A DNA stretch of 64,000 bases from Fibrobacterota bacterium (GTDB lineage Bacteria; Fibrobacterota; Fibrobacteria; UBA11236). The stretch spans positions 1-64,000 of the forward strand of contig JAQBPN010000130.1 in the NCBI GenBank assembly GCA_028287505.1, given 5' to 3'. This document shows positions 1 through 64,000 of this stretch, piece after piece. The stretch's first letter is position 1; every line of letters begins with the position of its first letter. A program made the translations under genes and the position numbers. The notes beneath the pieces were generated by a model. The model did no database searches and was not told where the DNA came from. It saw only the letters and a list, made by a program, of their open reading frames with translations.

Positions 1-2
1 GA

Positions 3-1436
3 TCGGCCGAAACTCCGAAGACTCCCAAGACAATCCCGGCCGCGAAGGGATGGTCGGATGTGGTCAGGGCAGGTATCTCGCGGGTTACCCAGGTCCCCGC
101 GGTCCTGGAAATCGCCTTCCGTCCCGATCCCACCGTCGGGGACGGGACCTTTTCCGAAAACGCGTGGTTGCAGGAGCTTCCCAAGCCGCTGACCAAACTG
201 ACCTGGGACAATGCCGCCTTGCTCTCCCCCGCCACGGCCAAGAGCCTGGGAGTAGGCGACCGGGACGAGGTGGAACTTGAATACCGCGGCCGGCGGATCC
301 AAGCCGCGGCCTGGATTTCCCCGGGACATGCGGACGACTCCGTCACCCTCGCGCTCGGCTATGGCCGGCGGCATGAAAATCCCATCGCCAAGGGCCTGGG
401 TTACAATGCATATGCACTGCGTACCGGGGATGCGCCCTGGCAGGACCGGGGACTGACCGTGAGGAAAACCGGCGGCACAACGCGGCTCGCGTGCACGCAG
501 GATCATCACGGAATGGAAGGGCGGAACCCGGCCCGGACGGAATCGCTCGCGGCGTTCGCGCGCAGAACGGGGGCGGCCCATGCCGGAGAAAAATCCCAAT
601 CCGCGGAAGCCCCGCAAGCCGCGGAAACCCTGCCGTCCCTTTATCCCGCGTACAAATATCCCGGGCACGCCTGGGGCATGGCCATCGACCTCTCCCTGTG
701 CACGGGGTGCTCCTCCTGCGTGGTCGCCTGCCAGGCGGAAAACAACATCCCGGTGGTGGGCCGGGACCAGGTGGCCCGAGGCCGGGAAATGCATTGGATC
801 CGCGTGGACGCCTATTTCCAGGGGATTCCCGAGAACCCGGGGACGGTTTTCCAACCCGTGCCCTGCATGCACTGCGAAAACGCGCCTTGCGAACTGGTAT
901 GCCCCGTGGAAGCCACCGTGCACGATTCCGAAGGCCTGAATGCCATGGTCTACAACCGTTGCGTGGGCACGCGCTATTGCTCCAACAATTGCCCCTACAA
1001 GGTCCGGCGCTTCAATTTTCTGCAATACGCGGACCTGCGCGCGGAAAGCCTGAAACTCATGCGTAACCCGGAAGTGACCGTGCGCAGCCGCGGCGTGATG
1101 GAAAAATGCACCTATTGCGTCCAGCGCATCGAAAGCGCCCGCATCGACGCCGAAATCGGGGACCGGAACATCCGCGACGGCGACGTGGTCACCGCCTGCG
1201 CCCAGGCCTGCCCCACCGGCGCCATCGTCTTCGGCGACATCAACGATGCCGGCAGCGCCGTGGCCGCCCGCAAGCGGAGCCCGCGGAACTACGCCTTGCT
1301 GGAAGAACTGAACACCCGTCCCCGCACCACCTATCTCAGCCGCATCCGGAACCCGCCGGACGGGACGGCGGCGGACGGATTGGCTGCCGAAGCGTCTGCT
1401 GTGAAGGGGTCCGTGGCGGAGGGATCCGTCTCATGA
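3..1436 (+). CDS. actB: Alternative complex III iron-sulfur subunit ActB, C-terminal part (5' partial)
   Basis: ActB is the large extracytoplasmic Fe-S subunit of alternative complex III (ACIII), which oxidises quinol and passes electrons to cytochrome c or directly to a haem-copper oxidase. The frame stays open to the left edge, so the N-terminal molybdopterin-oxidoreductase-like part is missing; 477 residues are visible. They start in the tail of that domain and continue into a DmsB-like ferredoxin module with the cysteine groups LCTGCSSCVVAC, CMHCENAPCELVC, RYCSNNC, CTYCVQ and CAQACPTGA, enough for four clusters. The stop overlaps the actC start as ATGA, so the two are probably translationally coupled. 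The order B-C-D-E-F followed by cytochrome oxidase is the known ACIII arrangement and makes the call firm. Confidence 0.93.
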   Translation, partial: SAETPKTPKTIPAAKGWSDVVRAGISRVTQVPAVLEIAFRPDPTVGDGTFSENAWLQELPKPLTKLTWDNAALLSPATAKSLGVGDRDEVELEYRGRRIQAAAWISPGHADDSVTLALGYGRRHENPIAKGLGYNAYALRTGDAPWQDRGLTVRKTGGTTRLACTQDHHGMEGRNPARTESLAAFARRTGAAHAGEKSQSAEAPQAAETLPSLYPAYKYPGHAWGMAIDLSLCTGCSSCVVACQAENNIPVVGRDQVARGREMHWIRVDAYFQGIPENPGTVFQPVPCMHCENAPCELVCPVEATVHDSEGLNAMVYNRCVGTRYCSNNCPYKVRRFNFLQYADLRAESLKLMRNPEVTVRSRGVMEKCTYCVQRIESARIDAEIGDRNIRDGDVVTACAQACPTGAIVFGDINDAGSAVAARKRSPRNYALLEELNTRPRTTYLSRIRNPPDGTAADGLAAEASAVKGSVAEGSVS

Positions 1437-2794
1437 AGGCCGAGGACATCCCCGGCCGGCCGCCCCTGGTGGCGGGATCGCTTTCCTACTCCGACGTCAC
1501 CGACACGATCGCTTCCCGGGTGTTGCGCCGGGGATCGCCCTTGGGGTGGTGGGCCGGATTGGGCGCGTCCTTCCTGCTCCTCATGGTCCTGCTTTTCGCC
1601 ATCGCCTGGCTGTTCTTGCGCGGAACCGGCATCTGGGGCATCAACATCCCCGTGGCCTGGGGGTTCGCCATCGTGAACTTCGTCTGGTGGATCGGCATCG
1701 GCCATGCCGGCACCTTCATTTCCGCCATCCTGCTCCTCATGAAGCAGGAGTGGCGCACCTCCATCAACCGTTTCGCCGAGGCCATGACCCTGTTCGCCGT
1801 GGCCTGCGCGGGAATGTTCCCGCTTCTGCATCTGGGCAGACCCTGGGTCTTCTATTTCATGCTCCCCTACCCGGACACCATGAACCTGTGGCCGCAATTC
1901 CGCAGTCCCCTGGTGTGGGACATTTTCGCGGTAAGCACCTACTTCACGGTTTCCCTGCTTTTCTGGTATCTGGGCCTGATCCCGGATTTCGCCACCCTCC
2001 GGGACAGGGCCCGATCCCGGGGCGCAAGGGTGACCTTTGGGTTACTCTCCCTGGGCTGGCGCGGATCCGTCCGGCACTGGCACCGCTACCAGCGCATCTA
2101 CCTGATCCTGGCGGCGCTGGCCACGCCCCTGGTGGTTTCCGTGCACAGCATCGTGAGCATGGATTTCTCGGTCGCCATCGTGCCCGGATGGCATTCGACC
2201 ATTTTCCCGCCCTACTTCGTGGCCGGCGCCATCTACTCCGGATTCGCAATGGTCCTGACCTTGGCCATCCCCCTGCGCCGCGCCTACCGCCTGGAAGCCA
2301 TCATTACCGCGCGGCACCTGGACAACATGGCCAAGATGCTGCTGGTCACCGGTTGGATCCTCTTCTTCGGATACATGAGCGATATTTTCATGTCCTGGTA
2401 CTCGGCCGATCGCTTCGATGCCTACACCACCTGGACCCGGATGACCGGCCATTACCGCACGGCCTTCTGGTCCATGCTCCTCATCAATATCGGATCCGTC
2501 CAGTTGCTCTGGTTTCCCCGCCTGCGCACCAGCCCTCTCTTCCTGTTCCTGATTTCCCTGGTCATCAACGTGGGCATGTGGCTGGAGCGCTTCGTCATCA
2601 TCATCACCTCCCTGCACCGGGACTATCTCCCCTCCTCCTGGGGGCTGTACCGGCCCACCCTGTGGGACTGGGCGACGCTGACGGGCTCCATGGGGCTGTT
2701 TCTTTTCCTGTTCTTCCTGTTCATCCGCCTTTTCCCCGTGGCCTCCATTTCCGAAATCAAGAAGCTGGTCCACGAGTCGGGCAGGGAAGGATGA
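1433..2794 (+). CDS. actC: Alternative complex III membrane subunit ActC (NrfD/PsrC family)
   Basis: This 453-residue polytopic protein belongs to the NrfD/PsrC family and is the quinol-binding membrane subunit of ACIII. About ten hydrophobic helices are visible, starting near residue 40 (GLGASFLLLMVLLFAIAW). The loop motif WWIGIGHAGTFISA and the later DIFMSWYSADRF segment are typical of ActC. It starts at the ATG that overlaps the actB stop by four bases, and its own TGA overlaps the actD start in the same way. Nothing is missing compared with the family, so it should be functional. Confidence 0.94.
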   Translation: MKAEDIPGRPPLVAGSLSYSDVTDTIASRVLRRGSPLGWWAGLGASFLLLMVLLFAIAWLFLRGTGIWGINIPVAWGFAIVNFVWWIGIGHAGTFISAILLLMKQEWRTSINRFAEAMTLFAVACAGMFPLLHLGRPWVFYFMLPYPDTMNLWPQFRSPLVWDIFAVSTYFTVSLLFWYLGLIPDFATLRDRARSRGARVTFGLLSLGWRGSVRHWHRYQRIYLILAALATPLVVSVHSIVSMDFSVAIVPGWHSTIFPPYFVAGAIYSGFAMVLTLAIPLRRAYRLEAIITARHLDNMAKMLLVTGWILFFGYMSDIFMSWYSADRFDAYTTWTRMTGHYRTAFWSMLLINIGSVQLLWFPRLRTSPLFLFLISLVINVGMWLERFVIIITSLHRDYLPSSWGLYRPTLWDWATLTGSMGLFLFLFFLFIRLFPVASISEIKKLVHESGREG

Positions 2795-3348
2795 GCGTCA
2801 TGCAGGAAGGGAAAGTGAACGGTATGCCCTACGGACTGCTCGCCGAATTCGCCTCGCCGGAGACCTTGACCGCGGCCATCCGCCGCGTCCGCGCGTCCGG
2901 GTATAAGGAGGTGGATGCCTTCTCCCCTTTCCCGTTGGAAGACGCGGCCCTGGCATTGGGCGCCGAAGATTGGGGCGTGGCCATGGCCGCTTTGCTGGGA
3001 GGGATTTGCGGCGGGGCGGCGGGCTATTTCACGCAGTATTTCGCCATGGCCCTGGATTACCCCATCAACTCCGGCGGCAGGCCGCATCACAGCTGGCCGT
3101 CCTTCATTCCCATCACCTTCGAAATGACCGTGCTCGGCGCCGTGCTGACCGGGTTGATAGCCTTGTTGGCGCTCAACCGCCTGCCCATGCCCCACCATCC
3201 CCTGTTCGCGGCCCCGCGTTTTTCCCTGGCCAGCCAGGACCGTTTCTTCCTGTGCATCCTGCGGCGGGATCCCCTGTTCCGGGAGGGGGAAACGCGGCGG
3301 TTACTGGAGTCCCTGGGGCCCGTGGAGGTAAGCGAAGTTGCGGCCTGA
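2791..3348 (+). CDS. actD: Alternative complex III subunit ActD (DUF3341)
   Basis: This is a 185-residue DUF3341 protein, the small ACIII subunit ActD. The N-terminal 60 residues form the soluble domain with the family pattern LLAEFASPETLTAAIRRVR and a YKEVDAFSPFP segment. Two hydrophobic helices follow (MAALLGGICGGAAGYF and LGAVLTGLIALLAL). Between them are the conserved ITFEMTVL and PINSGGRP stretches. The C-terminal tail includes the RFFLCI segment seen in other ActD proteins. It starts at the ATG overlapping the actC stop. The end overlaps the actE start by 11 bases. Confidence 0.92.
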   Translation: MSVMQEGKVNGMPYGLLAEFASPETLTAAIRRVRASGYKEVDAFSPFPLEDAALALGAEDWGVAMAALLGGICGGAAGYFTQYFAMALDYPINSGGRPHHSWPSFIPITFEMTVLGAVLTGLIALLALNRLPMPHHPLFAAPRFSLASQDRFFLCILRRDPLFREGETRRLLESLGPVEVSEVAA

Positions 3349-3928
3349 GCGTGCATTGTCCGCATTGGCGTTGCCCCTTTGCGCCTGCCTGCTGCTCTCC
3401 TGTTCCCGCGGGGATATGGCGGACCAACCCCGCTTCCGTCCCTTGCAGCCTTCCGCATTTTTTCCGGACGGCGCGTCCGCCCGGCCCCCGGTTCCCGGTA
3501 GCGTGGCCTTCGTCGGGACCCTTGGATCGGAGGGAACCGTGGAAGCGGGCGAAGCCGGGGCGCAGGGCCGGGACCGGCGTCTTCCCGTCACCCTGGAATC
3601 GCTGGCCCGGGGAAGGCAGCGCTTCGAAATCAATTGCTCCCCGTGCCATGGCCGGACCGGCGACGGGAACGGCATGGCGGTCCAGCGGGGATTCCCCGCC
3701 CCACCCTCGTTTTTTTCCGGGAAAGTGCTTTCGGCCGGCGATGCCCATATCGACTCCGTCATCGCCAACGGCTACGGCCGGATGTTCTCCTACGGGGATC
3801 GCGTCGCGCCGCCCGATAGGATGGCCATCGTGGCCTACATCCGCGCGCTGCAATCCAGCCGGGACGCGGACCTGGAGGGGGTACCATCCGGGATACGGGA
3901 CCGCCTCCTGAAAGGGGACCCGCCATGA
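3338..3928 (+). CDS. actE: Alternative complex III monohaem cytochrome c, ActE
   Basis: This 196-residue lipoprotein is a monohaem cytochrome c of the ACIII complex. A hydrophobic signal ends in a lipobox (LLLSC, Cys22). The single haem motif is CSPCH at residues 100-104, and MFSYGD further on supplies a likely distal Met. The start is TTG at 3338, chosen because a GGAGGT ribosome site lies eight bases upstream and because later ATGs would remove the signal peptide. It overlaps actD by 11 bases and actF by four. Its role should be to accept electrons from the ActB clusters and hand them on to the oxidase. Confidence 0.92.
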   Translation: MRPERALSALALPLCACLLLSCSRGDMADQPRFRPLQPSAFFPDGASARPPVPGSVAFVGTLGSEGTVEAGEAGAQGRDRRLPVTLESLARGRQRFEINCSPCHGRTGDGNGMAVQRGFPAPPSFFSGKVLSAGDAHIDSVIANGYGRMFSYGDRVAPPDRMAIVAYIRALQSSRDADLEGVPSGIRDRLLKGDPP

Positions 3929-5097
3929 ACGACCGATCCGCCCGGCTGCCCCGGCTGCGCATCCTCTCCCTGGCGTTCGCCGCTACCGGGATCTGCCTAT
4001 CGCTGTCGGGATGGATGCTGGAACCGGGGCAATTCTTCCGATCCTGGCTCTTCGCGTATCTGGTCTGCCTGCAGCTCGCCCTGGGCTGCTTCGCCTTGCT
4101 GATGGTCTCCCGTCTGACCGGAGGCGATTGGGGCGAGGTCCTGCGCGGGTCCCTGGAATCCGGAGCCGCCTGCCTGCCGTGGATGGCCCTGGGGTTCGTT
4201 CCCATCGGGTTCGGGATGCGGGAGGTTTTTCCCTGGGCGCGTCCGGAAACCATGGCGGCCAGCGCGAAGCTGATGCAGAAAGCCGCCTATCTCAACGTCC
4301 CGTTCTTCCTGGGGCGGGCCGCGTGCTATTTCGCGGTCTGGACCGTGTTGGTGCATTTTCTGCGCAAATGGTTGCGGGTGGAACGGCAGGCGCTGGCCCA
4401 ACGGGACGATGCCATGCTGGCCAAGGCCCGCAAGCGGGCGGCGGCACTCAGCGCGCCGGGATTGATCCTTTTCGGGATCACGGTCCACTTCGCCGCATTC
4501 GATTGGGGCATGTCCCTGGAACCGGAATGGCATTCCACCATGTACGGTTTTCTCATCATCTCCGGCGAGGCGCCGGCGGTCCTGTCCCTGATGATCCTGA
4601 GCGCGGCCTGGTTGGATCGCCGGGACGCCCTGTCCGCGCTGGTCTCGCCCGCCAGGCTTTACGATCTGGGCAACCTGCTCCTGGCCTTCGTGTTGATCTG
4701 GGCCTACATCCAATTCATGCAATTCCTGATCATCTGGTCGGGGAACCTGCCGGAGGAAATCGCCTGGTATCTCCATCGCATTGCGGGGGGATGGAAATGG
4801 ATCGCGCTCCTGATGTTCCTGGCGCAATTCGCCTCGCCTTTCTTGCTGCTGCTTTTCCGGTCCTTCAAATCCCGCGTGGGCGCGCTCGCCTGGCTGGCCC
4901 TGGGACTGATGGGCATCCACGTCGTGAACGTCTATTGGCTGGTGGCGCCGGCTTTCCATCCGGAAGGAATGGCCGTGCATTGGCTGGATGCGGCCGCGCT
5001 GGCGGCGGTGGGCGGCGCTTGGGCCTGGAAGTTCAGCGGCGGGTTGGCGCGTTCCTGGCCGGAAACGGCGGAGGGGGACGGTTCCGCCCATGATTGA
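3925..5097 (+). CDS. actF: Alternative complex III membrane subunit ActF
   Basis: This is a 390-residue integral membrane protein with about ten predicted helices, matching ActF, the second NrfD-like membrane subunit of ACIII. Recognisable parts are WGMSLEPEWHSTMYG near the middle and the LIIWSGNLPEEIAWYLHR loop, both characteristic of the ActF/PsrC-like group. It starts at the ATG overlapping the actE stop. The next gene starts at 5090, inside its last codons. Together with ActC it forms the membrane core of the complex. Confidence 0.92.
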   Translation: MNDRSARLPRLRILSLAFAATGICLSLSGWMLEPGQFFRSWLFAYLVCLQLALGCFALLMVSRLTGGDWGEVLRGSLESGAACLPWMALGFVPIGFGMREVFPWARPETMAASAKLMQKAAYLNVPFFLGRAACYFAVWTVLVHFLRKWLRVERQALAQRDDAMLAKARKRAAALSAPGLILFGITVHFAAFDWGMSLEPEWHSTMYGFLIISGEAPAVLSLMILSAAWLDRRDALSALVSPARLYDLGNLLLAFVLIWAYIQFMQFLIIWSGNLPEEIAWYLHRIAGGWKWIALLMFLAQFASPFLLLLFRSFKSRVGALAWLALGLMGIHVVNVYWLVAPAFHPEGMAVHWLDAAALAAVGGAWAWKFSGGLARSWPETAEGDGSAHD

Positions 5098-5728
5098 CCT
5101 GACCCGCATCCGCAGGGCGGCGCGCAAGCCGGGGCTATGGGGTTGGACCCTGGCCGCGGTATCCATGGCCTTGCTGTATGCGGCCGGCGCGGTGTCCCGC
5201 CGGGTGGAATCCCGGATGCCGGCGATGGACGACGCGGATCCGGAATCCGATCGGAATTCCGATTCTGATTCGGGTCCGGTGCAACCCGATGCATTCTCCG
5301 CGGCCGGCGTGGGGACGTTGGGCCTGGCGTTGATGATTGGCGTGGTCGTGGTGGCCGCCGGCCTGTGGCTGGGGATGGAACGCATGGCGGGCGGGCGTTT
5401 CCCCCTGGGGAACCGGGCCCAGGTGCTTCCCTCTGCGGAAGATTCCTTATGGCTGGAGCGTTATCGCAAGACGGGATCGGGCGATGCGCCGTTTCCCCTG
5501 TTGCAAACCGATCCGGCTCTTGACCTCGCGCGCTTCCGCGCCCGGGAAGATTCGATCCTGAACGGCTGGGGCTGGGCGGATCGCACGGCCGGCAAGGTGA
5601 GAATTCCGATTGAGCTTGCCATGCGGCATTTGGCAGCCCGGGGGTTGATCCTGGAATTCCCTAAGAATGGCAGTCCTGCTGCGGAGTCCGGAGCCGCCGG
5701 AACCATGCCCGGAACCGACGGGGAATGA
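5090..5728 (+). CDS. Small two-helix membrane protein of the ACIII-oxidase operon
   Basis: This 212-residue protein sits between the ACIII and oxidase genes and overlaps both neighbours. Two hydrophobic helices are visible (about residues 18-38 and 68-90), separated by an acidic linker rich in Asp, Glu and Ser. The C-terminal part has a pattern ending in [13 protein letters not shown] and [14 protein letters not shown]. It resembles, from memory, a C-terminal pattern (W.D...G.VRIPI..AM..LA.RG) in small proteins encoded with caa3/ACIII oxidases. That recollection could not be tested here. Position and overlaps argue for a role in assembly or as an accessory subunit. No signal peptide, haem motif or metal site is seen. 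Confidence 0.78.
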
Positions 5729-6716
5729 AGGACATGCTCTCACCCTGGCAGGCCTTATGGGAATTGTTGCGCTGGGCCAAGCGGCCGTTCGCGGCATTGT
5801 TTCCGCCCGTCCTCTCCGAGCATGCGGACGGGGTCGACAGCTTCTACATGTTCCTGGTGGGCATGAGCACGTTCTTCTCCCTGCTCATCGCCGGCTTGAT
5901 CGTCTTCTTCGCCGTCCGATACGCCCGCGGCCGCAAGGCGGACCGGACGCGGCCGCCGGAATCCAACCTCGTGCTGGAAATCGTCTGGAGCACCGTTCCC
6001 CTGGTTCTCTCCGTGGTCATCTTCTTCTGGGGGGCCCGCCTGTACCTGAGGCTGTTCACGGAACCCCTGGGGGGATACGGAGAAGTGGTTTACGTGGTGG
6101 GAAAACAGTGGATGTGGAAAGTCCAGCATCCGCAAGGCCCCATGGAAATCGGCGCCCTGCACGCGCCCATGGGCATCCCCATCCGCCTGGTCATGACCTC
6201 CCAGGACGTCATCCACGATTTTTCCATCCCGGCATTACGCATCAAGCGCGACGTGGTGCCCGGGCGTTACACCTCCCTCTGGTTCCAGGCCACGCGGACC
6301 GGGGAATTCCCCATCTATTGCTCGGAGTATTGCGGGACCCTGCATTCGCAAATGCTCGGCAAGCTCGTGATCCAGTCTCCGGCGGCCTATGCGGCCTGGC
6401 TCGCCCAGGGGGCGGCCGCAGGCACGGCCATACAAGCGGGGGAACGCCTGTTCACCTCCCTGGGGTGCGGCGGCTGCCATGGAGCGGAAGGCGGCGCCAT
6501 ACGCGCGCCGCAGCTGGCTGGAATATTCGGAAGGCCCGTTCCCCTCCAGAGCGACGGTTTCGCCACCGCGGACGAAGCCTACCTGCGCGAATCGATTCTG
6601 TTCCCGGGCCGCAAGGTGGTGGCCGGATACGCGCCGGTGATGCCCACCTTCGCGGGCCAAATCAACGAAGAACAGATGGTGGAACTCATCGCCTATCTCC
6701 GTTCCCTGAGGCTTCC

Positions 6717-6720
<4 letters not shown>
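5725..6720 (+). CDS. coxB: Cytochrome c oxidase subunit II with fused cytochrome c domain
   Basis: This 331-residue protein is subunit II of a caa3-type oxidase. Two N-terminal helices (about 40-66 and 85-108) anchor a cupredoxin domain with all CuA ligands: His164 (VIHDFSIP), Cys199, Glu201, Cys203, His207 and Met210 ([12 protein letters not shown]). A C-terminal cytochrome c domain follows with CGGCH at 248-252 and a probable distal Met306 (APVMPTFAG). The fused haem domain lets it take electrons from ACIII without a separate soluble cytochrome. It overlaps the preceding gene by four bases and the subunit I start by four. Confidence 0.96.
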
Positions 6721-8343
<1,623 letters not shown>

Positions 8344-8366
<23 letters not shown>

Positions 8367-9024
8367 AGCGCCCGGTCTCGGCCGGTCAGAGACCGGGGCG
8401 GCGGGTCAATTCGCGGACCTGGAGCATGAGCGTTCCGCCTCCCTGCTGGGCATGTGGACTTTCCTGGCCACGGAAGTGCTTTTCTTCGGAGGCATGTTCA
8501 CCGGGTATATCGTCTACCGGACCTTTTACGCCGAAGCGTTCCGGGAGGCGGGCGGTCATCTCGACCTTTTCTGGGGCGGCGTCAACACCGCGGTCCTTCT
8601 GGTGAGCAGCGCGGCGGTGGCCATGGCGGTCCGGGCCGCGGGCCAAGGCCGGGGGAAATCCACGGCCGGCTGGTTTTTCTCAGCGGCGGCGCTGGGGGCG
8701 GTTTTCATCGCCATCAAGGCCCATGAATACACGCGGGACTACCGCGAACACCTGATGCCCCTGCGCGATCTCCCCTTCCGGTTTCCCGGGCCCCACGCGG
8801 ATCAGGCCAGGCTTTTCTTCAACCTCTATTTCGTCATGACCGGCGTCCACGCCCTCCACCTGTTGATCGGCATGGGCCTGGTTCTGGTGCTGGCCGCGCT
8901 TTCCTGGAGAGGCCGCTTCAGCGGCGGAAGGGACGCGCCCGTGGAGGCCGTGGGACTGTACTGGCATTTCGTGGATGCGGTATGGGTGTTCCTTTACCCC
9001 CTCTTCTACCTGATGGGAAGGTAA
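8344..9024 (+). CDS. coxC: Cytochrome c oxidase subunit III
   Basis: This 226-residue membrane protein is subunit III of the oxidase. It has the family signature near the first helix ([19 protein letters not shown]), the KAHEYTRDY loop, and the terminal [18 protein letters not shown] helix. It lacks the first two helices of the mitochondrial form, as is normal for five-helix bacterial caa3 subunits III. The start lies 23 bases inside coxA, in another frame. The stop is followed one base later by the subunit IV start. Confidence 0.95.
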
Positions 9025-9025
9025 C

Positions 9026-9322
9026 ATGGCGGTCAACTCCAAGGAGGGACTTTCCCCGGCGGGGATCGCCCTGATAGGCATAGTCCTGCTGGCGCTGCTC
9101 GCCCTGACCATCGCCATCGCCCGCTTCCATTGGGGCGCCTGGAACCTGATCCTGGCCATGGCCATCGCCACCGTCAAGTTGATCCTCATCGCCCTCTATT
9201 TCATGCGCCTCCGCTATAGCGGCCGGACCTTGTGGGTTTTCGCCGCGGCGGGATTCTTCTGGCTGCTGATCCTGGTGGGACTGAGCCTCTCCGACTACCT
9301 GACGCGCCGGGGACCGTATTGA
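9026..9322 (+). CDS. Cytochrome c oxidase subunit IV (prokaryotic COX4 type)
   Basis: This 98-residue protein has three hydrophobic helices and matches the prokaryotic subunit IV family. The conserved helix AIATVKLILIALYFMRLRYS is clear. It is the last gene of the respiratory operon, starting immediately after coxC. The next gene is convergent with only six bases between stops, and no hairpin terminator is visible there. The subunit is not catalytic and probably stabilises the oxidase. Confidence 0.9.
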   Translation: MAVNSKEGLSPAGIALIGIVLLALLALTIAIARFHWGAWNLILAMAIATVKLILIALYFMRLRYSGRTLWVFAAAGFFWLLILVGLSLSDYLTRRGPY

Positions 9323-9328
9323 GCGGCC

Positions 9329-11083
9329 TCAGATCAGTTCCCGCAGCTTGTCTTTGATCACCGTTCCCAGGATCTTCATGCGCTCGGGTTCGCCCCGGGC
9401 CAGGGACTCGGCGAATTTGACGGCCTGATCGCTCTTGATCTTGGCGGGCATGGGGGGAGTGAAAGGATCCACCAACGCCTCGATGATCACGGGGCCATTG
9501 ACCGCAAAGGCCGCCTCCAGCACCGCCGCGCACTCACCCGGATCGGAAACGCTGAACCCGGTTCCGCCGCAAGCGTGGGCGAAGCCGGCGAAATCGATGG
9601 GCTGGAGATCGCATCCGTATTCGGGATTCCCCAGGAAGACCATCTGCTCCCATTTGATCTGCCCCAGGGTGTTGTTCTTGCAGATGATCACCTTGATGGG
9701 AAGGTTGTATTTGACCGCGGTGGCGAATTCCGCCATCAGCATGGAGAATCCTCCGTCCCCGACGAAGGCGACCACCTGGCGCTCCGGATAGGCTATCTGG
9801 GCGGCGATGGCGTACGGCAGCCCGCATGCCATGCTGGCCAGGTTCCCGGAAAGCGTGAGCTTCTGGCCGCGCTTGGCCTTGATATGGCGCGCGAACCAGG
9901 TGGTGATGGTGCCGCTGTCGCAGGCCACGATGGCGTCGTCCCGCAGGAGCTTGTCCGTTTCCCATGCCACCACCTGGGGCTTCATGGGCATGTCCCGGCG
10001 GGTCCCCCGTTCCTCCATCAGCTTCCACCACTCCTTCATTCCAGCCTGGGCCTTTTCCAGGAAACCCCGGTCGGCGTTCCGATGCAGATAAGGCAGGAGC
10101 AATCCCAGGGTGCGTTTGCAATCCCCCGCCAGACCCACCTCCGCGGGAAAACGCAAGGCGATGCGCTCGGGATCGATATCGATCTGGATGCCCCGGACTT
10201 TTCCCGGCTTGGGATAGAACTCGATATAGGGGAAAGACGTGCCCACTATCAGCAAGGTGTTGCATTCCGTCATCGCATCCTCGGAAGGGGCCGTGCCCAA
10301 AAGCCCGATGCCGCCGGTCGTGTACGGGCTGTCGTCCGGGACCGCGGCTTTGCCCAGCAAGGCCTTGACGATGGGCGCGCCCAGCATCTCGGCCGTTTGC
10401 TCCAGTTCATCGGCGGCGCCAAGCGCGCCCCGGCCGCACAGGATGGTGATTTTCCCGCCCTGGTTCAGGATCTCCGCCGCCCGCCGCAGATCGGCTTCCG
10501 CGGGCACGCCGGCGGATGCGGCGAAGGTCTCCACATTGTGCCCGGGCACGTTGCGTTTGGATCGCTCCGCGCCGGAAGTCTCCTCCTGCAGATCCACGGG
10601 GAAATTCAGATGCGAGACGCCCCTTTTTACCAAGGCGTTGCGGCAGGCGAGATGGGTCACGTTTTCCACGTGGGCCACGCCCATGACCCGGGCCGAGTAG
10701 ACGGCCACGTCCGTGAAAACGCGATCCAAATCGACGTCCTGCTGGGCGTGCGTATCGATCAGATCGTGGAAATGATGGCCCGTGATTGCGAGCACCGGCT
10801 GTCCGTCCATTTTGGCGTCGTACAATCCGTTCAGAAGATGGAGCCCGCCGGGCCCGGAGGTGGCCAGGCAGACGCCCAGCTTTCCGGTGAACTTGGCGTA
10901 GCCGCATGCCATGAAAGCCGCGGCCTCCTCGTGCCTCACCTGCACGAAGGCGACTTCCTCCCGCCTTTTCCGGAGCGCTTCCATTATTCCATTGATGCCG
11001 TCCCCGGGAAGGCCGAATACGACCTTCACGCCCCAATCGATGAGGATATCCACCATGATTTCCGCGGCGGTTTGCTTGGGCAT
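9329..11083 (-). CDS. poxB: ThDP-dependent pyruvate dehydrogenase (quinone) / pyruvate oxidase-like enzyme
   Basis: This 584-residue enzyme has the three-domain layout of the acetolactate synthase/pyruvate oxidase family. The N-terminal PYR domain has GLPGDGINGIMEAL and the activating Glu near residue 52 (VRHEEAAAFMACGYA). A central FAD-type domain follows, then a PP domain with the Mg/ThDP motif GDGGFSMLMAEF leading to KNNTLGQIKWEQM. The C-terminal LVDPFTPPMPAKIK stretch resembles PoxB rather than acetolactate synthase. PoxB oxidises pyruvate to acetate and CO2 and reduces ubiquinone or menaquinone, which fits its place beside a quinol oxidase operon. Other ThDP enzymes of the family cannot be fully excluded. 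Confidence 0.82.
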   Translation of the reverse strand: MPKQTAAEIMVDILIDWGVKVVFGLPGDGINGIMEALRKRREEVAFVQVRHEEAAAFMACGYAKFTGKLGVCLATSGPGGLHLLNGLYDAKMDGQPVLAITGHHFHDLIDTHAQQDVDLDRVFTDVAVYSARVMGVAHVENVTHLACRNALVKRGVSHLNFPVDLQEETSGAERSKRNVPGHNVETFAASAGVPAEADLRRAAEILNQGGKITILCGRGALGAADELEQTAEMLGAPIVKALLGKAAVPDDSPYTTGGIGLLGTAPSEDAMTECNTLLIVGTSFPYIEFYPKPGKVRGIQIDIDPERIALRFPAEVGLAGDCKRTLGLLLPYLHRNADRGFLEKAQAGMKEWWKLMEERGTRRDMPMKPQVVAWETDKLLRDDAIVACDSGTITTWFARHIKAKRGQKLTLSGNLASMACGLPYAIAAQIAYPERQVVAFVGDGGFSMLMAEFATAVKYNLPIKVIICKNNTLGQIKWEQMVFLGNPEYGCDLQPIDFAGFAHACGGTGFSVSDPGECAAVLEAAFAVNGPVIIEALVDPFTPPMPAKIKSDQAVKFAESLARGEPERMKILGTVIKDKLRELI

Positions 11084-11378
11084 GCGGCCCTCCCGTTTTT
11101 TCAGGTTTTCCAGTGCATCCCGTAACGCCGGATGGCCTCATGCCTGATGGTCAAGGCGGCGCGGTGGCGCGGCGCGCCCGGGAATGCCTATATCGAAAAT
11201 AAAATCGCCGGGATCCGGAAGACATGGGAATCGATCCATTCCTTTTTGCCGCGGGTGTACCCCCGCCTTTACACAAAACCGTTTCTTTGCACGAAACGTC
11301 GCTCCCCGATTGCGCCCGGTCCGAAGCGCCGGTAAGCGCGTTTTTCGCCCCGAATCACGTATGCTACCCCCCGGGGAA

Positions 11379-11392
11379 TTCACAACTGTGAA
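11379..11392. promoter_or_regulatory. Palindrome TTCACAACTGTGAA, possible operator
   Basis: TTCACA and TGTGAA form a perfect 6+2+6 inverted repeat about 110 bases upstream of the VWA gene start. It could bind a dimeric regulator. No regulator is assigned, and a chance occurrence is possible. Confidence 0.3.
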
Positions 11393-11463
11393 AAGTCCAT
11401 CCGTTCTTCCCAAAAGTCTCCACGCTTGCGGACGCGGATCCGGATATGTTAACCGGCCTAGGG

Positions 11464-11487
11464 GCGCTGGGTTCCCAGCGCTTTTTT
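11464..11487 (+). terminator. Leader terminator-like hairpin just before the VWA gene
   Basis: GCGCTGGG and CCCAGCGC form an eight-base stem (or seven pairs with a GTTC loop) followed directly by six T residues. The T run ends 14 bases before the VWA start codon at 11502. This is the form of an intrinsic terminator, but its position inside the leader suggests attenuation of the downstream gene rather than the end of an upstream transcript. Confidence 0.65.
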
Positions 11488-11501
11488 CCGGGGGCAATTC
11501 C

Positions 11502-13679
11502 ATGATCGTCATTCGCAAACAAGGTATCGCCGCGCCCTTCCGCGCGGCGTCGCCTGCCCGAGCGTGGGGCATTCTTTTCGCGGCCGTCCTGCTGGGGTTC
11601 GCCGGACACGTGCGGGCGCAGGCCCAGAAGCGTTGCGATTTGATCGTGAAGTCGACGCCCGGGGCCGGAACCGACAGCACCTGCCTGGATCTGGTTTCCC
11701 TGGCGAACGGCGGCACGGCCATCCAGACCGCGGGCAATGTCACGCGCATCAGCCGCACGGGCCTGAGATTCTGCAAGAACGCCTTCCAAGTGCAGACCGG
11801 GGCGGAAGCGGACGTCGTTTTCATCTTCGACAACAGCGGGAGCATGTTCGCCCAGCTGGCCTGGGTCGACCCTGCCACCAACGACACCACCTTCTACAAC
11901 GGGCCGGGCGGTTGCGCGGACAGGACGACTTCCGGGACGTTCACATTGCAGACGGCCAATGGGCCGCTCGTATGCGCCATGCTCAATTCCAACGCCGGGT
12001 GCCGGGACTATTCCGGCGACCCCTATGAAGTCCGCGCCCAGGTCATCAAGACCGCCATCGACTATATGGCCCGGACCTCGCCCACCTCCACCGCCGGAAT
12101 CACGGGATTCGCCCTCACCACCATGCACCCCCTGGCCCCCCTGCAGTTGAACGTCCCCGCCAACGTGGCCCAGGTCAAGGACAGCGCCTTGATCGACAGC
12201 GTGGGCAGCACGAATTACGGCCCGCCGCTGCGCCTTGCCTACGGCTGGCTCAGAAACCCGGCCGTGGTCAAAACGGCCAAACATGCCATCGTCTTCATCT
12301 CCGACGGCGCGCCCAACGACGGGGGACGCAATGGCTACCTGGCCATCGTGGATTCCACCATTCCCATCTTCAGCATTTTTCTCGGGCACACCAGCACGGC
12401 GGACACGGCCAACCTCAAGCAGCTTTCCGATCTCACCCATGGGACCTTCAACCGCGTGGATCCCAAGAACATCGCCGGCATCAACCAGGTGATGCAGTCC
12501 ATCATCCAGTCCCTGCTCCTGACCACCGTGCCACGCTCCATCGAGGTCACCAACACCTCGTTGGCGCCGCCGCAGATCAGCCGATCGACCAACCTGGTCC
12601 GGAACGCGGACAGCAGCATGAGCCTGTCCCTGGACAGCATCATCGGCCTAAGGCTGGGAAGCAATGACCTGCAGGTCAAGATCACCATGAACGACACCCT
12701 CACCCGCACCTATGCGGTCAAGGTGCAAGCGGACGGGCCCATCGCTCCGGCCTCCACTTCCGAAGTGACCTGTTACGATCCTCCCGTCCTGACCCTGCTG
12801 AACGCCCAAGGCAAGCCGGACACCGCCTACCTGTCCGGGACCGCCGACTATACGGTGAAGCTGACCAGGGCCACCAACGACCTCAGTAGCGTGCTGGTTA
12901 CCTCGGTATCCCGGGACTCCGCGCGGGGCCCGGCCTGGGGCGATGCCGAATCCGTCCTCCTCAACCTCGCGGGCGCGGGCAACACCTACCAGGGCGCCCA
13001 GCCCTTGAACGGCGGATCGGTAACTCCCACGGCCCACAATGGAACCCTGGAATCGGACGCCAGCGGAAAGGTGATCCTGAGTTGGGTGCATCCCCGGGAT
13101 CCCCGCGAGTTCGCGAACTACGAATTGCCCGGCCAGCGGATCCCGGTCATTCCGCCGTTCATAGAGGTGGAGCGCGTCCGCGACGTCACCAGGGGCGAGG
13201 TCATCGACGGGGCCATCCAGGATCCGGTGGTGGTCTACGGCGGGGCGAACCTGGTCCGGACCTCGCCGGACTCGGCGCATGTCACCTATGGCGGCTGCCT
13301 CTCCAATTGCACCACCGAGTCGATCCGCCTGGGGGACCCGGGAAAGATTCCCAGCTTCGTCTTCAAGACCGCCTCGCCCTTTTCCTATGCCGTGAAGATC
13401 TACGACAACCTGGGAAACTTCGTGAACGAATCCAACGGTTCCGTGGACGCGGCCAAATGGCTGACCATGCCCAGGAAAGGGGACTCGGTGGCGGTGGTGA
13501 TGAGCGTATTGCCCGTGGCCAGGAACGGCGCCATGGTCGGCAGCGGAGTCTATATCCTGCGGGCGATCATCAACGCCCAGGCGGGAGCCTCGCACAACGG
13601 CCTGGGCAACGAGACCCTCGTTCCCGCGGGCTCACGCATCATCCTGAACCGGTTCGGGTACCTGCGATCCAGCCGCTGA
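11502..13679 (+). CDS. Secreted von Willebrand factor A domain protein
   Basis: This 725-residue exported protein has a signal peptide (residues 1-40, ending HVRAQA). The VWA domain spans about residues 103-330 and has a full MIDAS motif, DNSGS at 110-114, with the further FISDGAPNDGG segment. A beta-rich region of unknown type follows. The last 120 residues look like a T9SS-type Ig-fold ending, with PFSYAVKIYDNLGNFV and a GVYILRAI strand. The protein is probably surface-attached and binds a partner through a metal ion. The ATG at 11502 was chosen because it precedes the signal peptide and follows GGGGG. Three hairpins begin at its stop codon. Confidence 0.85.
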   Translation: MIVIRKQGIAAPFRAASPARAWGILFAAVLLGFAGHVRAQAQKRCDLIVKSTPGAGTDSTCLDLVSLANGGTAIQTAGNVTRISRTGLRFCKNAFQVQTGAEADVVFIFDNSGSMFAQLAWVDPATNDTTFYNGPGGCADRTTSGTFTLQTANGPLVCAMLNSNAGCRDYSGDPYEVRAQVIKTAIDYMARTSPTSTAGITGFALTTMHPLAPLQLNVPANVAQVKDSALIDSVGSTNYGPPLRLAYGWLRNPAVVKTAKHAIVFISDGAPNDGGRNGYLAIVDSTIPIFSIFLGHTSTADTANLKQLSDLTHGTFNRVDPKNIAGINQVMQSIIQSLLLTTVPRSIEVTNTSLAPPQISRSTNLVRNADSSMSLSLDSIIGLRLGSNDLQVKITMNDTLTRTYAVKVQADGPIAPASTSEVTCYDPPVLTLLNAQGKPDTAYLSGTADYTVKLTRATNDLSSVLVTSVSRDSARGPAWGDAESVLLNLAGAGNTYQGAQPLNGGSVTPTAHNGTLESDASGKVILSWVHPRDPREFANYELPGQRIPVIPPFIEVERVRDVTRGEVIDGAIQDPVVVYGGANLVRTSPDSAHVTYGGCLSNCTTESIRLGDPGKIPSFVFKTASPFSYAVKIYDNLGNFVNESNGSVDAAKWLTMPRKGDSVAVVMSVLPVARNGAMVGSGVYILRAIINAQAGASHNGLGNETLVPAGSRIILNRFGYLRSSR

Positions 13680-13721
13680 AACAGCGGGCGCTGAAGCAGC
13701 GGTACGCCGCTGAAGCAGCGG
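13675..13721. repeat. Three tandem GCTGAA(A/G)CAGCGG hairpin units
   Basis: Copies lie at 13675-13687, 13690-13702 and 13709-13721. The first and third are flanked so that CCGCTG pairs with CAGCGG around a three-base loop; the second has GCGCTG on the left arm. The first copy includes the TGA stop of the VWA gene. They could act as a 3' stabiliser or a weak terminator, or be a REP-like element. Confidence 0.6.
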
Positions 13722-13810
13722 GCCTTAGAATTGGTTTTATTCTGATTCCGCGCAAATGACGCTACTCCGGCCGCTCTTACAACTAATTGCATCGGAAATC
13801 AAATAGTCCT

Positions 13811-13826
13811 AGGGGGGTGCCCCTGG
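13811..13826. promoter_or_regulatory. GC hairpin in the ompA-like gene leader
   Basis: A CTAGGGG / CCCCTGG imperfect stem around a GGTG loop lies about 75 bases before the OmpA-like start codon. It is probably part of the 5' untranslated region. No riboswitch family is recognised. Confidence 0.3.
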
Positions 13827-13901
13827 GAAACGTACTTCAGCAACAACGCTCACCTGGCCGGAACCCTCCATCCACTTAGAAGAGCGATAAAAAAGGAAAA
13901 C

Positions 13902-15506
13902 ATGATACTCACCCGCCAATTGGCCTCCGCCATCGCTTTAGCCTTTCCGCTGCTTACCTTCGCTCAAGAAGCCAAAACCGACGTGGATCCGCCGGTCATG
14001 GAACACATCGACGCGAATACCGAGATCCGGGTCGTCGCCCCTACCAACACCTGGTACGGCACGCGCGGCCTGAGCCAGACCGGTTCCGCGGAAGCTCTGG
14101 GCATGGGCCGCCTGATTTTCGGGTTGAACGGATCCTTCTACCAACAACAGAAGGCATTCCTCCGCAGCCCCAACAAGGACGCCAAGTTCTTCACCGGCAT
14201 CGGATCGATCGCATTCGGATTGAACCGCCAGGTGGATGCCTTCGCTTCCATCACCGGTTTCGGTTCCACCAATTACAACAGCCAGCAGGCTTCCGGTCCC
14301 GGAACGGTCGGAGCCGGCGTACAGGGCACGCTGCCTTTCGCCCAGTCCGCCCCCGTCAGAATGGCCGCACAGGTCGGCATCTACCAGGGATTGACCAACA
14401 ACCCCATCGACACCAATTACGCGGATGGGTATAGCTACTTCGAAGCCAGGACCGGCCTGGACTTCATGGGCAAGCTCATCCAGTCCCTGGTTCTCGGAAA
14501 TGAAGACACGGGCTTCAAGCTGCATTTCAACGAAGGCGTGATCACATCGGCCGAAGACGGCACGGACGGGCTGCTGCTCCTGAGCACCGGCGCCCAGGTC
14601 AATATGTTCAATGCCGTGCTGGGCCTGGAACTCCATTCCCGCTCGCCCATCGAAACCATCGAGTTCGGAACGGATCCCTTTTGGATGACGCCTTCCGTGC
14701 AATTCCGCTCCGCCTATGACATCAACCTGTCGGCTGGCGCCGACATCGCCCTTTCCGGCGAACGCAATGATGCCGCCGGCACGCGCGCCCTGGAACCTTT
14801 CCGCCTGTTCGCCGGCCTGACGTTCACCCTCGATACCGAAGCCGGAGCCCGGGCGGAAGCCAAGGCCAAGGCGCAGCGCGAAGCGGGGGAAAAGAACAGC
14901 CTGAAGAATTCGAACCGGTCCCTGAAGGAACAGGCCCGCGAGGATTCCCTGGCCCAGATCCGCCAGAAGGCCGCTTCCGATTCCGCCGCCGCAGCAGCCG
15001 CCTCCAGGAACAGCGCCGACTCCCTGTCCATGGCCAACAAGGCCCGCCAGGATTCCATCGCCCTCGCCGAATCCCAGAAGAACCTGGCCCTGGAAAAATC
15101 CAAGCGCTCGGACGCGGAGAAGCAGTTGCTGTCCACGGGCCTTCTGCTCATGGATGCCGTCTACTTCGAAACCAACAAGACGGACATCTCCATCAACTCC
15201 AAGCCGTACCTGAACATCATCGCCAAGATGCTGACCAAGTATCCCAAGCTCCGCATCGAAGTGGCCGGTCATACGGATGACGTGGGCAGCGACGCGCACA
15301 ACCAGACCCTGAGCCAGGGCCGCTCGGAATCAGTCGCCAACTATATGTCCAGCGTGGCTCCCGAACTCCGGGACGTGCTGACCGCCCGCGGGTACGGGGA
15401 ATCCATGCCCAAGGCGGACAACAAAACCGCCGACGGCCGCAAGCTGAACCGTCGCACGGAACTCCAGGTCCTCAATAAAGAAGTACTCAAGGAGTACAAC
15501 CCTTAG
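13902..15506 (+). CDS. OmpA family outer membrane protein
   Basis: This 534-residue protein has a signal peptide (MILTRQLASAIALAFPLLTFA), an N-terminal 300-residue beta-barrel-like region, and a coiled-coil linker (about 305-405) rich in Ala, Ser, Asp, Glu and Lys. It ends in a C-terminal OmpA peptidoglycan-binding domain from about residue 420. In that domain YFETNKTDISINSK, VAGHTDDVGSD and the RSESVANYM helix are typical, and TADGRKLNRRTEL carries the conserved Arg. The linker probably spans the periplasm. The layout is like the abundant Fibrobacter OmpA proteins as I remember them. It stands alone and is followed by two hairpins. Confidence 0.92.
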   Translation: MILTRQLASAIALAFPLLTFAQEAKTDVDPPVMEHIDANTEIRVVAPTNTWYGTRGLSQTGSAEALGMGRLIFGLNGSFYQQQKAFLRSPNKDAKFFTGIGSIAFGLNRQVDAFASITGFGSTNYNSQQASGPGTVGAGVQGTLPFAQSAPVRMAAQVGIYQGLTNNPIDTNYADGYSYFEARTGLDFMGKLIQSLVLGNEDTGFKLHFNEGVITSAEDGTDGLLLLSTGAQVNMFNAVLGLELHSRSPIETIEFGTDPFWMTPSVQFRSAYDINLSAGADIALSGERNDAAGTRALEPFRLFAGLTFTLDTEAGARAEAKAKAQREAGEKNSLKNSNRSLKEQAREDSLAQIRQKAASDSAAAAAASRNSADSLSMANKARQDSIALAESQKNLALEKSKRSDAEKQLLSTGLLLMDAVYFETNKTDISINSKPYLNIIAKMLTKYPKLRIEVAGHTDDVGSDAHNQTLSQGRSESVANYMSSVAPELRDVLTARGYGESMPKADNKTADGRKLNRRTELQVLNKEVLKEYNP

Positions 15507-15512
15507 TCTTGG

Positions 15513-15534
15513 GGAATCCCTCCGGGGATTCCCA
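15513..15534 (+). terminator. Hairpin after the OmpA-like gene
   Basis: GGGAATCCC and GGGATTCCC form a perfect nine-base stem with a TCCG loop, seven bases after the stop codon. There is no real T run (ATCTTC follows), so it may work with the next hairpin or protect the transcript end. Confidence 0.5.
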
Positions 15535-15555
15535 TCTTCGTCGGGCGTTTTCCGA

Positions 15556-15582
15556 GGGCCGCGCGCATTGCGCGGCCCTTTT
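15556..15582 (+). terminator. Intrinsic terminator GGGCCGCGC...GCGCGGCCC-TTTT
   Basis: A nine-base all-GC stem with a GCATT loop is followed by TTTT. It lies 50 bases after the OmpA-like stop and just before the small membrane gene, and is the likely end of the OmpA transcript. Confidence 0.75.
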
Positions 15583-15601
15583 CATTGAAAGGAATATTCA
15601 C

Positions 15602-15751
15602 ATGTTATACACGATAGCCGTCGTTCTTCTGGTCCTGTGGTTGCTGGGAATGGTTTCATCCTACACCGTGGGCGGATTCATCCATATCCTGCTGGTCATC
15701 GCCATCGTCATGGTGTTGCTGCGGGTCATCAGCGGACGCAAGGTCCTTTAA
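15602..15751 (+). CDS. Lmo0937-type small membrane protein
   Basis: This 49-residue protein has two hydrophobic segments (LYTIAVVLLVLWLLGMV and FIHILLVIAIVMVLLRVI) and the typical VGGFIHILLVIAI centre of the lmo0937 (DUF5670) family. The function of the family is unknown; members are small, widespread and often stress-related. A GAAAGGAATATTCAC ribosome site precedes the ATG at 15602. The frame could be extended upstream, but that would run through the terminator at 15556-15582. Confidence 0.8.
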   Translation: MLYTIAVVLLVLWLLGMVSSYTVGGFIHILLVIAIVMVLLRVISGRKVL

Positions 15752-15761
15752 CCGCCCGGGC

Positions 15762-16817
15762 CTACCGGGTTTTGATGAGCTTGGCCGTGCGCCTTTGGGC
15801 GCCCGTGATCATCTCGAAGAAGTAGATGCCCTTCGGCAAGTCCTTGCCGAAGGCCAAGGTCTCCCCGGCGCCCAGTACTCGGCGCTCCAAGACCCTTCCG
15901 GACAGATCTGAAACGGCGACCCGGCTTTCCCCGCCCTCGTTGGTGACGAGCGCCTGGTCCGCGAACGGGTTCTGGGAAATCCGGAAGTCGGAAGCCGAGG
16001 TGGCGATGGTCGTAATTCCCGTCCCGTTCCCTTTTTTATAGACCCGCACGAAATCCACGGACATATCGGTGGGGAAAACCGTGGTGGCATCGGGGTTGCC
16101 CGGCCATCCTCCGCCCACCGCCACGTTGAGGATCAGGTAGAAGCGCTTGTCGAAGGGCTGGCCGCGGGCGGTGCTGAAATACAGGACATCGTCGATGTAC
16201 CAGCGCTGCGCGCCCACCTCCCATTCATAAGCGAAGGTATGGAAGTCGTCGGCGAAGGTCCCGCTGGCAAGGGTCTTGGAACCGCCCTGCTGCTGATTCC
16301 CGCCGCTACTCCAATGCACGGTGGCGTACACCTTGGCCGGTTGGTGGCCCAGCAGTTCCATGATGTCCATCTCGCCGCTGGCAGGCCATCCGCCGTAGGC
16401 GTTATCGGTCGGCATCATCCAGATGGCGGGCCATATGCCTTTGCCCGAAGGCAGCTTGGCCTTGACTTCGATCCTTCCGTAGAGCCAGTCCCCCTTCATG
16501 CGGGTCTGCATTTTGGACGAGGTGTAATTCCTGCCGCCCACGTTTTCCTTGAGAGAGCGGATGATCAGGGACCCGTTTTCCACGAATGCGTTCTTGGCGG
16601 AATTGGAATAATATTCGAGCTCGGAGTTGACGTTGGCGGGTCCCGTTTCAAAGCTCCATTTGGAGGCGTTGATCACGGGATCGGTGAACTCGTCGGACCA
16701 GACCATCTGCCAGCCGGGCTTGTCCTGGGCGCGCGCGGCGGAAATGATCAGTCCCAGCGCGAGAAGGGAAATCCACGGGACAACCAGGCTTTTACCGGAC
16801 CGTCTATTGGTTGCCAT
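15762..16817 (-). CDS. Secreted GH16 beta-glucanase (laminarinase/lichenase-like)
   Basis: This 351-residue protein has a signal peptide (to about residue 30) and a GH16 catalytic domain. The catalytic motif is GEMDIMELLG with Glu149, Asp151 and Glu154. WSDEFTDP, GIWPAIWMMP and VDFVRVYKK are further family marks. The insertion-free active site fits endo-beta-1,3- or 1,3-1,4-glucanase rather than carrageenase. The last 80 residues form a T9SS type A-like sorting domain (AVSDLSGRVLERR, LPKGIYFFEM, TAKLIKTR). It starts inside the end of the GH5 gene with a 14-base overlap, so the two glucanases form one operon. Confidence 0.92.
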   Translation of the reverse strand: MATNRRSGKSLVVPWISLLALGLIISAARAQDKPGWQMVWSDEFTDPVINASKWSFETGPANVNSELEYYSNSAKNAFVENGSLIIRSLKENVGGRNYTSSKMQTRMKGDWLYGRIEVKAKLPSGKGIWPAIWMMPTDNAYGGWPASGEMDIMELLGHQPAKVYATVHWSSGGNQQQGGSKTLASGTFADDFHTFAYEWEVGAQRWYIDDVLYFSTARGQPFDKRFYLILNVAVGGGWPGNPDATTVFPTDMSVDFVRVYKKGNGTGITTIATSASDFRISQNPFADQALVTNEGGESRVAVSDLSGRVLERRVLGAGETLAFGKDLPKGIYFFEMITGAQRRTAKLIKTR

Positions 16818-17991
16818 ATGATCGTTCCTTGCGATAATCCGTTCCCGACCCGGGTGGCGCCACCCTGAGCCTGCCCCGGGCGTCCACGAAAAGGACGGAG
16901 TTGTCTCCTCCCCCGGTCCATAGCCACTCCGCTCCGGCGCGCCTGAATGCGAGGAGGGCCGCGCGGCGGGACGGGGCCGAAAGCGCGATGCCGGTGGGGT
17001 CCGGGTTCTTCGCGCGGATTTCGTCCCGGACCAGGGTGCCGGATGGGCTCAGGTTCGCGGCGGTCCAACCGCCGGCGGCGCTGGCCCCGGGTTTCAACGC
17101 GGCCGTGGTCTCGCCCAAGGCAGCTACCGACCAGTTGCAGGAACTGATGAAGTTCTGATCCAGAAAGTCCCACCACTTGTGGCTTTCGGGGGCGTCGAGG
17201 AATCCGCTCCCCGTGGCCTCGGCGGTGCCGTATTCCGTCACCATCAGGGCGATGCCGTTCTTGAGGGCGGTAGTGGCCTTATCGCGCAGGGCCTGCTTAT
17301 GGGTGGCGGCATAGTAATGCATGGTATAGGCGATGTTGGTGGAGATGGTGATGGGGTTTTTTGACGCCTCATCCATATCCTGCGACCAGTTCCGCGTACC
17401 GCAGATGATGATATTGTCGGGGTCCACGGCTCGAATCGCCTGGATGACCGCTTCGTGGTATGGCTTGATCTGCGTCGCCCAGCTCTCCTGCATCGGTTCA
17501 TTCCAGGTTTCATACATGATATTGGGAGTCGTGCCGTAGGCCTTGGCCAGGTCCGTGAAAAAGTTCTTGGAGGACTGGACGTTGTTCTGGGCGCCGTCCA
17601 TCGAATGCCAGTCGACCACCGCATAGATGCCGTTGGCGATGCATGCATCGACCACGGTCTTGACTTTGTTTATCTCCCCGGTGGGATTGCCCTGGTAGCT
17701 GCCGGGCAATATCGCGATCCGGATGATGTTGCATTTCCAGTCGCGGACCAGCCAGTTGACGGTATTGGCGTTGTAAAACTGCGTCCCCGCGGTGGACCAG
17801 CAGTACAGGGACATGCCGCGCAGGGCGACCGGATTGCCGTTTTTGTCGACGATGCGGTTCCCTTTTACGGAAAGCAGGCCGTATTGCTGCACAGGGGTGG
17901 CTCCGGAAGGGGCGGCCACCGCCAAAAGGAGCGCGGCGATCCATGCTCCTGCGCGCCAATGGCCCGCCGGCCGGCTTTGTATTTTTGGCAT
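16804..17991 (-). CDS. Secreted GH5 endoglucanase
   Basis: This 395-residue protein has a signal peptide and a GH5 (beta/alpha)8 domain. The acid/base Glu is in YETWNEP and the nucleophile Glu in VTEYGTAEA; the RGMSLYCWS start and DWHSMDG are further GH5 marks. It is closest in feel to Cel5-type cellulases with about 300-residue domains. The C-terminal 70 residues begin like a T9SS sorting domain (SVLFVDARGRLRV) but lack its last strands. The reading frame instead ends in RKERSYGNQ, over the ribosome site and start of the GH16 gene. The ATG at 17991 is preferred; a TTG at 18012 is possible. Confidence 0.88.
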   Translation of the reverse strand: MPKIQSRPAGHWRAGAWIAALLLAVAAPSGATPVQQYGLLSVKGNRIVDKNGNPVALRGMSLYCWSTAGTQFYNANTVNWLVRDWKCNIIRIAILPGSYQGNPTGEINKVKTVVDACIANGIYAVVDWHSMDGAQNNVQSSKNFFTDLAKAYGTTPNIMYETWNEPMQESWATQIKPYHEAVIQAIRAVDPDNIIICGTRNWSQDMDEASKNPITISTNIAYTMHYYAATHKQALRDKATTALKNGIALMVTEYGTAEATGSGFLDAPESHKWWDFLDQNFISSCNWSVAALGETTAALKPGASAAGGWTAANLSPSGTLVRDEIRAKNPDPTGIALSAPSRRAALLAFRRAGAEWLWTGGGDNSVLFVDARGRLRVAPPGSGTDYRKERSYGNQ

Positions 17992-18060
17992 TTGCGATAA
18001 CCCCGTGCCCAAGTCTCACCCCCTGGTGTCCAATCCACCGTATGCGGATAATAGCGGAAG

Positions 18061-18075
18061 CCGGGTTACACCCGG
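18061..18075. promoter_or_regulatory. Inverted repeat CCGGGT-TAC-ACCCGG, possible operator
   Basis: A perfect six-base inverted repeat with a three-base centre ends at the left edge of the proposed -35 box of the AraC-type gene. It lies in the divergent region between that gene and the GH5-GH16 operon. It could be an operator for both directions. Confidence 0.4.
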
Positions 18076-18103
18076 GTACAGGATCGGCAAATGTGTGTAT
18101 AAT
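18075..18103 (+). promoter_or_regulatory. Promoter of the PAS-AraC regulator gene
   Basis: A perfect TATAAT at 18098-18103 lies 17 bases downstream of GGTACA (18075-18080), a weak -35 match. Transcription would start near 18110, leaving a 50-base leader before the ATG at 18160. Confidence 0.55.
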
Positions 18104-18159
18104 ATCGGCAGGCCCGGTTTCGATGGCGTTTCCGCGGATATTATCAAGGCGTAAATCGA

Positions 18160-18912
18160 ATGGATATCGTGGAACTCAAACAGAAATTCCTGAAGCAACT
18201 GGCCAGCCAACCGGCGCTGGAACTGCTTGAATATCTGCCGGACACGTATTTCTTCGCCAAGGATCTGGACGGCCGGTTCATGGCCGCCAACGCCGCCTTC
18301 GTAAGAGGCGCCGGCCTGGGAAGCGAGAGCGACCTGATCGGAAAGTCCGATCTGGACGTCTGGCCCCGGCATCTTGCGGAAGGCTACCGCCGGGACGACC
18401 GCAAGGTGATGCAGTCCGGCAAACCGATCATCAACAAGTTGGAGCTGAGCAAGAACGCCAAAGGCGGATCCGATTGGTTCTGCACCACCAAGATTCCCCT
18501 CCGCGACAAAAGCGGAACCGTGCGCGGCGTGGCCGGGTTCGCCCGCGACGTGAAGAAGTCCCACTCCTCCTTCAAGCCTTACATGGAAATGTCCAAGGTC
18601 ATCGAGTACATCCTCTCCAATTACTCGGACCCCCTGAGCCTCAAGTCCCTGGCTTCCAAAGCGGCCATGTCGCCGAGCCAGTTCGAACGCAGGTTCAAGA
18701 AAAACTTCGGCGCCACGCCCATGCAATATCTCCGCACCATCCGCATCCAGGCGGCCTGCCAGTTCCTGGCCGAAACCCAGCTCTCCATCTCCCAGATCGC
18801 TTTCAAGACCGGACATTACGACCACAGCCATTTCAATCGCTACTTCTCCCAGTACATGGGCCAGTCGGCCACGCAGTACCGGGCCGCGCATTCGCCGGCC
18901 GATAGCCGCTGA
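18160..18912 (+). CDS. AraC family regulator with N-terminal PAS domain
   Basis: This 250-residue cytoplasmic regulator has an N-terminal PAS domain (about 20-130; FAKDLDGRFMAANAAF and GVAGFARDVKK). A C-terminal AraC/XylS double helix-turn-helix (about 145-245) follows, with SLKSLASKAAMSPSQFERRFKK and ISQIAFKTGHYDHSHFNRYF. No membrane segment is present, so the PAS domain probably senses a small intracellular ligand or redox state. It is divergent from the GH5-GH16 operon, 168 bases away, and is the obvious candidate regulator of it; this is inference from position. Confidence 0.9.
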   Translation: MDIVELKQKFLKQLASQPALELLEYLPDTYFFAKDLDGRFMAANAAFVRGAGLGSESDLIGKSDLDVWPRHLAEGYRRDDRKVMQSGKPIINKLELSKNAKGGSDWFCTTKIPLRDKSGTVRGVAGFARDVKKSHSSFKPYMEMSKVIEYILSNYSDPLSLKSLASKAAMSPSQFERRFKKNFGATPMQYLRTIRIQAACQFLAETQLSISQIAFKTGHYDHSHFNRYFSQYMGQSATQYRAAHSPADSR

Positions 18913-18959
18913 TCCTATCGCGGACCCCGGGCCGCGCGCCGGCCTTCCCCGAAAATGCC

Positions 18960-21776
18960 ATGAATCAAGCCGCGGGCCTGGATCCGTCGCGGGCGCGAAG
19001 CTATATCAATGGGAAGATGGAAGCCTTGGAAAAACGGGAACGCGGGCCGCGTCCGATTGCGGAAGACAAGCCCTGGCATTCCCTTACCGTCGAAGAAGCG
19101 CTTGATGCGACGGGATCGTCGCGGGAACTCGGCCTTACCGGAGCGGAGGCCGTCCGCCGGCTGGCTTCCGACGGGCCCAACCTCCTTCCCGAGAAGGCCG
19201 GCATAAGCGCCTGGAAGCTTTTCCTGGGCCAGTTCAACAGCCTGGTCATCTGGGTGCTGATCGCGGCGGGCATCGTCTCCGGCGCCATGGGCGAGATCGT
19301 CGACGCCACGGCCATCCTGACCATCGTCGTCCTCAACGGGATCATCGGTTTTTTCCAGGAGTACAATGCGGAGCAATCCATCGCCGCGCTCCGGAAAATG
19401 ACGGCCCCTTCCGCCAAGGTGCGCCGGGACGGAAGGACGGGCAACGTTCCGGCGTCCTCCCTGGTCCGCGGCGACATCATCGAATTCGAAGCCGGCGATC
19501 TGGTTCCCGCCGATGCGCGTTTGCTGGAGGCCTCCGGGTTGCGCTGCGCGGAAGCGGCCCTCACCGGCGAATCCGAACCGGTGGCCAAGATTCCCGATCC
19601 CATTCCGGACGGCGCACTCTCCCTGGGCGACAGGCTCAACATGGTCTACATGGGCACGAGCGTAGCCTCGGGAGCCGGAGCCGCGGTGGTGATGGCCACG
19701 GGCCTTGGCACCGAGATAGGCAAGATCGCGAGCCTGCTCGAATCCGCATCGGAAGAAACTGCCACGCCCTTGCAAAAACGCATGGATTCCCTGAGCCGGA
19801 CCCTGGTATGGATCTGCCTCGGGTTGGTGGCGTCGCTTTTCCTGCTGGGACTGCTGCGCGGCCGGGAGCCATTCGAACTGTTCCTCACCGCGGTGAGCCT
19901 GGCGGTGGCGGCCGCGCCGGAAGGCCTGCCCGCCGTGGTCACCGTGGCCCTGGCCTTGGGAGTCCAGCGCATGGCCAAGCGCAACGCCCTGATCCGCCGG
20001 CTTCCTTCCGTGGAGACCCTGGGTTCCGCCTCCGTGATCTGCACGGACAAGACCGGGACGCTCACGGCGGGGAGCATGACCGTCAGGGAGTTGTATCTCG
20101 CAGGTGAAACCTTCCTGGTGGAAGGCGGAGAGCTGGGGCCATCGGGATCCGTGAGCATCAGCGGGCGCCCGCCGGATGCGGCCCAGAGCGACCGCTTGCG
20201 CCGCTTGGCCCGGGTGCAGACCGGCACCCTCACCGCCAGCCTGTACCAAGAAGGGGACGAGTGGAAGGTGGCCGGCGATCCCACCGAAGGCGCCTTGCTG
20301 GCCGTGGCCGGAAAGGTGGGGCTGGCGGCGGAATCGACTTCGGCCGCGGACAAAGTGATCGCCTACCCCTTCGATTCGGAACGCAAGCGCGCCAGCGCCA
20401 TCCGCAAAGGGCCCGGCGGCTCTTTACGGATCTTCGTGAACGGCGCTCCCGACCTGCTGGTCGATTTGTGCGTCCGCGTCGATACCTCCGAAGGCCCGAA
20501 GCCCATGGACGGAGAACAACGCCGGCGCATTCTCGAAGCGAACGCGGCCATGGCGGCCCGGGGATTGCGTGTGATCGGCTCAGCCTACCGGGAATTCGCT
20601 CCGGAGCAGGGGCGCATGCCCGGTATGGAGGAAGCGGAACGCGGCCTCACCTTCATGGGCCTGGCAGGCATGTACGATCCGCCGCGCCCGGAAGCCGCCG
20701 CGGCAGTGGCCGAATGCCACCGGGCCGGAATCAGGGTGGTGATGATCACCGGGGACCATCCTTCCACGGCCGCCGCCATCGCCAAGAGTCTGGGCATCGC
20801 GGTGGATGGGGACGGCGTGCTGACCGGATCCACCCTGGATGCCCTGGACGATAAGGCGCTCTCGGAAAAAGTTCCGCGCACCGCCATCTACGCCCGCGTG
20901 ACGGCCGCCCACAAGCTCCGCATCGTGCGGGCCTGGAAATCCCTGGGCGCCGTGGTCGCCATGACCGGGGACGGCGTCAACGATTCCCCCGCCCTCAAGG
21001 GCGCCCACATCGGCATCGCCATGGGCCGCAGCGGCACCGAGGTCACCAAACAGGCGTCCGACATGATCATCACCGACGACAATTTCGCCTCCATCGTGGC
21101 GGCCGTGGAGGAGGGCCGCGGCATCTACCAGAACATCCGCAACACCCTCCAGTTCCTGCTGGCGGGAAATACCGGAGAGTTGCTGCTCATGATGGTGGCC
21201 ATCGTGGCCGGGCTTCCCTCACCGCTGCTGCCCATCCATCTGCTCTGGATCAACCTGGTAACGGATGGGTTACCCGCCCTCTGCCTGGCGTCCGAGCGGA
21301 TCGATCCGGACGTCATGAAGTTCCCGCCCCGGGCCCAGACGGAATTCCTGTCCGATCCCGGTTTCCGGAACTCCCTGCTGTTCACGGGATTCCTCACCGC
21401 GGGCGTCTCCATGCTGGCATTCCTATGGGGGCTCAGGAATTACGATATCGGGACCGCCCGCTCGGCGGCTTTTTCCACTCTGGTTTTCGCCGAGCTGTTG
21501 CGTTCCCTGGGGGCCCGCAGCGAGTCCAAGCCCATCTGGCGCCTGAGCCCTCTGGGAAACCCCCGGCTTTTCATCGTGGTCGGCCTTTCCATCACCGCCC
21601 AGATCCTTCTCCACCGCTATCCGCCCCTGGAAACCCTCCTGAAAACCGCGCCCCTTCCCCTCGGGGAAGTCATGGCTTTGCTTTGCCTGGCCTCGATTCC
21701 CCTGTTCGCCATGGAGCTGGTGAAAGTGGTCCGGAACGCGCGACCCTACTCGGATTCCGGTGAAGCCGCCGTGTAG
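18960..21776 (+). CDS. P-type cation ATPase, P2A (calcium) type
   Basis: This 938-residue pump has the full P-type layout. It has an N-terminal cation ATPase domain and the actuator motif TGES. The phosphorylated Asp is at about 363 in DKTGTLT, the ATP-binding loop follows, and the hinge is MTGDGVNDSPALK near residue 670. The M4 motif PEGLPA, NTGEL in M5 and the NLVTDGLPAL of M6 are typical of P2A (SERCA/PMR1-like) calcium pumps, although Mn2+ or other cations are possible. The start at 18960 gives a short N-terminal extension; an ATG at 19017 is an alternative. Its last 31 bases overlap the end of the convergent cytochrome gene. Confidence 0.92.
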   Translation: MNQAAGLDPSRARSYINGKMEALEKRERGPRPIAEDKPWHSLTVEEALDATGSSRELGLTGAEAVRRLASDGPNLLPEKAGISAWKLFLGQFNSLVIWVLIAAGIVSGAMGEIVDATAILTIVVLNGIIGFFQEYNAEQSIAALRKMTAPSAKVRRDGRTGNVPASSLVRGDIIEFEAGDLVPADARLLEASGLRCAEAALTGESEPVAKIPDPIPDGALSLGDRLNMVYMGTSVASGAGAAVVMATGLGTEIGKIASLLESASEETATPLQKRMDSLSRTLVWICLGLVASLFLLGLLRGREPFELFLTAVSLAVAAAPEGLPAVVTVALALGVQRMAKRNALIRRLPSVETLGSASVICTDKTGTLTAGSMTVRELYLAGETFLVEGGELGPSGSVSISGRPPDAAQSDRLRRLARVQTGTLTASLYQEGDEWKVAGDPTEGALLAVAGKVGLAAESTSAADKVIAYPFDSERKRASAIRKGPGGSLRIFVNGAPDLLVDLCVRVDTSEGPKPMDGEQRRRILEANAAMAARGLRVIGSAYREFAPEQGRMPGMEEAERGLTFMGLAGMYDPPRPEAAAAVAECHRAGIRVVMITGDHPSTAAAIAKSLGIAVDGDGVLTGSTLDALDDKALSEKVPRTAIYARVTAAHKLRIVRAWKSLGAVVAMTGDGVNDSPALKGAHIGIAMGRSGTEVTKQASDMIITDDNFASIVAAVEEGRGIYQNIRNTLQFLLAGNTGELLLMMVAIVAGLPSPLLPIHLLWINLVTDGLPALCLASERIDPDVMKFPPRAQTEFLSDPGFRNSLLFTGFLTAGVSMLAFLWGLRNYDIGTARSAAFSTLVFAELLRSLGARSESKPIWRLSPLGNPRLFIVVGLSITAQILLHRYPPLETLLKTAPLPLGEVMALLCLASIPLFAMELVKVVRNARPYSDSGEAAV

Positions 21777-22261
21777 GCGGCATAAGCGGAGGAATCCATC
21801 GCCGGCAGCTTTTTCAGGAAGGCCACGATGGCCCAGAGCTCATGCTCAGAGTGCGTCTTCCCGAAGGCGGGCATGCCGCTCATCTTGATCCCGTTCTTCG
21901 TCATCCAATAAAGCTCCGCGGCCGTCCATTCATCCGCCGCCCCCTTCAGCTTGGGAGCCTTGGGATACAACCCTTCGGCGAACTCGGAGCGTTCGACTCC
22001 CGGCGCGCCGTGGCACTCCACGCACATTTCCCGGTAATGCCCGAATCCCAGGCGGACCATGGCGGTATCCTCCAATTCCGGCGCGACTATGCCTTTGGCA
22101 TGGTGCTTTACGGAACGGTCCACCGTCATGGAGATCGCCGTCTTGACCAGCTTCCAATGGGGAGTGGTCGCGGATATATCATACCTGCCGGAATAGATGA
22201 ATACGGCCGCGGCCGCCATCCCCACAAGCAACAGAAACAAGGATTTTCTAAGCATACGCAT
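21746..22261 (-). CDS. Membrane-anchored monohaem cytochrome c
   Basis: This 171-residue protein has one N-terminal hydrophobic helix (residues 5-24) that may be an uncleaved anchor. It also has a single haem site CVECH at 80-84 and a likely distal Met in KMSGMPAFG. The fold is class I cytochrome c. The context gives no partner: it is convergent with the P-type ATPase and divergent from the response regulator. A role in periplasmic electron transfer to the caa3 oxidase is possible but not shown. Confidence 0.9.
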   Translation of the reverse strand: MRMLRKSLFLLLVGMAAAAVFIYSGRYDISATTPHWKLVKTAISMTVDRSVKHHAKGIVAPELEDTAMVRLGFGHYREMCVECHGAPGVERSEFAEGLYPKAPKLKGAADEWTAAELYWMTKNGIKMSGMPAFGKTHSEHELWAIVAFLKKLPAMDSSAYAAYTAASPESE

Positions 22262-22348
22262 ATCCCGCCTTTTCAGGAAATCTACAAATCCCGGTCCGGA
22301 CAGGATCCGTCCCTCCCATTCATTGCGTTATGGTAGGTTCTTGGCTTG

Positions 22349-22362
22349 ATTCCAATTGGAAT
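22349..22362. promoter_or_regulatory. Palindrome ATTCCAATTGGAAT, possible operator
   Basis: A perfect 14-base palindrome lies 15 bases upstream of the -35 box of the response regulator gene, in the divergent region shared with the cytochrome gene. It could be a regulator site. Confidence 0.4.
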
Positions 22363-22376
22363 ACCCACAAAGAGTG

Positions 22377-22406
22377 TTGTCGAAACCGCCTGGAGATGCT
22401 TATAAT
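22377..22406 (+). promoter_or_regulatory. Promoter of the response regulator gene
   Basis: TTGTCG (22377-22382) and a perfect TATAAT (22401-22406) are separated by 18 bases. The predicted start near 22413 lies downstream of the earlier in-frame start candidate at 22356, which supports the ATG at 22452. Confidence 0.6.
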
Positions 22407-22451
22407 CGACTCCAGCGCGATCTATTTGTCGCCGTACCGCAGGACGCAAAT

Positions 22452-22913
22452 ATGGATACCCAATCCGCGCAGAAGATCGAAAGCGAACCGGCCCCGCAGC
22501 CCGTCAAGGATATGATTCTCGTCGTCGAGGACAACCGGGTCCAGCAGATGACCTATAAGGGGATTTTCAATTACGGACGCGTCCTCAACCGATTCACTCC
22601 CATCATGGTCTCCACCGCCCTGGAAGGCCTGACCTGCCTCACCAGCATCCAGCCTCCCATGAAACTGCCGGCCCTGATCATCCTGGATTGGGAGCTGCCG
22701 GGAATGTCCGGTCTGGAATTGATTCAGCGGCTGAAAGCGGACGCCCGTTGGAGCGGCATTCCCGTCATCTTCGCAACGTCCCATACGGGAAAAGGCGAAG
22801 TGCAACAGGCGAAATCGGCCGGAGCCGCCGGGTTCCTGATCAAGCCGATCAAGGTCACGGCCCTGGCGAGCCTGGTCGAGAAGGTGCTCGGCCTCGCCAC
22901 CGCGCCTCCCTGA
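22452..22913 (+). CDS. Single-domain response regulator
   Basis: This 153-residue protein consists of one receiver domain after a short charged tail. The acidic pair is in VVEDN, the phosphoacceptor is Asp79 (LIILDWELPGMSG), the switch Ser/Thr is in FATSHTG and the conserved Lys in FLIKPIK. There is no output domain, so it may work by protein contact, as CheY-like or phosphorelay proteins do. It lies 102 bases ahead of a hybrid-type kinase whose own receiver is degenerate, and is its likely phosphorylation partner. The start follows the promoter at 22377-22406. Confidence 0.88.
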   Translation: MDTQSAQKIESEPAPQPVKDMILVVEDNRVQQMTYKGIFNYGRVLNRFTPIMVSTALEGLTCLTSIQPPMKLPALIILDWELPGMSGLELIQRLKADARWSGIPVIFATSHTGKGEVQQAKSAGAAGFLIKPIKVTALASLVEKVLGLATAPP

Positions 22914-23015
22914 GGAATTTTTCCTTGCTCCCGCACGGTCCATGAAGATAGATTGAAGCCTTGGATTCCAAGAGTGGTCCGGTGACCCACCCGTTGATAG
23001 ATTCCGAGGTGAGTT

Positions 23016-25001
23016 GTGGAGGATGTTTTCGATATCCTGCTTGTGGAATCCAATCCGCAAGGACTCCGGATACTCGTGGATATCCTGTCCGGTGAGGAAT
23101 ATTCCCTCACCACCGCCGTATCGGCGCGCGAAGCCTTTTCCCATATTTTCCGGCAAAGTTTCGACCTGATCATCCTTTCCGTCCGGCTTCCCAATATGGA
23201 CGGAATTTCGATCGCCTCGCAAATCAGAAACAGAGAGCAATCCAGGACGACGCCCATCCTTCTATTGTCCATGCGGGATGAGAGCGATGCGTTGGCCGCC
23301 AGAGGCGTTCCATTGGGGAATCTGGATTTCCTCGCCAAGCCGGTTTCGCCGGAGGCTCTCAGGACCAAGGTGAGAATGTGGGTCGGCCGTTCCAAGGAGG
23401 GCCGCCGGGAAACCGAAGCATCGGAAGTCATCGGCGTACCGGAGCCTCCCATCGGGGAATCCAATCTGAAGGATCAGGAATCCCTGAACCGGGCGGCCAT
23501 CGAAGGAATGCAGGATACAGCCATCCTGTGGGAAGACATCCATGGCTTCGTCGTCAGCAGCAACAGCCAGGTGCGAAGGATACTCGGATACCAGGAGCAT
23601 GAAATCAAAGGGATGCACGCCTCCGCCTTTTTCTCCCTGCAAGACAGGAAAGCCGGAATCCCGGAATTGGAAATGCGCCTGGCCAGGGAGAAAGGGCGGG
23701 CCATAGATGAACGCTGGCACGTCCGGAAGGACGGTTCCCGCCTCTGGGCGGTGGGATTGGTGACCCCCCTTTGGAGAGCGCCGGGCGAACTGGAGGGCTA
23801 CATCAAAATCCTCCGCGATAGGACGGATCAGAAAATAATCGACGACCTGGCCCACGATAGCGAGTGGCGATATAAGCGATTGCTCGATTCCACCGTCGAA
23901 GGGATTTTCGGCTACGATCTGAATGCCATGGTCAGCTTCGCGAATGCCTCCTCTCTCGGCCTGCTGGGTTTCCCGGATGAGGAGGGGATATTGGGTCTCG
24001 ACCTCCACGCTATTTTTCCCCATGGCCGTCCGGACGGCGTACCCTGCCAAGGCAAGGACTGTCTGATGGTGTCCAAGGTTCTGAAAGGCGAGGAATCCCA
24101 TGGTGAAGCCGTGTTCCAAAAGGCGGACGGGAATCGGTTCCTGGTGGAGTACCGCATCCATACGGTCCGCACCAGCGGAGAAGTGATCGGCGCCGTCGTC
24201 ACGTTCATGGATATCTCGGAGCGGAAAAGGACCGAAGAGCGTCTCAAGGCCATGGAGAAACGTTTCCGGCAAGCCCAGAAGCTCGAATCCATCGGACGAT
24301 TGGCGGGCGGAGTCGCCCATGAACTCAACAATGATTTGACCGCCGTCATCGGCTATGGAGAACTCTTCCTGGATCGTCTCGATGACCAGAACCCGATCCG
24401 GCCCGGCATCGAGGCGATTCTGCAGAATGGCAAGCGGGCGGCGGACCTGGTCCGCAAGCTGCTCGCCTTCGCGGGTAAACAACCCCTGGTCTCGAAACCG
24501 ATCCAGCTGGCGGCTTTCCTGAACGAGCGCTTTCCCCATTTCCGGGATGCCGCCGGGGAAAAGGTCCGGCTTTCCTTGGACGTGGACCCGGACCTTCCCC
24601 AGATATTTTCCGAACCCGAGCAGTTGGAACAGGCCATACTCAGCATCCTCTCCAATGCCAAGGAAGCCATGGTGGAAGAAGGCGCCCTCAACATCTCGGC
24701 CCACAGATTGGATCTTTCCGACCCGGTGGAAGCGGAGCGGGTCCTCGTCAAACCGGGAATCTACGATTGCGTTTCCATCCGGGACACCGGGCATGGGATA
24801 CCCGAGGACATCCAGGAAAGGCTTTTCGACCCCTTCTTTTCCACCAAGGAAATGGGGCGGTTCGCCGTAGGTCTGGGCCTCTCCAGCGCCTATGGATTCA
24901 TCCATCAATGCGGCGGCACCATCCATGTCGAAAGCGAACCGAGCCAAGGCACGGCCATCCAGGTCTATCTGCCTACCGACCCGCCTTCCTTCAATCCTTG
25001 A
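23016..25001 (+). CDS. Sensor histidine kinase with N-terminal degenerate receiver and two PAS domains
   Basis: This 661-residue cytoplasmic kinase has REC (about 5-120), PAS (165-280), PAS (290-405), HisKA (His435 in GGVAHELNNDL) and HATPase domains. The HATPase domain has SNAKEAM, DTGHGIPEDIQ and VGLGLSSAYGF. In the receiver the phosphoacceptor position is Ser55 (LIILSVRLPNMDG) and one acidic pocket residue is missing (VESN), while the Lys (FLAKPVS) is kept. It should not be phosphorylated in the usual way. No membrane helix is present. The GTG at 23016 is used because it fits the domain start and follows GAGGTGAG, though the spacing is short. It probably signals to the receiver protein encoded just upstream. 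Confidence 0.88.
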   Translation: MEDVFDILLVESNPQGLRILVDILSGEEYSLTTAVSAREAFSHIFRQSFDLIILSVRLPNMDGISIASQIRNREQSRTTPILLLSMRDESDALAARGVPLGNLDFLAKPVSPEALRTKVRMWVGRSKEGRRETEASEVIGVPEPPIGESNLKDQESLNRAAIEGMQDTAILWEDIHGFVVSSNSQVRRILGYQEHEIKGMHASAFFSLQDRKAGIPELEMRLAREKGRAIDERWHVRKDGSRLWAVGLVTPLWRAPGELEGYIKILRDRTDQKIIDDLAHDSEWRYKRLLDSTVEGIFGYDLNAMVSFANASSLGLLGFPDEEGILGLDLHAIFPHGRPDGVPCQGKDCLMVSKVLKGEESHGEAVFQKADGNRFLVEYRIHTVRTSGEVIGAVVTFMDISERKRTEERLKAMEKRFRQAQKLESIGRLAGGVAHELNNDLTAVIGYGELFLDRLDDQNPIRPGIEAILQNGKRAADLVRKLLAFAGKQPLVSKPIQLAAFLNERFPHFRDAAGEKVRLSLDVDPDLPQIFSEPEQLEQAILSILSNAKEAMVEEGALNISAHRLDLSDPVEAERVLVKPGIYDCVSIRDTGHGIPEDIQERLFDPFFSTKEMGRFAVGLGLSSAYGFIHQCGGTIHVESEPSQGTAIQVYLPTDPPSFNP

Positions 25002-25035
25002 AAAGCGCGCGGCGAGCCGGTCCCCGAGGGCAGGA

Positions 25036-26817
25036 TCAAAAGCAGACCTTGCGCGCCAGGACGCCGCCCGCGAAGCGGACGCTCAGGATGCCCACTCCGG
25101 TAACCGGCGCGTGACGTAGGGTGATTTCGGATGCGCCGATGCCGGACGCGCGCGCAAGCACGGTTCCATCGGGGGCGGTGAGGACCGCCTGCCAGGGGCC
25201 TTCCGCTTCGATGGCGGCGGAAAGGATTCCCCGGATCGTATTCCGGACCTTGAGAGCGCCGGCGGAAGTCGCCCCGGTGCGGCCGCTCTCCCGGACCGCC
25301 GTCGCCGCGCTCCAGGAGCGGGTGGATATGTAGTTGTGGGTGAACCAGGTCTCATCGTTCCAGGCGGTCTTCCCCGCCGCAGAGGCAAGGCCCGCATGCT
25401 TCACGTGCACGACCCGATCCGGGATCAGGCCCGCGATCTTGAGATGGACGCGCAATCCGTCCGCGGAAATCTCCGCGCCCGCGACCGTCAGCCTCTGGGT
25501 CGGCTGCCGGCCTTCCCCGTATCCCGGTTGCCGGATGTATTGCCATTGCTCGGCGGAAAAGTCGGCCGCCGCGGCGGCGGGATTGACGGGCTGCGTGAAC
25601 TCCAACTCCAGGCCGTCCGACAGGGAACGCACCGCCTTCATTTCGAATGCCGTGGCGGCCGGCTTGGGCGCCAACCTATAGAACGCATTGTCGTTTCCGT
25701 TGGGCCAGTTCCCGGAAATGGTGGAGAGGGTGCCCATATAGAGAGCCCCGTCCGGTCCCCAGGCCAAGCGGTTGATGGCCGAGTTCTTGGTCCCTTTGGA
25801 AAAGAAGAAGACCGCCCCGTTGTAGCCGTCGCCTACCTTGTCGAGACCCACGCGGATGAGGCCGGGATTGTTGACGTCCCCCATCAGCCAATCTCCGGCG
25901 TACTTGCCGGACCGGATCCGGACGGGCTGGGACGGCGAGGCGCGCACGTCCCCATGGGGCAGCCAGGCGACAGGCGGATCGTACGGAAGCCCTTCGGCCC
26001 AATTGGGAGGATGGGTAGCCGTCACGGCCCCCGCGCTATTCAGGGTCTGGGGCACCTGCCGGTGGCCGTAGAATTTGCCCGGCAGGATGCGCGCGAAGGT
26101 GGAGGAAGGCAACCAACTTCCCTGGTTGTCGGCGACGAACATTTCCCCAGTGGCCGAATCCAGGTTGGCCCCGTTGGGGGACCGGAACCCGCCCGCGATG
26201 GCTTCCAGCTTGGCGGTGGCCAGATCCCACTTGAGGAAGCCGCCGCTCATATGCGAGGTGGGATTGGCATCGGAAGGGCCGCCGCCACGGATGCTGCCGG
26301 AATAGGGCGCATAGAAGAAGCCCTTGTTGTAGATGGGCGTGAATACGAATTGATGCCATTGGAAGGTGGTGTTCCAGGTATTCTCATCCGGCCATTTCAC
26401 GATCAGCTTCCGGTTCTGGGCGGGCGCGGCATTGGCGGCCAATTGCAGGATCTGGTAGAATCCGTCGCGGTCGGAGACGTACACCTTTTCCTCCGCCACC
26501 ACCAGGCCCACCAATTGGTACCAAGTATTGGATATCTCTTCCATCTTCACGGAGGCTGCGGCGGTGCCGTCGTACCCGCTCACCAGGTAGACCTTGACGG
26601 CGGCGCTCTTGGCCGCCTCCACCTGTCCTCCGCCCACGAAATCGGTCACGGAAAGGACCATGCGGCCGTCCTTCAGGAACGAGATGCCCATGGTCTTGAA
26701 CTTGGAGGGAAAGGGGACTTCGGTGAGATCGAAGTCCGGATGCGCCGCGTCCGCGATGGCCGCATGGATCCGGCCCGCCGACAAAATCATAGTCAAGAGC
26801 AACAACATAAACCGCAT
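25036..26817 (-). CDS. Secreted beta-propeller protein (glucose/sorbosone dehydrogenase-like)
   Basis: This 593-residue protein has a signal peptide and a six-bladed-propeller type domain of the NHL / PQQ-like sugar dehydrogenase kind. Marks are MGISFLKDGRMVLSVTDF, GGFRSPNGANLD, EMFVADNQGSWLPSS, LMGDVNNPGLIRV and LAWGPDGALYMGT. These resemble the large secreted proteins annotated near glucose/sorbosone dehydrogenases. A linking domain follows, then an Ig-like C-terminal end (about 510-593) with LTAPDGTVLARA and VGILSVRFAGG, similar to T9SS sorting domains. Whether it is an enzyme or a binding protein cannot be told. It is convergent with the kinase gene. Confidence 0.75.
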   Translation of the reverse strand: MRFMLLLLTMILSAGRIHAAIADAAHPDFDLTEVPFPSKFKTMGISFLKDGRMVLSVTDFVGGGQVEAAKSAAVKVYLVSGYDGTAAASVKMEEISNTWYQLVGLVVAEEKVYVSDRDGFYQILQLAANAAPAQNRKLIVKWPDENTWNTTFQWHQFVFTPIYNKGFFYAPYSGSIRGGGPSDANPTSHMSGGFLKWDLATAKLEAIAGGFRSPNGANLDSATGEMFVADNQGSWLPSSTFARILPGKFYGHRQVPQTLNSAGAVTATHPPNWAEGLPYDPPVAWLPHGDVRASPSQPVRIRSGKYAGDWLMGDVNNPGLIRVGLDKVGDGYNGAVFFFSKGTKNSAINRLAWGPDGALYMGTLSTISGNWPNGNDNAFYRLAPKPAATAFEMKAVRSLSDGLELEFTQPVNPAAAAADFSAEQWQYIRQPGYGEGRQPTQRLTVAGAEISADGLRVHLKIAGLIPDRVVHVKHAGLASAAGKTAWNDETWFTHNYISTRSWSAATAVRESGRTGATSAGALKVRNTIRGILSAAIEAEGPWQAVLTAPDGTVLARASGIGASEITLRHAPVTGVGILSVRFAGGVLARKVCF

Positions 26818-26950
26818 ATCATATCCCCCCGGATTGGATAGAGGCTAAGGTAGGGCCCGACGCGGAAAATACCGGCCGTTCCTGGGGGGCTTGTTTACAA
26901 AAGGAAACAAGGCGCCGGGGGGGTATTCCCGGATATTTCCATTTTTCATC

Positions 26951-26966
26951 GTTCTCATCTGAGAAC
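26951..26966. promoter_or_regulatory. Palindrome GTTCTCA-TC-TGAGAAC
   Basis: A perfect seven-base inverted repeat with a two-base centre lies in the divergent space between the propeller gene and the DUF4114-like gene, 66 bases before the latter. It could be an operator or a short hairpin in the leader. Confidence 0.4.
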
Positions 26967-27031
26967 ATCATTTTGAATGGTTCCGGACGGCCTCCTCTTC
27001 CTCTCCATATAATGGAGGCGCGGAGGCGGTT

Positions 27032-27628
27032 ATGAAATTCGTAAGATGGGCTTTTCTGATTGCGGGCTTGGCAGGCGGCGCCCGTTGCCAAACCGAGATC
27101 TTCACCCCTTCATCCGGCAAGGCGGCGTGGTCCGCGGATACCCTGTATGTCAGCCCCGACTTCCGGTACTTCGACGGGGGCCCCATCACCGTCACCCTCA
27201 AAAGCGCGGAAACCTCCCAGGATGGCGTCCTGTACGCTATCAATCCCGCCTCCGGGGAAACCCTGCGGCTTTTTTCCAACCGGGACGCTCCGGGTTCCGA
27301 AATCGATGTGATGAAATCGATGTCCCTGCCTGCGGGAGGAACCCTCGTCTTCATGTATGATCCCGAGAACAACGGGCCCATTTTCACGGGGCCCAACCTG
27401 CCGGGAGACAAATATTTTACGGAGGATTCCAATGATCGCTATGGCCACCGGTGGTCCGTTGCGGGCAAGGTCGACAAAAGCACTATTGAATTCGGTTTCG
27501 AGGATTTCCACCCGCTTTTCAATTCGAAAAAATCCGACTTCGATTTCGACGATATCATTTTCCAGGTAAAGGGCCTGTCGCTGGTGGTGATGAAGACTTC
27601 CGCGCGCAAGCGATCGTATATATGGTAA
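27032..27628 (+). CDS. Secreted DUF4114-like protein
   Basis: This 198-residue protein has a signal peptide (MKFVRWAFLIAGLAGGARC) and a beta-rich body. The C-terminal part GFEDFHPLFN and SDFDFDDIIFQVKG follows the DUF4114 pattern of acidic residues ending a calcium-binding-type beta domain. It is probably a surface or matrix protein. The next gene, a PilX-like pilin, starts inside its last codons with a seven-base overlap, so the two are made together. Its exact role is not known. Confidence 0.72.
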   Translation: MKFVRWAFLIAGLAGGARCQTEIFTPSSGKAAWSADTLYVSPDFRYFDGGPITVTLKSAETSQDGVLYAINPASGETLRLFSNRDAPGSEIDVMKSMSLPAGGTLVFMYDPENNGPIFTGPNLPGDKYFTEDSNDRYGHRWSVAGKVDKSTIEFGFEDFHPLFNSKKSDFDFDDIIFQVKGLSLVVMKTSARKRSYIW

Positions 27629-28233
27629 CGCCCCTTGGCAAAGCGTTCCGGTCGCGGGCCGGAAAGGAAATCCACCAGGCCGGTCAAAGAGGCTTTTCCA
27701 TAGTCTATATCCTCGGCATTCTGCTGACCTTGTCCATCCTCGGGTTGGCCGTATTCCGGGACGTAGGCACGGACATCACGCATTCGGGCAACGATTGGAA
27801 GCGGATCCGCGCCGAGTTCGCGGCCGAAAGCGCCGTCCAATGGGGGCTGGCGGAACTCTCCAACCCGCGCCCGGATCAATTGCCTTATACATTGGCCACG
27901 CATGCGCCCGATGGAGTCACTCTCCTGACCGGGTACGACAAGAAGAAGGAGACCTCGCCCTATCCGGCCAAGTCCGGGATCAGGGTATTCCGGGCCGATG
28001 ACCTGGCGAGCGTTCCACAGTCGGAAACCGGAAAGACCGGCGATGGATGGCTGTTTCTGCATACCCATTCCCGGGACATCAGCGTGAGCAGCGGGAAGGA
28101 CGAAATCCTCTCCTTCAAAGTCTGGTATCCCGACGATTCCACTCTGCGCATCACGGGCAAAGCCTCCGTGGACGGTTCCACCTCGGAGGTCGAACTGGTG
28201 AGCACTCTCAGGAAGGTTGCGACCCGCATTTAG
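27622..28233 (+). CDS. PilX-like minor pilin / pseudopilin
   Basis: This 203-residue protein begins with a charged leader (about 24 residues) and the type IV pilin-like segment RGFSIVYILGILLTLSIL, which resembles a prepilin peptidase site and hydrophobic N-terminal helix. The following GLAVFRDVGTDITHSGNDWKRIRAEFAAESAVQWG matches the PilX N-terminal region in character. The rest is beta-rich. No other pilus gene is in the window. The start overlaps the DUF4114-like stop. It may be a minor pilin carrying or presenting its neighbour, but that is speculation. Confidence 0.65.
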   Translation: MVTPLGKAFRSRAGKEIHQAGQRGFSIVYILGILLTLSILGLAVFRDVGTDITHSGNDWKRIRAEFAAESAVQWGLAELSNPRPDQLPYTLATHAPDGVTLLTGYDKKKETSPYPAKSGIRVFRADDLASVPQSETGKTGDGWLFLHTHSRDISVSSGKDEILSFKVWYPDDSTLRITGKASVDGSTSEVELVSTLRKVATRI

Positions 28234-28264
28234 GCCTATCCCGGGAAATACAAAGAAGTCCCGT

Positions 28265-28298
28265 TTGCCTCCCCGGCCGGGACCGGCCGTAAAGGCAA
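28265..28298 (+). promoter_or_regulatory. Compound stem-loop in the SGNH hydrolase leader
   Basis: TTGCCT (28265-28270) pairs with AGGCAA (28293-28298). Inside it CGGCCGG pairs with CCGGCCG around a two-base turn, with CCC/TAA as an internal loop. It lies 20 bases before the start codon. No T run follows. The role is unknown; no riboswitch class is recognised. Confidence 0.45.
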
Positions 28299-28318
28299 CA
28301 AGGTTAGATTCAGGAGAT

Positions 28319-29164
28319 ATGAAGCAGCCCAAAACCGCCCTTATCGCCTTGGCCCTGTCTTTATCCATCTCCTCCGCCAACACTCCCGATCTCTCGGAAA
28401 CCTTCTTCAACAACGCCAATTCCGTGATCCTGTTCCTGGGGGACAGCATCACCGCCGATGGCGGTTACATCCGGGATCTTCAGGCGCTCCTTCTGAAAAA
28501 GTTCCCGAAGCTGAAAGCCCGGTTCGTCAACGTGGGGATCAGCGGGGAATCCATGCCGGGACTGATGAAGCGCCTGGACGGCGTGCTTTCGACCAACAAA
28601 CCGAGCCTGGTCTTCTCCACCTATGGGATGAACGACGGCGGCTACAACCCGCTCAATGCCGCCAACCTCAAGGCCTACCACGACAGCGTCGCCACTCTGT
28701 TGGCCAAGGTGACCAAAGCCGGCGCCCCCCTGATCCTGATGACCCCCACCGCCTTCGACTCCCTCACCGCGGTGCCGCTGATCGTGAACGCGCCTCCCTA
28801 CTACTTCAAAAGCTTTTTTCGCGGCTATGATTCGGTGTTGACCGCCTATGGGAATTCCGTTTTCACGTTCAAGTCTTCCACGCAGATGATCATCGATATC
28901 CAGAACCCGCTCCGCGTCTGGGCCAAGGCCCAACGCCGCACCAATCCCACCTTCGCCTGGACCGCGGAAGGCGTGCATCCCACCCCGGCCGGGCATCAAG
29001 TCATGGCGGACGCCATCTTTGCCGCCTTGTTCCCCCCTCCCAGCGACCTCCGTATTGCCCAGCCTTCCCGGACAATCCGCACCCTGGCGGGCCGCGGGGA
29101 GTTTTCCGTCAACGGCGCCCGGAGCAGGCAACAGGCGCATCCCGGTCCGGTTTTCGCTTTTTGA
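28319..29164 (+). CDS. Secreted SGNH/GDSL hydrolase
   Basis: This 281-residue protein has a signal peptide and an SGNH hydrolase fold. Block I is FLGDSITADGGY (nucleophile Ser), block II GISGES, block III GMNDGG (Asn) and block V GVHPTPAGH (Asp/Ala position and His). Such enzymes cleave acetyl or other esters from carbohydrates or lipids. It has AGGAGAT directly before the ATG at 28319. Residues after about 250 form a tail of low order. It follows the pilin-like gene by 85 bases and may be co-transcribed. Confidence 0.87.
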   Translation: MKQPKTALIALALSLSISSANTPDLSETFFNNANSVILFLGDSITADGGYIRDLQALLLKKFPKLKARFVNVGISGESMPGLMKRLDGVLSTNKPSLVFSTYGMNDGGYNPLNAANLKAYHDSVATLLAKVTKAGAPLILMTPTAFDSLTAVPLIVNAPPYYFKSFFRGYDSVLTAYGNSVFTFKSSTQMIIDIQNPLRVWAKAQRRTNPTFAWTAEGVHPTPAGHQVMADAIFAALFPPPSDLRIAQPSRTIRTLAGRGEFSVNGARSRQQAHPGPVFAF

Positions 29165-29252
29165 CACGCAGTCTCTGACCCGTTCTTTGTTTCCAGCGTC
29201 ACGACTTTATCTGAATCGATTCCGCGTTCCGATCCCGTGAATAGTCTTATGT

Positions 29253-29268
29253 TTTCCCTGGGGGGAAA
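29253..29268 (+). promoter_or_regulatory. Short hairpin over the ThuA gene ribosome site
   Basis: TTTCCC (29253-29258) can pair with GGGAAA (29263-29268), six bases before the ATG at 29274. It would cover the GGGGGG ribosome-binding run. It is short, so confidence is low. Confidence 0.3.
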
Positions 29269-29273
29269 TTTCC

Positions 29274-30398
29274 ATGATTAAGTCCATTCGCACTGTCTTG
29301 GCAGGCACCATCCTGTTGTTTTTCATGTCCGGAGCATTCGGGTCCGCCGCAATCCCGACCAAAGTCCTCATAGTCAAGGGAATGGGGAGTTATCCCTTTA
29401 CCAACCTCGCCGGGCTCGTGACCGGGATGCTCCAAAGCAACGCCTCAGCCTGGAATCTGGAGGTTACCGTGGCGGATTCCGCGAACGATTTCACCCTTCC
29501 CTATCTGCGTGGATTCGACGCGGTTCTGCTCAATCACAACAGCGGAATCGGATGGGTGATCCAGGGTACCGCCCAGGATGTCTTCGCCCAATGGATGCGG
29601 GAAGGGGGAGGCGTGGTGGGATTGCACGGCGTGATGATGCATCAGGATTCGTGGAAGTGGTTCGCGGACAGCGTCGCCATGACGAACTTCCATAACTGGA
29701 ATACGCCCGGCAACCAATGCGACCCATTGCGGGATCCCATGGAATACACCCGTATCCAGGTCGATACGCTTCCCACTTCCGGAACCGTGCGGGCCCGGAA
29801 ACCGGAGTATGCCCCTTTGCTGGCCATGCTTCCCGCCCACGGCAGGGACTGGTGCGATCGGTGGATGGAATTCACCACCGATCCCAGACGGAACGCGGAC
29901 GTACTCATGACGGTGGACGCCAGGAGCATGGATACGTCCAGCCATTTGGGCGGCGACTATCCCGTAGCCTGGGCGCGCAAGCTCCCGATATTTGCCGGGA
30001 ACGGCCGGCAAGGCCGCTTTTTCCATACCTCGCTCGGATATTTTCCCGATATGATCCAGGATCCCATGATCAAGGATCTTTACCACTTCTCCCTGTGCTG
30101 GGCGGCCGGCAGGGAATATTCGGCATCGTCCTGCCTGGTCCCGGACTTGGCGGGGATTCAATCGCAAGCGTCATCATGCGCCCGCTTCAAAACCTCCTTA
30201 CGGGATGGCGTCCTCAAAGTCGGAATCCTGGGCGCCGGGAAACATGTAGTGCGGATCTACGCCCTGTCCGGCCGGAAGGTGGCGCAAGCCACGGGAACGG
30301 GCGACGGGGACTTCGTCTTCGCGAATCCCGGTCCGGGCGTATTTCTGATTCAAGTGGAAACCGGAAACCGGGTTTCAAGCCGCCGCGTGGTCCTCTAG
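29274..30398 (+). CDS. Secreted ThuA-like (trehalose-utilisation family) protein with C-terminal sorting-like domain
   Basis: This 374-residue protein has a signal peptide and a ThuA/class I glutamine amidotransferase-like domain. VLIVKGMGSYPF, DAVLLNHNSGIGW and WMREGGGVVGLHGVMMH are typical, as are the VAWARKLPIFAGNGRQGRFFHTSLGY strands near the end. ThuA-like proteins are usually carbohydrate-related. The last 75 residues form a T9SS-like domain (VVRIYALSGRKVA, GVFLIQVE, SSRRVVL). It ends next to the convergent antiporter gene. Confidence 0.82.
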   Translation: MIKSIRTVLAGTILLFFMSGAFGSAAIPTKVLIVKGMGSYPFTNLAGLVTGMLQSNASAWNLEVTVADSANDFTLPYLRGFDAVLLNHNSGIGWVIQGTAQDVFAQWMREGGGVVGLHGVMMHQDSWKWFADSVAMTNFHNWNTPGNQCDPLRDPMEYTRIQVDTLPTSGTVRARKPEYAPLLAMLPAHGRDWCDRWMEFTTDPRRNADVLMTVDARSMDTSSHLGGDYPVAWARKLPIFAGNGRQGRFFHTSLGYFPDMIQDPMIKDLYHFSLCWAAGREYSASSCLVPDLAGIQSQASSCARFKTSLRDGVLKVGILGAGKHVVRIYALSGRKVAQATGTGDGDFVFANPGPGVFLIQVETGNRVSSRRVVL

Positions 30399-30399
30399 A

Positions 30400-31773
30400 T
30401 TAGCGGCCGGAACCCGTGGCCCGGCGGGCCTTGCGGTTCTGGAAAGAATATTTGTTCATCAATGGCGTGACCGAAATGCCGTGCACCACGATGGATACGG
30501 CCACGGTGGCCAGGGTCAGGGAAACGATCCTGTCCGCCAGCTCCGGCGGCAGCCCCCGGTTCAAAGCATAAGCCATATAGTACAGGGAACCTATCCCGCG
30601 GATGCCGAACCAGCCGATCAAACGTTTCTGCTGGGCGTTGGCCTGGGTGCCCCACAATCCTATCCATGTGGATATGGGGCGGATCAGCAGGAAGAGCATG
30701 GGGATGAACCATAAGGCTTCCAGGGTGAAGAAGCGCAGATCCAAGGCCCCGCCCAACAACAGCACCACCGTGATTTCGCAGATCCGTTCCATCTGTTCGT
30801 TGAACACAAGCACCGCCTGGGCCATGTAGGCCGGAGCCGTTTCCGGATTGCTGGCCGCCGATTCCGCGCTGCCCGCGATCGCGGCGATCTTGGCGTCCAC
30901 TGCGGCCGCGCCCTCCCATCCCCGGTTCTCGATGTGCCGCAAGGCGATGCCCGCCGCGAAGACGGCCAAGAAGCCATAGGCATGCAAGAGCAGACTGATT
31001 CCGTAGGCCAAGGCGATCAGGCCCAAAGCCAGGAAGTCGTCCAGTCCCAGCGCTTCCTTGTGTTCCCGCCGGAAGTACAGCACCACCTTGCCCACCCCTA
31101 TGCCCAGGCCCGCGCCGATGGCCACTCCGCCCACGACTCCCCAGATCAGATCCACCGCCGCCCACCGCAGGCCCCAAGGTCCCATCTCATGCAGACCCAA
31201 CAGGCCCAGGGCCAGCATCAGGAACGGGAACGCGCTGCCGTCGTTCATGCCCGCCTCCCCCGTCAGGCTGAAGCGCAGGCGATCCCGATCTCCCGCATGC
31301 GCGACCTGCACGTCGGAAGCCAGCACCGGATCCGTGGGCGCCAACACGGCCCCCAATAACAAGGCGGCGCCCAGGGGCAGCTTGAGCAGGTAGAATCCGG
31401 CCAGGGTGATCAAGGCCACCGTCGCCAACATGGATCCGAAGGCCAGGCGCAAGACCATGCGCCAGCGTTCATCGTGCCATTTGACGCGGAGCTTCAACCC
31501 GGCGCTGAACAGGGAGACCAGGACCGCCGCTTCGGTAAGATGCTCCCAGAAAACCGTGTGCTTCCGGAAACCCAGGTCGATGAGGTTGGAACCATAGCGG
31601 CCCAATACCACGCCGGCTCCCAGGTACAACAGCGACGTGGTGAGGGGAAGGCGCTTGACCCAGGAACTGGTCAAAGCCATGGAGACCAGGAGACAACCCA
31701 GAATGATGTACCATGCGGTAAAGACCAAATCCACGTCCCTGGTGCGTTGCTGGGAATATACGTTCCTGGGCAT
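30400..31773 (-). CDS. CPA1 family cation/proton antiporter
   Basis: This 457-residue membrane protein has about 12-13 helices and the CPA1 pattern. LAPTDPVLASDVQVAH is followed by LRFSLTGEAGMNDGSAFPFLML, which carries the essential Asp residues for Na+(or K+)/H+ exchange. It is closest to NhaP-like transporters. The start at 31773 lacks a clear ribosome site; GTG at 31734 or ATG at 31677 are alternatives. It ends one base from the ThuA gene stop and is divergent from the CHRD gene. Confidence 0.88.
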   Translation of the reverse strand: MPRNVYSQQRTRDVDLVFTAWYIILGCLLVSMALTSSWVKRLPLTTSLLYLGAGVVLGRYGSNLIDLGFRKHTVFWEHLTEAAVLVSLFSAGLKLRVKWHDERWRMVLRLAFGSMLATVALITLAGFYLLKLPLGAALLLGAVLAPTDPVLASDVQVAHAGDRDRLRFSLTGEAGMNDGSAFPFLMLALGLLGLHEMGPWGLRWAAVDLIWGVVGGVAIGAGLGIGVGKVVLYFRREHKEALGLDDFLALGLIALAYGISLLLHAYGFLAVFAAGIALRHIENRGWEGAAAVDAKIAAIAGSAESAASNPETAPAYMAQAVLVFNEQMERICEITVVLLLGGALDLRFFTLEALWFIPMLFLLIRPISTWIGLWGTQANAQQKRLIGWFGIRGIGSLYYMAYALNRGLPPELADRIVSLTLATVAVSIVVHGISVTPLMNKYSFQNRKARRATGSGR

Positions 31774-31978
31774 GGGAGCGATCGCGCTTGCCCTATTTCA
31801 TTTCCTTCGCCGTAACCCCATCCCCTTCCGGCCCTTAAGGGCAACGGCGGGCGCTTGGCCGCAAGGTTTGGTTACATGGCTTTCCCATTTAGTGCCATGG
31901 CGGGCAATCCGATCGGGCAAGGCTCTCCGTATTGATCCTCGCAAGGGGACTGAACACATCAATACCGGAGATCGACGC

Positions 31979-33862
31979 ATGAATGCTTTGTGGAATCGAA
32001 ATGGAATCAAGACTGGCGTCCTCGCCGCGGCCCTGGCAGCGGCCGTTTACGCCCATGACGGCAATCACGGCCTGGTTTTCGGGGCCCGCACCAACGCGGC
32101 CCAGGAGGTCCCCAAGGTGACGCTGGAAGGCGACCCCCAGGGACTGATCGGTTTCAAGCTGAACGAAACGCAGGACACCATGCTCGTATACGGAGCCTTC
32201 CAGGGCCTCAGCAGCGCCGTCACCAAGTTCCACATCCACGCCGGGGAAAAAGGCCAGGCCGGCCCCGTGGCCCTGGACGTTTTCCCCCTGGTCAAGGACA
32301 GGACCATCGCCGCCAATTGGACCGGCTTCGGCCCCAAGGACGTCCGCCAATTCCTGCGCGGCGCCTATTACATCAACGTGCACACGTCCGCGTATCCCAA
32401 CGGGGAAATGCGCGGCCAGATCGATCCCGAAATGGATCGGCTTTGGACCGCGGAACTGAAAGGCGGCAACGCCATCCCGGCCGTGGCGACTCCCGCCACG
32501 GGCGTGGCCATTTTCCAGTTGTCGCCGGACGATTCCATCCTCACGGTCAAAGCCTACCTGCAGGGCATTCCGGACTCCGTCACCGGCGCCCATATCCATG
32601 AAGGAGGGGCGGCATCCACCGGCAACGTGGTCGCCAACCTGGTATCCCGCCTCTCGGGCAATACCATCGCGGCCCGCATCCGCGTCTCCTCGCTGGCGCG
32701 CCCGGCCGCCTTCCTGGACTCCCTGAAAAAAGGCAGCCTGTACGTCAACGTGCATACCGAGGCCAATACCAGCGGCGAAATCCGCGGACAACTCAAACCC
32801 AGGCAAGGCATCGCCTTCCAGGCCAATCTCAACGGCGCCAACGAAGCCCCCGCCGTGGTCACGCCGGCCACGGGCCTGGGCCTGTTCACCCTGTCCGACA
32901 ACGATTCCCTGCTCACCGTGAACGTCGTGTTCGGAGGCCTGAAGGATTCCGTCACCGCGGCGCATCTCCACCGCGGCGCCCCGGGAACCAGCGGCCCCGT
33001 GGTCGTCAATCTCACTTCCGGAATCTCCGGCAACTCCGTCACGGCCAACATCGTCCTGGGCAACCTGGCGGATCAGGACGCCTTCCTGGCGGACCTGGTG
33101 AAGGGTAACATCTACGTCAACGTCCATACCAAGGCCAACACGGCCGGCGAGATCCGCGGCCAGGTCGTCCTGCCGGCGCGCATCGGCTTCGCCTTCAACC
33201 TGACCGGCGCCCAGGAAGTGCCCGTGGTGCCGGGAAGCGGGTTCGCGGCGGCCATCGCCACCCTGGACGCGGACGGGACCAACATCAAATTCGAAACCCT
33301 GGCCGACGGATTGTCCTCCCCCCTCAAGATGGCCCACTTCCACCAGGGCGCGTTCGGCGTCAACGGCGGCCTGGCGCTCAATGTCACCGGATCCTTCTCG
33401 GACAATGCCTCCTCCGGCGTGTGGACGGACCGGGACGCCATCCCCTTGACGCCGGTGCTCGCCGAGGCCTTCCATTCTTCCGGCCTGTACCTGAACATCC
33501 ACACTCAGAGCCATCCCGACGGGGAACTGCGCGGCCAAGCGGCCGATCTCAAGGCGTCCCGCTCCGTCTCCACCGTGGCCATCTCCCTTCCGCCCGCCGG
33601 AGGCCAGGCCCGCGGCCGCGACGGAATACGCCTGCATATGGCCGCCAACGGCCGGGGCCTGCGCCTGGAAGGCCGTCCGAGCGCGACCGTGGCGCTCTCG
33701 CTCATCGATGTAACCGGAAAGTTACGGAGGGGTTTCCGGGTCGGCATCGGTGCGGATGCTTTCAGCCCCGAACTCGATTTGACCTCGCTCCGGCCCGGGC
33801 TCTATTTCGCCACCTGGGAAGAAGGCGGATCCCTGCGGAAGGCGTCCTTTCTGAGGCCCTGA
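31979..33862 (+). CDS. Secreted protein with four CHRD domains and a C-terminal sorting-like domain
   Basis: This 627-residue protein has a signal peptide and four tandem CHRD domains of about 120 residues each (about 30-145, 150-270, 275-395 and 400-515). Each has a start like AAQEVP or GANEAP, a central HIHEGG/HLHRGAPG/HFHQGAFG motif, and an end YVNVHT...GEIRGQ or LYLNIHT...GELRGQ. CHRD domains were first seen in chordin; their bacterial role is unknown. The last 80 residues fit a T9SS-like ending (LIDVTGKLRRG, LRPGLYFATW). The ATG at 31979 follows GGAGA and starts the signal; the frame is open far upstream. Confidence 0.88.
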   Translation: MNALWNRNGIKTGVLAAALAAAVYAHDGNHGLVFGARTNAAQEVPKVTLEGDPQGLIGFKLNETQDTMLVYGAFQGLSSAVTKFHIHAGEKGQAGPVALDVFPLVKDRTIAANWTGFGPKDVRQFLRGAYYINVHTSAYPNGEMRGQIDPEMDRLWTAELKGGNAIPAVATPATGVAIFQLSPDDSILTVKAYLQGIPDSVTGAHIHEGGAASTGNVVANLVSRLSGNTIAARIRVSSLARPAAFLDSLKKGSLYVNVHTEANTSGEIRGQLKPRQGIAFQANLNGANEAPAVVTPATGLGLFTLSDNDSLLTVNVVFGGLKDSVTAAHLHRGAPGTSGPVVVNLTSGISGNSVTANIVLGNLADQDAFLADLVKGNIYVNVHTKANTAGEIRGQVVLPARIGFAFNLTGAQEVPVVPGSGFAAAIATLDADGTNIKFETLADGLSSPLKMAHFHQGAFGVNGGLALNVTGSFSDNASSGVWTDRDAIPLTPVLAEAFHSSGLYLNIHTQSHPDGELRGQAADLKASRSVSTVAISLPPAGGQARGRDGIRLHMAANGRGLRLEGRPSATVALSLIDVTGKLRRGFRVGIGADAFSPELDLTSLRPGLYFATWEEGGSLRKASFLRP

Positions 33863-34120
33863 ACCGATTCCCCGCGAGAAAGCGTTTCCCGTCCGGAAAC
33901 AAGGCGGAGCGCACAAAACGCTCCGTCTGCTCCGTCTTCCGCGCAAACCCTCCATTTTGGGAAGCGATCCGGAGTTTCCCCGCTGCATCCTGACGTCGAT
34001 AGGGCCGATCCCAGGACATCCCCCGTATCGACCCGGAAATTCCCCAGCCCATATTTCCCAAGCCGGATTAGTTTACGACCGATCGCCAGTCCCGCTCCGG
34101 GACGGCCTTGGGGACTCCTC

Positions 34121-35263
34121 ATGAAAAAATCCCATTTCCTTTCGATGGCCCTGGCTGCCGCGCTATCCGTCCCGGCCGCGGCCCAAGTCCAAAAGGTCGG
34201 TTGGTCCCTGGGCTACTACTGCGGCTGGGATCAGGCCGGATTCCCTCCCGACCAAGTCGATTGGAAAGCCTTTACCCACGTCTCCCACTTCACCGTTTTT
34301 CCCGCCGACGACGGATCCCTGGATTTGCACCTGGGCCTCACCGACGCCAACTGCAAAGCGGCCGTGGCCGAAGCCCATAAAAACGGGGTCAAAATCGTCT
34401 TCTCCATCGGCGGCGCGGGAGTGGCCGGACATTTCAAGAATGCCACCGCTCCGGACATCCTTCCGAAGTTCGTCAAGAACCTGCTCGACTTCATGCGCAA
34501 TTACGGATACGACGGCATCGATACCGACTGGGAGGAGGATTTCGACGACGCCAAGATGGTCGCCTTCCACAAGATGCTGCGCGACTCCCTGAACAAGATC
34601 ACGCCCAGGCCCCTGCTGACCCTGGCGGGTGCCGGCTACTTCGCGGCCAATTGCGCCATCGTCCATTCCTACGTGGATCAGTTCAACCTCATGAGCTACG
34701 GCACCTCGGCCAGCGGCATGCCCAACCAGATGAACCAATTGACCAGCAAAGGCGTGCCCAAGACCAAGCTGGGAGTCGGCATCGGCATCGGCACCAGCGG
34801 GGGCATGGTGGACGCGGATTCCAACCTGGCCAAGGCCAAGGTCCAGTTCGCCATCACCAACGGCTACGGGGGCATCATGCAATGGGCGGTGCGGGGAACG
34901 GCCCGCCATGTGGAAGTCTTCAAGATGCTCGAACAATACCGGCCGGCGATCACCACCGCCATCTGGAACGGCAACGCCCGCCATATCATCAACGATCCGG
35001 AGTTGTTGATCGCCCGGAATACCATCACGGGCCGCAACGAGGTCCGCCTGTCCCTGTCCTCGGCAATGCAACCGGAAGCGGTGGATCTGAGCCTGTTCGC
35101 CGTGGACGGGCGACTGGTCAGCCATCTCTACCGGGGCAAGCCGGAAGTGGGCCTCCGCGCGTTTCCATTGGAAAGCGCGGGGGCCCTGCCGGCGGGAACC
35201 TATGTGGTGAGGCTGGAGGCCGGGACGACGGTGAAGTCGGCGAGGGCGGTCATCGCACCGTAA
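34121..35263 (+). CDS. Secreted GH18 chitinase-like glycosidase
   Basis: This 380-residue protein has a signal peptide (to about residue 21) and a GH18 domain with the catalytic DxxDxDxE motif at residues 131-138 (YDGIDTDWEE, Glu138 acid/base). SIGGAG and DQFNLMSYG are further family marks. The domain is compact (about 290 residues) and lacks the CID insertion, so it looks like an endo-acting chitinase or endo-N-acetylglucosaminidase. The C-terminal 85 residues form a T9SS-like domain (LFAVDGRLVS, LPAGTYVVRLEAG). It overlaps the end of the convergent YCF48-like gene by 14 bases. Confidence 0.9.
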   Translation: MKKSHFLSMALAAALSVPAAAQVQKVGWSLGYYCGWDQAGFPPDQVDWKAFTHVSHFTVFPADDGSLDLHLGLTDANCKAAVAEAHKNGVKIVFSIGGAGVAGHFKNATAPDILPKFVKNLLDFMRNYGYDGIDTDWEEDFDDAKMVAFHKMLRDSLNKITPRPLLTLAGAGYFAANCAIVHSYVDQFNLMSYGTSASGMPNQMNQLTSKGVPKTKLGVGIGIGTSGGMVDADSNLAKAKVQFAITNGYGGIMQWAVRGTARHVEVFKMLEQYRPAITTAIWNGNARHIINDPELLIARNTITGRNEVRLSLSSAMQPEAVDLSLFAVDGRLVSHLYRGKPEVGLRAFPLESAGALPAGTYVVRLEAGTTVKSARAVIAP

Positions 35264-37526
35264 CCGCTTTCCCTTCCCGGCCATCTTCCGCGCGCCAGGA
35301 CAGCCGGTATACGCGGCCCAGGGGAACTCCGGCGGGAATCATGATGGGATGGATCCCTTTCTCCACTCTTAGTTGCGCCAGCACGCCCACCTCCTTGCCG
35401 CGCAGGTCATGCATGGAAATGCGGATGGATCCGCTCCCGGGAATCTCGTACCAAAGGACCGGGCTCAGGCCGCCGGAGGCCAGCAGGCGCACTTGACCCT
35501 GCTTGTGCGGACCCGGCGCGATGGCGATGGGCGTGGCGGCAAGCCCGGAAACATCCAGGACGCAGATGCGGCTGTCGCTGCGGGTCGCCAGATAGGCCTT
35601 GCCTCCGGCGAGCGTCGGCGCGATCGACATCCTGTCACCGGAAAGATCCGGATCCAATCCGGCCCGGAGCGGCGCCCAGCCATCGCCCCCGTTCAAGGAA
35701 TAATATGCGCCCGAATCCGTGCCCACCATCAGCAGGGAATCCTCCAGCGCATACCCGAAAATCCAGCGGCCCCTGAATGCGGCCCCGGTGACCTCGCGCC
35801 ACTGGGCGCCTCCGTCCGTGGAGCGGTAGATCATGGGGATGTTGTCTTCCATCTTCTTTCCGGTGTTCCATGCGAAGGCGAACAAGGTGTGGCCTTGGAT
35901 CCCCATGCGGAAAATATTCTGCTTGAGACCCGTCAGCGACCATGTGGCGCCGCTGTCCGTCGATGCGAAAACCCCTTCGCTCGCGCCTACGTAGAGTTTG
36001 GATCCGTCCTGGATCACGCTGGAGAAACCCGGCATCTCCGGTATTCCTGTCCAGGCTTCGCCGTCCGAAGCGGCGTAGACCATCCCCGCATCCAGGCTTC
36101 CCTGGAAGTCGAGATACCGCGTATTCCAGGCATGGACCTTGCCGTTAAGGACGGCGAGGAAGGTATTGGCGTATTGGAATGGGAGGGTTTTTTTCCAGGC
36201 GCCGGAGCGGGAACCCAGGGTATAGACGCCCTCCGGCGTGCCCGCATAGACTTTGCCCGCATAGGCCAACAGGCTTTGCACGGCGCCGGTGGAATCCTGG
36301 AGTTCCCAGGTGCGGCCTTCATCCGCGGAATGATAGATCCCATTATCGGTGCCGGCGTACAAATCGGCGCTGTCGACGGCGATTGCCTGGATGCGCTGGT
36401 TGGTCAGTCCGCGGTTGGCGCGGGACCAGGTCATGCCGCCGTCCGGACTGAGCCAGATTCCGTAGGGTCCGCACAGGAACAGCTTGTTCCCGAAGGATCG
36501 CAAGCGTTCATCGTCCCAATTCGGCGACCCGCGCAAAGGAGGCGCGCTCACCAGGGGCAGCCATGTCCGGCCCGAATCGGCCGAGCGGTACAGGCCGGCA
36601 TTCGCATCCGCCCCCGGCAATCGGCCGCCGTCCTTGACAATCGCATAAGCGGTGCCTTCCATCCAAGCCAGGGAGGTCACGGGAAAATAACGCACGCTGT
36701 CGATCTTGGGCAGGCCCGCACCGGCGCGTGTCCACGAAGTTCCGGAATCCCGCGAGAAATAGACCCCTTCGTTGCGGGTGCCCGCCAGCAAGGTGCCGGG
36801 ACGCGATAAAGCCTGCAGGGCCATGACGTCGACCGCTTCCGTGATCGCCTGGCCAAGATGCGGGGTGCCGTCCGGATCGAATTGGACGCTGGGCACCGAA
36901 TGGCTGCGCGGGAAACCGGTGGCATTCCAGGTGGTCCCCGTATCCGCGCTGTAATCGATTCCTCCCTGGTGCGTACAGGCCAGCACGCGTCCCCAGGCGA
37001 TGGCGAATGGACGGCGGGGCCCGCCCCCAAAAGGCGGCATGGGTAACGTACCCGTTACATTGGCCCAGCCGCCATCCCCTTGCCGGCGGCGGAACACCCC
37101 GACCTGGGAGGAACGGATGAGCGCGGTCCCGCCCAGGACCAGCACGTCCTCGGCGAAAACCTGATCGGGACTGAAAGCGGGAAGCCCGTCGTTGAAGAGC
37201 GACCAGTCTCCGTTTCCGGAAGCGGAAAGGATTCCGGATACGCCCGTGGCCAGAAGGCCGCCTCCGTAGGCGGCAACGGACCCCACCCACATTCCCAACC
37301 CACTGGGCGAAGGCAGCCCGCGATTGGCCGGTTCCCAGGATTTGCCGGAATCGGCGGAAAAGTAGGCCCCGCTTCCCACCGCCCACAGCTTTCCGTCCAC
37401 GGCGACAAGGTCGTTCACCGCTCCGCCTTCCGGTCCGCCCCTGCGTTCCCAGGACTGGGCCCGGCCGGCGGTCGCCGAGGCCAGGCAGACGAATGCGAAC
37501 AGAGCGCGGCGGAAGGGCGATTTCAT
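35250..37526 (-). CDS. Secreted YCF48/BNR-repeat beta-propeller protein
   Basis: This 758-residue protein has a signal peptide and many BNR/YCF48-like repeats, each with a short SxDxGxTW-type turn (YFSADSGKSW, YFSRDSGTSWTRA, YRSADSGRTW, YHSADEGRTW, FASTDSGATW, YRSTDGGAQW). These form one or two beta-propellers like sialidases and PSII assembly factors. Catalytic sialidase residues were not identified. The C-terminal part resembles a T9SS domain (SMHDLRGKEV). The start at 37526 follows AAAGGAG; the ATG at 37553 overlaps the preceding gene's stop and is the alternative. It is the third gene of a TIGR02147-led operon. Confidence 0.85.
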   Translation of the reverse strand: MKSPFRRALFAFVCLASATAGRAQSWERRGGPEGGAVNDLVAVDGKLWAVGSGAYFSADSGKSWEPANRGLPSPSGLGMWVGSVAAYGGGLLATGVSGILSASGNGDWSLFNDGLPAFSPDQVFAEDVLVLGGTALIRSSQVGVFRRRQGDGGWANVTGTLPMPPFGGGPRRPFAIAWGRVLACTHQGGIDYSADTGTTWNATGFPRSHSVPSVQFDPDGTPHLGQAITEAVDVMALQALSRPGTLLAGTRNEGVYFSRDSGTSWTRAGAGLPKIDSVRYFPVTSLAWMEGTAYAIVKDGGRLPGADANAGLYRSADSGRTWLPLVSAPPLRGSPNWDDERLRSFGNKLFLCGPYGIWLSPDGGMTWSRANRGLTNQRIQAIAVDSADLYAGTDNGIYHSADEGRTWELQDSTGAVQSLLAYAGKVYAGTPEGVYTLGSRSGAWKKTLPFQYANTFLAVLNGKVHAWNTRYLDFQGSLDAGMVYAASDGEAWTGIPEMPGFSSVIQDGSKLYVGASEGVFASTDSGATWSLTGLKQNIFRMGIQGHTLFAFAWNTGKKMEDNIPMIYRSTDGGAQWREVTGAAFRGRWIFGYALEDSLLMVGTDSGAYYSLNGGDGWAPLRAGLDPDLSGDRMSIAPTLAGGKAYLATRSDSRICVLDVSGLAATPIAIAPGPHKQGQVRLLASGGLSPVLWYEIPGSGSIRISMHDLRGKEVGVLAQLRVEKGIHPIMIPAGVPLGRVYRLSWRAEDGREGKAVTVR

Positions 37527-37549
37527 GGGCGGCTCCTTTTGGATCGTTT

Positions 37550-40312
37550 TCATGGCCTTCCCGCTCCGGCGGGCGGCGCCGCCAATACGGGTTCGACGAG
37601 TATTTTTCCAAGCTCCCTGTCGGCGGCGGCTTGGGAAACCTGTATGTTACCTTGGACCGAAGCGGCGTCCGCCGGGCCGGCAGGCAAAGTCCAATAATTG
37701 GCGCGCATATCGATATCTTTGCCCGCATGCAGCGCGGAACCGCCATCCCTGTACTCATCGCGGACGAACGGAACGCCCGCATCCGCGGACACCCAATTGG
37801 AATCGAAGACGCCGGTAGTGTGCACCGCGAACGAGAAGGCCGATTCCGAGCTGCCGGAGACGCGGTTGTGATGGAAGCGGCCCGAATAGTCCATGAACCC
37901 GTCGCCCACCCCATGGACGAGACGGAAGGCGGTTCTGTTCGCGATGAAATCGTTTCCGGATATCTGGGCCTTGCACACCATGCGCACGAGGATGGCCTGG
38001 TCGGCGCCGCTGACCCGGTTGCCGCTCACCATGACGCGCGATGTCCCGGACAATTCGAACCCGGAATGCTCGGCTGTGCCGGTGGCCTGGATGCTGAGCG
38101 TGTTCCCCGTGAATTCCATGATGGCGGAGTCGCGATTGCTGTTTTCCACCCGCGGACCCATGTCGCCCGCGATGGCGTTGCCTTCGAAGCGGACGATCCC
38201 GTTGACGACGGCCGGAGACGCGGGAACCCGCGCCAGATCATTGACTTCGATGTAGATGGGAAATCCGGTGAAGGAGTTATTCCGGCAAACCCACTCGCCC
38301 CGGGGGCGGGAGGAGGAATAAAACGCCATGGCCGGAACTCCGAGGCTGGAAGAATCGATATATCCGGAACGGAAGCCGGAATTCTCGATGCGGGGTCGGC
38401 AGTGTTGGATGCCCAGCTTGGAATCCCGGAACGACACATACGTCAAACTCGATGCCGTGTCCCGGACCGGATTGGGCGCCTCTTCGCACAGAAATCGCAG
38501 CCCGTAGCTCGTGCCCGGCGGCGAGAAATATGAGTTTCCCTGCGCCTCGAAGCGCACGCTGTCTCCGGCGCCGCCATGGGCAATCAGGATACCCCGGACG
38601 TCTAGACCCGCCTTGGGCCAAAAGCGCAAGACCACGCCGGGCCCCAGCTCCATGCGCCTCCCGAGGGGAATGGTCAGCGGGCGCTTGATCCAATATGGGT
38701 TTCCGGATTTTTCCAGGAGCGTATCCTGCGGCAGGGTATCGAAATCCAGGGACGTCCCCACGTCGAGGATCAAGGTATCGCTGGACGATTCCTGATCGTC
38801 GTCCACCACGGAGAAGATGAGGGTCCGCCGTCCGCCCGTGGCGAACTTCAAGGTGATGTCCCCGGTGTCCTTGGAACCCTGATCGGCCTGGCCGTCCCCA
38901 TCCAAGTCCCAGTAATAGGCGATGATCCGGCCGAAGCGATCCTTGCCCCGGCCATGCAGGGTGAAGGAAGCGTTGACGCCCACCGATGTGTCGTTGCCCG
39001 CGAAGGCCTTGGGCGGATCCGCGATCACCTGGAAGGGATAGCCTACCCGCCAGCGCCGTCCCGCTCCGTCCCACAGGCTCAGGAATTGGCCGTGGAGGCG
39101 GCGGGAATCCAGGCGCTTGGGAGAGACCTCATCCACGTTGATGACAAGAGTATCGCTACCCTCGGCCGCGGCGATGGTCTTCCGCCGGAACGGAGGCAGA
39201 GTGGTATCGTTATAGTCCCGTTCCCATTGGATGGAATCGATGCGCCCGGCCCCGAGCCGGAAATCCGCGATGATGCGGATGACGTCCCCGCGGGACAGGG
39301 TGTCGGGAGCGGTGAAGATCACCAGGGGCTTAGCCATCTGGGGAGGCGCGGCCGAAAGGGTCCGCGGCGGGCTATAGGCCGTGGAGAGCAAGGCCTGGCG
39401 ATCCTGGGACTTGACCCGATAGGTCAGGCTGCGGGCGACCGTATCCTGCGGGGTACGGAACACCGTGTCTACGAAGAAGGTGTCTTTCACCAGGTGATCG
39501 GAAATCCGTACGGGTTCATTCGTCCCGGAATCGTTCCGGTACACCCAATACCCGTCCAGGTCCGGAGCCTGGGCCCGGGGCCAGCGCACCGTAATCGTGC
39601 CCGCCGCGGTGTCCTGCTCCAGCCATACGCTGTCCGGCTGCGGAGGCGGGAAGGCGGTATCCGGGACCATCTCCCTGGGCGGCAGCTTGGTGATGGCCCC
39701 GGGCTTCACCACCACGCCCGTGTCCGTGGCCGTGGCCAATCCGGTCTGGGCGTATTTGAGCGCATAGCGGCCCGCGGGGACGTTGGCGATCCAAAAGCCG
39801 CCGTTCTCGTCGGAGATGGAAAGGTAGGAGGAGCCCGGCAGGTAGCAGAAGACCGCTTCGCGGGGTTTCCCTCCCAACGTCACCGATCCCTGGATCTGCC
39901 CCGGCGCCCGCAGGGTATCCACTCCCAGGTTGAGGGAGACCTTGGGACCCTGATAGGGAATGCGCGGAATGTAGACGGCCAGATTGCGCTTCCCGTCCTC
40001 TCCGACCAGGTTGTAGGAGCCTTCCGGCAGACCGGTGAGGCGATAGCGCCCCTTGGAGTCCGTCAAGACGGAATCGAATACGCCCTTGGCCGCGCTCCCG
40101 CCGCCTTCCTGGAATGCCTTGACGGTGGCGCCTTCCGCCGCTTTTCCGTAGTCGTCCACCAGGGTTCCCGCAAGTCCCGGCACGGGCTTGTCTTCCTCGT
40201 TGGGATTCGTCGTCTCCGTGCCGATGCAAGCAGCCATGGCGCCCGCGGCCAAAGCCCAAATCAGGGGCCGTATCCATCCCGCACCCGTCCGTCCGATCCC
40301 CCGCTTACGCAT
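37550..40312 (-). CDS. Large lipoprotein with carboxypeptidase-regulatory, FN3-like, PKD and beta-helix regions
   Basis: This 920-residue protein has a lipoprotein signal (lipobox AAC at about residue 29). Regions in order are: two carboxypeptidase-regulatory-like beta-sandwiches (about 45-215; GRYRLTGLPEGSYNLVG, GFWIANVPAGRYALKY), an FN3-like region (235-335), a PKD-like domain (about 440-520; YYWDLDGDGQADQGSKDTG), and a right-handed parallel beta-helix (about 560-890) with repeated GNxxSG and N-rich turns. It is probably an outer-surface anchored adhesin or polysaccharide-binding protein. It starts eight bases inside the TIGR02147 gene and ends overlapping the possible YCF48-like start. Confidence 0.82.
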   Translation of the reverse strand: MRKRGIGRTGAGWIRPLIWALAAGAMAACIGTETTNPNEEDKPVPGLAGTLVDDYGKAAEGATVKAFQEGGGSAAKGVFDSVLTDSKGRYRLTGLPEGSYNLVGEDGKRNLAVYIPRIPYQGPKVSLNLGVDTLRAPGQIQGSVTLGGKPREAVFCYLPGSSYLSISDENGGFWIANVPAGRYALKYAQTGLATATDTGVVVKPGAITKLPPREMVPDTAFPPPQPDSVWLEQDTAAGTITVRWPRAQAPDLDGYWVYRNDSGTNEPVRISDHLVKDTFFVDTVFRTPQDTVARSLTYRVKSQDRQALLSTAYSPPRTLSAAPPQMAKPLVIFTAPDTLSRGDVIRIIADFRLGAGRIDSIQWERDYNDTTLPPFRRKTIAAAEGSDTLVINVDEVSPKRLDSRRLHGQFLSLWDGAGRRWRVGYPFQVIADPPKAFAGNDTSVGVNASFTLHGRGKDRFGRIIAYYWDLDGDGQADQGSKDTGDITLKFATGGRRTLIFSVVDDDQESSSDTLILDVGTSLDFDTLPQDTLLEKSGNPYWIKRPLTIPLGRRMELGPGVVLRFWPKAGLDVRGILIAHGGAGDSVRFEAQGNSYFSPPGTSYGLRFLCEEAPNPVRDTASSLTYVSFRDSKLGIQHCRPRIENSGFRSGYIDSSSLGVPAMAFYSSSRPRGEWVCRNNSFTGFPIYIEVNDLARVPASPAVVNGIVRFEGNAIAGDMGPRVENSNRDSAIMEFTGNTLSIQATGTAEHSGFELSGTSRVMVSGNRVSGADQAILVRMVCKAQISGNDFIANRTAFRLVHGVGDGFMDYSGRFHHNRVSGSSESAFSFAVHTTGVFDSNWVSADAGVPFVRDEYRDGGSALHAGKDIDMRANYWTLPAGPADAASVQGNIQVSQAAADRELGKILVEPVLAAPPAGAGRP

Positions 40313-41129
40313 CGCCGCTCCCGGACAAGGGAAACAATTGTGAATTGAACTGGAAGACCACGTCCGGCCTGGCGCATTTGTCCGAGATGGCCATCAGCTT
40401 GCGGCGAAGCGCGGTAATGGCTTCGCGGGCCTGCGCCAGTTCCGCCATGGACATGGAAAAGGTGACGGTGGAAAAATCCCGCGCCTCGCGCGGGAAGCGG
40501 TCCAATCCCTCGCGGGCCAGATCCATGAAGGCCCGTTGGAAGTTCCCGACGTTGAGGGACAGGAACCCTTCGCCCGTCCCGACCATGGAAGCCGCGGGCA
40601 GGTATCGTCCTTCCGTGTCTATCTTCAGCATTCCCAGCTCGAGCAACAGGCGGACGGATTGCTTCGCCTGATCGGGGGTGATATGCGGGACCAGCTTCTT
40701 CCCCAACGCCCGGAAGTCCCCCCGGAACGGATGGAAACACAGCAATTCGCGCACGGCCGCATGGTGCCACTTGCTGAAATATTCGAACTTGTCAATCTGG
40801 AGCACGTCCACGCGCACTCGCGACGCTCCGATCAGTTTTTCGTAGAAGCGGTTCTTCTCATCGATGGTGCCGGCTTGGTTGAAGTTCACCAGGTTGATGA
40901 AATACTCTTCGTCCTCTTTCCTGAGCTTCAGCGTCTTGGCCAGCTTGAGCAGGACCGGGCCGGTAAGATTCTTCTTCCCGGTCAGCACGTCCGAAAAGAA
41001 CCCGGACGAATTGTATCCCACCCGCAGGGAGAAATAGCGGTGGCTGAATTTGGGATTGCCCGCCTTCTGCTCGCGGTAATAGTCCGCCAGGTATTTCCGG
41101 TAATCGGTGTAATTGAAAATATCGATCAT
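40305..41129 (-). CDS. TIGR02147 family protein (DUF4423)
   Basis: This 274-residue protein matches TIGR02147, a family first defined in Fibrobacter succinogenes. The N-terminal IFNYTDYRKYLADYY, SHRYFSLRVGYNSSGFFSDV and LLKLAKTLKL are characteristic, with a helix-turn-helix-like part (about 30-90). The remaining DUF4423 part includes EYFSKWHHAAVREL and the C-terminal FSMSMAELAQAREAI. Members are presumed DNA- or protein-binding regulators; their role is not established. Here it heads an operon with a lipoprotein and a YCF48-like protein, overlapping the next gene by eight bases. Confidence 0.9.
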   Translation of the reverse strand: MIDIFNYTDYRKYLADYYREQKAGNPKFSHRYFSLRVGYNSSGFFSDVLTGKKNLTGPVLLKLAKTLKLRKEDEEYFINLVNFNQAGTIDEKNRFYEKLIGASRVRVDVLQIDKFEYFSKWHHAAVRELLCFHPFRGDFRALGKKLVPHITPDQAKQSVRLLLELGMLKIDTEGRYLPAASMVGTGEGFLSLNVGNFQRAFMDLAREGLDRFPREARDFSTVTFSMSMAELAQAREAITALRRKLMAISDKCARPDVVFQFNSQLFPLSGSGDA

Positions 41130-41188
41130 GCGCTGGTTCCAATATATCTCACCTCCCCCACCCCCGAGAACCCCCCGCCTCTCATTTC

Positions 41189-41207
41189 CGCTCCTGCCGC
41201 AGGAGCG
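41189..41207. repeat. Inverted repeat CGCTCCTG-CCG-CAGGAGCG
   Basis: A perfect eight-base inverted repeat lies in the 253-base gap between the TIGR02147 start and the end of the protease gene. It has no T run on either strand. It may be a leader hairpin or operator for the TIGR02147 operon. Confidence 0.4.
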
Positions 41208-41351
41208 CCTGAAACGGCGGCTTTCCGGTATTCAGGGAAATTCAAGGCGCTTTGCGGGGAAACCCCGGGGGGTCCCGGCGGGAAAGGAGAATTGGAAAAG
41301 AGCGGTGGGAAGAAGGTGCGCCCGTGAGCGGCAACACCCGGATTGGATTAA

Positions 41352-41373
41352 GGCGGACCCGGAGCGGTCCGCC
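41352..41373 (-). terminator. Hairpin after the S8 protease gene
   Basis: GGCGGACC and GGTCCGCC form an eight-base stem around CGGAGC, nine bases after the protease stop on the minus strand. It is followed there by TTAATCC, a poor T run. It is a plausible transcript end. Confidence 0.5.
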
Positions 41374-41382
41374 CATACGGTT

Positions 41383-44300
41383 CTACTTCAGCGACACGTT
41401 GTCCAACCAGCAATCGCTCAGGTTGGTCACCCCGAAATGGAACCCCAACCGCACCGTCGCGTCCGTGGCCGAGGGGGTGAACGTGATCTTGTAATGCTGG
41501 TAGGTATTGGCCGCCGCCGTCACCGTGTACTGCACCTCGTGGTACTTGGTCCAGGGATCCGCGTTGTGTTCCACCACCACCTTGAAGTTCTTCGGCGTGG
41601 CCTCGGACTTCATATCGAACTCCAGGGTATACAGCTTGCCGCCGGTCAGGGAGACCTGCTGGAAGAGCTGGATGTCCCAGGGATTGGCCCCCGCGGCCGT
41701 GATGGCGATCTTGGCGCTCCCGGCGTCGTTCGTAAAGGTCGCCGCGGAAGTGCCCGTGGCGGCGGTCTGCCAGCTGGTCAGGCCGTTGGCGAAGTTGCCG
41801 TTGAGGACCAGTTCCGGCGCCGTGGCGGCCGCGACGTTCAGGTAATTGATGTTGAGATCCTGATTGGCCGCGGTGAAGTTGATCTTCAGCAGATGGTTGC
41901 CGGCGGTCAGGTTCACGTTGTTGACCGTGAGATCCTTCCAGCTCTGCCAGCCCGTCGCATCCGTATAGTTGAAGGTCGCGATCACGGTCGGGGAATTGTC
42001 CAGGGTTACGGTCATGGACTTGGTGCCTGCGGCCCCCGAGGCCAAACGCGCCGTCAGATTGTACAGGCCGCCTTGCGTCACGTTCACGTCGAAGGCCAGC
42101 CATTCCCCGGTCTGGGTCCAGCCCACATTGTAGCCCCCGCCCACATCCGTGGTCGCCTGGATGTCCACGCCGTCCGTGCGGTAGACCGCGCCGGAATTGC
42201 CCGCCGTGAGATCATGGTAACCCACGCCTTCCCCGCCGGCCTTGTAGTCCTCGGCCTGGATGCGGCCCGGCAGACTGATGAAGGTCGTCGGAGTCGTGGC
42301 CGTGATGATCACGTCGTCCGTCGAGGTGGCCGCGCCATCGTTCACGGTCAGGCGGAAGGTATAGGTCCCCGCCGCGGCCGGAGTGAAGGAAGGTTGGCTG
42401 GTGTTGGCGTTGGTCAAGGTTACTGCCGGGCCCGAGACCTGGGTCCAGGCATAGGTGAGCGCCTGGGGATAGTTGTCCGGATCCGATGAGGTCCTGCCGT
42501 CCAGGGTGACGGCCACGTTGGTAAAGACGGAGCGATCGGCGCCGGCGTTGGCCACCGGGGACTGGTTGACCTTGGCGGTCACGTCCACGTAGTTGAAGTT
42601 GACCCCGCCCGTCGTCAGAGTGATGCGCAGGACATGGGTGCCGGTGGCAAGGTTCACGTTGTTCACCACCACATCCTTCCAGCTCTGCCAGCCGGTGGCG
42701 TCCGTGGTGCTGAAGGAGGGCAGCGCGACGCCGTCGATGGAGACTCCCACGGTCTTGGTGCCGGCTGATCCGGAGGCGAGGCGCGCGGTCAGATTGAAGA
42801 CGCCGCCTTGGGCCACCTTCACATCGTATGCCAGCCATTCGCCCGCATCGGTCCAACCCACATTGTATCCGCCGCCCACGTCCGTGGTGGCTTGGATGTC
42901 CACGCCGTCCGTGCGGTAGACCATGCCCGTGTTGCCGGCGGTCAGATCATGATAGCCCACCAGTTCGCCGCCCGCCTTGTAGTCCTCGGCCTGCACGCGG
43001 CCGGGCAGGTTGATATAGGTCACCGGAGTCCCGACGGCCACGTCCAGATAGTTGATGTTCAAGTCGGCGGAAGTCAGGTTGAGGCGCAGGACATGGAAGC
43101 CCGCGCTCAGGGTCACGTTGGCGACCACGACGTCCTTCCAGCTCTGCCAGCCCGTGGCGTCCGTGGTGGAGAAGGCGGCAACCACCGTCGGCGAACCGTC
43201 CAGGGTCACGGTCATGGATTTGGTGCCTGCGGCCCCGGAAGCCAGGCGCGCGGTCAGGGTATAGGTCCCGGTCTGCGCCACGTTCACGTCATAAGCCATC
43301 CATTCGCCGGCTTGGGTCCAACCCACGTTATAGCCGCCGCCCACGTCCGTGGTCGCCTGGATGTCCACACCGTCCGTGCGATAGACCGCGCCGGTGTTGC
43401 CGGCCGTCAGATCATGATAGCCCACCAGTTCGCCGCCGGCCTTGTAATCCTCGGCCTGGATGCGCCCGGGCAGGGCCACGCCCGCCGGGTCCGTTCCGTT
43501 CAGGGTCACGGAAAGGTTGGGGTTGTCCGATGCGTTGCTCGCGATGGCCAGGGTGCCGTTCTTGGTGCCGGTGGCCAAGGCGTAGGTGACGCCCACGGAA
43601 ACCGAATCCTTGGCCGGTACCGTCAGGGGCGCGCCCGAGGTGGTCTTGAAGCGGTTGCTGCTCAGGGTGAGCGCCGAGACCGCGGTGGGCGCGGTGCCGT
43701 CGTTCACCAATTGCGCGTAGCCGGAATTGGTCGCGAAACCGGATTCGGCAACGTAGAGTGTGGCCGCCGGCAACTGTGCCGGTTCGAAAGGCGTGCCTCC
43801 CGCCAGGTCCATATCGCCGTCCCCGTCCAAATCCGCCACCGCGAAGCCGCGGTCGACATCGTTGAAGATGACGTGCGGGGTCGTGAAGTTCCGCTGGCCG
43901 TCGTTCTCATACCAGGTAGTCGCATAGTTCGTACCGTTGCGGTTGCCCAGCACCAGATCCGGGTCGCCGTCATTATCCATGTCCGCGACCGCGATCTTGT
44001 AGAACCAGATATCGGCGGTGGACAGGAAGAGCAGATGTTCCGTGAAGACGCCGTGCCCGTTGTTCTCGAACCAACCGGCCCCGCCGGTCAGGCTCGAGAA
44101 TACAATGTCCTGATCACCGTCTTTGTCCAGATCGGAGACCACCGCATGCTGGGCGCCCTCCACGGTGGCGATGAAGTTCTCCGTGAACGCGCCGGAGCCG
44201 TTGTTCGCATACCAGGCGAACTTCCCGTCGTTGTAGCTGGCGGAGACGATGTCCAGGTCCCCGTCCCCGTCCAGATCCCCGGCATCCACTTCGAATGCGT

Positions 44301-47265
44301 TGTCCGCGGTGGTGGAGACGATATGCTCGGTGAAAATCTGGCTTCCGTTGTTTTCGAACCAGGAAACCTTGTCGTCCGTGCTGCTGGCGGTGATCAGGTC
44401 GATGTCCCCGTCCTTGTCGATATCGGCGGCCTTGATGCTGGCCGCATACTTGAGGTTGGTGGAAACCACGTGCTCGGCGTATCCGGAAGCGGTTTTCTCG
44501 AACCAGACCACGCCGCCGCCGTTGAAGGGCAGGCCCACCGCCGCGGCCACGTCCATGTCCCCATCCTTGTCCAGATCGACCGGCTGCAGGTCCTCATAGA
44601 AATAATTGCCGGAGACGTTCTTCTCGATGACGATGTGCTGCGGCCACGATCCGGAATGGTTGTTGCGGTTCTCCAGCCACAGGATGGTCGGCTTGTTGCC
44701 GCGGTAATTCTCGTTGCAGGCGACCAGATCCAGATCCCCGTCCTTGTCCATGTCCGCCAGGCGGAATTGGCTATAGATGGGGAAGCCGGTGTTGACCGTG
44801 CGTTTGGTGAACGCCGTGTTCCGGTTGGTGGACTGCAGGTTGAAGTTGAGGCTGGCGGGATGGACGCTGAGTTTGCGCACGCCCGTGACCGTGAAGGCGA
44901 CCGGCACGGAAAAGGGGTTGGCGACGGCCGGGTCATTGTGGGCGATGCGGACTTCTCCCGCATAGGAGCCGCCCAACAAGGCGGCCGCGTTCATGCGCAC
45001 GGTGACGGTGGCGCTGACCCCGGCGGCCAGGGTGACCGAGGCCGGTGAGGCCGTAAGCCAGGTGCCGTTGTCCAGGGCCACGGTGCTGAGCGCGGCGGTG
45101 AGATCGGAAGTCCCCGTGTTCTTGAGGACCAGGCTGACGTTGGTCTCGGCGCCGGAAGCGGCGGTGCCGGAAAGCGAAGCCGGGGTGACCGAGAGATGCG
45201 GCGGCACCAGGGCGCGGCCGGACACGGGAACGTTCAGGGTGGGCGCGTTCTGGGCATTGGAGATTACCGACAGGGTCCCGCTGAAAGTGCCCGCGGTGGC
45301 GGACAGCATCCGCAAGGAAACATCCACGCTGCCGAACGGGGCCACTACCACGGGCAAAGGCGAAGCGTTGGCGAAGGCGGGATGGGACGAGTTGATGGCG
45401 GAAACGTTGAGCGTGCTGTTGCAGGAATTGCTCAGGCGCATGAAGCGGGTGGCCGGAAAGCCGGTCCAGGCGTTTCCGAAGTCCACGGACGCGGGGCCCT
45501 GGATGGAGACGCACCCGGAAATGTTCATGGAGACGGGCAGCAGCTTGTCAGGGAATCCCGGAACGCTCAATTCCACCTGGCCTTGCCAGGCTCCGGCCGC
45601 CAAGCCCGCGGGGCTGGCCCGGACCACCATGGACTGGGATTGTCCCGGGGCCAAAGTCAGGGAGGCGGGCGTAACGGTCAGCCAGGAAGCCGGCGTATTG
45701 TCCAGGGCGCGGTCCAGATTGACGCGGCCCGAGCTCTGGCATCTTCCGGACAGGGAGGGCAGCACGTCCACCGACCCCATGATGATGTTCTTCACGTCCG
45801 TGGGCGTAAGGGATCCGTTGCGCTGCTCGATCAGGGCGGCGATGCCGGAGACGATGGGCGTGGCCATGGAGGTGCCGGATAGGGGCGCGTACATGGCGGA
45901 GATGTTGCCGTTGAGCATGGCGAAGGTCTGTTCGCGCGGCGTGGTGCTGTAGATGCGCGCGCCGGGAGCGGCCACGTCCACGGTGGAGGCGCCGAAATTG
46001 GAGAAGGACGCCAGCGCGTCGAACTCATCGGTGGCGGCTACGCTGAGGACGTTCCCCAGGTCGTAAGCGGCCGGATATTCCGGGGCGAAGTCCGTATTCT
46101 GGCTGTTGTTGCCGGCGGCGGCCACGAAAAGCGCGCCCGAGCCCGCGATGGCGTCCATCAGGGCCTGGTCGAAGGCCCCGCCGCCCCAGGAGTTGCTCGT
46201 GATCTTCACGCCCATGGCCTTGGCGTAGTTGACGGCGTTGATGGCGGCCGAGGTGGAACCGGATCCGCTCCCGTCCAGGAACTTGAGGGCCATGATCTGG
46301 GCCTGCCAGGCCACGCCGCTCACGCCGATGGAGTTGTTGCCCGCCGCGGCGATGATGCCGGCGCAATGGGTCCCGTGCAGATTGTCGTCCATCGGGTCCG
46401 CGTCGTTGGACACGAAGTCCCAGCCGTGCACGTCGTCCACGAATCCATTGTTGTCGTCATCGATCCCATTGCCGGGGATTTCGTTGGGATTGGTCCACAC
46501 GTTGGCTGCCAGATCCGGATGCAGGTAATCGATACCGGTATCGATCAGGCCGATCACGATCTTCTTGGCGGATTTCTGTTTGCTCCAAGCCGCCGTGGCC
46601 TTGATGTCCGCGCCGGGCGTCCCGCCCGTCTGGCCCGAGTTGTCCAGATGGTATTGCTTGTTGAATTCCGGATCGTTCGGAACGTCCAGGGCATGCAGGA
46701 TATAGTCCGGCTGCACGTAGGCCACGTTCGGATCCTGCCGGATGGCCTCGATGGCGTCCAACACGGCCTTGCGGGACTTGCCGTTGAGACGGCTGACCAT
46801 CAGGCGGCGTCCCTTGTGGGCGCGCTTCCCGGTGCCGGGAATCCGGGCGGTGGCCAATTCGCTCATCCCGCCCCCCATCGCCGCGGCCGCGGCATTGGTG
46901 GTGATGTCGCTCTGCCCGTCCTTGAAGCAGATGATCACCCGGTCCGTGGCGAAATCCGCGGCCAAGGCCTTGGAGGAATAGATCTGGCCCAGATCCGGAG
47001 CCGTTTCGATCGCCACCGCGTCCGCCGAAAAGGCCGTGGCCCCCGCCGGCTGCCCGGTCTGCGAGGTGGAAATCATCGCGGTCACGGTGGCCGCGCCGGT
47101 GTTGGTCACCACCACGGTCCGGTCCGCCGGCGCATCGGCCGGATTGAATGTGTAGGTCAGGGAGGTGGGGTTGGTCCCCAGGGTGGTCTGCGCCATCGCC
47201 AGGGTCGATGCCAGCGCCAGCCAGACGGTCATTCTCTTCAAAATGAAGATGTACTTCGATTCCAT
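41383..47265 (-). CDS. Very large secreted S8 (subtilisin-like) protease with FG-GAP, CBM6, PKD and CBM4/9-like domains
   Basis: This 1960-residue protein has a signal peptide (ending LASTLAMAQ) and a propeptide region. The S8 domain has the triad Asp (GLIDTGIDYLHPDL), His (DNLHGTHCAG) and Ser (LSGTSMATPIVSG). Beta-sandwich repeats follow (choice-of-anchor type, LSVTPASL). Next comes an FG-GAP/VCBS propeller with many DxDxDGDxD turns (encoded at about 43800-44750), then three nearly identical CBM6 domains with a PKD domain between the second and third. A CBM4/9-like domain at the C-terminus starts with LVLNGNFANGLTSWQ. The ATG at 47265 is preferred (AAAGGAC before it). No T9SS-like ending is seen. 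Confidence 0.9.
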   Translation of the reverse strand: MESKYIFILKRMTVWLALASTLAMAQTTLGTNPTSLTYTFNPADAPADRTVVVTNTGAATVTAMISTSQTGQPAGATAFSADAVAIETAPDLGQIYSSKALAADFATDRVIICFKDGQSDITTNAAAAAMGGGMSELATARIPGTGKRAHKGRRLMVSRLNGKSRKAVLDAIEAIRQDPNVAYVQPDYILHALDVPNDPEFNKQYHLDNSGQTGGTPGADIKATAAWSKQKSAKKIVIGLIDTGIDYLHPDLAANVWTNPNEIPGNGIDDDNNGFVDDVHGWDFVSNDADPMDDNLHGTHCAGIIAAAGNNSIGVSGVAWQAQIMALKFLDGSGSGSTSAAINAVNYAKAMGVKITSNSWGGGAFDQALMDAIAGSGALFVAAAGNNSQNTDFAPEYPAAYDLGNVLSVAATDEFDALASFSNFGASTVDVAAPGARIYSTTPREQTFAMLNGNISAMYAPLSGTSMATPIVSGIAALIEQRNGSLTPTDVKNIIMGSVDVLPSLSGRCQSSGRVNLDRALDNTPASWLTVTPASLTLAPGQSQSMVVRASPAGLAAGAWQGQVELSVPGFPDKLLPVSMNISGCVSIQGPASVDFGNAWTGFPATRFMRLSNSCNSTLNVSAINSSHPAFANASPLPVVVAPFGSVDVSLRMLSATAGTFSGTLSVISNAQNAPTLNVPVSGRALVPPHLSVTPASLSGTAASGAETNVSLVLKNTGTSDLTAALSTVALDNGTWLTASPASVTLAAGVSATVTVRMNAAALLGGSYAGEVRIAHNDPAVANPFSVPVAFTVTGVRKLSVHPASLNFNLQSTNRNTAFTKRTVNTGFPIYSQFRLADMDKDGDLDLVACNENYRGNKPTILWLENRNNHSGSWPQHIVIEKNVSGNYFYEDLQPVDLDKDGDMDVAAAVGLPFNGGGVVWFEKTASGYAEHVVSTNLKYAASIKAADIDKDGDIDLITASSTDDKVSWFENNGSQIFTEHIVSTTADNAFEVDAGDLDGDGDLDIVSASYNDGKFAWYANNGSGAFTENFIATVEGAQHAVVSDLDKDGDQDIVFSSLTGGAGWFENNGHGVFTEHLLFLSTADIWFYKIAVADMDNDGDPDLVLGNRNGTNYATTWYENDGQRNFTTPHVIFNDVDRGFAVADLDGDGDMDLAGGTPFEPAQLPAATLYVAESGFATNSGYAQLVNDGTAPTAVSALTLSSNRFKTTSGAPLTVPAKDSVSVGVTYALATGTKNGTLAIASNASDNPNLSVTLNGTDPAGVALPGRIQAEDYKAGGELVGYHDLTAGNTGAVYRTDGVDIQATTDVGGGYNVGWTQAGEWMAYDVNVAQTGTYTLTARLASGAAGTKSMTVTLDGSPTVVAAFSTTDATGWQSWKDVVVANVTLSAGFHVLRLNLTSADLNINYLDVAVGTPVTYINLPGRVQAEDYKAGGELVGYHDLTAGNTGMVYRTDGVDIQATTDVGGGYNVGWTDAGEWLAYDVKVAQGGVFNLTARLASGSAGTKTVGVSIDGVALPSFSTTDATGWQSWKDVVVNNVNLATGTHVLRITLTTGGVNFNYVDVTAKVNQSPVANAGADRSVFTNVAVTLDGRTSSDPDNYPQALTYAWTQVSGPAVTLTNANTSQPSFTPAAAGTYTFRLTVNDGAATSTDDVIITATTPTTFISLPGRIQAEDYKAGGEGVGYHDLTAGNSGAVYRTDGVDIQATTDVGGGYNVGWTQTGEWLAFDVNVTQGGLYNLTARLASGAAGTKSMTVTLDNSPTVIATFNYTDATGWQSWKDLTVNNVNLTAGNHLLKINFTAANQDLNINYLNVAAATAPELVLNGNFANGLTSWQTAATGTSAATFTNDAGSAKIAITAAGANPWDIQLFQQVSLTGGKLYTLEFDMKSEATPKNFKVVVEHNADPWTKYHEVQYTVTAAANTYQHYKITFTPSATDATVRLGFHFGVTNLSDCWLDNVSLK
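41835..43480 (-). repeat. Three near-identical CBM6-encoding repeats
   Basis: Inside the protease gene three blocks of about 440 bases encode CBM6 domains (about 43035-43480, 42575-43020 and 41835-42280). All three contain LPGR.QAEDYKAGGE, VYRTDGVDIQATTDVGGG and ATGWQSWKD. The DNA itself is highly similar, pointing to recent duplication or gene conversion. A PKD domain lies between the second and third blocks. Confidence 0.85.
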
Positions 47266-47760
47266 GTAATGTCCTTTGCGAAATGCGCGAATCGGGCAAA
47301 AAATAATCAAGTCCGCCCCCAAGCCGGGTGAGTGAGCGTGCACTTTCCGGAGAACAGGGAACTGAAACGACCATGAAAAGTGAATGCAACGTTTCGAATA
47401 GTAAGAATGTTACGAAAGGTGGGCTTGTCGTTACCTCCTGGCCGGAAACCGGAAAGCCCGAATGCAGTCCGGCTTATCCAGGAAAGTTGACCCAGCCATG
47501 GCGGAGCCAGGGCCTTACGTCACCATTTTTATTGGTGCTATTCGGAACCGGCGACTTTCCCAGATTCAATCGGCGCATTGTGTCCGATACCCTGCAGTAC
47601 CGGACTTTCTGAACAAGAAGCTGGAGAAATTTCCGTCTTTACCGATGATTTCGGCGACGCGAGCGTGCAAATTGTCCGCATTTCATTTGCATTACCCCGT
47701 GCCAAGGAGACCGCCGGAAACATCTAATGGGATGCGGGCATTTTCATTCCGGAGGATTGG
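47266..47760. other. Divergent intergenic region without a convincing gene
   Basis: This 495-base stretch separates the protease from the small TIGR02147-like gene. By eye it is less GC-rich than its neighbours. Frames across it lack ribosome sites and protein-like composition. It must hold promoters for both directions, but no clear -35/-10 pair was found. No stable hairpin stands out. Confidence 0.5.
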
Positions 47761-48105
47761 ATGCACATCGACATTTTCGAATTCCGCGACCCCGGCGCTT
47801 TTCTCAAGCTGAAATACCAGGCATTGAAGGAAGCCGAGCCGGGGGTTTCCCACCGGTATATTTCCGCATCCCTCGGATTCAAATCCCCGGCGATTTTCTG
47901 CCAGATCATCAACGGCCGGATCGAGCCCTCCCCAAAGACCCTGGACGGCCTGGCCAGGCTGTTCAAACTCGGTGGCGTGGAACGGGACTTCCTGGCGCAT
48001 CTCTTCATCCTCCGCAAGATCAAGGATAACAGGATCCGGACAAGCGTCCTCGCGGGCTTCTTCTCCGGACACGGCATCGGAGAGAGGGTGTTCAGCAATC
48101 GCTGA
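47761..48105 (+). CDS. Stand-alone TIGR02147 N-terminal domain protein
   Basis: This 114-residue protein aligns with the N-terminal part of the TIGR02147 protein at 40305-41129: IDIF, SHRYISASLGFKS, INGRIEPSPKTLDGLARLFKL and DFLAHL match in order. The DUF4423 remainder is absent; a short basic tail follows. GGAGG six bases before the ATG supports the start. It could be a compact DNA-binding regulator or a decayed gene, but the intact ribosome site and position 80 bases ahead of a secreted-protein gene favour function. Confidence 0.78.
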   Translation: MHIDIFEFRDPGAFLKLKYQALKEAEPGVSHRYISASLGFKSPAIFCQIINGRIEPSPKTLDGLARLFKLGGVERDFLAHLFILRKIKDNRIRTSVLAGFFSGHGIGERVFSNR

Positions 48106-48185
48106 ACTGGAACCGGCTGCGGCAAATCCTCCACGACCGGAGATTATCCGGGTCCAGTGAAACCACCCCCTCAGGAGGAGATTGC

Positions 48186-48932
48186 ATGCTCTCGAATCGA
48201 TTGATCATCGGCGGTATCTGCGTGCTCATGGCGGCCGCCTCCGGGCGCGCCCAACTCAATGCGGACGGCGATGCGTCCACCAACCCCAACGTATCTTCCC
48301 GGAATACTTCCACGGCGGCCGTCGACGGCATAGCCGTGAAGGGTGAATCCAGTCCCCAGCCGAACTGGGGCATCGGAGTCCAAGGGGACGGCGGCTACAT
48401 GGGCGTGAAAGGCAATGCGGTCGTGAGCGGAGCGGGCTCCCGCTTCGGCGGTTATTTCAATGCCTACAATGGAACCGGCAGCAACTACGGCGTATACAGC
48501 TATGCCTCCGGGACGAGCTCCTTCGCAGGCTATTTTGCCGGGAACGTTTACATATCCGGCACCCTCACCAATCCCTCCGACTCCCGCCTCAAGACCAATA
48601 TCCAACCGCTCCAGGGATCCTTGCAGAAACTTTCCTCCCTGCGTCCCAGCAGCTACAACTTCGACATGGCGCGGACGGACGTCAAAGGGCTTCCCGAAAA
48701 GAAACAAATCGGTTTGCTGGCGGAGGACGTCGCCGCTGTCCTGCCGGAACTGATCACGGAGATCCCGTTGTCTCCGGATGCCCCGGACCTGAAGAGCGGT
48801 CCCCTGGATCCCTCCGCCACGTTCAAGAGCGTCAATTACATCGGCATGATTCCGGTCCTGGTCGGCGCCATCAAGGAACAGCAGGCGCAAATCGCCGCTC
48901 TCAAAGACGCCCTGGCCAAACTCTCCAAATAA
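48186..48932 (+). CDS. Secreted protein with C-terminal S74 peptidase/chaperone domain
   Basis: This 248-residue protein has a signal peptide and a glycine-rich middle region (GVQGDGGYMGVKG, GVYSYASG) like trimeric tail-fibre or beta-helix segments. The C-terminal intramolecular chaperone domain (peptidase S74) starts at about residue 138 with SDSRLKTNIQPL and continues with IGLLAEDVAAVLPEL. Such domains trimerise and may self-cleave before the SDxRLK motif. The last helix (LVGAIKEQQAQIAAL) is a coiled coil. AGGAGG precedes the ATG. It follows the small TIGR02147-like gene and may be its target. Confidence 0.88.
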   Translation: MLSNRLIIGGICVLMAAASGRAQLNADGDASTNPNVSSRNTSTAAVDGIAVKGESSPQPNWGIGVQGDGGYMGVKGNAVVSGAGSRFGGYFNAYNGTGSNYGVYSYASGTSSFAGYFAGNVYISGTLTNPSDSRLKTNIQPLQGSLQKLSSLRPSSYNFDMARTDVKGLPEKKQIGLLAEDVAAVLPELITEIPLSPDAPDLKSGPLDPSATFKSVNYIGMIPVLVGAIKEQQAQIAALKDALAKLSK

Positions 48933-48968
48933 GCCGTGAACCCCATAATGGGAGAAAGGATGGAACCG

Positions 48969-49871
48969 ATGAAAAAACGCGCGATATCGCGACCGGGCAT
49001 TTTCGCCTCGGTCTGGCTGGCCGTGACGGCGACCGGGCTCATGCCCGCCTCCGCCATCGATTTGAAGATCTCCTCTCCCATATTCGGAAAGGGAGTCATT
49101 TTCAAATCGACCGGAAACGTCAGGCCCGAGGGCAGGATATTCACGAATGTCCCCCCCGGAACGGTATGGAACGGAGGCGGCTTCCCGGAGGAAGGAACCC
49201 TGGATATTCTCGATCCTTCCGGGAACGTGGTGGGGTCGTTCGCCAACAACGATCTGTTCCTGAAGGGAACCACGGTGGCAAACCAGTCGTCATTTCCCGG
49301 CCGGACCCAGTTCAAGAAAGCCGACGGCACGGTGATGGCCTCGGTGAACGACAATGGAAACCTGTACATGCAGGGCTCGGTGGAAAACGTCTCGCTGTGC
49401 GCGGCCCCGGTAACGGAGCTGAGCAAATGGAATGCCGACCTTTCGGTCCAGAACCTGGACAACTGCTACAATTACGGCAACAACCAGGCTACCTACACGT
49501 TCGCCCAGCCGGGACGCGCCTCCGGCGCCACCGCCACGGACATGACGGTGACCCTGGTGCGGTCGGCAGCTCTCAACGACGGGCTGACCTGGGTGGGCTG
49601 GAATTTTCCCGGCAACACTTACACCTGCCCCAACTCCGGAACCCTGGTGTTCATGACCGTGGCCCCCCAGACGGACTACCATTGGTACCGGCTGGACAAA
49701 GCGAATGCGAAATGGACTCACAAGCCCGGAGGAAGCCCCGCGACCGACGTGGATGCGAGCGGGAACCAGATTTCCAACCCATTGACCGCCAATCGCAATT
49801 ACGGAGGACTGAATTACACGGATAACGGCGGGTTCTATTGCACCTGCGGCGGAGACGCCAATGTCCGCTAG
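48969..49871 (+). CDS. Secreted protein of a NCYNY/HKPG type family
   Basis: This 300-residue protein has a signal peptide (ending MPASA) and two parts. The N-terminal part (30-140) is beta-rich (ILDPSGNVVGSF, VNDNGNLYMQG). The C-terminal part (145-297) contains DNCYNYGNNQATYTFAQPGRASG, DYHWYRLDK, KWTHKPGGSPATDVDASGN and a final GFYCTC. I recall small bacterial proteins with NCYNYANN...FAQPGRASG...DYHWYRQD...HKPG.TPATN...SG, but know of no established function. The ATG at 48969 is preferred because GGAGAAAGGA lies eight bases before it. It is followed by two SGRPRP paralogues. Confidence 0.72.
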   Translation: MKKRAISRPGIFASVWLAVTATGLMPASAIDLKISSPIFGKGVIFKSTGNVRPEGRIFTNVPPGTVWNGGGFPEEGTLDILDPSGNVVGSFANNDLFLKGTTVANQSSFPGRTQFKKADGTVMASVNDNGNLYMQGSVENVSLCAAPVTELSKWNADLSVQNLDNCYNYGNNQATYTFAQPGRASGATATDMTVTLVRSAALNDGLTWVGWNFPGNTYTCPNSGTLVFMTVAPQTDYHWYRLDKANAKWTHKPGGSPATDVDASGNQISNPLTANRNYGGLNYTDNGGFYCTCGGDANVR

Positions 49872-49890
49872 ACCGAAGGAGGAGATAACC

Positions 49891-50400
49891 ATGGGAAAGC
49901 ACATCGGACTGGCCTTGGGAGCGTTCGCGCTCTGCATATCCGCGCCCCGCGCGCAGGCGCCCGGCGAGACGGACGCCAAGCAATCGGCGGCCAAAAACTG
50001 CATCCGGGTTGAGCTGATGATGTATTCAGGGCGGCCCCGGCCCCAATACCTCCTGTGCGAAGACGATAAGAAGGAGGAAACGGTGCGACGCCTCAAAGCG
50101 GCGGTGGAAGGCACCCCCGCCGGCGCTCTGGAGCCCTTGGAAAGCACTCCCGCGTACCAAGGCATGATCATCACCCTGCCCAAAGGCGAGACGCGGGCCC
50201 CGCGGCGTTCCTTCATCGGCAAAGGCAAGGTGAACAACCTCGACTCCAAATCAGCCTACCGCACCGACTCCAACCATGAGTTGGAACGCTATTTCCTGGA
50301 TTTGGCGGAGACGAAGAAGGACATGTCCATGCCCGGCCAGGAAGAATCCATGCAGGCCCTGGTCGGCGGGATCAAGTCCGATTTGAACAAAACCAAGTAA
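49891..50400 (+). CDS. Secreted SGRPRP-motif protein, copy 1
   Basis: This 169-residue protein has a signal peptide (MGKHIGLALGAFALCISAPRAQA). The mature part starts with VELMMYSGRPRPQYLL (SGRPRP at 46-51), followed by an alpha-rich stretch, the STPAYQGMII strand and YRTDSNHELERYFLDLA. All of these align with the next gene. The motif recalls the SGRPNP motif of small uncharacterised proteins that I have seen in diverse bacteria; no function is known to me. The ATG at 49891 has an AGGAGG site, and the gene lies 19 bases after the NCYNY-type gene, so they are probably co-transcribed. Confidence 0.75.
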   Translation: MGKHIGLALGAFALCISAPRAQAPGETDAKQSAAKNCIRVELMMYSGRPRPQYLLCEDDKKEETVRRLKAAVEGTPAGALEPLESTPAYQGMIITLPKGETRAPRRSFIGKGKVNNLDSKSAYRTDSNHELERYFLDLAETKKDMSMPGQEESMQALVGGIKSDLNKTK

Positions 50401-50433
50401 CCGGCTCCGGCGGACTACCGGATATCCCGTCGC

Positions 50434-50454
50434 GGGGGCGTCCCTGACGCCCCC
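50434..50454 (+). repeat. Hairpin GGGGGCGTC-CCT-GACGCCCCC
   Basis: A perfect nine-base stem with a three-base loop lies 33 bases after the first SGRPRP gene and before the second. No T run follows, so it is more likely a transcript-stabilising or attenuating element than a full terminator. Confidence 0.5.
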
Positions 50455-50540
50455 GGCTCCGCTTCGCCGTGCCAAACCGGGAATCTCTCCTTACATTATA
50501 ATTGGAAGCGTTTCCCGGTCGCATGGTGGCAGGAGGTTTC

Positions 50541-51182
50541 GTGGAGTCAATCCGTTTCTTCTCCGGCTTGGTCGCGGCATTCCTCTGCTTGGCGCCCATC
50601 CTTTCCGGACACATGCCTCGGGCCGCCGAAGATTCCCTGTCCATCTCCCTCAACATGTTTTCCGGCCGGCCCAGGCCCAGGACCATCCTGGTGGAGTCGA
50701 CGGTTGTGCACCGGCTGACGGAGGTCCTGGCGGCGAAACTGCAGAACCCGTTGCCCTTCAGTTCTCTCCCGACCATGCCCTCCACCCCGCTCTATACCGG
50801 AATGTTCCTCCACCTCAATTCTTCGGGTGATCGCGGCTCCACCTACCTGGTCCGGGAAGGTTGGATCTCCACCAAGAATACCGAACCCTGCTATCGGGAC
50901 TCCGGCGCCGTCCTGGAAAAAATGGGCGTCTCCGCAGCCTTCACACAGGACGATCTCGACGCCCCCGGTGGCCCCAAGCCCATGGCCTACCTGGCTTGCA
51001 TGGTCCCGGATTCCCTGCACCCGGACCTTCCCTGCCCGGGCACGGGCATTCTCCATCCATGGCGCAGCCCCGGCCAACGGGGACTATCGGGCTTGACCGT
51101 GCCCGGACACGATGCTTTGGGCCGGACCGCTGTCGATCCCAAAGCATTCGCGCCCTACCTGTTCGAACCCGCCCACCGCTGA
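50541..51182 (+). CDS. Secreted SGRPRP-motif protein, copy 2
   Basis: This 213-residue protein is a paralogue of the preceding gene. After a hydrophobic signal it has LNMFSGRPRPRTILVES, STPLYTGMFLHL and CYRDSGAVLEKMGVSAAF, in the same order as copy 1. A 65-residue C-terminal extension, rich in Pro, Gly and Asp with two Cys (LACMVPDSLHPDLPCPG), is unique to this copy. The GTG at 50541 follows AGGAGG by four bases; the ATG at 50523 has no site. It could be separately transcribed, since a hairpin and 140 bases precede it. Confidence 0.7.
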   Translation: MESIRFFSGLVAAFLCLAPILSGHMPRAAEDSLSISLNMFSGRPRPRTILVESTVVHRLTEVLAAKLQNPLPFSSLPTMPSTPLYTGMFLHLNSSGDRGSTYLVREGWISTKNTEPCYRDSGAVLEKMGVSAAFTQDDLDAPGGPKPMAYLACMVPDSLHPDLPCPGTGILHPWRSPGQRGLSGLTVPGHDALGRTAVDPKAFAPYLFEPAHR

Positions 51183-51290
51183 GCCTGCCCGAATCTTTCT
51201 CCCCCCGGCGTGCCGGCCCGGCCCGCCTGCGCGCCCGGCCGGAATGTTCCGTTGCTAACTTGGAAGAAGAACGCTAGACCCGGAAGAACC

Positions 51291-52529
51291 ATGTCCCGCA
51301 CCGCCACCGCCCACGCAACCGACACCCCATTGCGGGACACTCTCGGTTCCACCCACTTCGCCATCCTGGCCGCCATCAGCGTATCCCATCTGCTGAACGA
51401 TACCGTGCAATCCCTGATCCCGGCCGTGTATCCCGTCCTCAAGGAATCGTTCCACCTGGATTTTTCGCAAATCGGGTTGATCGCCCTGGTGTTCAACCTG
51501 ACGGCCTCGCTATTGCAACCCGCGGTCGGCGCATTCACGGATCGCCGGCCCTTGACCTATGCCCTTCCCATCGGCATGGGCTTCACCTTGATCGGATTGC
51601 TGCTGCTGTCCCGCATGGATGCCTTCGGGCTGGTTCTGCTTTCGGTATGCTGCATCGGAATCGGGTCCTCCATTTTCCACCCGGAATCCTCGCGCGTCGC
51701 CTCCATGGCATCCGGAGGCCGGCGAGGACTGGCCCAATCCATTTTCCAATTGGGCGGAAACGCAGGGAGCGCCGGCGGTCCCCTCCTGGCCGCCTTGGTG
51801 GTCGCCCGGCACGGCCGATCCAGCATCGCGTGGTTTTCCCTGCTGCCTTTCCTGGGGATCCTCATCCTGATCCAAGTGGGAAAATGGAAGCGCAACCACG
51901 ATGCCTTGCGCCGCGCCCGCCTTGCCGCCAAGGGCGCTACCGGAACCGTTGCGCCGGCACGGCCCGGTTTCAAGGTGTGGGCTCCTTTCGCAATCCTGAT
52001 GATCCTGATCTTCTCCAAGTATTTCTACGTGGCCGGCCTCTCCAGCTACTTCACCTTCTACCTGATCGATCGCTTCGATGTTACCGTGAAAACCGCCCAA
52101 CTGTTCCTGGCCATCTTCCTGGTGTCCTCCGCGGCGGGAACCCTGCTAGGCGGTCCATTGGGCGACAAGATAGGACGCAAATACGTCATCTGGGGATCCA
52201 TCCTCGGCGTCGCGCCTTTCTCGCTGATACTGCCCCACGCCAATCTCCTGTGGACCGGAATCCTGTTGGTTCCCATCGGCCTGATCCTGGCCTCGGCATT
52301 TTCCGCGATCCTGGTCTATGCCCATGATCTGATGCCGGGCAAGGTGGGAACCGTGTCCGGCCTCTTCTTCGGATTCGCATTCGGAATGGGCGGATTGGGA
52401 TCGGCGCTGCTGGGCATACTGGCGGATCATACCGGCATCGGGTTCGTCTTCAAGGTCACGGCATTCCTGCCGTTGATCGGATTGGCCGCGGCGTTTCTAC
52501 CCAATCTGAAAAAGGTGGAAACAGTTTAG
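51291..52529 (+). CDS. fsr: MFS transporter, fosmidomycin-resistance (Fsr) type
   Basis: This 412-residue protein has about 12 helices and matches the Fsr family of MFS exporters. THFAILAAISVSHLLNDTVQSLIPA, TDRRPLTYALPIGMGFTLIGLLLL and SSIFHPESSRVASMASGGRRGLAQS are the hallmark stretches. Fsr-type proteins give resistance to fosmidomycin in Escherichia coli and are thought to export small acidic compounds; the natural substrate is unknown. The ATG at 51291 follows GGAAG. A hairpin and T-rich tract follow the stop. Confidence 0.9.
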   Translation: MSRTATAHATDTPLRDTLGSTHFAILAAISVSHLLNDTVQSLIPAVYPVLKESFHLDFSQIGLIALVFNLTASLLQPAVGAFTDRRPLTYALPIGMGFTLIGLLLLSRMDAFGLVLLSVCCIGIGSSIFHPESSRVASMASGGRRGLAQSIFQLGGNAGSAGGPLLAALVVARHGRSSIAWFSLLPFLGILILIQVGKWKRNHDALRRARLAAKGATGTVAPARPGFKVWAPFAILMILIFSKYFYVAGLSSYFTFYLIDRFDVTVKTAQLFLAIFLVSSAAGTLLGGPLGDKIGRKYVIWGSILGVAPFSLILPHANLLWTGILLVPIGLILASAFSAILVYAHDLMPGKVGTVSGLFFGFAFGMGGLGSALLGILADHTGIGFVFKVTAFLPLIGLAAAFLPNLKKVETV

Positions 52530-52562
52530 ATTCGGCGTCCGAATCGCACCCGCTTTTCTTTT
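52529..52562 (+). terminator. Terminator-like hairpin after the fsr-like gene
   Basis: GATTCGG and CCGAATC form a seven-base stem with a CGT loop that begins at the stop codon. A TTTTCTTTT run follows after eight bases. The spacing is long, so efficiency is uncertain. Confidence 0.45.
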
Positions 52563-52617
52563 GCCCCGCGAAACCGGCAATCAATCCGTAAATTGCAATC
52601 CCATGCCATTCGCCGGG

Positions 52618-54954
52618 TCAGAGGATCCCTTTTACCCCATAGGGCCACCAATTCCATTTCCCGGCCAGCTTCATGATGGCGGGAACCAATAGTATCCTGA
52701 TCAGGGTGGCATCGACAAGGACGGCGGTGGCCAATCCCAGCCCCAGCATCTGCACCATGATCATTTGCGAGAAGGCGAAGGCCCCGAAGACCGACGTCAT
52801 GATAAGCGCTGCGCTGGTGATTACCGGCCCCGTGGCGGCCAAGCCGTGCGCCACGGAATGGGTATTGTTCCCGGTCTCGAGGAAACGCTCCCGGATCCGG
52901 TTCAATAAAAAGACCTCATAGTCCATGCTCAACCCGAACAGGATGCAAAACAACATCAGCGGCACGTTCAAGGGGACCACCTGGGTGGCGCTTGGCGCTC
53001 CGAACAAGGCATGTCCATGGCCAAGTTGGAATACGAATACGACCACTCCGTATCCGGCCAGTACGGAAAGGGCATTCATAATCAAGGCCTTCATGGCGAT
53101 CAAAGGAGACCGGAAAAACAAAAGCAGGAATAGAAAGGTGACCGCCAGGACGAAGAATATGGCAGCGGGGTAGGCCCGGTACATGGCCCGATCAAAATCA
53201 TTGGTTTGCACGGCTTGTCCGCCGACCTCGATCTTGAGGCCTGTTTCCTTTGCCCACGGAGGCAACTCGCGGGCTATGCGCTTGGCTTCGTCCAGCGGGA
53301 TGTCCTGTTTCAGCTCCACTTGCATCAGGAGCGACTTACCGTCTTTGGCCAGGAATTTTTCCGTCACGAAAGGCATACCGTCCAGGGCGTCGGCGACATC
53401 GGAATAAATCGATAGATATTTGGCCAGCGGCCAATTGTCGGCCAAGTCGACCGGGCCGAAAATGTGGCCCACGGCGCGTTCGCCGCGTATCCGTTTGGAA
53501 AAAGCGAATAAGGCGGGTATCCGTTCCGAAGTAAGGATCGGTTCCCCGTTGGAAGTGGATAGGATGATGTTGATGGGTGAAAGCACGCCTTGCAGCCCCA
53601 TGTCGCGCAACATCGAAAAACCGCGGGTGAATTCCATTTTGGAGGGGATGAAAGGCCCTTCCGGGAATCCGAAACGGGAGTATCGGGCCGGATAGGACAG
53701 GACCGCCAACGCCGCCAAACCGACGATCACGGCAATCGGGGCTTTTCCGAGGACCCAATTGGACCAAGCCGTCCAGTGACGGCCGGGTCCGGGGCCTGCG
53801 AACTTGCGGGACCAGATCCCAGGCCAATCGACTATGGGTCCCAAGATGGACAACAAGGCGGGAAGGAAGGTGAGGGCCGCGCCAAGGGATACGAGCACTA
53901 CTATGCAACCGCCCCATCCGATTGAACGCGTCTCCATCACCGGCGTGAAAAGAAGCCCCGCCAGACCGATCATCACCGTGGCTCCACTATAAAAAATGGT
54001 CTTTCCGGCGATGGCGACGCTTTCCACCAGCGCTTCGTTCCGCATGAGGCGATTGAGGACGGCCGCTCCGGTTTGCGCGCGTTTCACGGCCATGATTTCA
54101 CGGTAGCGATGAATCAGAAGCAAGCTGTAGTCGATTCCCACGGCGAGGCCGATCATGCTGGCCGCGGTTTGCACAAGGTTGGATATGGGCCAATACCTGG
54201 CCATGATGGATACGGAGGCCATGCTTAATACCGTACTGAGAATCCCCAAAAGCAGGGGCAGGCCGGCCGCCACCAGGGATCCGAAAGTCACCAGCAGGAT
54301 CAGCAAGGTCAGGGGAATCATCCGTCTTTCGGCCTTGGCGGTTTCCCGGGCATTGAAAAGATTGAAATCGTAGGACAAAGCCGGACGGCCGGTCACGGCC
54401 CATTCAAAGGTCGTGTCTGCGCGTCGCAGGGGTTTCAGTATCCCATCCGCTACGTTCCGCACTATGGGAACGGCTTGCTCAGCGTCCCGGATGGATTCGG
54501 CCTTGAGGCCGATGAGGACTATTTCCCCCGTCCCCGGCGCGGGCAAGAGACGCTTATCGAGGATATTCGCCGGGGTCATGACAGTCGTAACCTGGCTCAG
54601 TCCCGAAAAATTCTTTTCAAGGGCCCGGAACACCACCGGTCCGGATGACTCTGAATCGACGGGCAGCGGGCTTCGATGCTTCAAGGTGAGGACCAGCAAT
54701 TGGGAATAGGGATTTTCGAAATCGGCCCGGATCAGGCTGTCCGCATGGAAGGAAGGGCTATGGGCTATCTCTCCGGATCCGCTGAGTAAATAAGAAGGCG
54801 CTTTCCGGGCCGTAGGGACGGCCAGCAAAATGAGGGCTGCCCACGCTCCAATCACCCACCACGGTCGGGAAACCACCTGCTCACCCAGGTATCGCGACCA
54901 GACCCAGGCTTTTTTCAGCCGCGGCCGCGTCTTCCGCGGGGCCCTTGTCAGCAT
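52618..54954 (-). CDS. MMPL/RND-family membrane transporter
   Basis: This 778-residue protein has two sets of six helices and two large extracytoplasmic loops, as in MMPL-type RND proteins. SSD-like helices carry GIDYSLLLIHRYREIM and SMDYEVFLLNRIRERF, the proton-relay type motifs of the MmpL/YdfJ group. These export lipids or hydrophobic compounds. It starts at the ATG overlapping the PHP-glycosyltransferase stop by seven bases; a longer frame exists but begins within that gene. The tight coupling suggests that it exports or flips the product of that enzyme. Confidence 0.9.
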   Translation of the reverse strand: MLTRAPRKTRPRLKKAWVWSRYLGEQVVSRPWWVIGAWAALILLAVPTARKAPSYLLSGSGEIAHSPSFHADSLIRADFENPYSQLLVLTLKHRSPLPVDSESSGPVVFRALEKNFSGLSQVTTVMTPANILDKRLLPAPGTGEIVLIGLKAESIRDAEQAVPIVRNVADGILKPLRRADTTFEWAVTGRPALSYDFNLFNARETAKAERRMIPLTLLILLVTFGSLVAAGLPLLLGILSTVLSMASVSIMARYWPISNLVQTAASMIGLAVGIDYSLLLIHRYREIMAVKRAQTGAAVLNRLMRNEALVESVAIAGKTIFYSGATVMIGLAGLLFTPVMETRSIGWGGCIVVLVSLGAALTFLPALLSILGPIVDWPGIWSRKFAGPGPGRHWTAWSNWVLGKAPIAVIVGLAALAVLSYPARYSRFGFPEGPFIPSKMEFTRGFSMLRDMGLQGVLSPINIILSTSNGEPILTSERIPALFAFSKRIRGERAVGHIFGPVDLADNWPLAKYLSIYSDVADALDGMPFVTEKFLAKDGKSLLMQVELKQDIPLDEAKRIARELPPWAKETGLKIEVGGQAVQTNDFDRAMYRAYPAAIFFVLAVTFLFLLLFFRSPLIAMKALIMNALSVLAGYGVVVFVFQLGHGHALFGAPSATQVVPLNVPLMLFCILFGLSMDYEVFLLNRIRERFLETGNNTHSVAHGLAATGPVITSAALIMTSVFGAFAFSQMIMVQMLGLGLATAVLVDATLIRILLVPAIMKLAGKWNWWPYGVKGIL

Positions 54955-57659
54955 GCGGACGTTTTCAAGGAGTTTTCCATATGGGATTCGCTCTTCACAT
55001 TTCCCGGTCGGGATTTCCCCTTCCCCTCCCCCAATCCGAGGTCCGACAGCAACTGCTTCAGGATGTCCTCGCGGCGATAGTCCCTTCCGCGCCGCAAAGC
55101 CTGGACGCGGCAATATTCCAACTTGTCCGGGTCCTGCAACAACAGCGAAATCCCCTCCTCGAAATCGGAAATGGTATTGGCCAGGAAGCCGCTTTTGCCG
55201 TTTTCAATGAGGTCCCTGGGCCCCTTGGTATCGTATGCGATAACCGGAAGGCCGCAGTTGAATGCTTCCAGAATCACGCAGCCGAAAGTGTCGAACCGGG
55301 AAGGCAACAATAGGATGTCCGCGGAAGAATACAGTCCGGGGAGGTCTTCGTGGGAGATCCAACCCAAATACCGGGCTTCCGGAAATTCCCGGCGAAGCCT
55401 CGCTTCCGCGGGGCCCGTTCCCGCCACCAGCATCTCCACGTCCGGAATGGCCGAACGCGCGCTTCTGAAGATGGCGGGCAGCTCAAAGACTCCCTTTTCT
55501 TCGCTCAACCGGCCCACGTAAAGGAGAATGGGCTTTTCCCGGAGATCGGGATATAAACGCTCCCGGGCCCCGCTTACGGGCCTGAAATGGCTCTCGGCCC
55601 AATGGGCGGTGGAGAAGACGCTCTCCTTGGGAAGGGACATTTCCGGGGACGATAGCCACTCCTTCTGTTCGCTATTGAGAACGAATACTCCGTCAAAAGC
55701 CTTATAGTACCTTTTGAGAATCTGTTGCAGGCGCCGCAAGTGTGCGTCCTTCCACTCCAAGGATCGCCTCGCGAAATCCATCCAATCCGTATGCAGGTAA
55801 CTGAAAGCGGGCACCCGGAAAGCGTGCTTGAGATACAGGCCGATCAACCCCATGGGCCCCTCGGTGGAACAGACCAATCGGTCGTAGGCGCCATTCCGGA
55901 AAAAACCTTGCATATCCAGGAGATCGGGGATGCGGAGATTCTGATCCCGGTAAACCGGAAGGGCGAATTCCGCCACCGGAGGGAGCACGATCAAATGGGC
56001 CTCGGATTCGATCGTGCTCGAGCAAATCGCGAAATCGATCGGCAGATCGTTTTTCTGGACCTCCTTGAGCATGGCGCCCAGCGCATGCGAGACCCCATTG
56101 CGATCTCCATAGGTGTCGGTAAGCCATAAGGCGCGAGGGGAGGGTTTCGGGTTCCGCAGGCGAGTCGCGAGTTCCTCAGAGAAGTCGATTTGATCGGAAA
56201 GGATCTTGTCGCCGGCGAAGGAGGCGCCCGCCAAGGCCGCGGCGCCCAGGAACGGGAACAGCAAGCCCTCCAGGCTCTTCGCCATGCCGCGGTCGGATGG
56301 GGACAGCCGGGCCGGTTTCCTGATACCGAAGAAGGTCCGGAGCCGGGAAGGTTGATCCAGCATGGAAACGCAGTCCTCGAACCGGATCGACTTCCAATCG
56401 GCATTGCTTTCCATGCTTCGATTGAGGCGCTGGCAGAAAATCCGGGAAAAACCCTTGTACAATAAGGGCAAAAGCTTCTCCAGTCGATCCATGTAGACCG
56501 AAACATCTCCATTGCGCGCCTTGGCGAGACCGGCGAGCTCCCGCACCATCGGCCGATACCGGGGCGGGGCGAAAACGCGGGCCAGGAGACCCGGGCCTTT
56601 GCCCAATAGGGAGGCATGCAAGAGCCCGACGAAGCGCACAATGCTCGGGCTTTGGCGCAGCTCGAAAAGGGCGTTGCCGATTCCCATCGCCATTCCCTTT
56701 TGCATCGCGTCGCCGGTATGGAGGAGGACGCCCAACAAACCCGGGTCCTCCATGTAAAGGACCGCCTGGCAGAAATAATCCAGGAATGCGAGAGCGAGCT
56801 TGTCTTCGCCGCGACCGCTGCCGAATGGGACCACGCGTCCCTCCCGCAAGGCTTCAAGAGCGAGTTGGGAACGCGGCTCCCTGCGGCCTTTCAATAGGGG
56901 GACATGCAGCAGGGTTCCCGTAGTGCCCGCGAAGATTCCCATATGGCAGTCCGAGCCTCCGGTGATGCGCTTGCGGAAAGGACTGCGGCAGAATGCATCC
57001 ACCGGAATGCCGCAGCGACGGGAAACCGCATCGAGAGTTTCGATATCCAGGCTCTGCACCCAATCCACGGTGAGCAGGTTGCTCCGGGTATCCCGTTGCC
57101 CGTTGATCCCCTCGAAACGTTCGAAAAGCAAGGCGAACCGATCCATGAGCGCGGGAGGAGGCATACCCGTGGGGCTATAGTAATGGAGCGGATGCGCCAG
57201 CACCGTGGGGATATTCTCCCGGCAGCAGTATTCCTGGAAGCGATAGACGTCCTTGCGCAATTCGTTCAGGCGCGCTTCTTGGGCGGGAGTGAAGCCGAAG
57301 GTAAGCACGTGCACCCCTACCTTCAGGTCCGGGAGCGTGCAACTGAATTCTGCCGCGACCAAAACATCGATCCCTTTATCTTGCAGAGCATAGCAGCTGC
57401 GGGCGTTGTTATGGTTCGTGATGGTCAGGACATCGCATTTCCTGGCGTTCAGGGTGGAAACTAGGGTTTCGGTGGGGAGCCACGTTTCGGGCATTCGCAA
57501 CATCCGTCCAAGGAGTTCTTCCGGTCGGTCACTGTTGAAGTCGTGGCAATGGAGATCAATCCGGAGGCTTTCGCCTGGCGGAAATTTCAGCTTTTGCCGC
57601 TCAAGAAAATCCTGCATCCGCGTCCAAAGCGAATCCCTGAATGAAGGAGCATCAGCCAT
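54948..57659 (-). CDS. PHP-domain and GT4 glycosyltransferase fusion protein
   Basis: This 903-residue cytoplasmic protein joins two domains. The N-terminal PHP metallo-hydrolase (about 30-275) has metal ligands in DLHCHDFN, TITNHNN, AAEFSC, AHPLHYY and GGSDCHMG. A helical middle region (about 290-480) with hydrophobic stretches comes next. The GT4-type transferase (about 500-890) has LLYVGRLSEEKG, FDTFGCVILEAFNCGLPVIAYD and a KGPRDLI segment, as in mannosyl- and glucosyltransferases of glycolipids. Its likely role is making a glycosylated lipid or polysaccharide. GGGAG precedes the ATG at 57659. It is coupled to the MMPL gene. Confidence 0.88.
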   Translation of the reverse strand: MADAPSFRDSLWTRMQDFLERQKLKFPPGESLRIDLHCHDFNSDRPEELLGRMLRMPETWLPTETLVSTLNARKCDVLTITNHNNARSCYALQDKGIDVLVAAEFSCTLPDLKVGVHVLTFGFTPAQEARLNELRKDVYRFQEYCCRENIPTVLAHPLHYYSPTGMPPPALMDRFALLFERFEGINGQRDTRSNLLTVDWVQSLDIETLDAVSRRCGIPVDAFCRSPFRKRITGGSDCHMGIFAGTTGTLLHVPLLKGRREPRSQLALEALREGRVVPFGSGRGEDKLALAFLDYFCQAVLYMEDPGLLGVLLHTGDAMQKGMAMGIGNALFELRQSPSIVRFVGLLHASLLGKGPGLLARVFAPPRYRPMVRELAGLAKARNGDVSVYMDRLEKLLPLLYKGFSRIFCQRLNRSMESNADWKSIRFEDCVSMLDQPSRLRTFFGIRKPARLSPSDRGMAKSLEGLLFPFLGAAALAGASFAGDKILSDQIDFSEELATRLRNPKPSPRALWLTDTYGDRNGVSHALGAMLKEVQKNDLPIDFAICSSTIESEAHLIVLPPVAEFALPVYRDQNLRIPDLLDMQGFFRNGAYDRLVCSTEGPMGLIGLYLKHAFRVPAFSYLHTDWMDFARRSLEWKDAHLRRLQQILKRYYKAFDGVFVLNSEQKEWLSSPEMSLPKESVFSTAHWAESHFRPVSGARERLYPDLREKPILLYVGRLSEEKGVFELPAIFRSARSAIPDVEMLVAGTGPAEARLRREFPEARYLGWISHEDLPGLYSSADILLLPSRFDTFGCVILEAFNCGLPVIAYDTKGPRDLIENGKSGFLANTISDFEEGISLLLQDPDKLEYCRVQALRRGRDYRREDILKQLLSDLGLGEGKGKSRPGNVKSESHMENSLKTSAC

Positions 57660-57891
57660 TAGGTTTCTCCCGGAAAAAGGTCACGACCCACTGGAGATGC
57701 TTTTGAAAGATCTTATCCAACAAATGGGAGAACTCTCTTTGAAGGCCTGGCCTAATCGGATTAGAAATTACAAGAGTTGGGAATTGGCCATCCGACTTTA
57801 TTGTAAACCGATTGTAAACAGCCGCGATGAATCGAATCAAATCTGATTCGATATCATGGAACGCATCGTGTCGCACCTGATTTTTATCCAT
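57652..57891 (-). CDS. Possible small protein upstream of the PHP-glycosyltransferase gene
   Basis: A 79-residue frame ends overlapping the PHP-GT start by eight bases. It is charged and aromatic, with the helical stretch DLIRFIAAVYNRF and the end LQWVVTFFREKPNG. It resembles no family I know. The DNA here is AT-richer and contains a perfect inverted repeat (57831-57852), which fits a promoter region better than coding DNA. The frame could be spurious. If real, it would be translated with the PHP-GT operon. Confidence 0.3.
   Translation of the reverse strand: MDKNQVRHDAFHDIESDLIRFIAAVYNRFTIKSDGQFPTLVISNPIRPGLQREFSHLLDKIFQKHLQWVVTFFREKPNG
57831..57852. promoter_or_regulatory. Inverted repeat ATCGAATCA-AATC-TGATTCGAT
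   Basis: Perfect nine-base arms flank AATC, in AT-richer DNA about 170-190 bases upstream of the PHP-GT start and about 115 bases before the trihaem cytochrome start. It is a good operator candidate for either or both divergent operons. Confidence 0.5.
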
Positions 57892-57965
57892 GCGGAAAAA
57901 AAATGCGCCGGCCAGGTTTGTATAATACCCCGGTGAGTCCGCGAGTTGCTCCTCCCTCGACCGAT

Positions 57966-58622
57966 ATGCTGCGGATAGCGACCCTCCTCCTGGGGCTCGG
58001 CCTTTGGGCGTGCAATAACCCGGTTCCCCTGGAACCGTCTCTCTCAAGCCGGACGGGGACGGCCCCCACCGGTTCCAACTGCGCCGGGTGCCACGCCTAT
58101 CCGGTCGGCGGCGTCAACCATCAATTCCACCTGATGCATGCCGACAGCCTAAAGACCGGGAACGGTCCAATCACCTGCCTGGATTGCCATTGCAAAACCC
58201 TCGTCGAGCGGGACCAGACCATTTTCGATTCGATCTATGCGATTGGCGGCGGCAAATCCGTTTCCGCCTATGACTCCGCATCCAGCGCGGGATTCCGCTC
58301 CGCGGTGGGAAGCGGGCAATACAACCTGATCCGCGTGGACACCCTGGTCCACCATCGACCTGTTCCCCTTCCCGGACCGGCGGACCGGGTGACGTTCCTG
58401 CAGGAGTGGATGACCGGCGTGGATCATCTCAACGGAATCATGGACGTGAAATTCGATCCCGCGAACAGCGATCCCGCACGGTACAATTCCAAAACCGCCG
58501 TTTTCGATCCGGTCATGGAAACCTGCTCGGCGGTGGCGTGCCATGTCCACAGCACTCCTTATCGCTGGCCCGCGCCGTCCAAAGGTCTTACCGGCCTCAA
58601 TGTCAATGCGAGTCTCAAATGA
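57966..58622 (+). CDS. Trihaem cytochrome c lipoprotein (two CxxCH and one CxxxxCH)
   Basis: This 218-residue lipoprotein has a lipobox LWAC (Cys16) and three haem motifs: CAGCH at 39-43, CLDCH at 71-75 and CSAVACH at 187-193. The last is a CX4CH site of the kind seen with CxxCH in Geobacter-type multihaem proteins. His-rich stretches (HQFHLMH, LVHHRP, GVDHLNG) can supply axial ligands. It is the first gene of an operon with DUF4266 and DUF3570 proteins, its stop overlapping the next start. An extracytoplasmic electron-transfer role is likely. The ATG at 57966 is chosen for its signal peptide; no strong ribosome site is present. Confidence 0.86.
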   Translation: MLRIATLLLGLGLWACNNPVPLEPSLSSRTGTAPTGSNCAGCHAYPVGGVNHQFHLMHADSLKTGNGPITCLDCHCKTLVERDQTIFDSIYAIGGGKSVSAYDSASSAGFRSAVGSGQYNLIRVDTLVHHRPVPLPGPADRVTFLQEWMTGVDHLNGIMDVKFDPANSDPARYNSKTAVFDPVMETCSAVACHVHSTPYRWPAPSKGLTGLNVNASLK

Positions 58623-58834
58623 AGGCGGCCTTTTTCCTCCTGTCCCTGACGATTGCCCTCTTGGCCCTTTCGGGATGCGCCCGGGTCCACCAGAAGGATC
58701 GCGAATTCCTGAGCGACCCTATCATGCAGCGATCGACCGACCCCATGGCCGATGGAATGGAAAGCCATAATCTCCCCCGCCGGGAAGGGGCGGTGGGCGG
58801 GTCCAGCGGCTCTGGCGGCGGCTGCGGATGCTGA
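58619..58834 (+). CDS. DUF4266 lipoprotein
   Basis: This 71-residue protein has a lipobox (LSGC, Cys20) and the DUF4266 pattern: CARVHQKDREFLSDPIM, a DPMADGMESH middle, and a glycine-rich end closing in GGGCGC. DUF4266 proteins are usually encoded beside DUF3570 proteins. It overlaps the cytochrome stop by four bases and the DUF3570 start by seven. No function is established, but the context is extracytosolic redox. Confidence 0.88.
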   Translation: MKAAFFLLSLTIALLALSGCARVHQKDREFLSDPIMQRSTDPMADGMESHNLPRREGAVGGSSGSGGGCGC

Positions 58835-60105
58835 GGCCGGGCCGCAGGACGGCGCGGACGCTGGCGGCGTTGCTTTGTGCGGTGCTGATGGCCTCGCTCT
58901 CCGTCCGCACCGCAACCGGCGAAGGCTCCGGGGATTACCTCGATTTCAAATACATGTATTATTGGGATCGCAACGGCGTATGGAACCACACTCCCGCCTT
59001 CGATTGGCTCACCTTCCTCTCGCCGGCCTGGAGCTTCAAATGGTCCCAGGAATTCGATGTCGTTTCCGGCGCTTCCCGCAGGATAGGCTCCGACAACACC
59101 GGTAAGCTCGGCGATCACGGCGTGGACGCCACCAGCGGGGCTTCCAAGCGGACGACCACCGGCACGCCCTTCGCGAATCCCTGGAAGGATCCGGCTTTCG
59201 ACGCGGTCAGCGGCGCGTCCAAACGGGAAATCCGCCTTTCGGAAAACCCCGGTCTCACCTACTCGAAAAACGGGTCCGTCTACTCCGGAGGCATCTACTA
59301 CAGCGATGAGCCGGATTACCGGTCCTTCTCCCCTTCCCTGACCCTCAGCCGCGACTTCAACGAAAGGAACACCACGCTCAGCGCAAGCGGCGCCTGGTTC
59401 TTCGACGATTTCCATCCGCAAGGCGCCTACTCGGATCAGGGAGGCGGCAAGCAAATCCGTTCCCTTACGCTCTCCGCCAACCAGATCCTGACTCCGCTCA
59501 CCATGCTTTCCCTGACCGCGACGGGGATTTACGCCAACGGATACCTTGGTCATCCCTATAATCCGGTTATCTTGGATTCCGGTTTCCTGATCGAGGAGCG
59601 GGTGCCCGGGGACAAGACCAGCTGGGCGGTCGCCGCCCAACTGGTCCAGGGATATCGCTTGGGCGGGACGCTCGGATCCTTCCACTTGCAATACCGTCAT
59701 TACATGGACAGCTGGGACCTGATCGCGGACGATGCCGAGCTCCAATGGTATCAGTACTTCGGAGGGAGCGCCTATGTACGGCTGCGGGCGAGGGGATACG
59801 CACAGGGAGCCACGGCCTTTTACAAGGACCACTACGTCGGGGACGAATCGTATCGATCCGTCGACCTGCGCTATTCCCAATTCAAATCCCTGCTTCTGGG
59901 GATCAAGGTTTCCGCTCCGCTCTTCGCGGAATGGGAAGACAGCCCCTTGCTGCCCGATCGGTTCGACCTGAGTTACGATTTCGGGATCCGGGATACTTAC
60001 GGGGATCAAGGGACGGACCGGCCCTTCGCCCATTACCAGCTTTTTCCGAGCTCGGAGAACTATACCGAAGGGACGATCTTCGTCGGCCTGGGATTCGATT
60101 TGTAA
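58828..60105 (+). CDS. DUF3570 outer membrane protein with three DxxSGAS motifs
   Basis: This 425-residue protein has a signal peptide and an amphipathic beta-strand pattern over most of its length, ending in an aromatic-rich FVGLGFDL, as outer membrane barrels do. It belongs to DUF3570. Three copies of a short motif lie near the N-terminus: DVVSGAS (77-83), DATSGAS (100-106) and DAVSGAS (125-131). These match the ApbE flavinylation consensus D-x-x-[ST]-G-A-[ST], in which the last residue takes FMN. No apbE gene lies in the window. With the trihaem cytochrome and DUF4266 lipoprotein it could form an electron path across the outer membrane. Confidence 0.87.
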   Translation: MLRPGRRTARTLAALLCAVLMASLSVRTATGEGSGDYLDFKYMYYWDRNGVWNHTPAFDWLTFLSPAWSFKWSQEFDVVSGASRRIGSDNTGKLGDHGVDATSGASKRTTTGTPFANPWKDPAFDAVSGASKREIRLSENPGLTYSKNGSVYSGGIYYSDEPDYRSFSPSLTLSRDFNERNTTLSASGAWFFDDFHPQGAYSDQGGGKQIRSLTLSANQILTPLTMLSLTATGIYANGYLGHPYNPVILDSGFLIEERVPGDKTSWAVAAQLVQGYRLGGTLGSFHLQYRHYMDSWDLIADDAELQWYQYFGGSAYVRLRARGYAQGATAFYKDHYVGDESYRSVDLRYSQFKSLLLGIKVSAPLFAEWEDSPLLPDRFDLSYDFGIRDTYGDQGTDRPFAHYQLFPSSENYTEGTIFVGLGFDL

Positions 60106-60172
60106 ACGGAACGGAATCGGACCGCAGCCATTCTACGTGACTTTTTCGAACCAGGACCGACTAATCGAGCAT

Positions 60173-60811
60173 CTACTCCCCGGCGGCCTTGCCGGTCCCT
60201 ATCAGGCTTTGCAGGAGCGTACGACGCAGCCAGGATTCATATTCATCCGATGACCAGCCCCGTTCCATGACCAACATGCGATAGACTTCCCGGCTGGTCA
60301 GGGTCCACAGGATGTCCCGCGCCCGGCCGATGTCGATCCCCGGCAGCAGGGCCTTATCCTTTTCCAGGCGCATGATCGTGTTTTCCTGGCGTTCATACCG
60401 ATGCCGTTCCTGCTCCGCCTCTATTTTTTTCAGCTGAGGGGACAGCGCGGAAACCCCGCGGATAAGCCCCATCTCCGACTTTTCCGCATCGTGGATCATG
60501 CGCGCGATGCTGGGAGCGTTTTTCAGGGATTCAATCGGATTCTTGAGGGTCATGGTTTTCTCGACCAGCGATTGGTACTGCTGCCCGAAAAGCACCGAGT
60601 TCAGCAATTCCCTCATGATCCCTTCTTTTGACTTGAACAGGGTATACACGGTGGGGGTCGACACCTTCGCCGAAACCGCGATGGCGTCGATAGTGGTATG
60701 GTCGAAGCCTTTGCTGGAAAAAAGCCGCTTGGCCGCGCCGAGAATGCGCTTTTTGGTCAGCTCGGCCCCGGCGATCCGGGACTCGGAGTTGTATTTGCGT
60801 TTGCCTGCCAT
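60173..60811 (-). CDS. TetR family transcriptional regulator
   Basis: This 212-residue protein has a TetR_N helix-turn-helix (about 18-65) with ELTKKRILGAAKRLFSSKGFDHTTIDAIA and VSTPTVYTLFKSKEGIM, followed by a helical ligand domain. The ATG at 60811 is chosen because it gives the usual N-terminal distance; a much longer upstream start would run into the promoter region. It is divergent from the SDR-like operon and probably represses it, perhaps through the palindrome at 61004-61016. Confidence 0.9.
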   Translation of the reverse strand: MAGKRKYNSESRIAGAELTKKRILGAAKRLFSSKGFDHTTIDAIAVSAKVSTPTVYTLFKSKEGIMRELLNSVLFGQQYQSLVEKTMTLKNPIESLKNAPSIARMIHDAEKSEMGLIRGVSALSPQLKKIEAEQERHRYERQENTIMRLEKDKALLPGIDIGRARDILWTLTSREVYRMLVMERGWSSDEYESWLRRTLLQSLIGTGKAAGE

Positions 60812-60999
60812 GTCAGCGGTGCCCGGGATAGAGGTAACTTGGAAATGACGGGATAAGGCGCCCGTACCCCCGAAATCTAGCAGCAAGTCCGCCCAACTTC
60901 CATCCCTTTTCCCCGGATGGCCGTCATTTCCCAAAAAACTCCGGTTTTTTGAACTCTCCCGTATGTTTCCCGCGGCCGAGCCCTCAAATTGGATATAGA

Positions 61000-61028
61000 T
61001 TGACATATTGGATATGGCAAACTATTAT
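61000..61028 (+). promoter_or_regulatory. Sigma70-type promoter of the SDR-like operon
   Basis: A perfect TTGACA (61000-61005) and TATTAT (61023-61028) are separated by exactly 17 bases. Transcription would start near 61035, giving a 50-base leader. A GGGAGG ribosome site follows, before the GTG at 61086. Confidence 0.75.
61004..61016. promoter_or_regulatory. Palindrome CATAT-TGG-ATATG in the promoter spacer, likely TetR operator
   Basis: The five-base inverted repeat lies between the -35 and -10 boxes. A direct repeat ATTGGATAT occurs at 60988-60996 and 61007-61015. Binding here by the divergently encoded TetR protein would block the promoter. Confidence 0.55.
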
Positions 61029-61085
61029 CATTAATAAACGCGGTCAGGGTCAAGGCTGAAAAGCCTTTTATCCCGGGAGGTTATC

Positions 61086-61691
61086 GTGAGGCTATTCGTG
61101 ATTGGAGCTACGGGTCGTACTGGCCAGGAAATCCTTAGCTTGGCGATTCCCAGGGGGCATACGGTGACCGCCTATGTGCGCTCGCCGCAAAAGATTGCTT
61201 CGGATGGCAAGCGGATAGCAGTATGGAAGGGATCCCCCACCGACGAGGAACGGCTTGCGGAAGCCATGCAGAACCACGATGCCGTGTTTTCCGTCTTGGG
61301 ACCGGTCGACACCTCGATGGCCGGCACTCTGCTGCAAAAAAGCGCCCTGGCCACGACCCGGGCGATGAAACGCGCCAAAGTCGAGAGGCTGGCCATTCTG
61401 TCGGCAGCGGCTCTCTTTCCCGGATTCCTGAACGGAATTGCCCGCCGAATTCTTCGGGTTCATATGGAAGATTGCCTGGCGATGGAAAAAATAGTGGAAA
61501 GCAGCGGTCTGGAGTGGACAATTGCCCGTCCTCCCCGCCTCACCGGCGGCGGTTCGACAACCTATCGGAGCCGCGAAGGCGCTCCTCCAAAAATGGGTTT
61601 CGTTCTGTCTCGCAGGGCCGTCGCTTCATTCATGCTCGATGTGGTGGAACAGAAAAGCCATCTCCAGAAAATCGTAGGAATCGCAAAGTAA
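61086..61691 (+). CDS. NAD(P)-binding SDR-like oxidoreductase
   Basis: This 201-residue protein is an atypical short-chain dehydrogenase/NmrA-like protein. The Rossmann motif is VIGATGRTGQEILSLA, with VRSP acting as the NADP-type specificity loop, and LSAAALF and the IARPPRLTGG segment follow. It lacks the full catalytic YxxxK and may be a redox sensor or a reductase for quinones or flavins. GTG at 61086 follows GGGAGG. It heads a three-gene operon with two small membrane proteins. Confidence 0.85.
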   Translation: MRLFVIGATGRTGQEILSLAIPRGHTVTAYVRSPQKIASDGKRIAVWKGSPTDEERLAEAMQNHDAVFSVLGPVDTSMAGTLLQKSALATTRAMKRAKVERLAILSAAALFPGFLNGIARRILRVHMEDCLAMEKIVESSGLEWTIARPPRLTGGGSTTYRSREGAPPKMGFVLSRRAVASFMLDVVEQKSHLQKIVGIAK

Positions 61692-61706
61692 CACAAAGGA
61701 GGAATC

Positions 61707-62078
61707 GTGAGCTATCCGGGTTTCAAACTGCTTCATCTTCTGGGAATCCTATTCCTGTTCAGCGGCATCGGAGGAATGGTTTTCATGTCCTATCTGGAAT
61801 CAGGAAATTCCCAGACCGCGACAGTGCGCCTGCCCCGGATTCTCCACGGAGCGGGTCTATTGCTCATCCTGATCGGCGGGGTCATGATGGTTTACAGCCT
61901 GGGGCTGGACGGCGCCCATGGTGTGCCGCTTTGGGTGAAGCTGAAGCTGTTGATCCTGGTTTCCTTCGGACCCTTGCCCCTGCTGGTCCGCAGCCCAAGC
62001 AAGAAACGATTCGTGCTGCCGATTGCGCTCCTGCTGGGCCTGGCGGCAAGCTTTCTGGCGATATTCAAACCCTTTTAG
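61707..62078 (+). CDS. Small four-helix membrane protein (DUF2269/CopD-like)
   Basis: This 123-residue protein has four hydrophobic helices. His residues in the first helix (LLHLLGIL) and elsewhere, and the layout, resemble DUF2269 or CopD-like haem/metal membrane proteins; the match is approximate. GTG at 61707 follows AGGAGG. It lies 15 bases after the SDR-like gene. Confidence 0.65.
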   Translation: MSYPGFKLLHLLGILFLFSGIGGMVFMSYLESGNSQTATVRLPRILHGAGLLLILIGGVMMVYSLGLDGAHGVPLWVKLKLLILVSFGPLPLLVRSPSKKRFVLPIALLLGLAASFLAIFKPF

Positions 62079-62095
62079 GAAGATGCGGAACAACC

Positions 62096-62521
62096 ATGAA
62101 AAAAGACAGAATCATCTATTGGACGACCACGGGAATCATCGCGACCCTCATGTTCGTCAGCGCGCTCAACTTCGCATTCAACAAGGATATGCAAGGCGCC
62201 TTCCACCATCTCGGCCTTCCCAATTGGTTCAAATTGGAATTGACCACCGCCAAATTCCTGGGCGTCCTGGCGCTCGTCCTTCCTTTCGCACCCCGGATAA
62301 CCAAGGAGTTCGCCTACTTCGGATTCGGCCTCACTCTCGTCTCGGCCGACATCGCCCATTTATCAAGCGGGGATCCTGTCTGGTTCGTGGCGCCGCATGT
62401 GACGTTCCTCAGTATCCTGGCCGTGTCTTACGTCTACTATCACAGACTGCAGGACCTGAGAGATGGCAGCAAGGGAGCCGACAAGGCGGTGCGCTCACGG
62501 CTGTATGAGCACAGCGTATAA
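62096..62521 (+). CDS. DoxX-like membrane protein
   Basis: This 141-residue protein has four helices and the DoxX_2 pattern: YWTTTGIIATLMFVSALNF, HLGLPNWF followed by TAKFLGVLALVLP, and FGLTLVSADIAHL. DoxX-like proteins are often linked to oxidative or sulfur stress. The ATG at 62096 is preferred although the frame is open far upstream. It ends the TetR-controlled operon. Confidence 0.84.
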   Translation: MKKDRIIYWTTTGIIATLMFVSALNFAFNKDMQGAFHHLGLPNWFKLELTTAKFLGVLALVLPFAPRITKEFAYFGFGLTLVSADIAHLSSGDPVWFVAPHVTFLSILAVSYVYYHRLQDLRDGSKGADKAVRSRLYEHSV

Positions 62522-62550
62522 AGACGGGAAGCAGCCGCTGAATATATGGG

Positions 62551-63441
62551 TTACTCTGCGCAAACGTCCCGAATGCACCCGCGCACCCAGCTATGGGCCG
62601 GATCGGCATCCAGGCGCGGGTGCCAAAGCAGAGACACCGTGAATTCCGGCAAAGGTACGGGAAGCGGGAAGCTATGCATTCCGGCGCGCAGATTTCCGGT
62701 GTGGCGTTCGGGCACGGTGGCTATCAGATCGGAGGCCCGGGCCAAGGCCAGAGCCGTTGAAAAGCCGCCTACGATGGCGGCATTTTCCAGCTCCAATCCG
62801 AACGCCTTCAAGGCTTCATCAAGCGGTCCCTTGTCGAGTCCTTGCAGCGAAACGCAGATATGCTTGCCGCTCGTATAACGGGAAAGCGTTACCTTGCTCT
62901 TGCCGAGCGCATGACCTTTTCGCACGACGCCGATGTAACGATCCCTGAACAAAGCGCGCGCATGGAGCTCCGGACTGGTTGTTTTCTCCAGCACGCCGGT
63001 CTCCAGATCGACGGTCCCATCGCGCAGGGACATGCCCGCTTTGTCCGGTTTCTGTAAAAAGCAGAGCCGCACGCCGGGCGCTTCCTTGGCGACGCGCGCA
63101 ATGAGACCCGGTCCGAAGGTCTCGGCGAAACCTTCGCGTGTGCGAATCGTAAAAGTCCTGACAAGCCGCTTGAGGTCGGGTTTTTCGGCAGGGCGGAGAA
63201 TCGCTTCCGCGTCCTGGACAACCTGACGGACCCGCTCCCGGAGTTCGAGCGCCCGAGGCGTGGGAACCAGGCCTCGTCCGGCCCTGACCAAAAGCGGATC
63301 GCCGGTCGTCTCCCGCAAGCGCGCAAGCGCGCGGCTCATGGCCGAGGGGCTGAGCCGCATACGTTTGGCCGCGCGGGCAACGCTTCCCTCCGCGAGCACC
63401 GCATCGAGCGTGGCGAGCAAATTGAAATCCAGGGCCGACAT
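62551..63441 (-). CDS. LysR family transcriptional regulator
   Basis: This 296-residue protein has a LysR helix-turn-helix (about 1-60; FNLLATLDAVLAEGSVARAAKRM, SPSAMSRALARLRETTGDPLLVRAGRGLVPT) and a periplasmic-binding-like effector domain. The DFNLL start and the DPLLVR motif fit the NodD/PcpR-like subgroup. It is divergent from a DHA2-type MFS exporter and most likely controls it. Confidence 0.92.
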   Translation of the reverse strand: MSALDFNLLATLDAVLAEGSVARAAKRMRLSPSAMSRALARLRETTGDPLLVRAGRGLVPTPRALELRERVRQVVQDAEAILRPAEKPDLKRLVRTFTIRTREGFAETFGPGLIARVAKEAPGVRLCFLQKPDKAGMSLRDGTVDLETGVLEKTTSPELHARALFRDRYIGVVRKGHALGKSKVTLSRYTSGKHICVSLQGLDKGPLDEALKAFGLELENAAIVGGFSTALALARASDLIATVPERHTGNLRAGMHSFPLPVPLPEFTVSLLWHPRLDADPAHSWVRGCIRDVCAE

Positions 63442-63449
63442 TCGTTGAA

Positions 63450-63514
63450 TTTAACATGATATGGCGTCAAACGCACGCATAAAGTGCAAATGGTGCGTCT
63501 TCCGCCATGTTAAA
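63450..63514. promoter_or_regulatory. Long-spaced inverted repeat between lysR and the MFS gene
   Basis: TTTAACATG (63450-63458) and CATGTTAAA (63506-63514) are perfect nine-base arms 47 bases apart. Each is also flanked on its inner side by TGGCG/CGCCA. The span covers the divergent promoter region, which is the usual site for a LysR-type regulator. Confidence 0.5.
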
Positions 63515-63572
63515 AAAGAGGGTAGCCTTCTGATAGCCCATTTCGGGAGTCACACAAAAAGCGGAGTTCCCT

Positions 63573-64000
63573 TTGAAGACGGAAGTTGAAAAAGCAAATG
63601 GGGCGCCGGCCGGGCATGCGGAGCGCGCGCCTGCCGTTGGTTGGGTCTTGGCAAGCCTTTCCCTATCCATGTTGATGCCCTCGCTTGATACCAGCATCGC
63701 CAATGCCGCCTTGCCGACTTTGGCGCATGCGTTCGCCGCCCCTTTCCAGACGGTCCAATGGGTCGTCCTCGCATATCTCCTTGCCATCACCACCCTGATA
63801 GTCGGCGTCGGACGGTTCGGCGACATCTCAGGCCGCCGGAGGTTGCTGCTGGCCGGAATCGCCTTGTTCACCGTGGCCTCGCTCCTGTGCGGAGTCGCTC
63901 CCACCCTTTGGTTTCTGATTGCCGCCCGGGCGATGCAGGGTCTCGGAGCGGCGGTCATGATAGCCCTCACCCAGGCGAGTATCGGCGATACGGTTCCGAA
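63573..64000 (+). CDS. MFS multidrug exporter, DHA2 (EmrB/QacA) type, 3' partial
   Basis: The frame is open to the right edge; about 142 residues are visible. Four helices are present, with the DHA2 motifs LDTSIANAALPTLA (motif D1 region), QWVVLAYLLAITTL, GRFGDISGRRRLLL (motif A) and ARAMQGLGAAVM (motif B). A TTG at 63573 follows GGAG and gives a usual N-terminal length; ATG at 63669 would be too late. It lies opposite the LysR gene. Confidence 0.85.
   Translation, partial: MKTEVEKANGAPAGHAERAPAVGWVLASLSLSMLMPSLDTSIANAALPTLAHAFAAPFQTVQWVVLAYLLAITTLIVGVGRFGDISGRRRLLLAGIALFTVASLLCGVAPTLWFLIAARAMQGLGAAVMIALTQASIGDTVP

Follow-up and report, generated by a model that had tools for sequence, protein, structure and literature searches.

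The locus described here raises the question of whether a DUF3570 protein encoded together with a haem lipoprotein carries covalent flavin and, if so, whether flavin and haem together move electrons at the outer membrane. DUF3570 proteins are known ApbE substrates, and their function and the location of their flavins are the questions on which such cassettes bear. The cassette was found in the window, by which we mean the whole 64,000-nucleotide stretch of DNA that was analysed (contig C47 of a Fibrobacterota assembly of 6.07 Mb that is 98.7% complete). It is an overlapping set of three genes at 57966-60105 of the plus strand, and the open reading frames, their coordinates and their translational coupling were as an earlier note made from the sequence had given them.

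57966..58622, plus strand: gene of a trihaem c-type lipoprotein (218 aa, lipobox LWAC16)
58619..58834, plus strand: gene of a DUF4266 lipoprotein (71 aa, ending in GGGCGC; Pfam PF14086, E=2.5e-13)
58828..60105, plus strand: gene of a predicted DUF3570 outer-membrane beta-barrel protein (425 aa; PF12094, E=1.7e-39)

The trihaem and DUF4266 genes overlap by 4 bp (ATGA) and the DUF4266 and DUF3570 genes by 7 bp (ATGCTGA). PF12094 is the sole Pfam match of the DUF3570 protein (136 bits against a cut-off of 25), and the terminal CGC of the DUF4266 protein is kept in 35 of 35 aligned homologues. A promoter and terminator scan gave no signal above chance, and thioredoxin-like and DsbD genes are absent from the window. 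A minus-strand ORF of 903 aa (54948-57659) has the look of a fusion between a PHP-type hydrolase and a glycosyltransferase.

The tie of DUF3570 and DUF4266 to flavinylation, which the earlier note had assumed, is published and is experimental for a homologue. The main text of Meheust et al. (2021, PMC8238504) reports that the DUF3570 protein of Chlorobium luteolum receives flavin from its ApbE at the serines of two [S/T]GA[S/T] sites, and that DUF3570 clusters typically contain DsbD, a thioredoxin-like protein, DUF4266 with its terminal CxC, and ApbE. The DUF3570-flavin link itself is hence not new. According to a 2025 review, the minimal tag for ApbE is the seven-residue DxxSGAS/T, which is sufficient alone (PMC12052999). 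The DUF3570 protein of the window has exactly three DxxSGAS motifs, at the positions that had been noted earlier.

59056..59076, plus strand: motif 1, DVVSGAS, residues 77-83; candidate FMN-Ser83, a canonical motif that aligns with site 1 of the homologues
59125..59145, plus strand: motif 2, DATSGAS, residues 100-106; candidate FMN-Ser106, an extra site in an insertion
59200..59220, plus strand: motif 3, DAVSGAS, residues 125-131; candidate FMN-Ser131, a canonical site

No other ORF of at least 60 aa in the window has a DxxSGAS motif. Chance origin of the three motifs was ruled out by shuffling of the protein: among 100,000 shuffles one motif arose in 713, two in 3 and three in none. The motifs differ in their codons, including TCC versus AGC serines, and thus are not a fresh DNA duplication; recent tandem duplication of the motif was rejected on this ground.

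Comparison with homologues separated the middle motif from the other two. The DUF3570 homologues that adjoin ApbE and have a readable motif region carry two sites at the same place (one copy has a single exact motif). These two canonical sites precede a conserved S-x-E-x-D-Y strand, they correspond to window motifs 1 and 3, and both are kept in nearly all trihaem-linked copies of the genus. D125, G129, A130 and S131 of motif 3 are invariant in the six paralogues of this genome. The motif 2 insertion is common to a single small orthologue group comprising the window copy, L098 and L108 (tree support 100/100), and three sites are therefore not the rule of the family; within the group the motif is intact in the window and L108 and reads SGSS in L098. 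Three motifs are also present in the DUF3570 proteins of genomes G165 and G044. Conservation of the motifs, on which the earlier note had staked its flavinylation reading, thus held for sites 1 and 3 in nearly all readable ApbE-adjoining copies and failed for the middle motif, which is confined to the insertion. Distant homologues from Myxococcota have TSAS or TAAS at the motif positions and keep DUF4266. In another ApbE substrate, replacing G by A lowered flavinylation without abolishing it (PMC12052999), and so the TSAS and TAAS sites may not be inactive. From these sequences we infer that Ser83 and Ser131 would carry FMN in the window protein, and Ser106 is probably an FMN site as well.

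The enzyme needed for this modification is encoded at a distance. The earlier note had seen no apbE nearby and had placed the modifying enzyme elsewhere. The absence holds within the window, and a genome search found one unlinked apbE, on contig C126 (PF02424, E=5.1e-61, with the usual ApbE motifs); as this is the single good copy in the genome, a genome devoid of apbE was rejected. Searches of the genome for FMN_bind (PF04205) and DUF2271 proteins found none of either, which rejects the idea that ApbE is occupied by these other known substrate families. Just downstream of this apbE is a gene for a DHOR-type dihaem oxidoreductase (L020:8861-10489); no such gene was found at the other apbE loci of the genus examined.

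The genome has six DUF3570 genes (the window copy on C47, one on C24, two on C70 and one each on C58 and C90), and a DUF4266 gene lies near each of them. There are also six trihaem genes, and four of the six DUF3570 genes are preceded by one. The complete form is that on C90, in which the gene order is trihaem, DUF4266, DUF3570, thioredoxin, DsbD, fn3-like, NusG_II and Hpre_diP_synt_I. A thioredoxin gene is also present at the C70 and C24 loci, and two DsbD genes were found in the genome. The window copy is the short form, and other loci could provide in trans the functions that it lacks. The NusG_II and Hpre_diP_synt_I (Gx transporter-like) genes adjoin complete DUF3570 clusters (L019:5752-7300, minus strand; L114:10275-11453), and are possible flavin supply or electron-entry parts. 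No DUF3570 match was found in plasmid records.

The lipoprotein at the head of the cassette has two CxxCH sites and one CxxxxCH site.

58080..58094, plus strand: haem site 1, CAGCH, residues 39-43; Cys and His invariant in 27 rows
58176..58190, plus strand: haem site 2, CLDCH, residues 71-75; Cys and His invariant in 27 rows
58524..58544, plus strand: haem site 3, CSAVACH, residues 187-193; Cys and His invariant in 27 rows

Across the 27 trihaem homologues the lipobox Cys16, every haem Cys and His, and H52, H55 and H154 are 100% conserved, and no further His is invariant. Of the six invariant His residues, three would be proximal ligands and the other three are candidates for the distal position, and thus the protein probably binds three bis-His haems. 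The window protein matched no Pfam family. The TIGR01904 CxxxxCH/CxxCH domain, known from Geobacter cytochromes, scored 20 bits on it, below the cut-off of 27, and exceeded the cut-off in two C70 paralogues; in the trihaem family the likeness covers only the region of the third haem, and the remainder has no family match above cut-off. The structure model of the protein (pLDDT 35.8) was unusable. Some extra trihaem genes pair with a CarboxypepD_reg/SdrD-like protein rather than with DUF4266 and DUF3570 (L108:3015-4878, L125 and L126).

That the haem lipoprotein is tied to DUF3570, as had been proposed from the window, was borne out by comparison of loci among Fibrobacterota relatives, in which it is a conserved partner. 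Profile searches for DUF3570, trihaem and ApbE proteins were run on 168 genomes of the phylum. DUF3570 was found in 13 of these, and the trihaem profile matched in 10 of the 13 against 0 of the 155 others (Fisher p=7.6e-14, relatedness ignored). ApbE was present in 50 of the 168 genomes, 11 of the 13 with DUF3570 and 39 of the 155 others (Fisher p=3.2e-5, relatedness ignored). In G162, of genus g2, a single locus holds trihaem-DUF4266-DUF3570-thioredoxin-DsbD-fn3-ApbE, and its congeners G160, G161 and G163 are without DUF3570, trihaem and ApbE. G157, which belongs to the genus of the window genome and is assembled in 340 contigs, has DUF3570 with intact motifs, and no apbE was found in it. Outside the phylum, a haem partner as a general feature of DUF3570 was rejected. 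Thirty loci from Myxococcota (the phylum of L024) mostly have the order thioredoxin-DUF4266-DUF3570-ApbE or just DUF4266-DUF3570, and no convincing haem protein was seen within ~1.5 kb of them; the DUF3570 family therefore does not need haem. Three Myxococcota DUF3570 ORFs (L145, L146 and L147) run to ~856-978 aa, double the common size, carry two DxxSGAT motifs and are possible fusions.

An AlphaFold2 model of the DUF3570 protein was built from nine sequences (pLDDT 71.6, pTM 0.68) and has 16 long strands, many with pLDDT >90. The top Foldseek matches were outer-membrane barrels (PelB, FepA, BamA, porins and an Mtr barrel). No specific structural relative emerged, the matches being to generic outer-membrane barrels with TMq of at most 0.48. 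The barrel-like character read from the sequence thus became a predicted 16-strand outer-membrane barrel. All three candidate modified serines fall in one loop of the model.

59065..59226, plus strand: predicted loop (residues 80-133) that connects strands 3 and 4 and holds the candidate modified serines of all three motifs

Residues 82-131, which take in all of motifs 2 and 3 and, from motif 1, the candidate serine, are disordered in the model (pLDDT <50) and are flanked by strands 68-79 and 134-147. The connections from odd to even strands are long, and those from even to odd strands are mostly short turns. The long-loop side of an outer-membrane barrel is by convention extracellular. The motif loop is on this side, which under the usual rule would put it at the outer face or folded into the lumen; the model, with very low confidence in the loop itself, suggests one of these two positions for the flavins.

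ApbE is a periplasmic enzyme, and it tags proteins most completely at their termini and less so in a surface loop (PMC12052999). If the loop lies on the outer side, modification must precede insertion of the barrel. When C. luteolum DUF3570 and ApbE were co-expressed, the protein was mostly in the insoluble pellet and was still flavinylated when purified in guanidine, according to the main text of PMC8238504. Recovery of flavinylated protein from a pellet is consistent with modification of un-inserted protein.

How far the cassette resembles systems already described can be stated gene by gene. With the ApbE-flavinylated DUF3570 'DsbD system', as the main text of PMC8238504 presents it, the window cassette shares PF12094, two canonical sites and an adjoining DUF4266 with a terminal CxC; the thioredoxin-like protein, DsbD and ApbE of that system are found here in sister loci, and in one locus in G162. 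ApbE belongs to the same cluster in the published cases, whereas that of the window genome is on C126. Linkage is what defines those clusters there, so the window copy counts as a dispersed paralogue of one and does not itself form such a cluster. Unlike that system, the window cassette has a trihaem CxxxxCH lipoprotein gene at its head, its genome has six paralogous copies sharing one ApbE, and in its DUF3570 protein an insertion adds a third motif; the main-text treatment of DUF3570, DUF4266 and cytochromes in PMC8238504 mentions none of the three features. The trihaem lipoprotein is the new element of an otherwise published flavinylation system. As in porin-cytochrome conduits (MtrCAB), the outer membrane would hold both a barrel and a c-type haem protein. 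Among the Foldseek matches the Mtr complex barrel (6r2q_B) ranked 28th (E=3.4e-4), a match to the generic outer-membrane barrel fold, and no sequence relation of the DUF3570 barrel to MtrB was seen (Pfam gave PF12094 only). In contrast to the decahaem wire of MtrCAB, there are three haems here, and the barrel itself would carry cofactors. The protein also resembles the multi-flavinylated FMN_bind proteins in having several covalent FMN sites, here predicted, on one extracytosolic protein, although those proteins (PMC8238504; PMC10339131) carry folded FMN_bind domains, whereas the sites here are in one disordered barrel loop.

The DUF4266/DUF3570 pair recurs with varying neighbours. Five genomes of the genus have C24-type loci in which thioredoxin-DUF4266-DUF3570 is accompanied by a dihaem protein with a hydrazine synthase alpha (HZS-alpha) domain. 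In L016 (11107-13344, minus strand) this protein is lipoprotein-like, with two CxxCH sites and the HZS-alpha middle domain (PF18582, E=3.9e-20), and orthologues are present in L107, L111, L102 and L103. The C58-type locus (L018:7749-10730; L113/L026) has DUF4266, a weakly matched beta-propeller (YNCE-like) protein and then a one-motif DUF3570, which groups in the tree with Myxococcota sequences on long branches. In G157 (L106:2737-8509, minus strand) genes for a GSDH-type dehydrogenase (PQQ sugar dehydrogenase-like), an FAD oxidoreductase, trihaem, DUF4266 and DUF3570 lie on the same strand and overlap from the FAD oxidoreductase onward. At C70-type loci there are genes for between one and four secreted proteins that are predicted to begin, once mature, with His.

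L017:9194-9880, 10085-10798 and 11683-12363, minus strand: N-terminal-His proteins, present also in L112, L104, L109 and L101

These proteins are of ~230 aa, with a signal peptide ending in A or G and His immediately after it, a second conserved His ~30 residues on, a sub-threshold Kre9/KNH- or Reelin-like Ig domain and a FlgD-Ig-like tail. Of the 14 full-length homologues listed from the 168 genomes, 13 are encoded no more than ~6 kb from a trihaem-DUF4266-DUF3570 cassette. Both His residues are present in 12 of 13 aligned rows and are lost together in the other (L101:7489-8166). The match to CopC is very weak (E=0.34), and no such gene is present at the window copy. Judging from the two histidines, the N-terminal-His proteins may bind copper through a histidine brace. 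A speculative and rather doubtful extension is that the haem/flavin barrel works in this genus as a general redox module of the outer membrane that can take different partners, its C70-type copies serving these putative copper-histidine-brace proteins.

The reading we favour, with modest confidence, is that the cassette represents the ApbE-flavinylated DUF3570 system in a haem-paired form, in which a barrel matured in trans exchanges electrons between haem and flavin so as to reach or cross the outer membrane. The DUF3570 protein would be exported and FMN linked as a phosphoester to Ser83, Ser131 and probably Ser106 by the single C126-encoded ApbE, most likely on the unfolded periplasmic protein, which would then insert as a 16-strand barrel. 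Its flavins would sit on one flexible loop, either at the outer mouth, on the long-loop side, or tucked into the lumen, and the co-made trihaem and DUF4266 CxC lipoproteins would exchange electrons with them, electrons thereby reaching or crossing the outer membrane. The thioredoxin/DsbD functions would come from the C90 cluster. A DsbD/thioredoxin source slightly favours the outward (reductive) direction. Note that a periplasmic haem protein and an outer-loop flavin would need a path through the lumen, and this path is hypothetical. It is also possible, and distinctly less probable, that electrons run from an oxidising surface or periplasmic enzyme to the trihaem protein and on to the flavin barrel as a sink, DUF3570/DUF4266 being a general module with interchangeable partners. 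The dehydrogenase genes preceding the cassette in G157 and the HZS-alpha-domain proteins at C24-type loci would fit such a sink, but the dehydrogenase is a single example and no such partner gene adjoins the window copy.

Alternatively, the barrel could merely anchor a redox hub in the outer membrane, with the flavin loop facing the periplasm and electrons passing from DsbD/thioredoxin to DUF4266 and flavin and then to the trihaem protein for reductions of metal or peroxide or in cytochrome maintenance, never crossing. The clustering of thioredoxin and DsbD in G162 and on C90, the periplasmic location of ApbE and the CxC end of DUF4266 point this way; as the modelled motif loop is placed with the other long loops, opposite the short periplasmic-type turns, we think a hub of this kind rather unlikely. 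That the motifs are relics, the single ApbE serving another protein, is very improbable. Some DUF3570 proteins with TSAS or TAAS retain DUF4266, apbE is unlinked, and none was found in G157, as relics would allow, but motifs 1 and 3 persist in nearly all trihaem-linked copies of the genus, the three window motifs differ in codons, and the genome lacks the FMN_bind and DUF2271 substrates. The flavinylation and conduit interpretation of the earlier note is thus partly supported.

The genus provides a natural series of these proteins in which the number of flavin sites ranges from one to three, a trihaem partner is present or absent, and the neighbours include thioredoxin/DsbD, the HZS-alpha-domain dihaem protein, a sugar dehydrogenase-like gene and the N-terminal-His proteins. 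If the copper proposal is true, flavin and haem would deliver electrons to (or from) a mononuclear copper at the surface, in a cell-wired monooxygenase-like or copper-handling system. As all flavins are predicted to share a single long loop of this outer-membrane barrel, their location is directly testable, and should the haem-flavin relay cross the membrane, the conduit would differ in design from the decahaem porin-cytochrome complexes.
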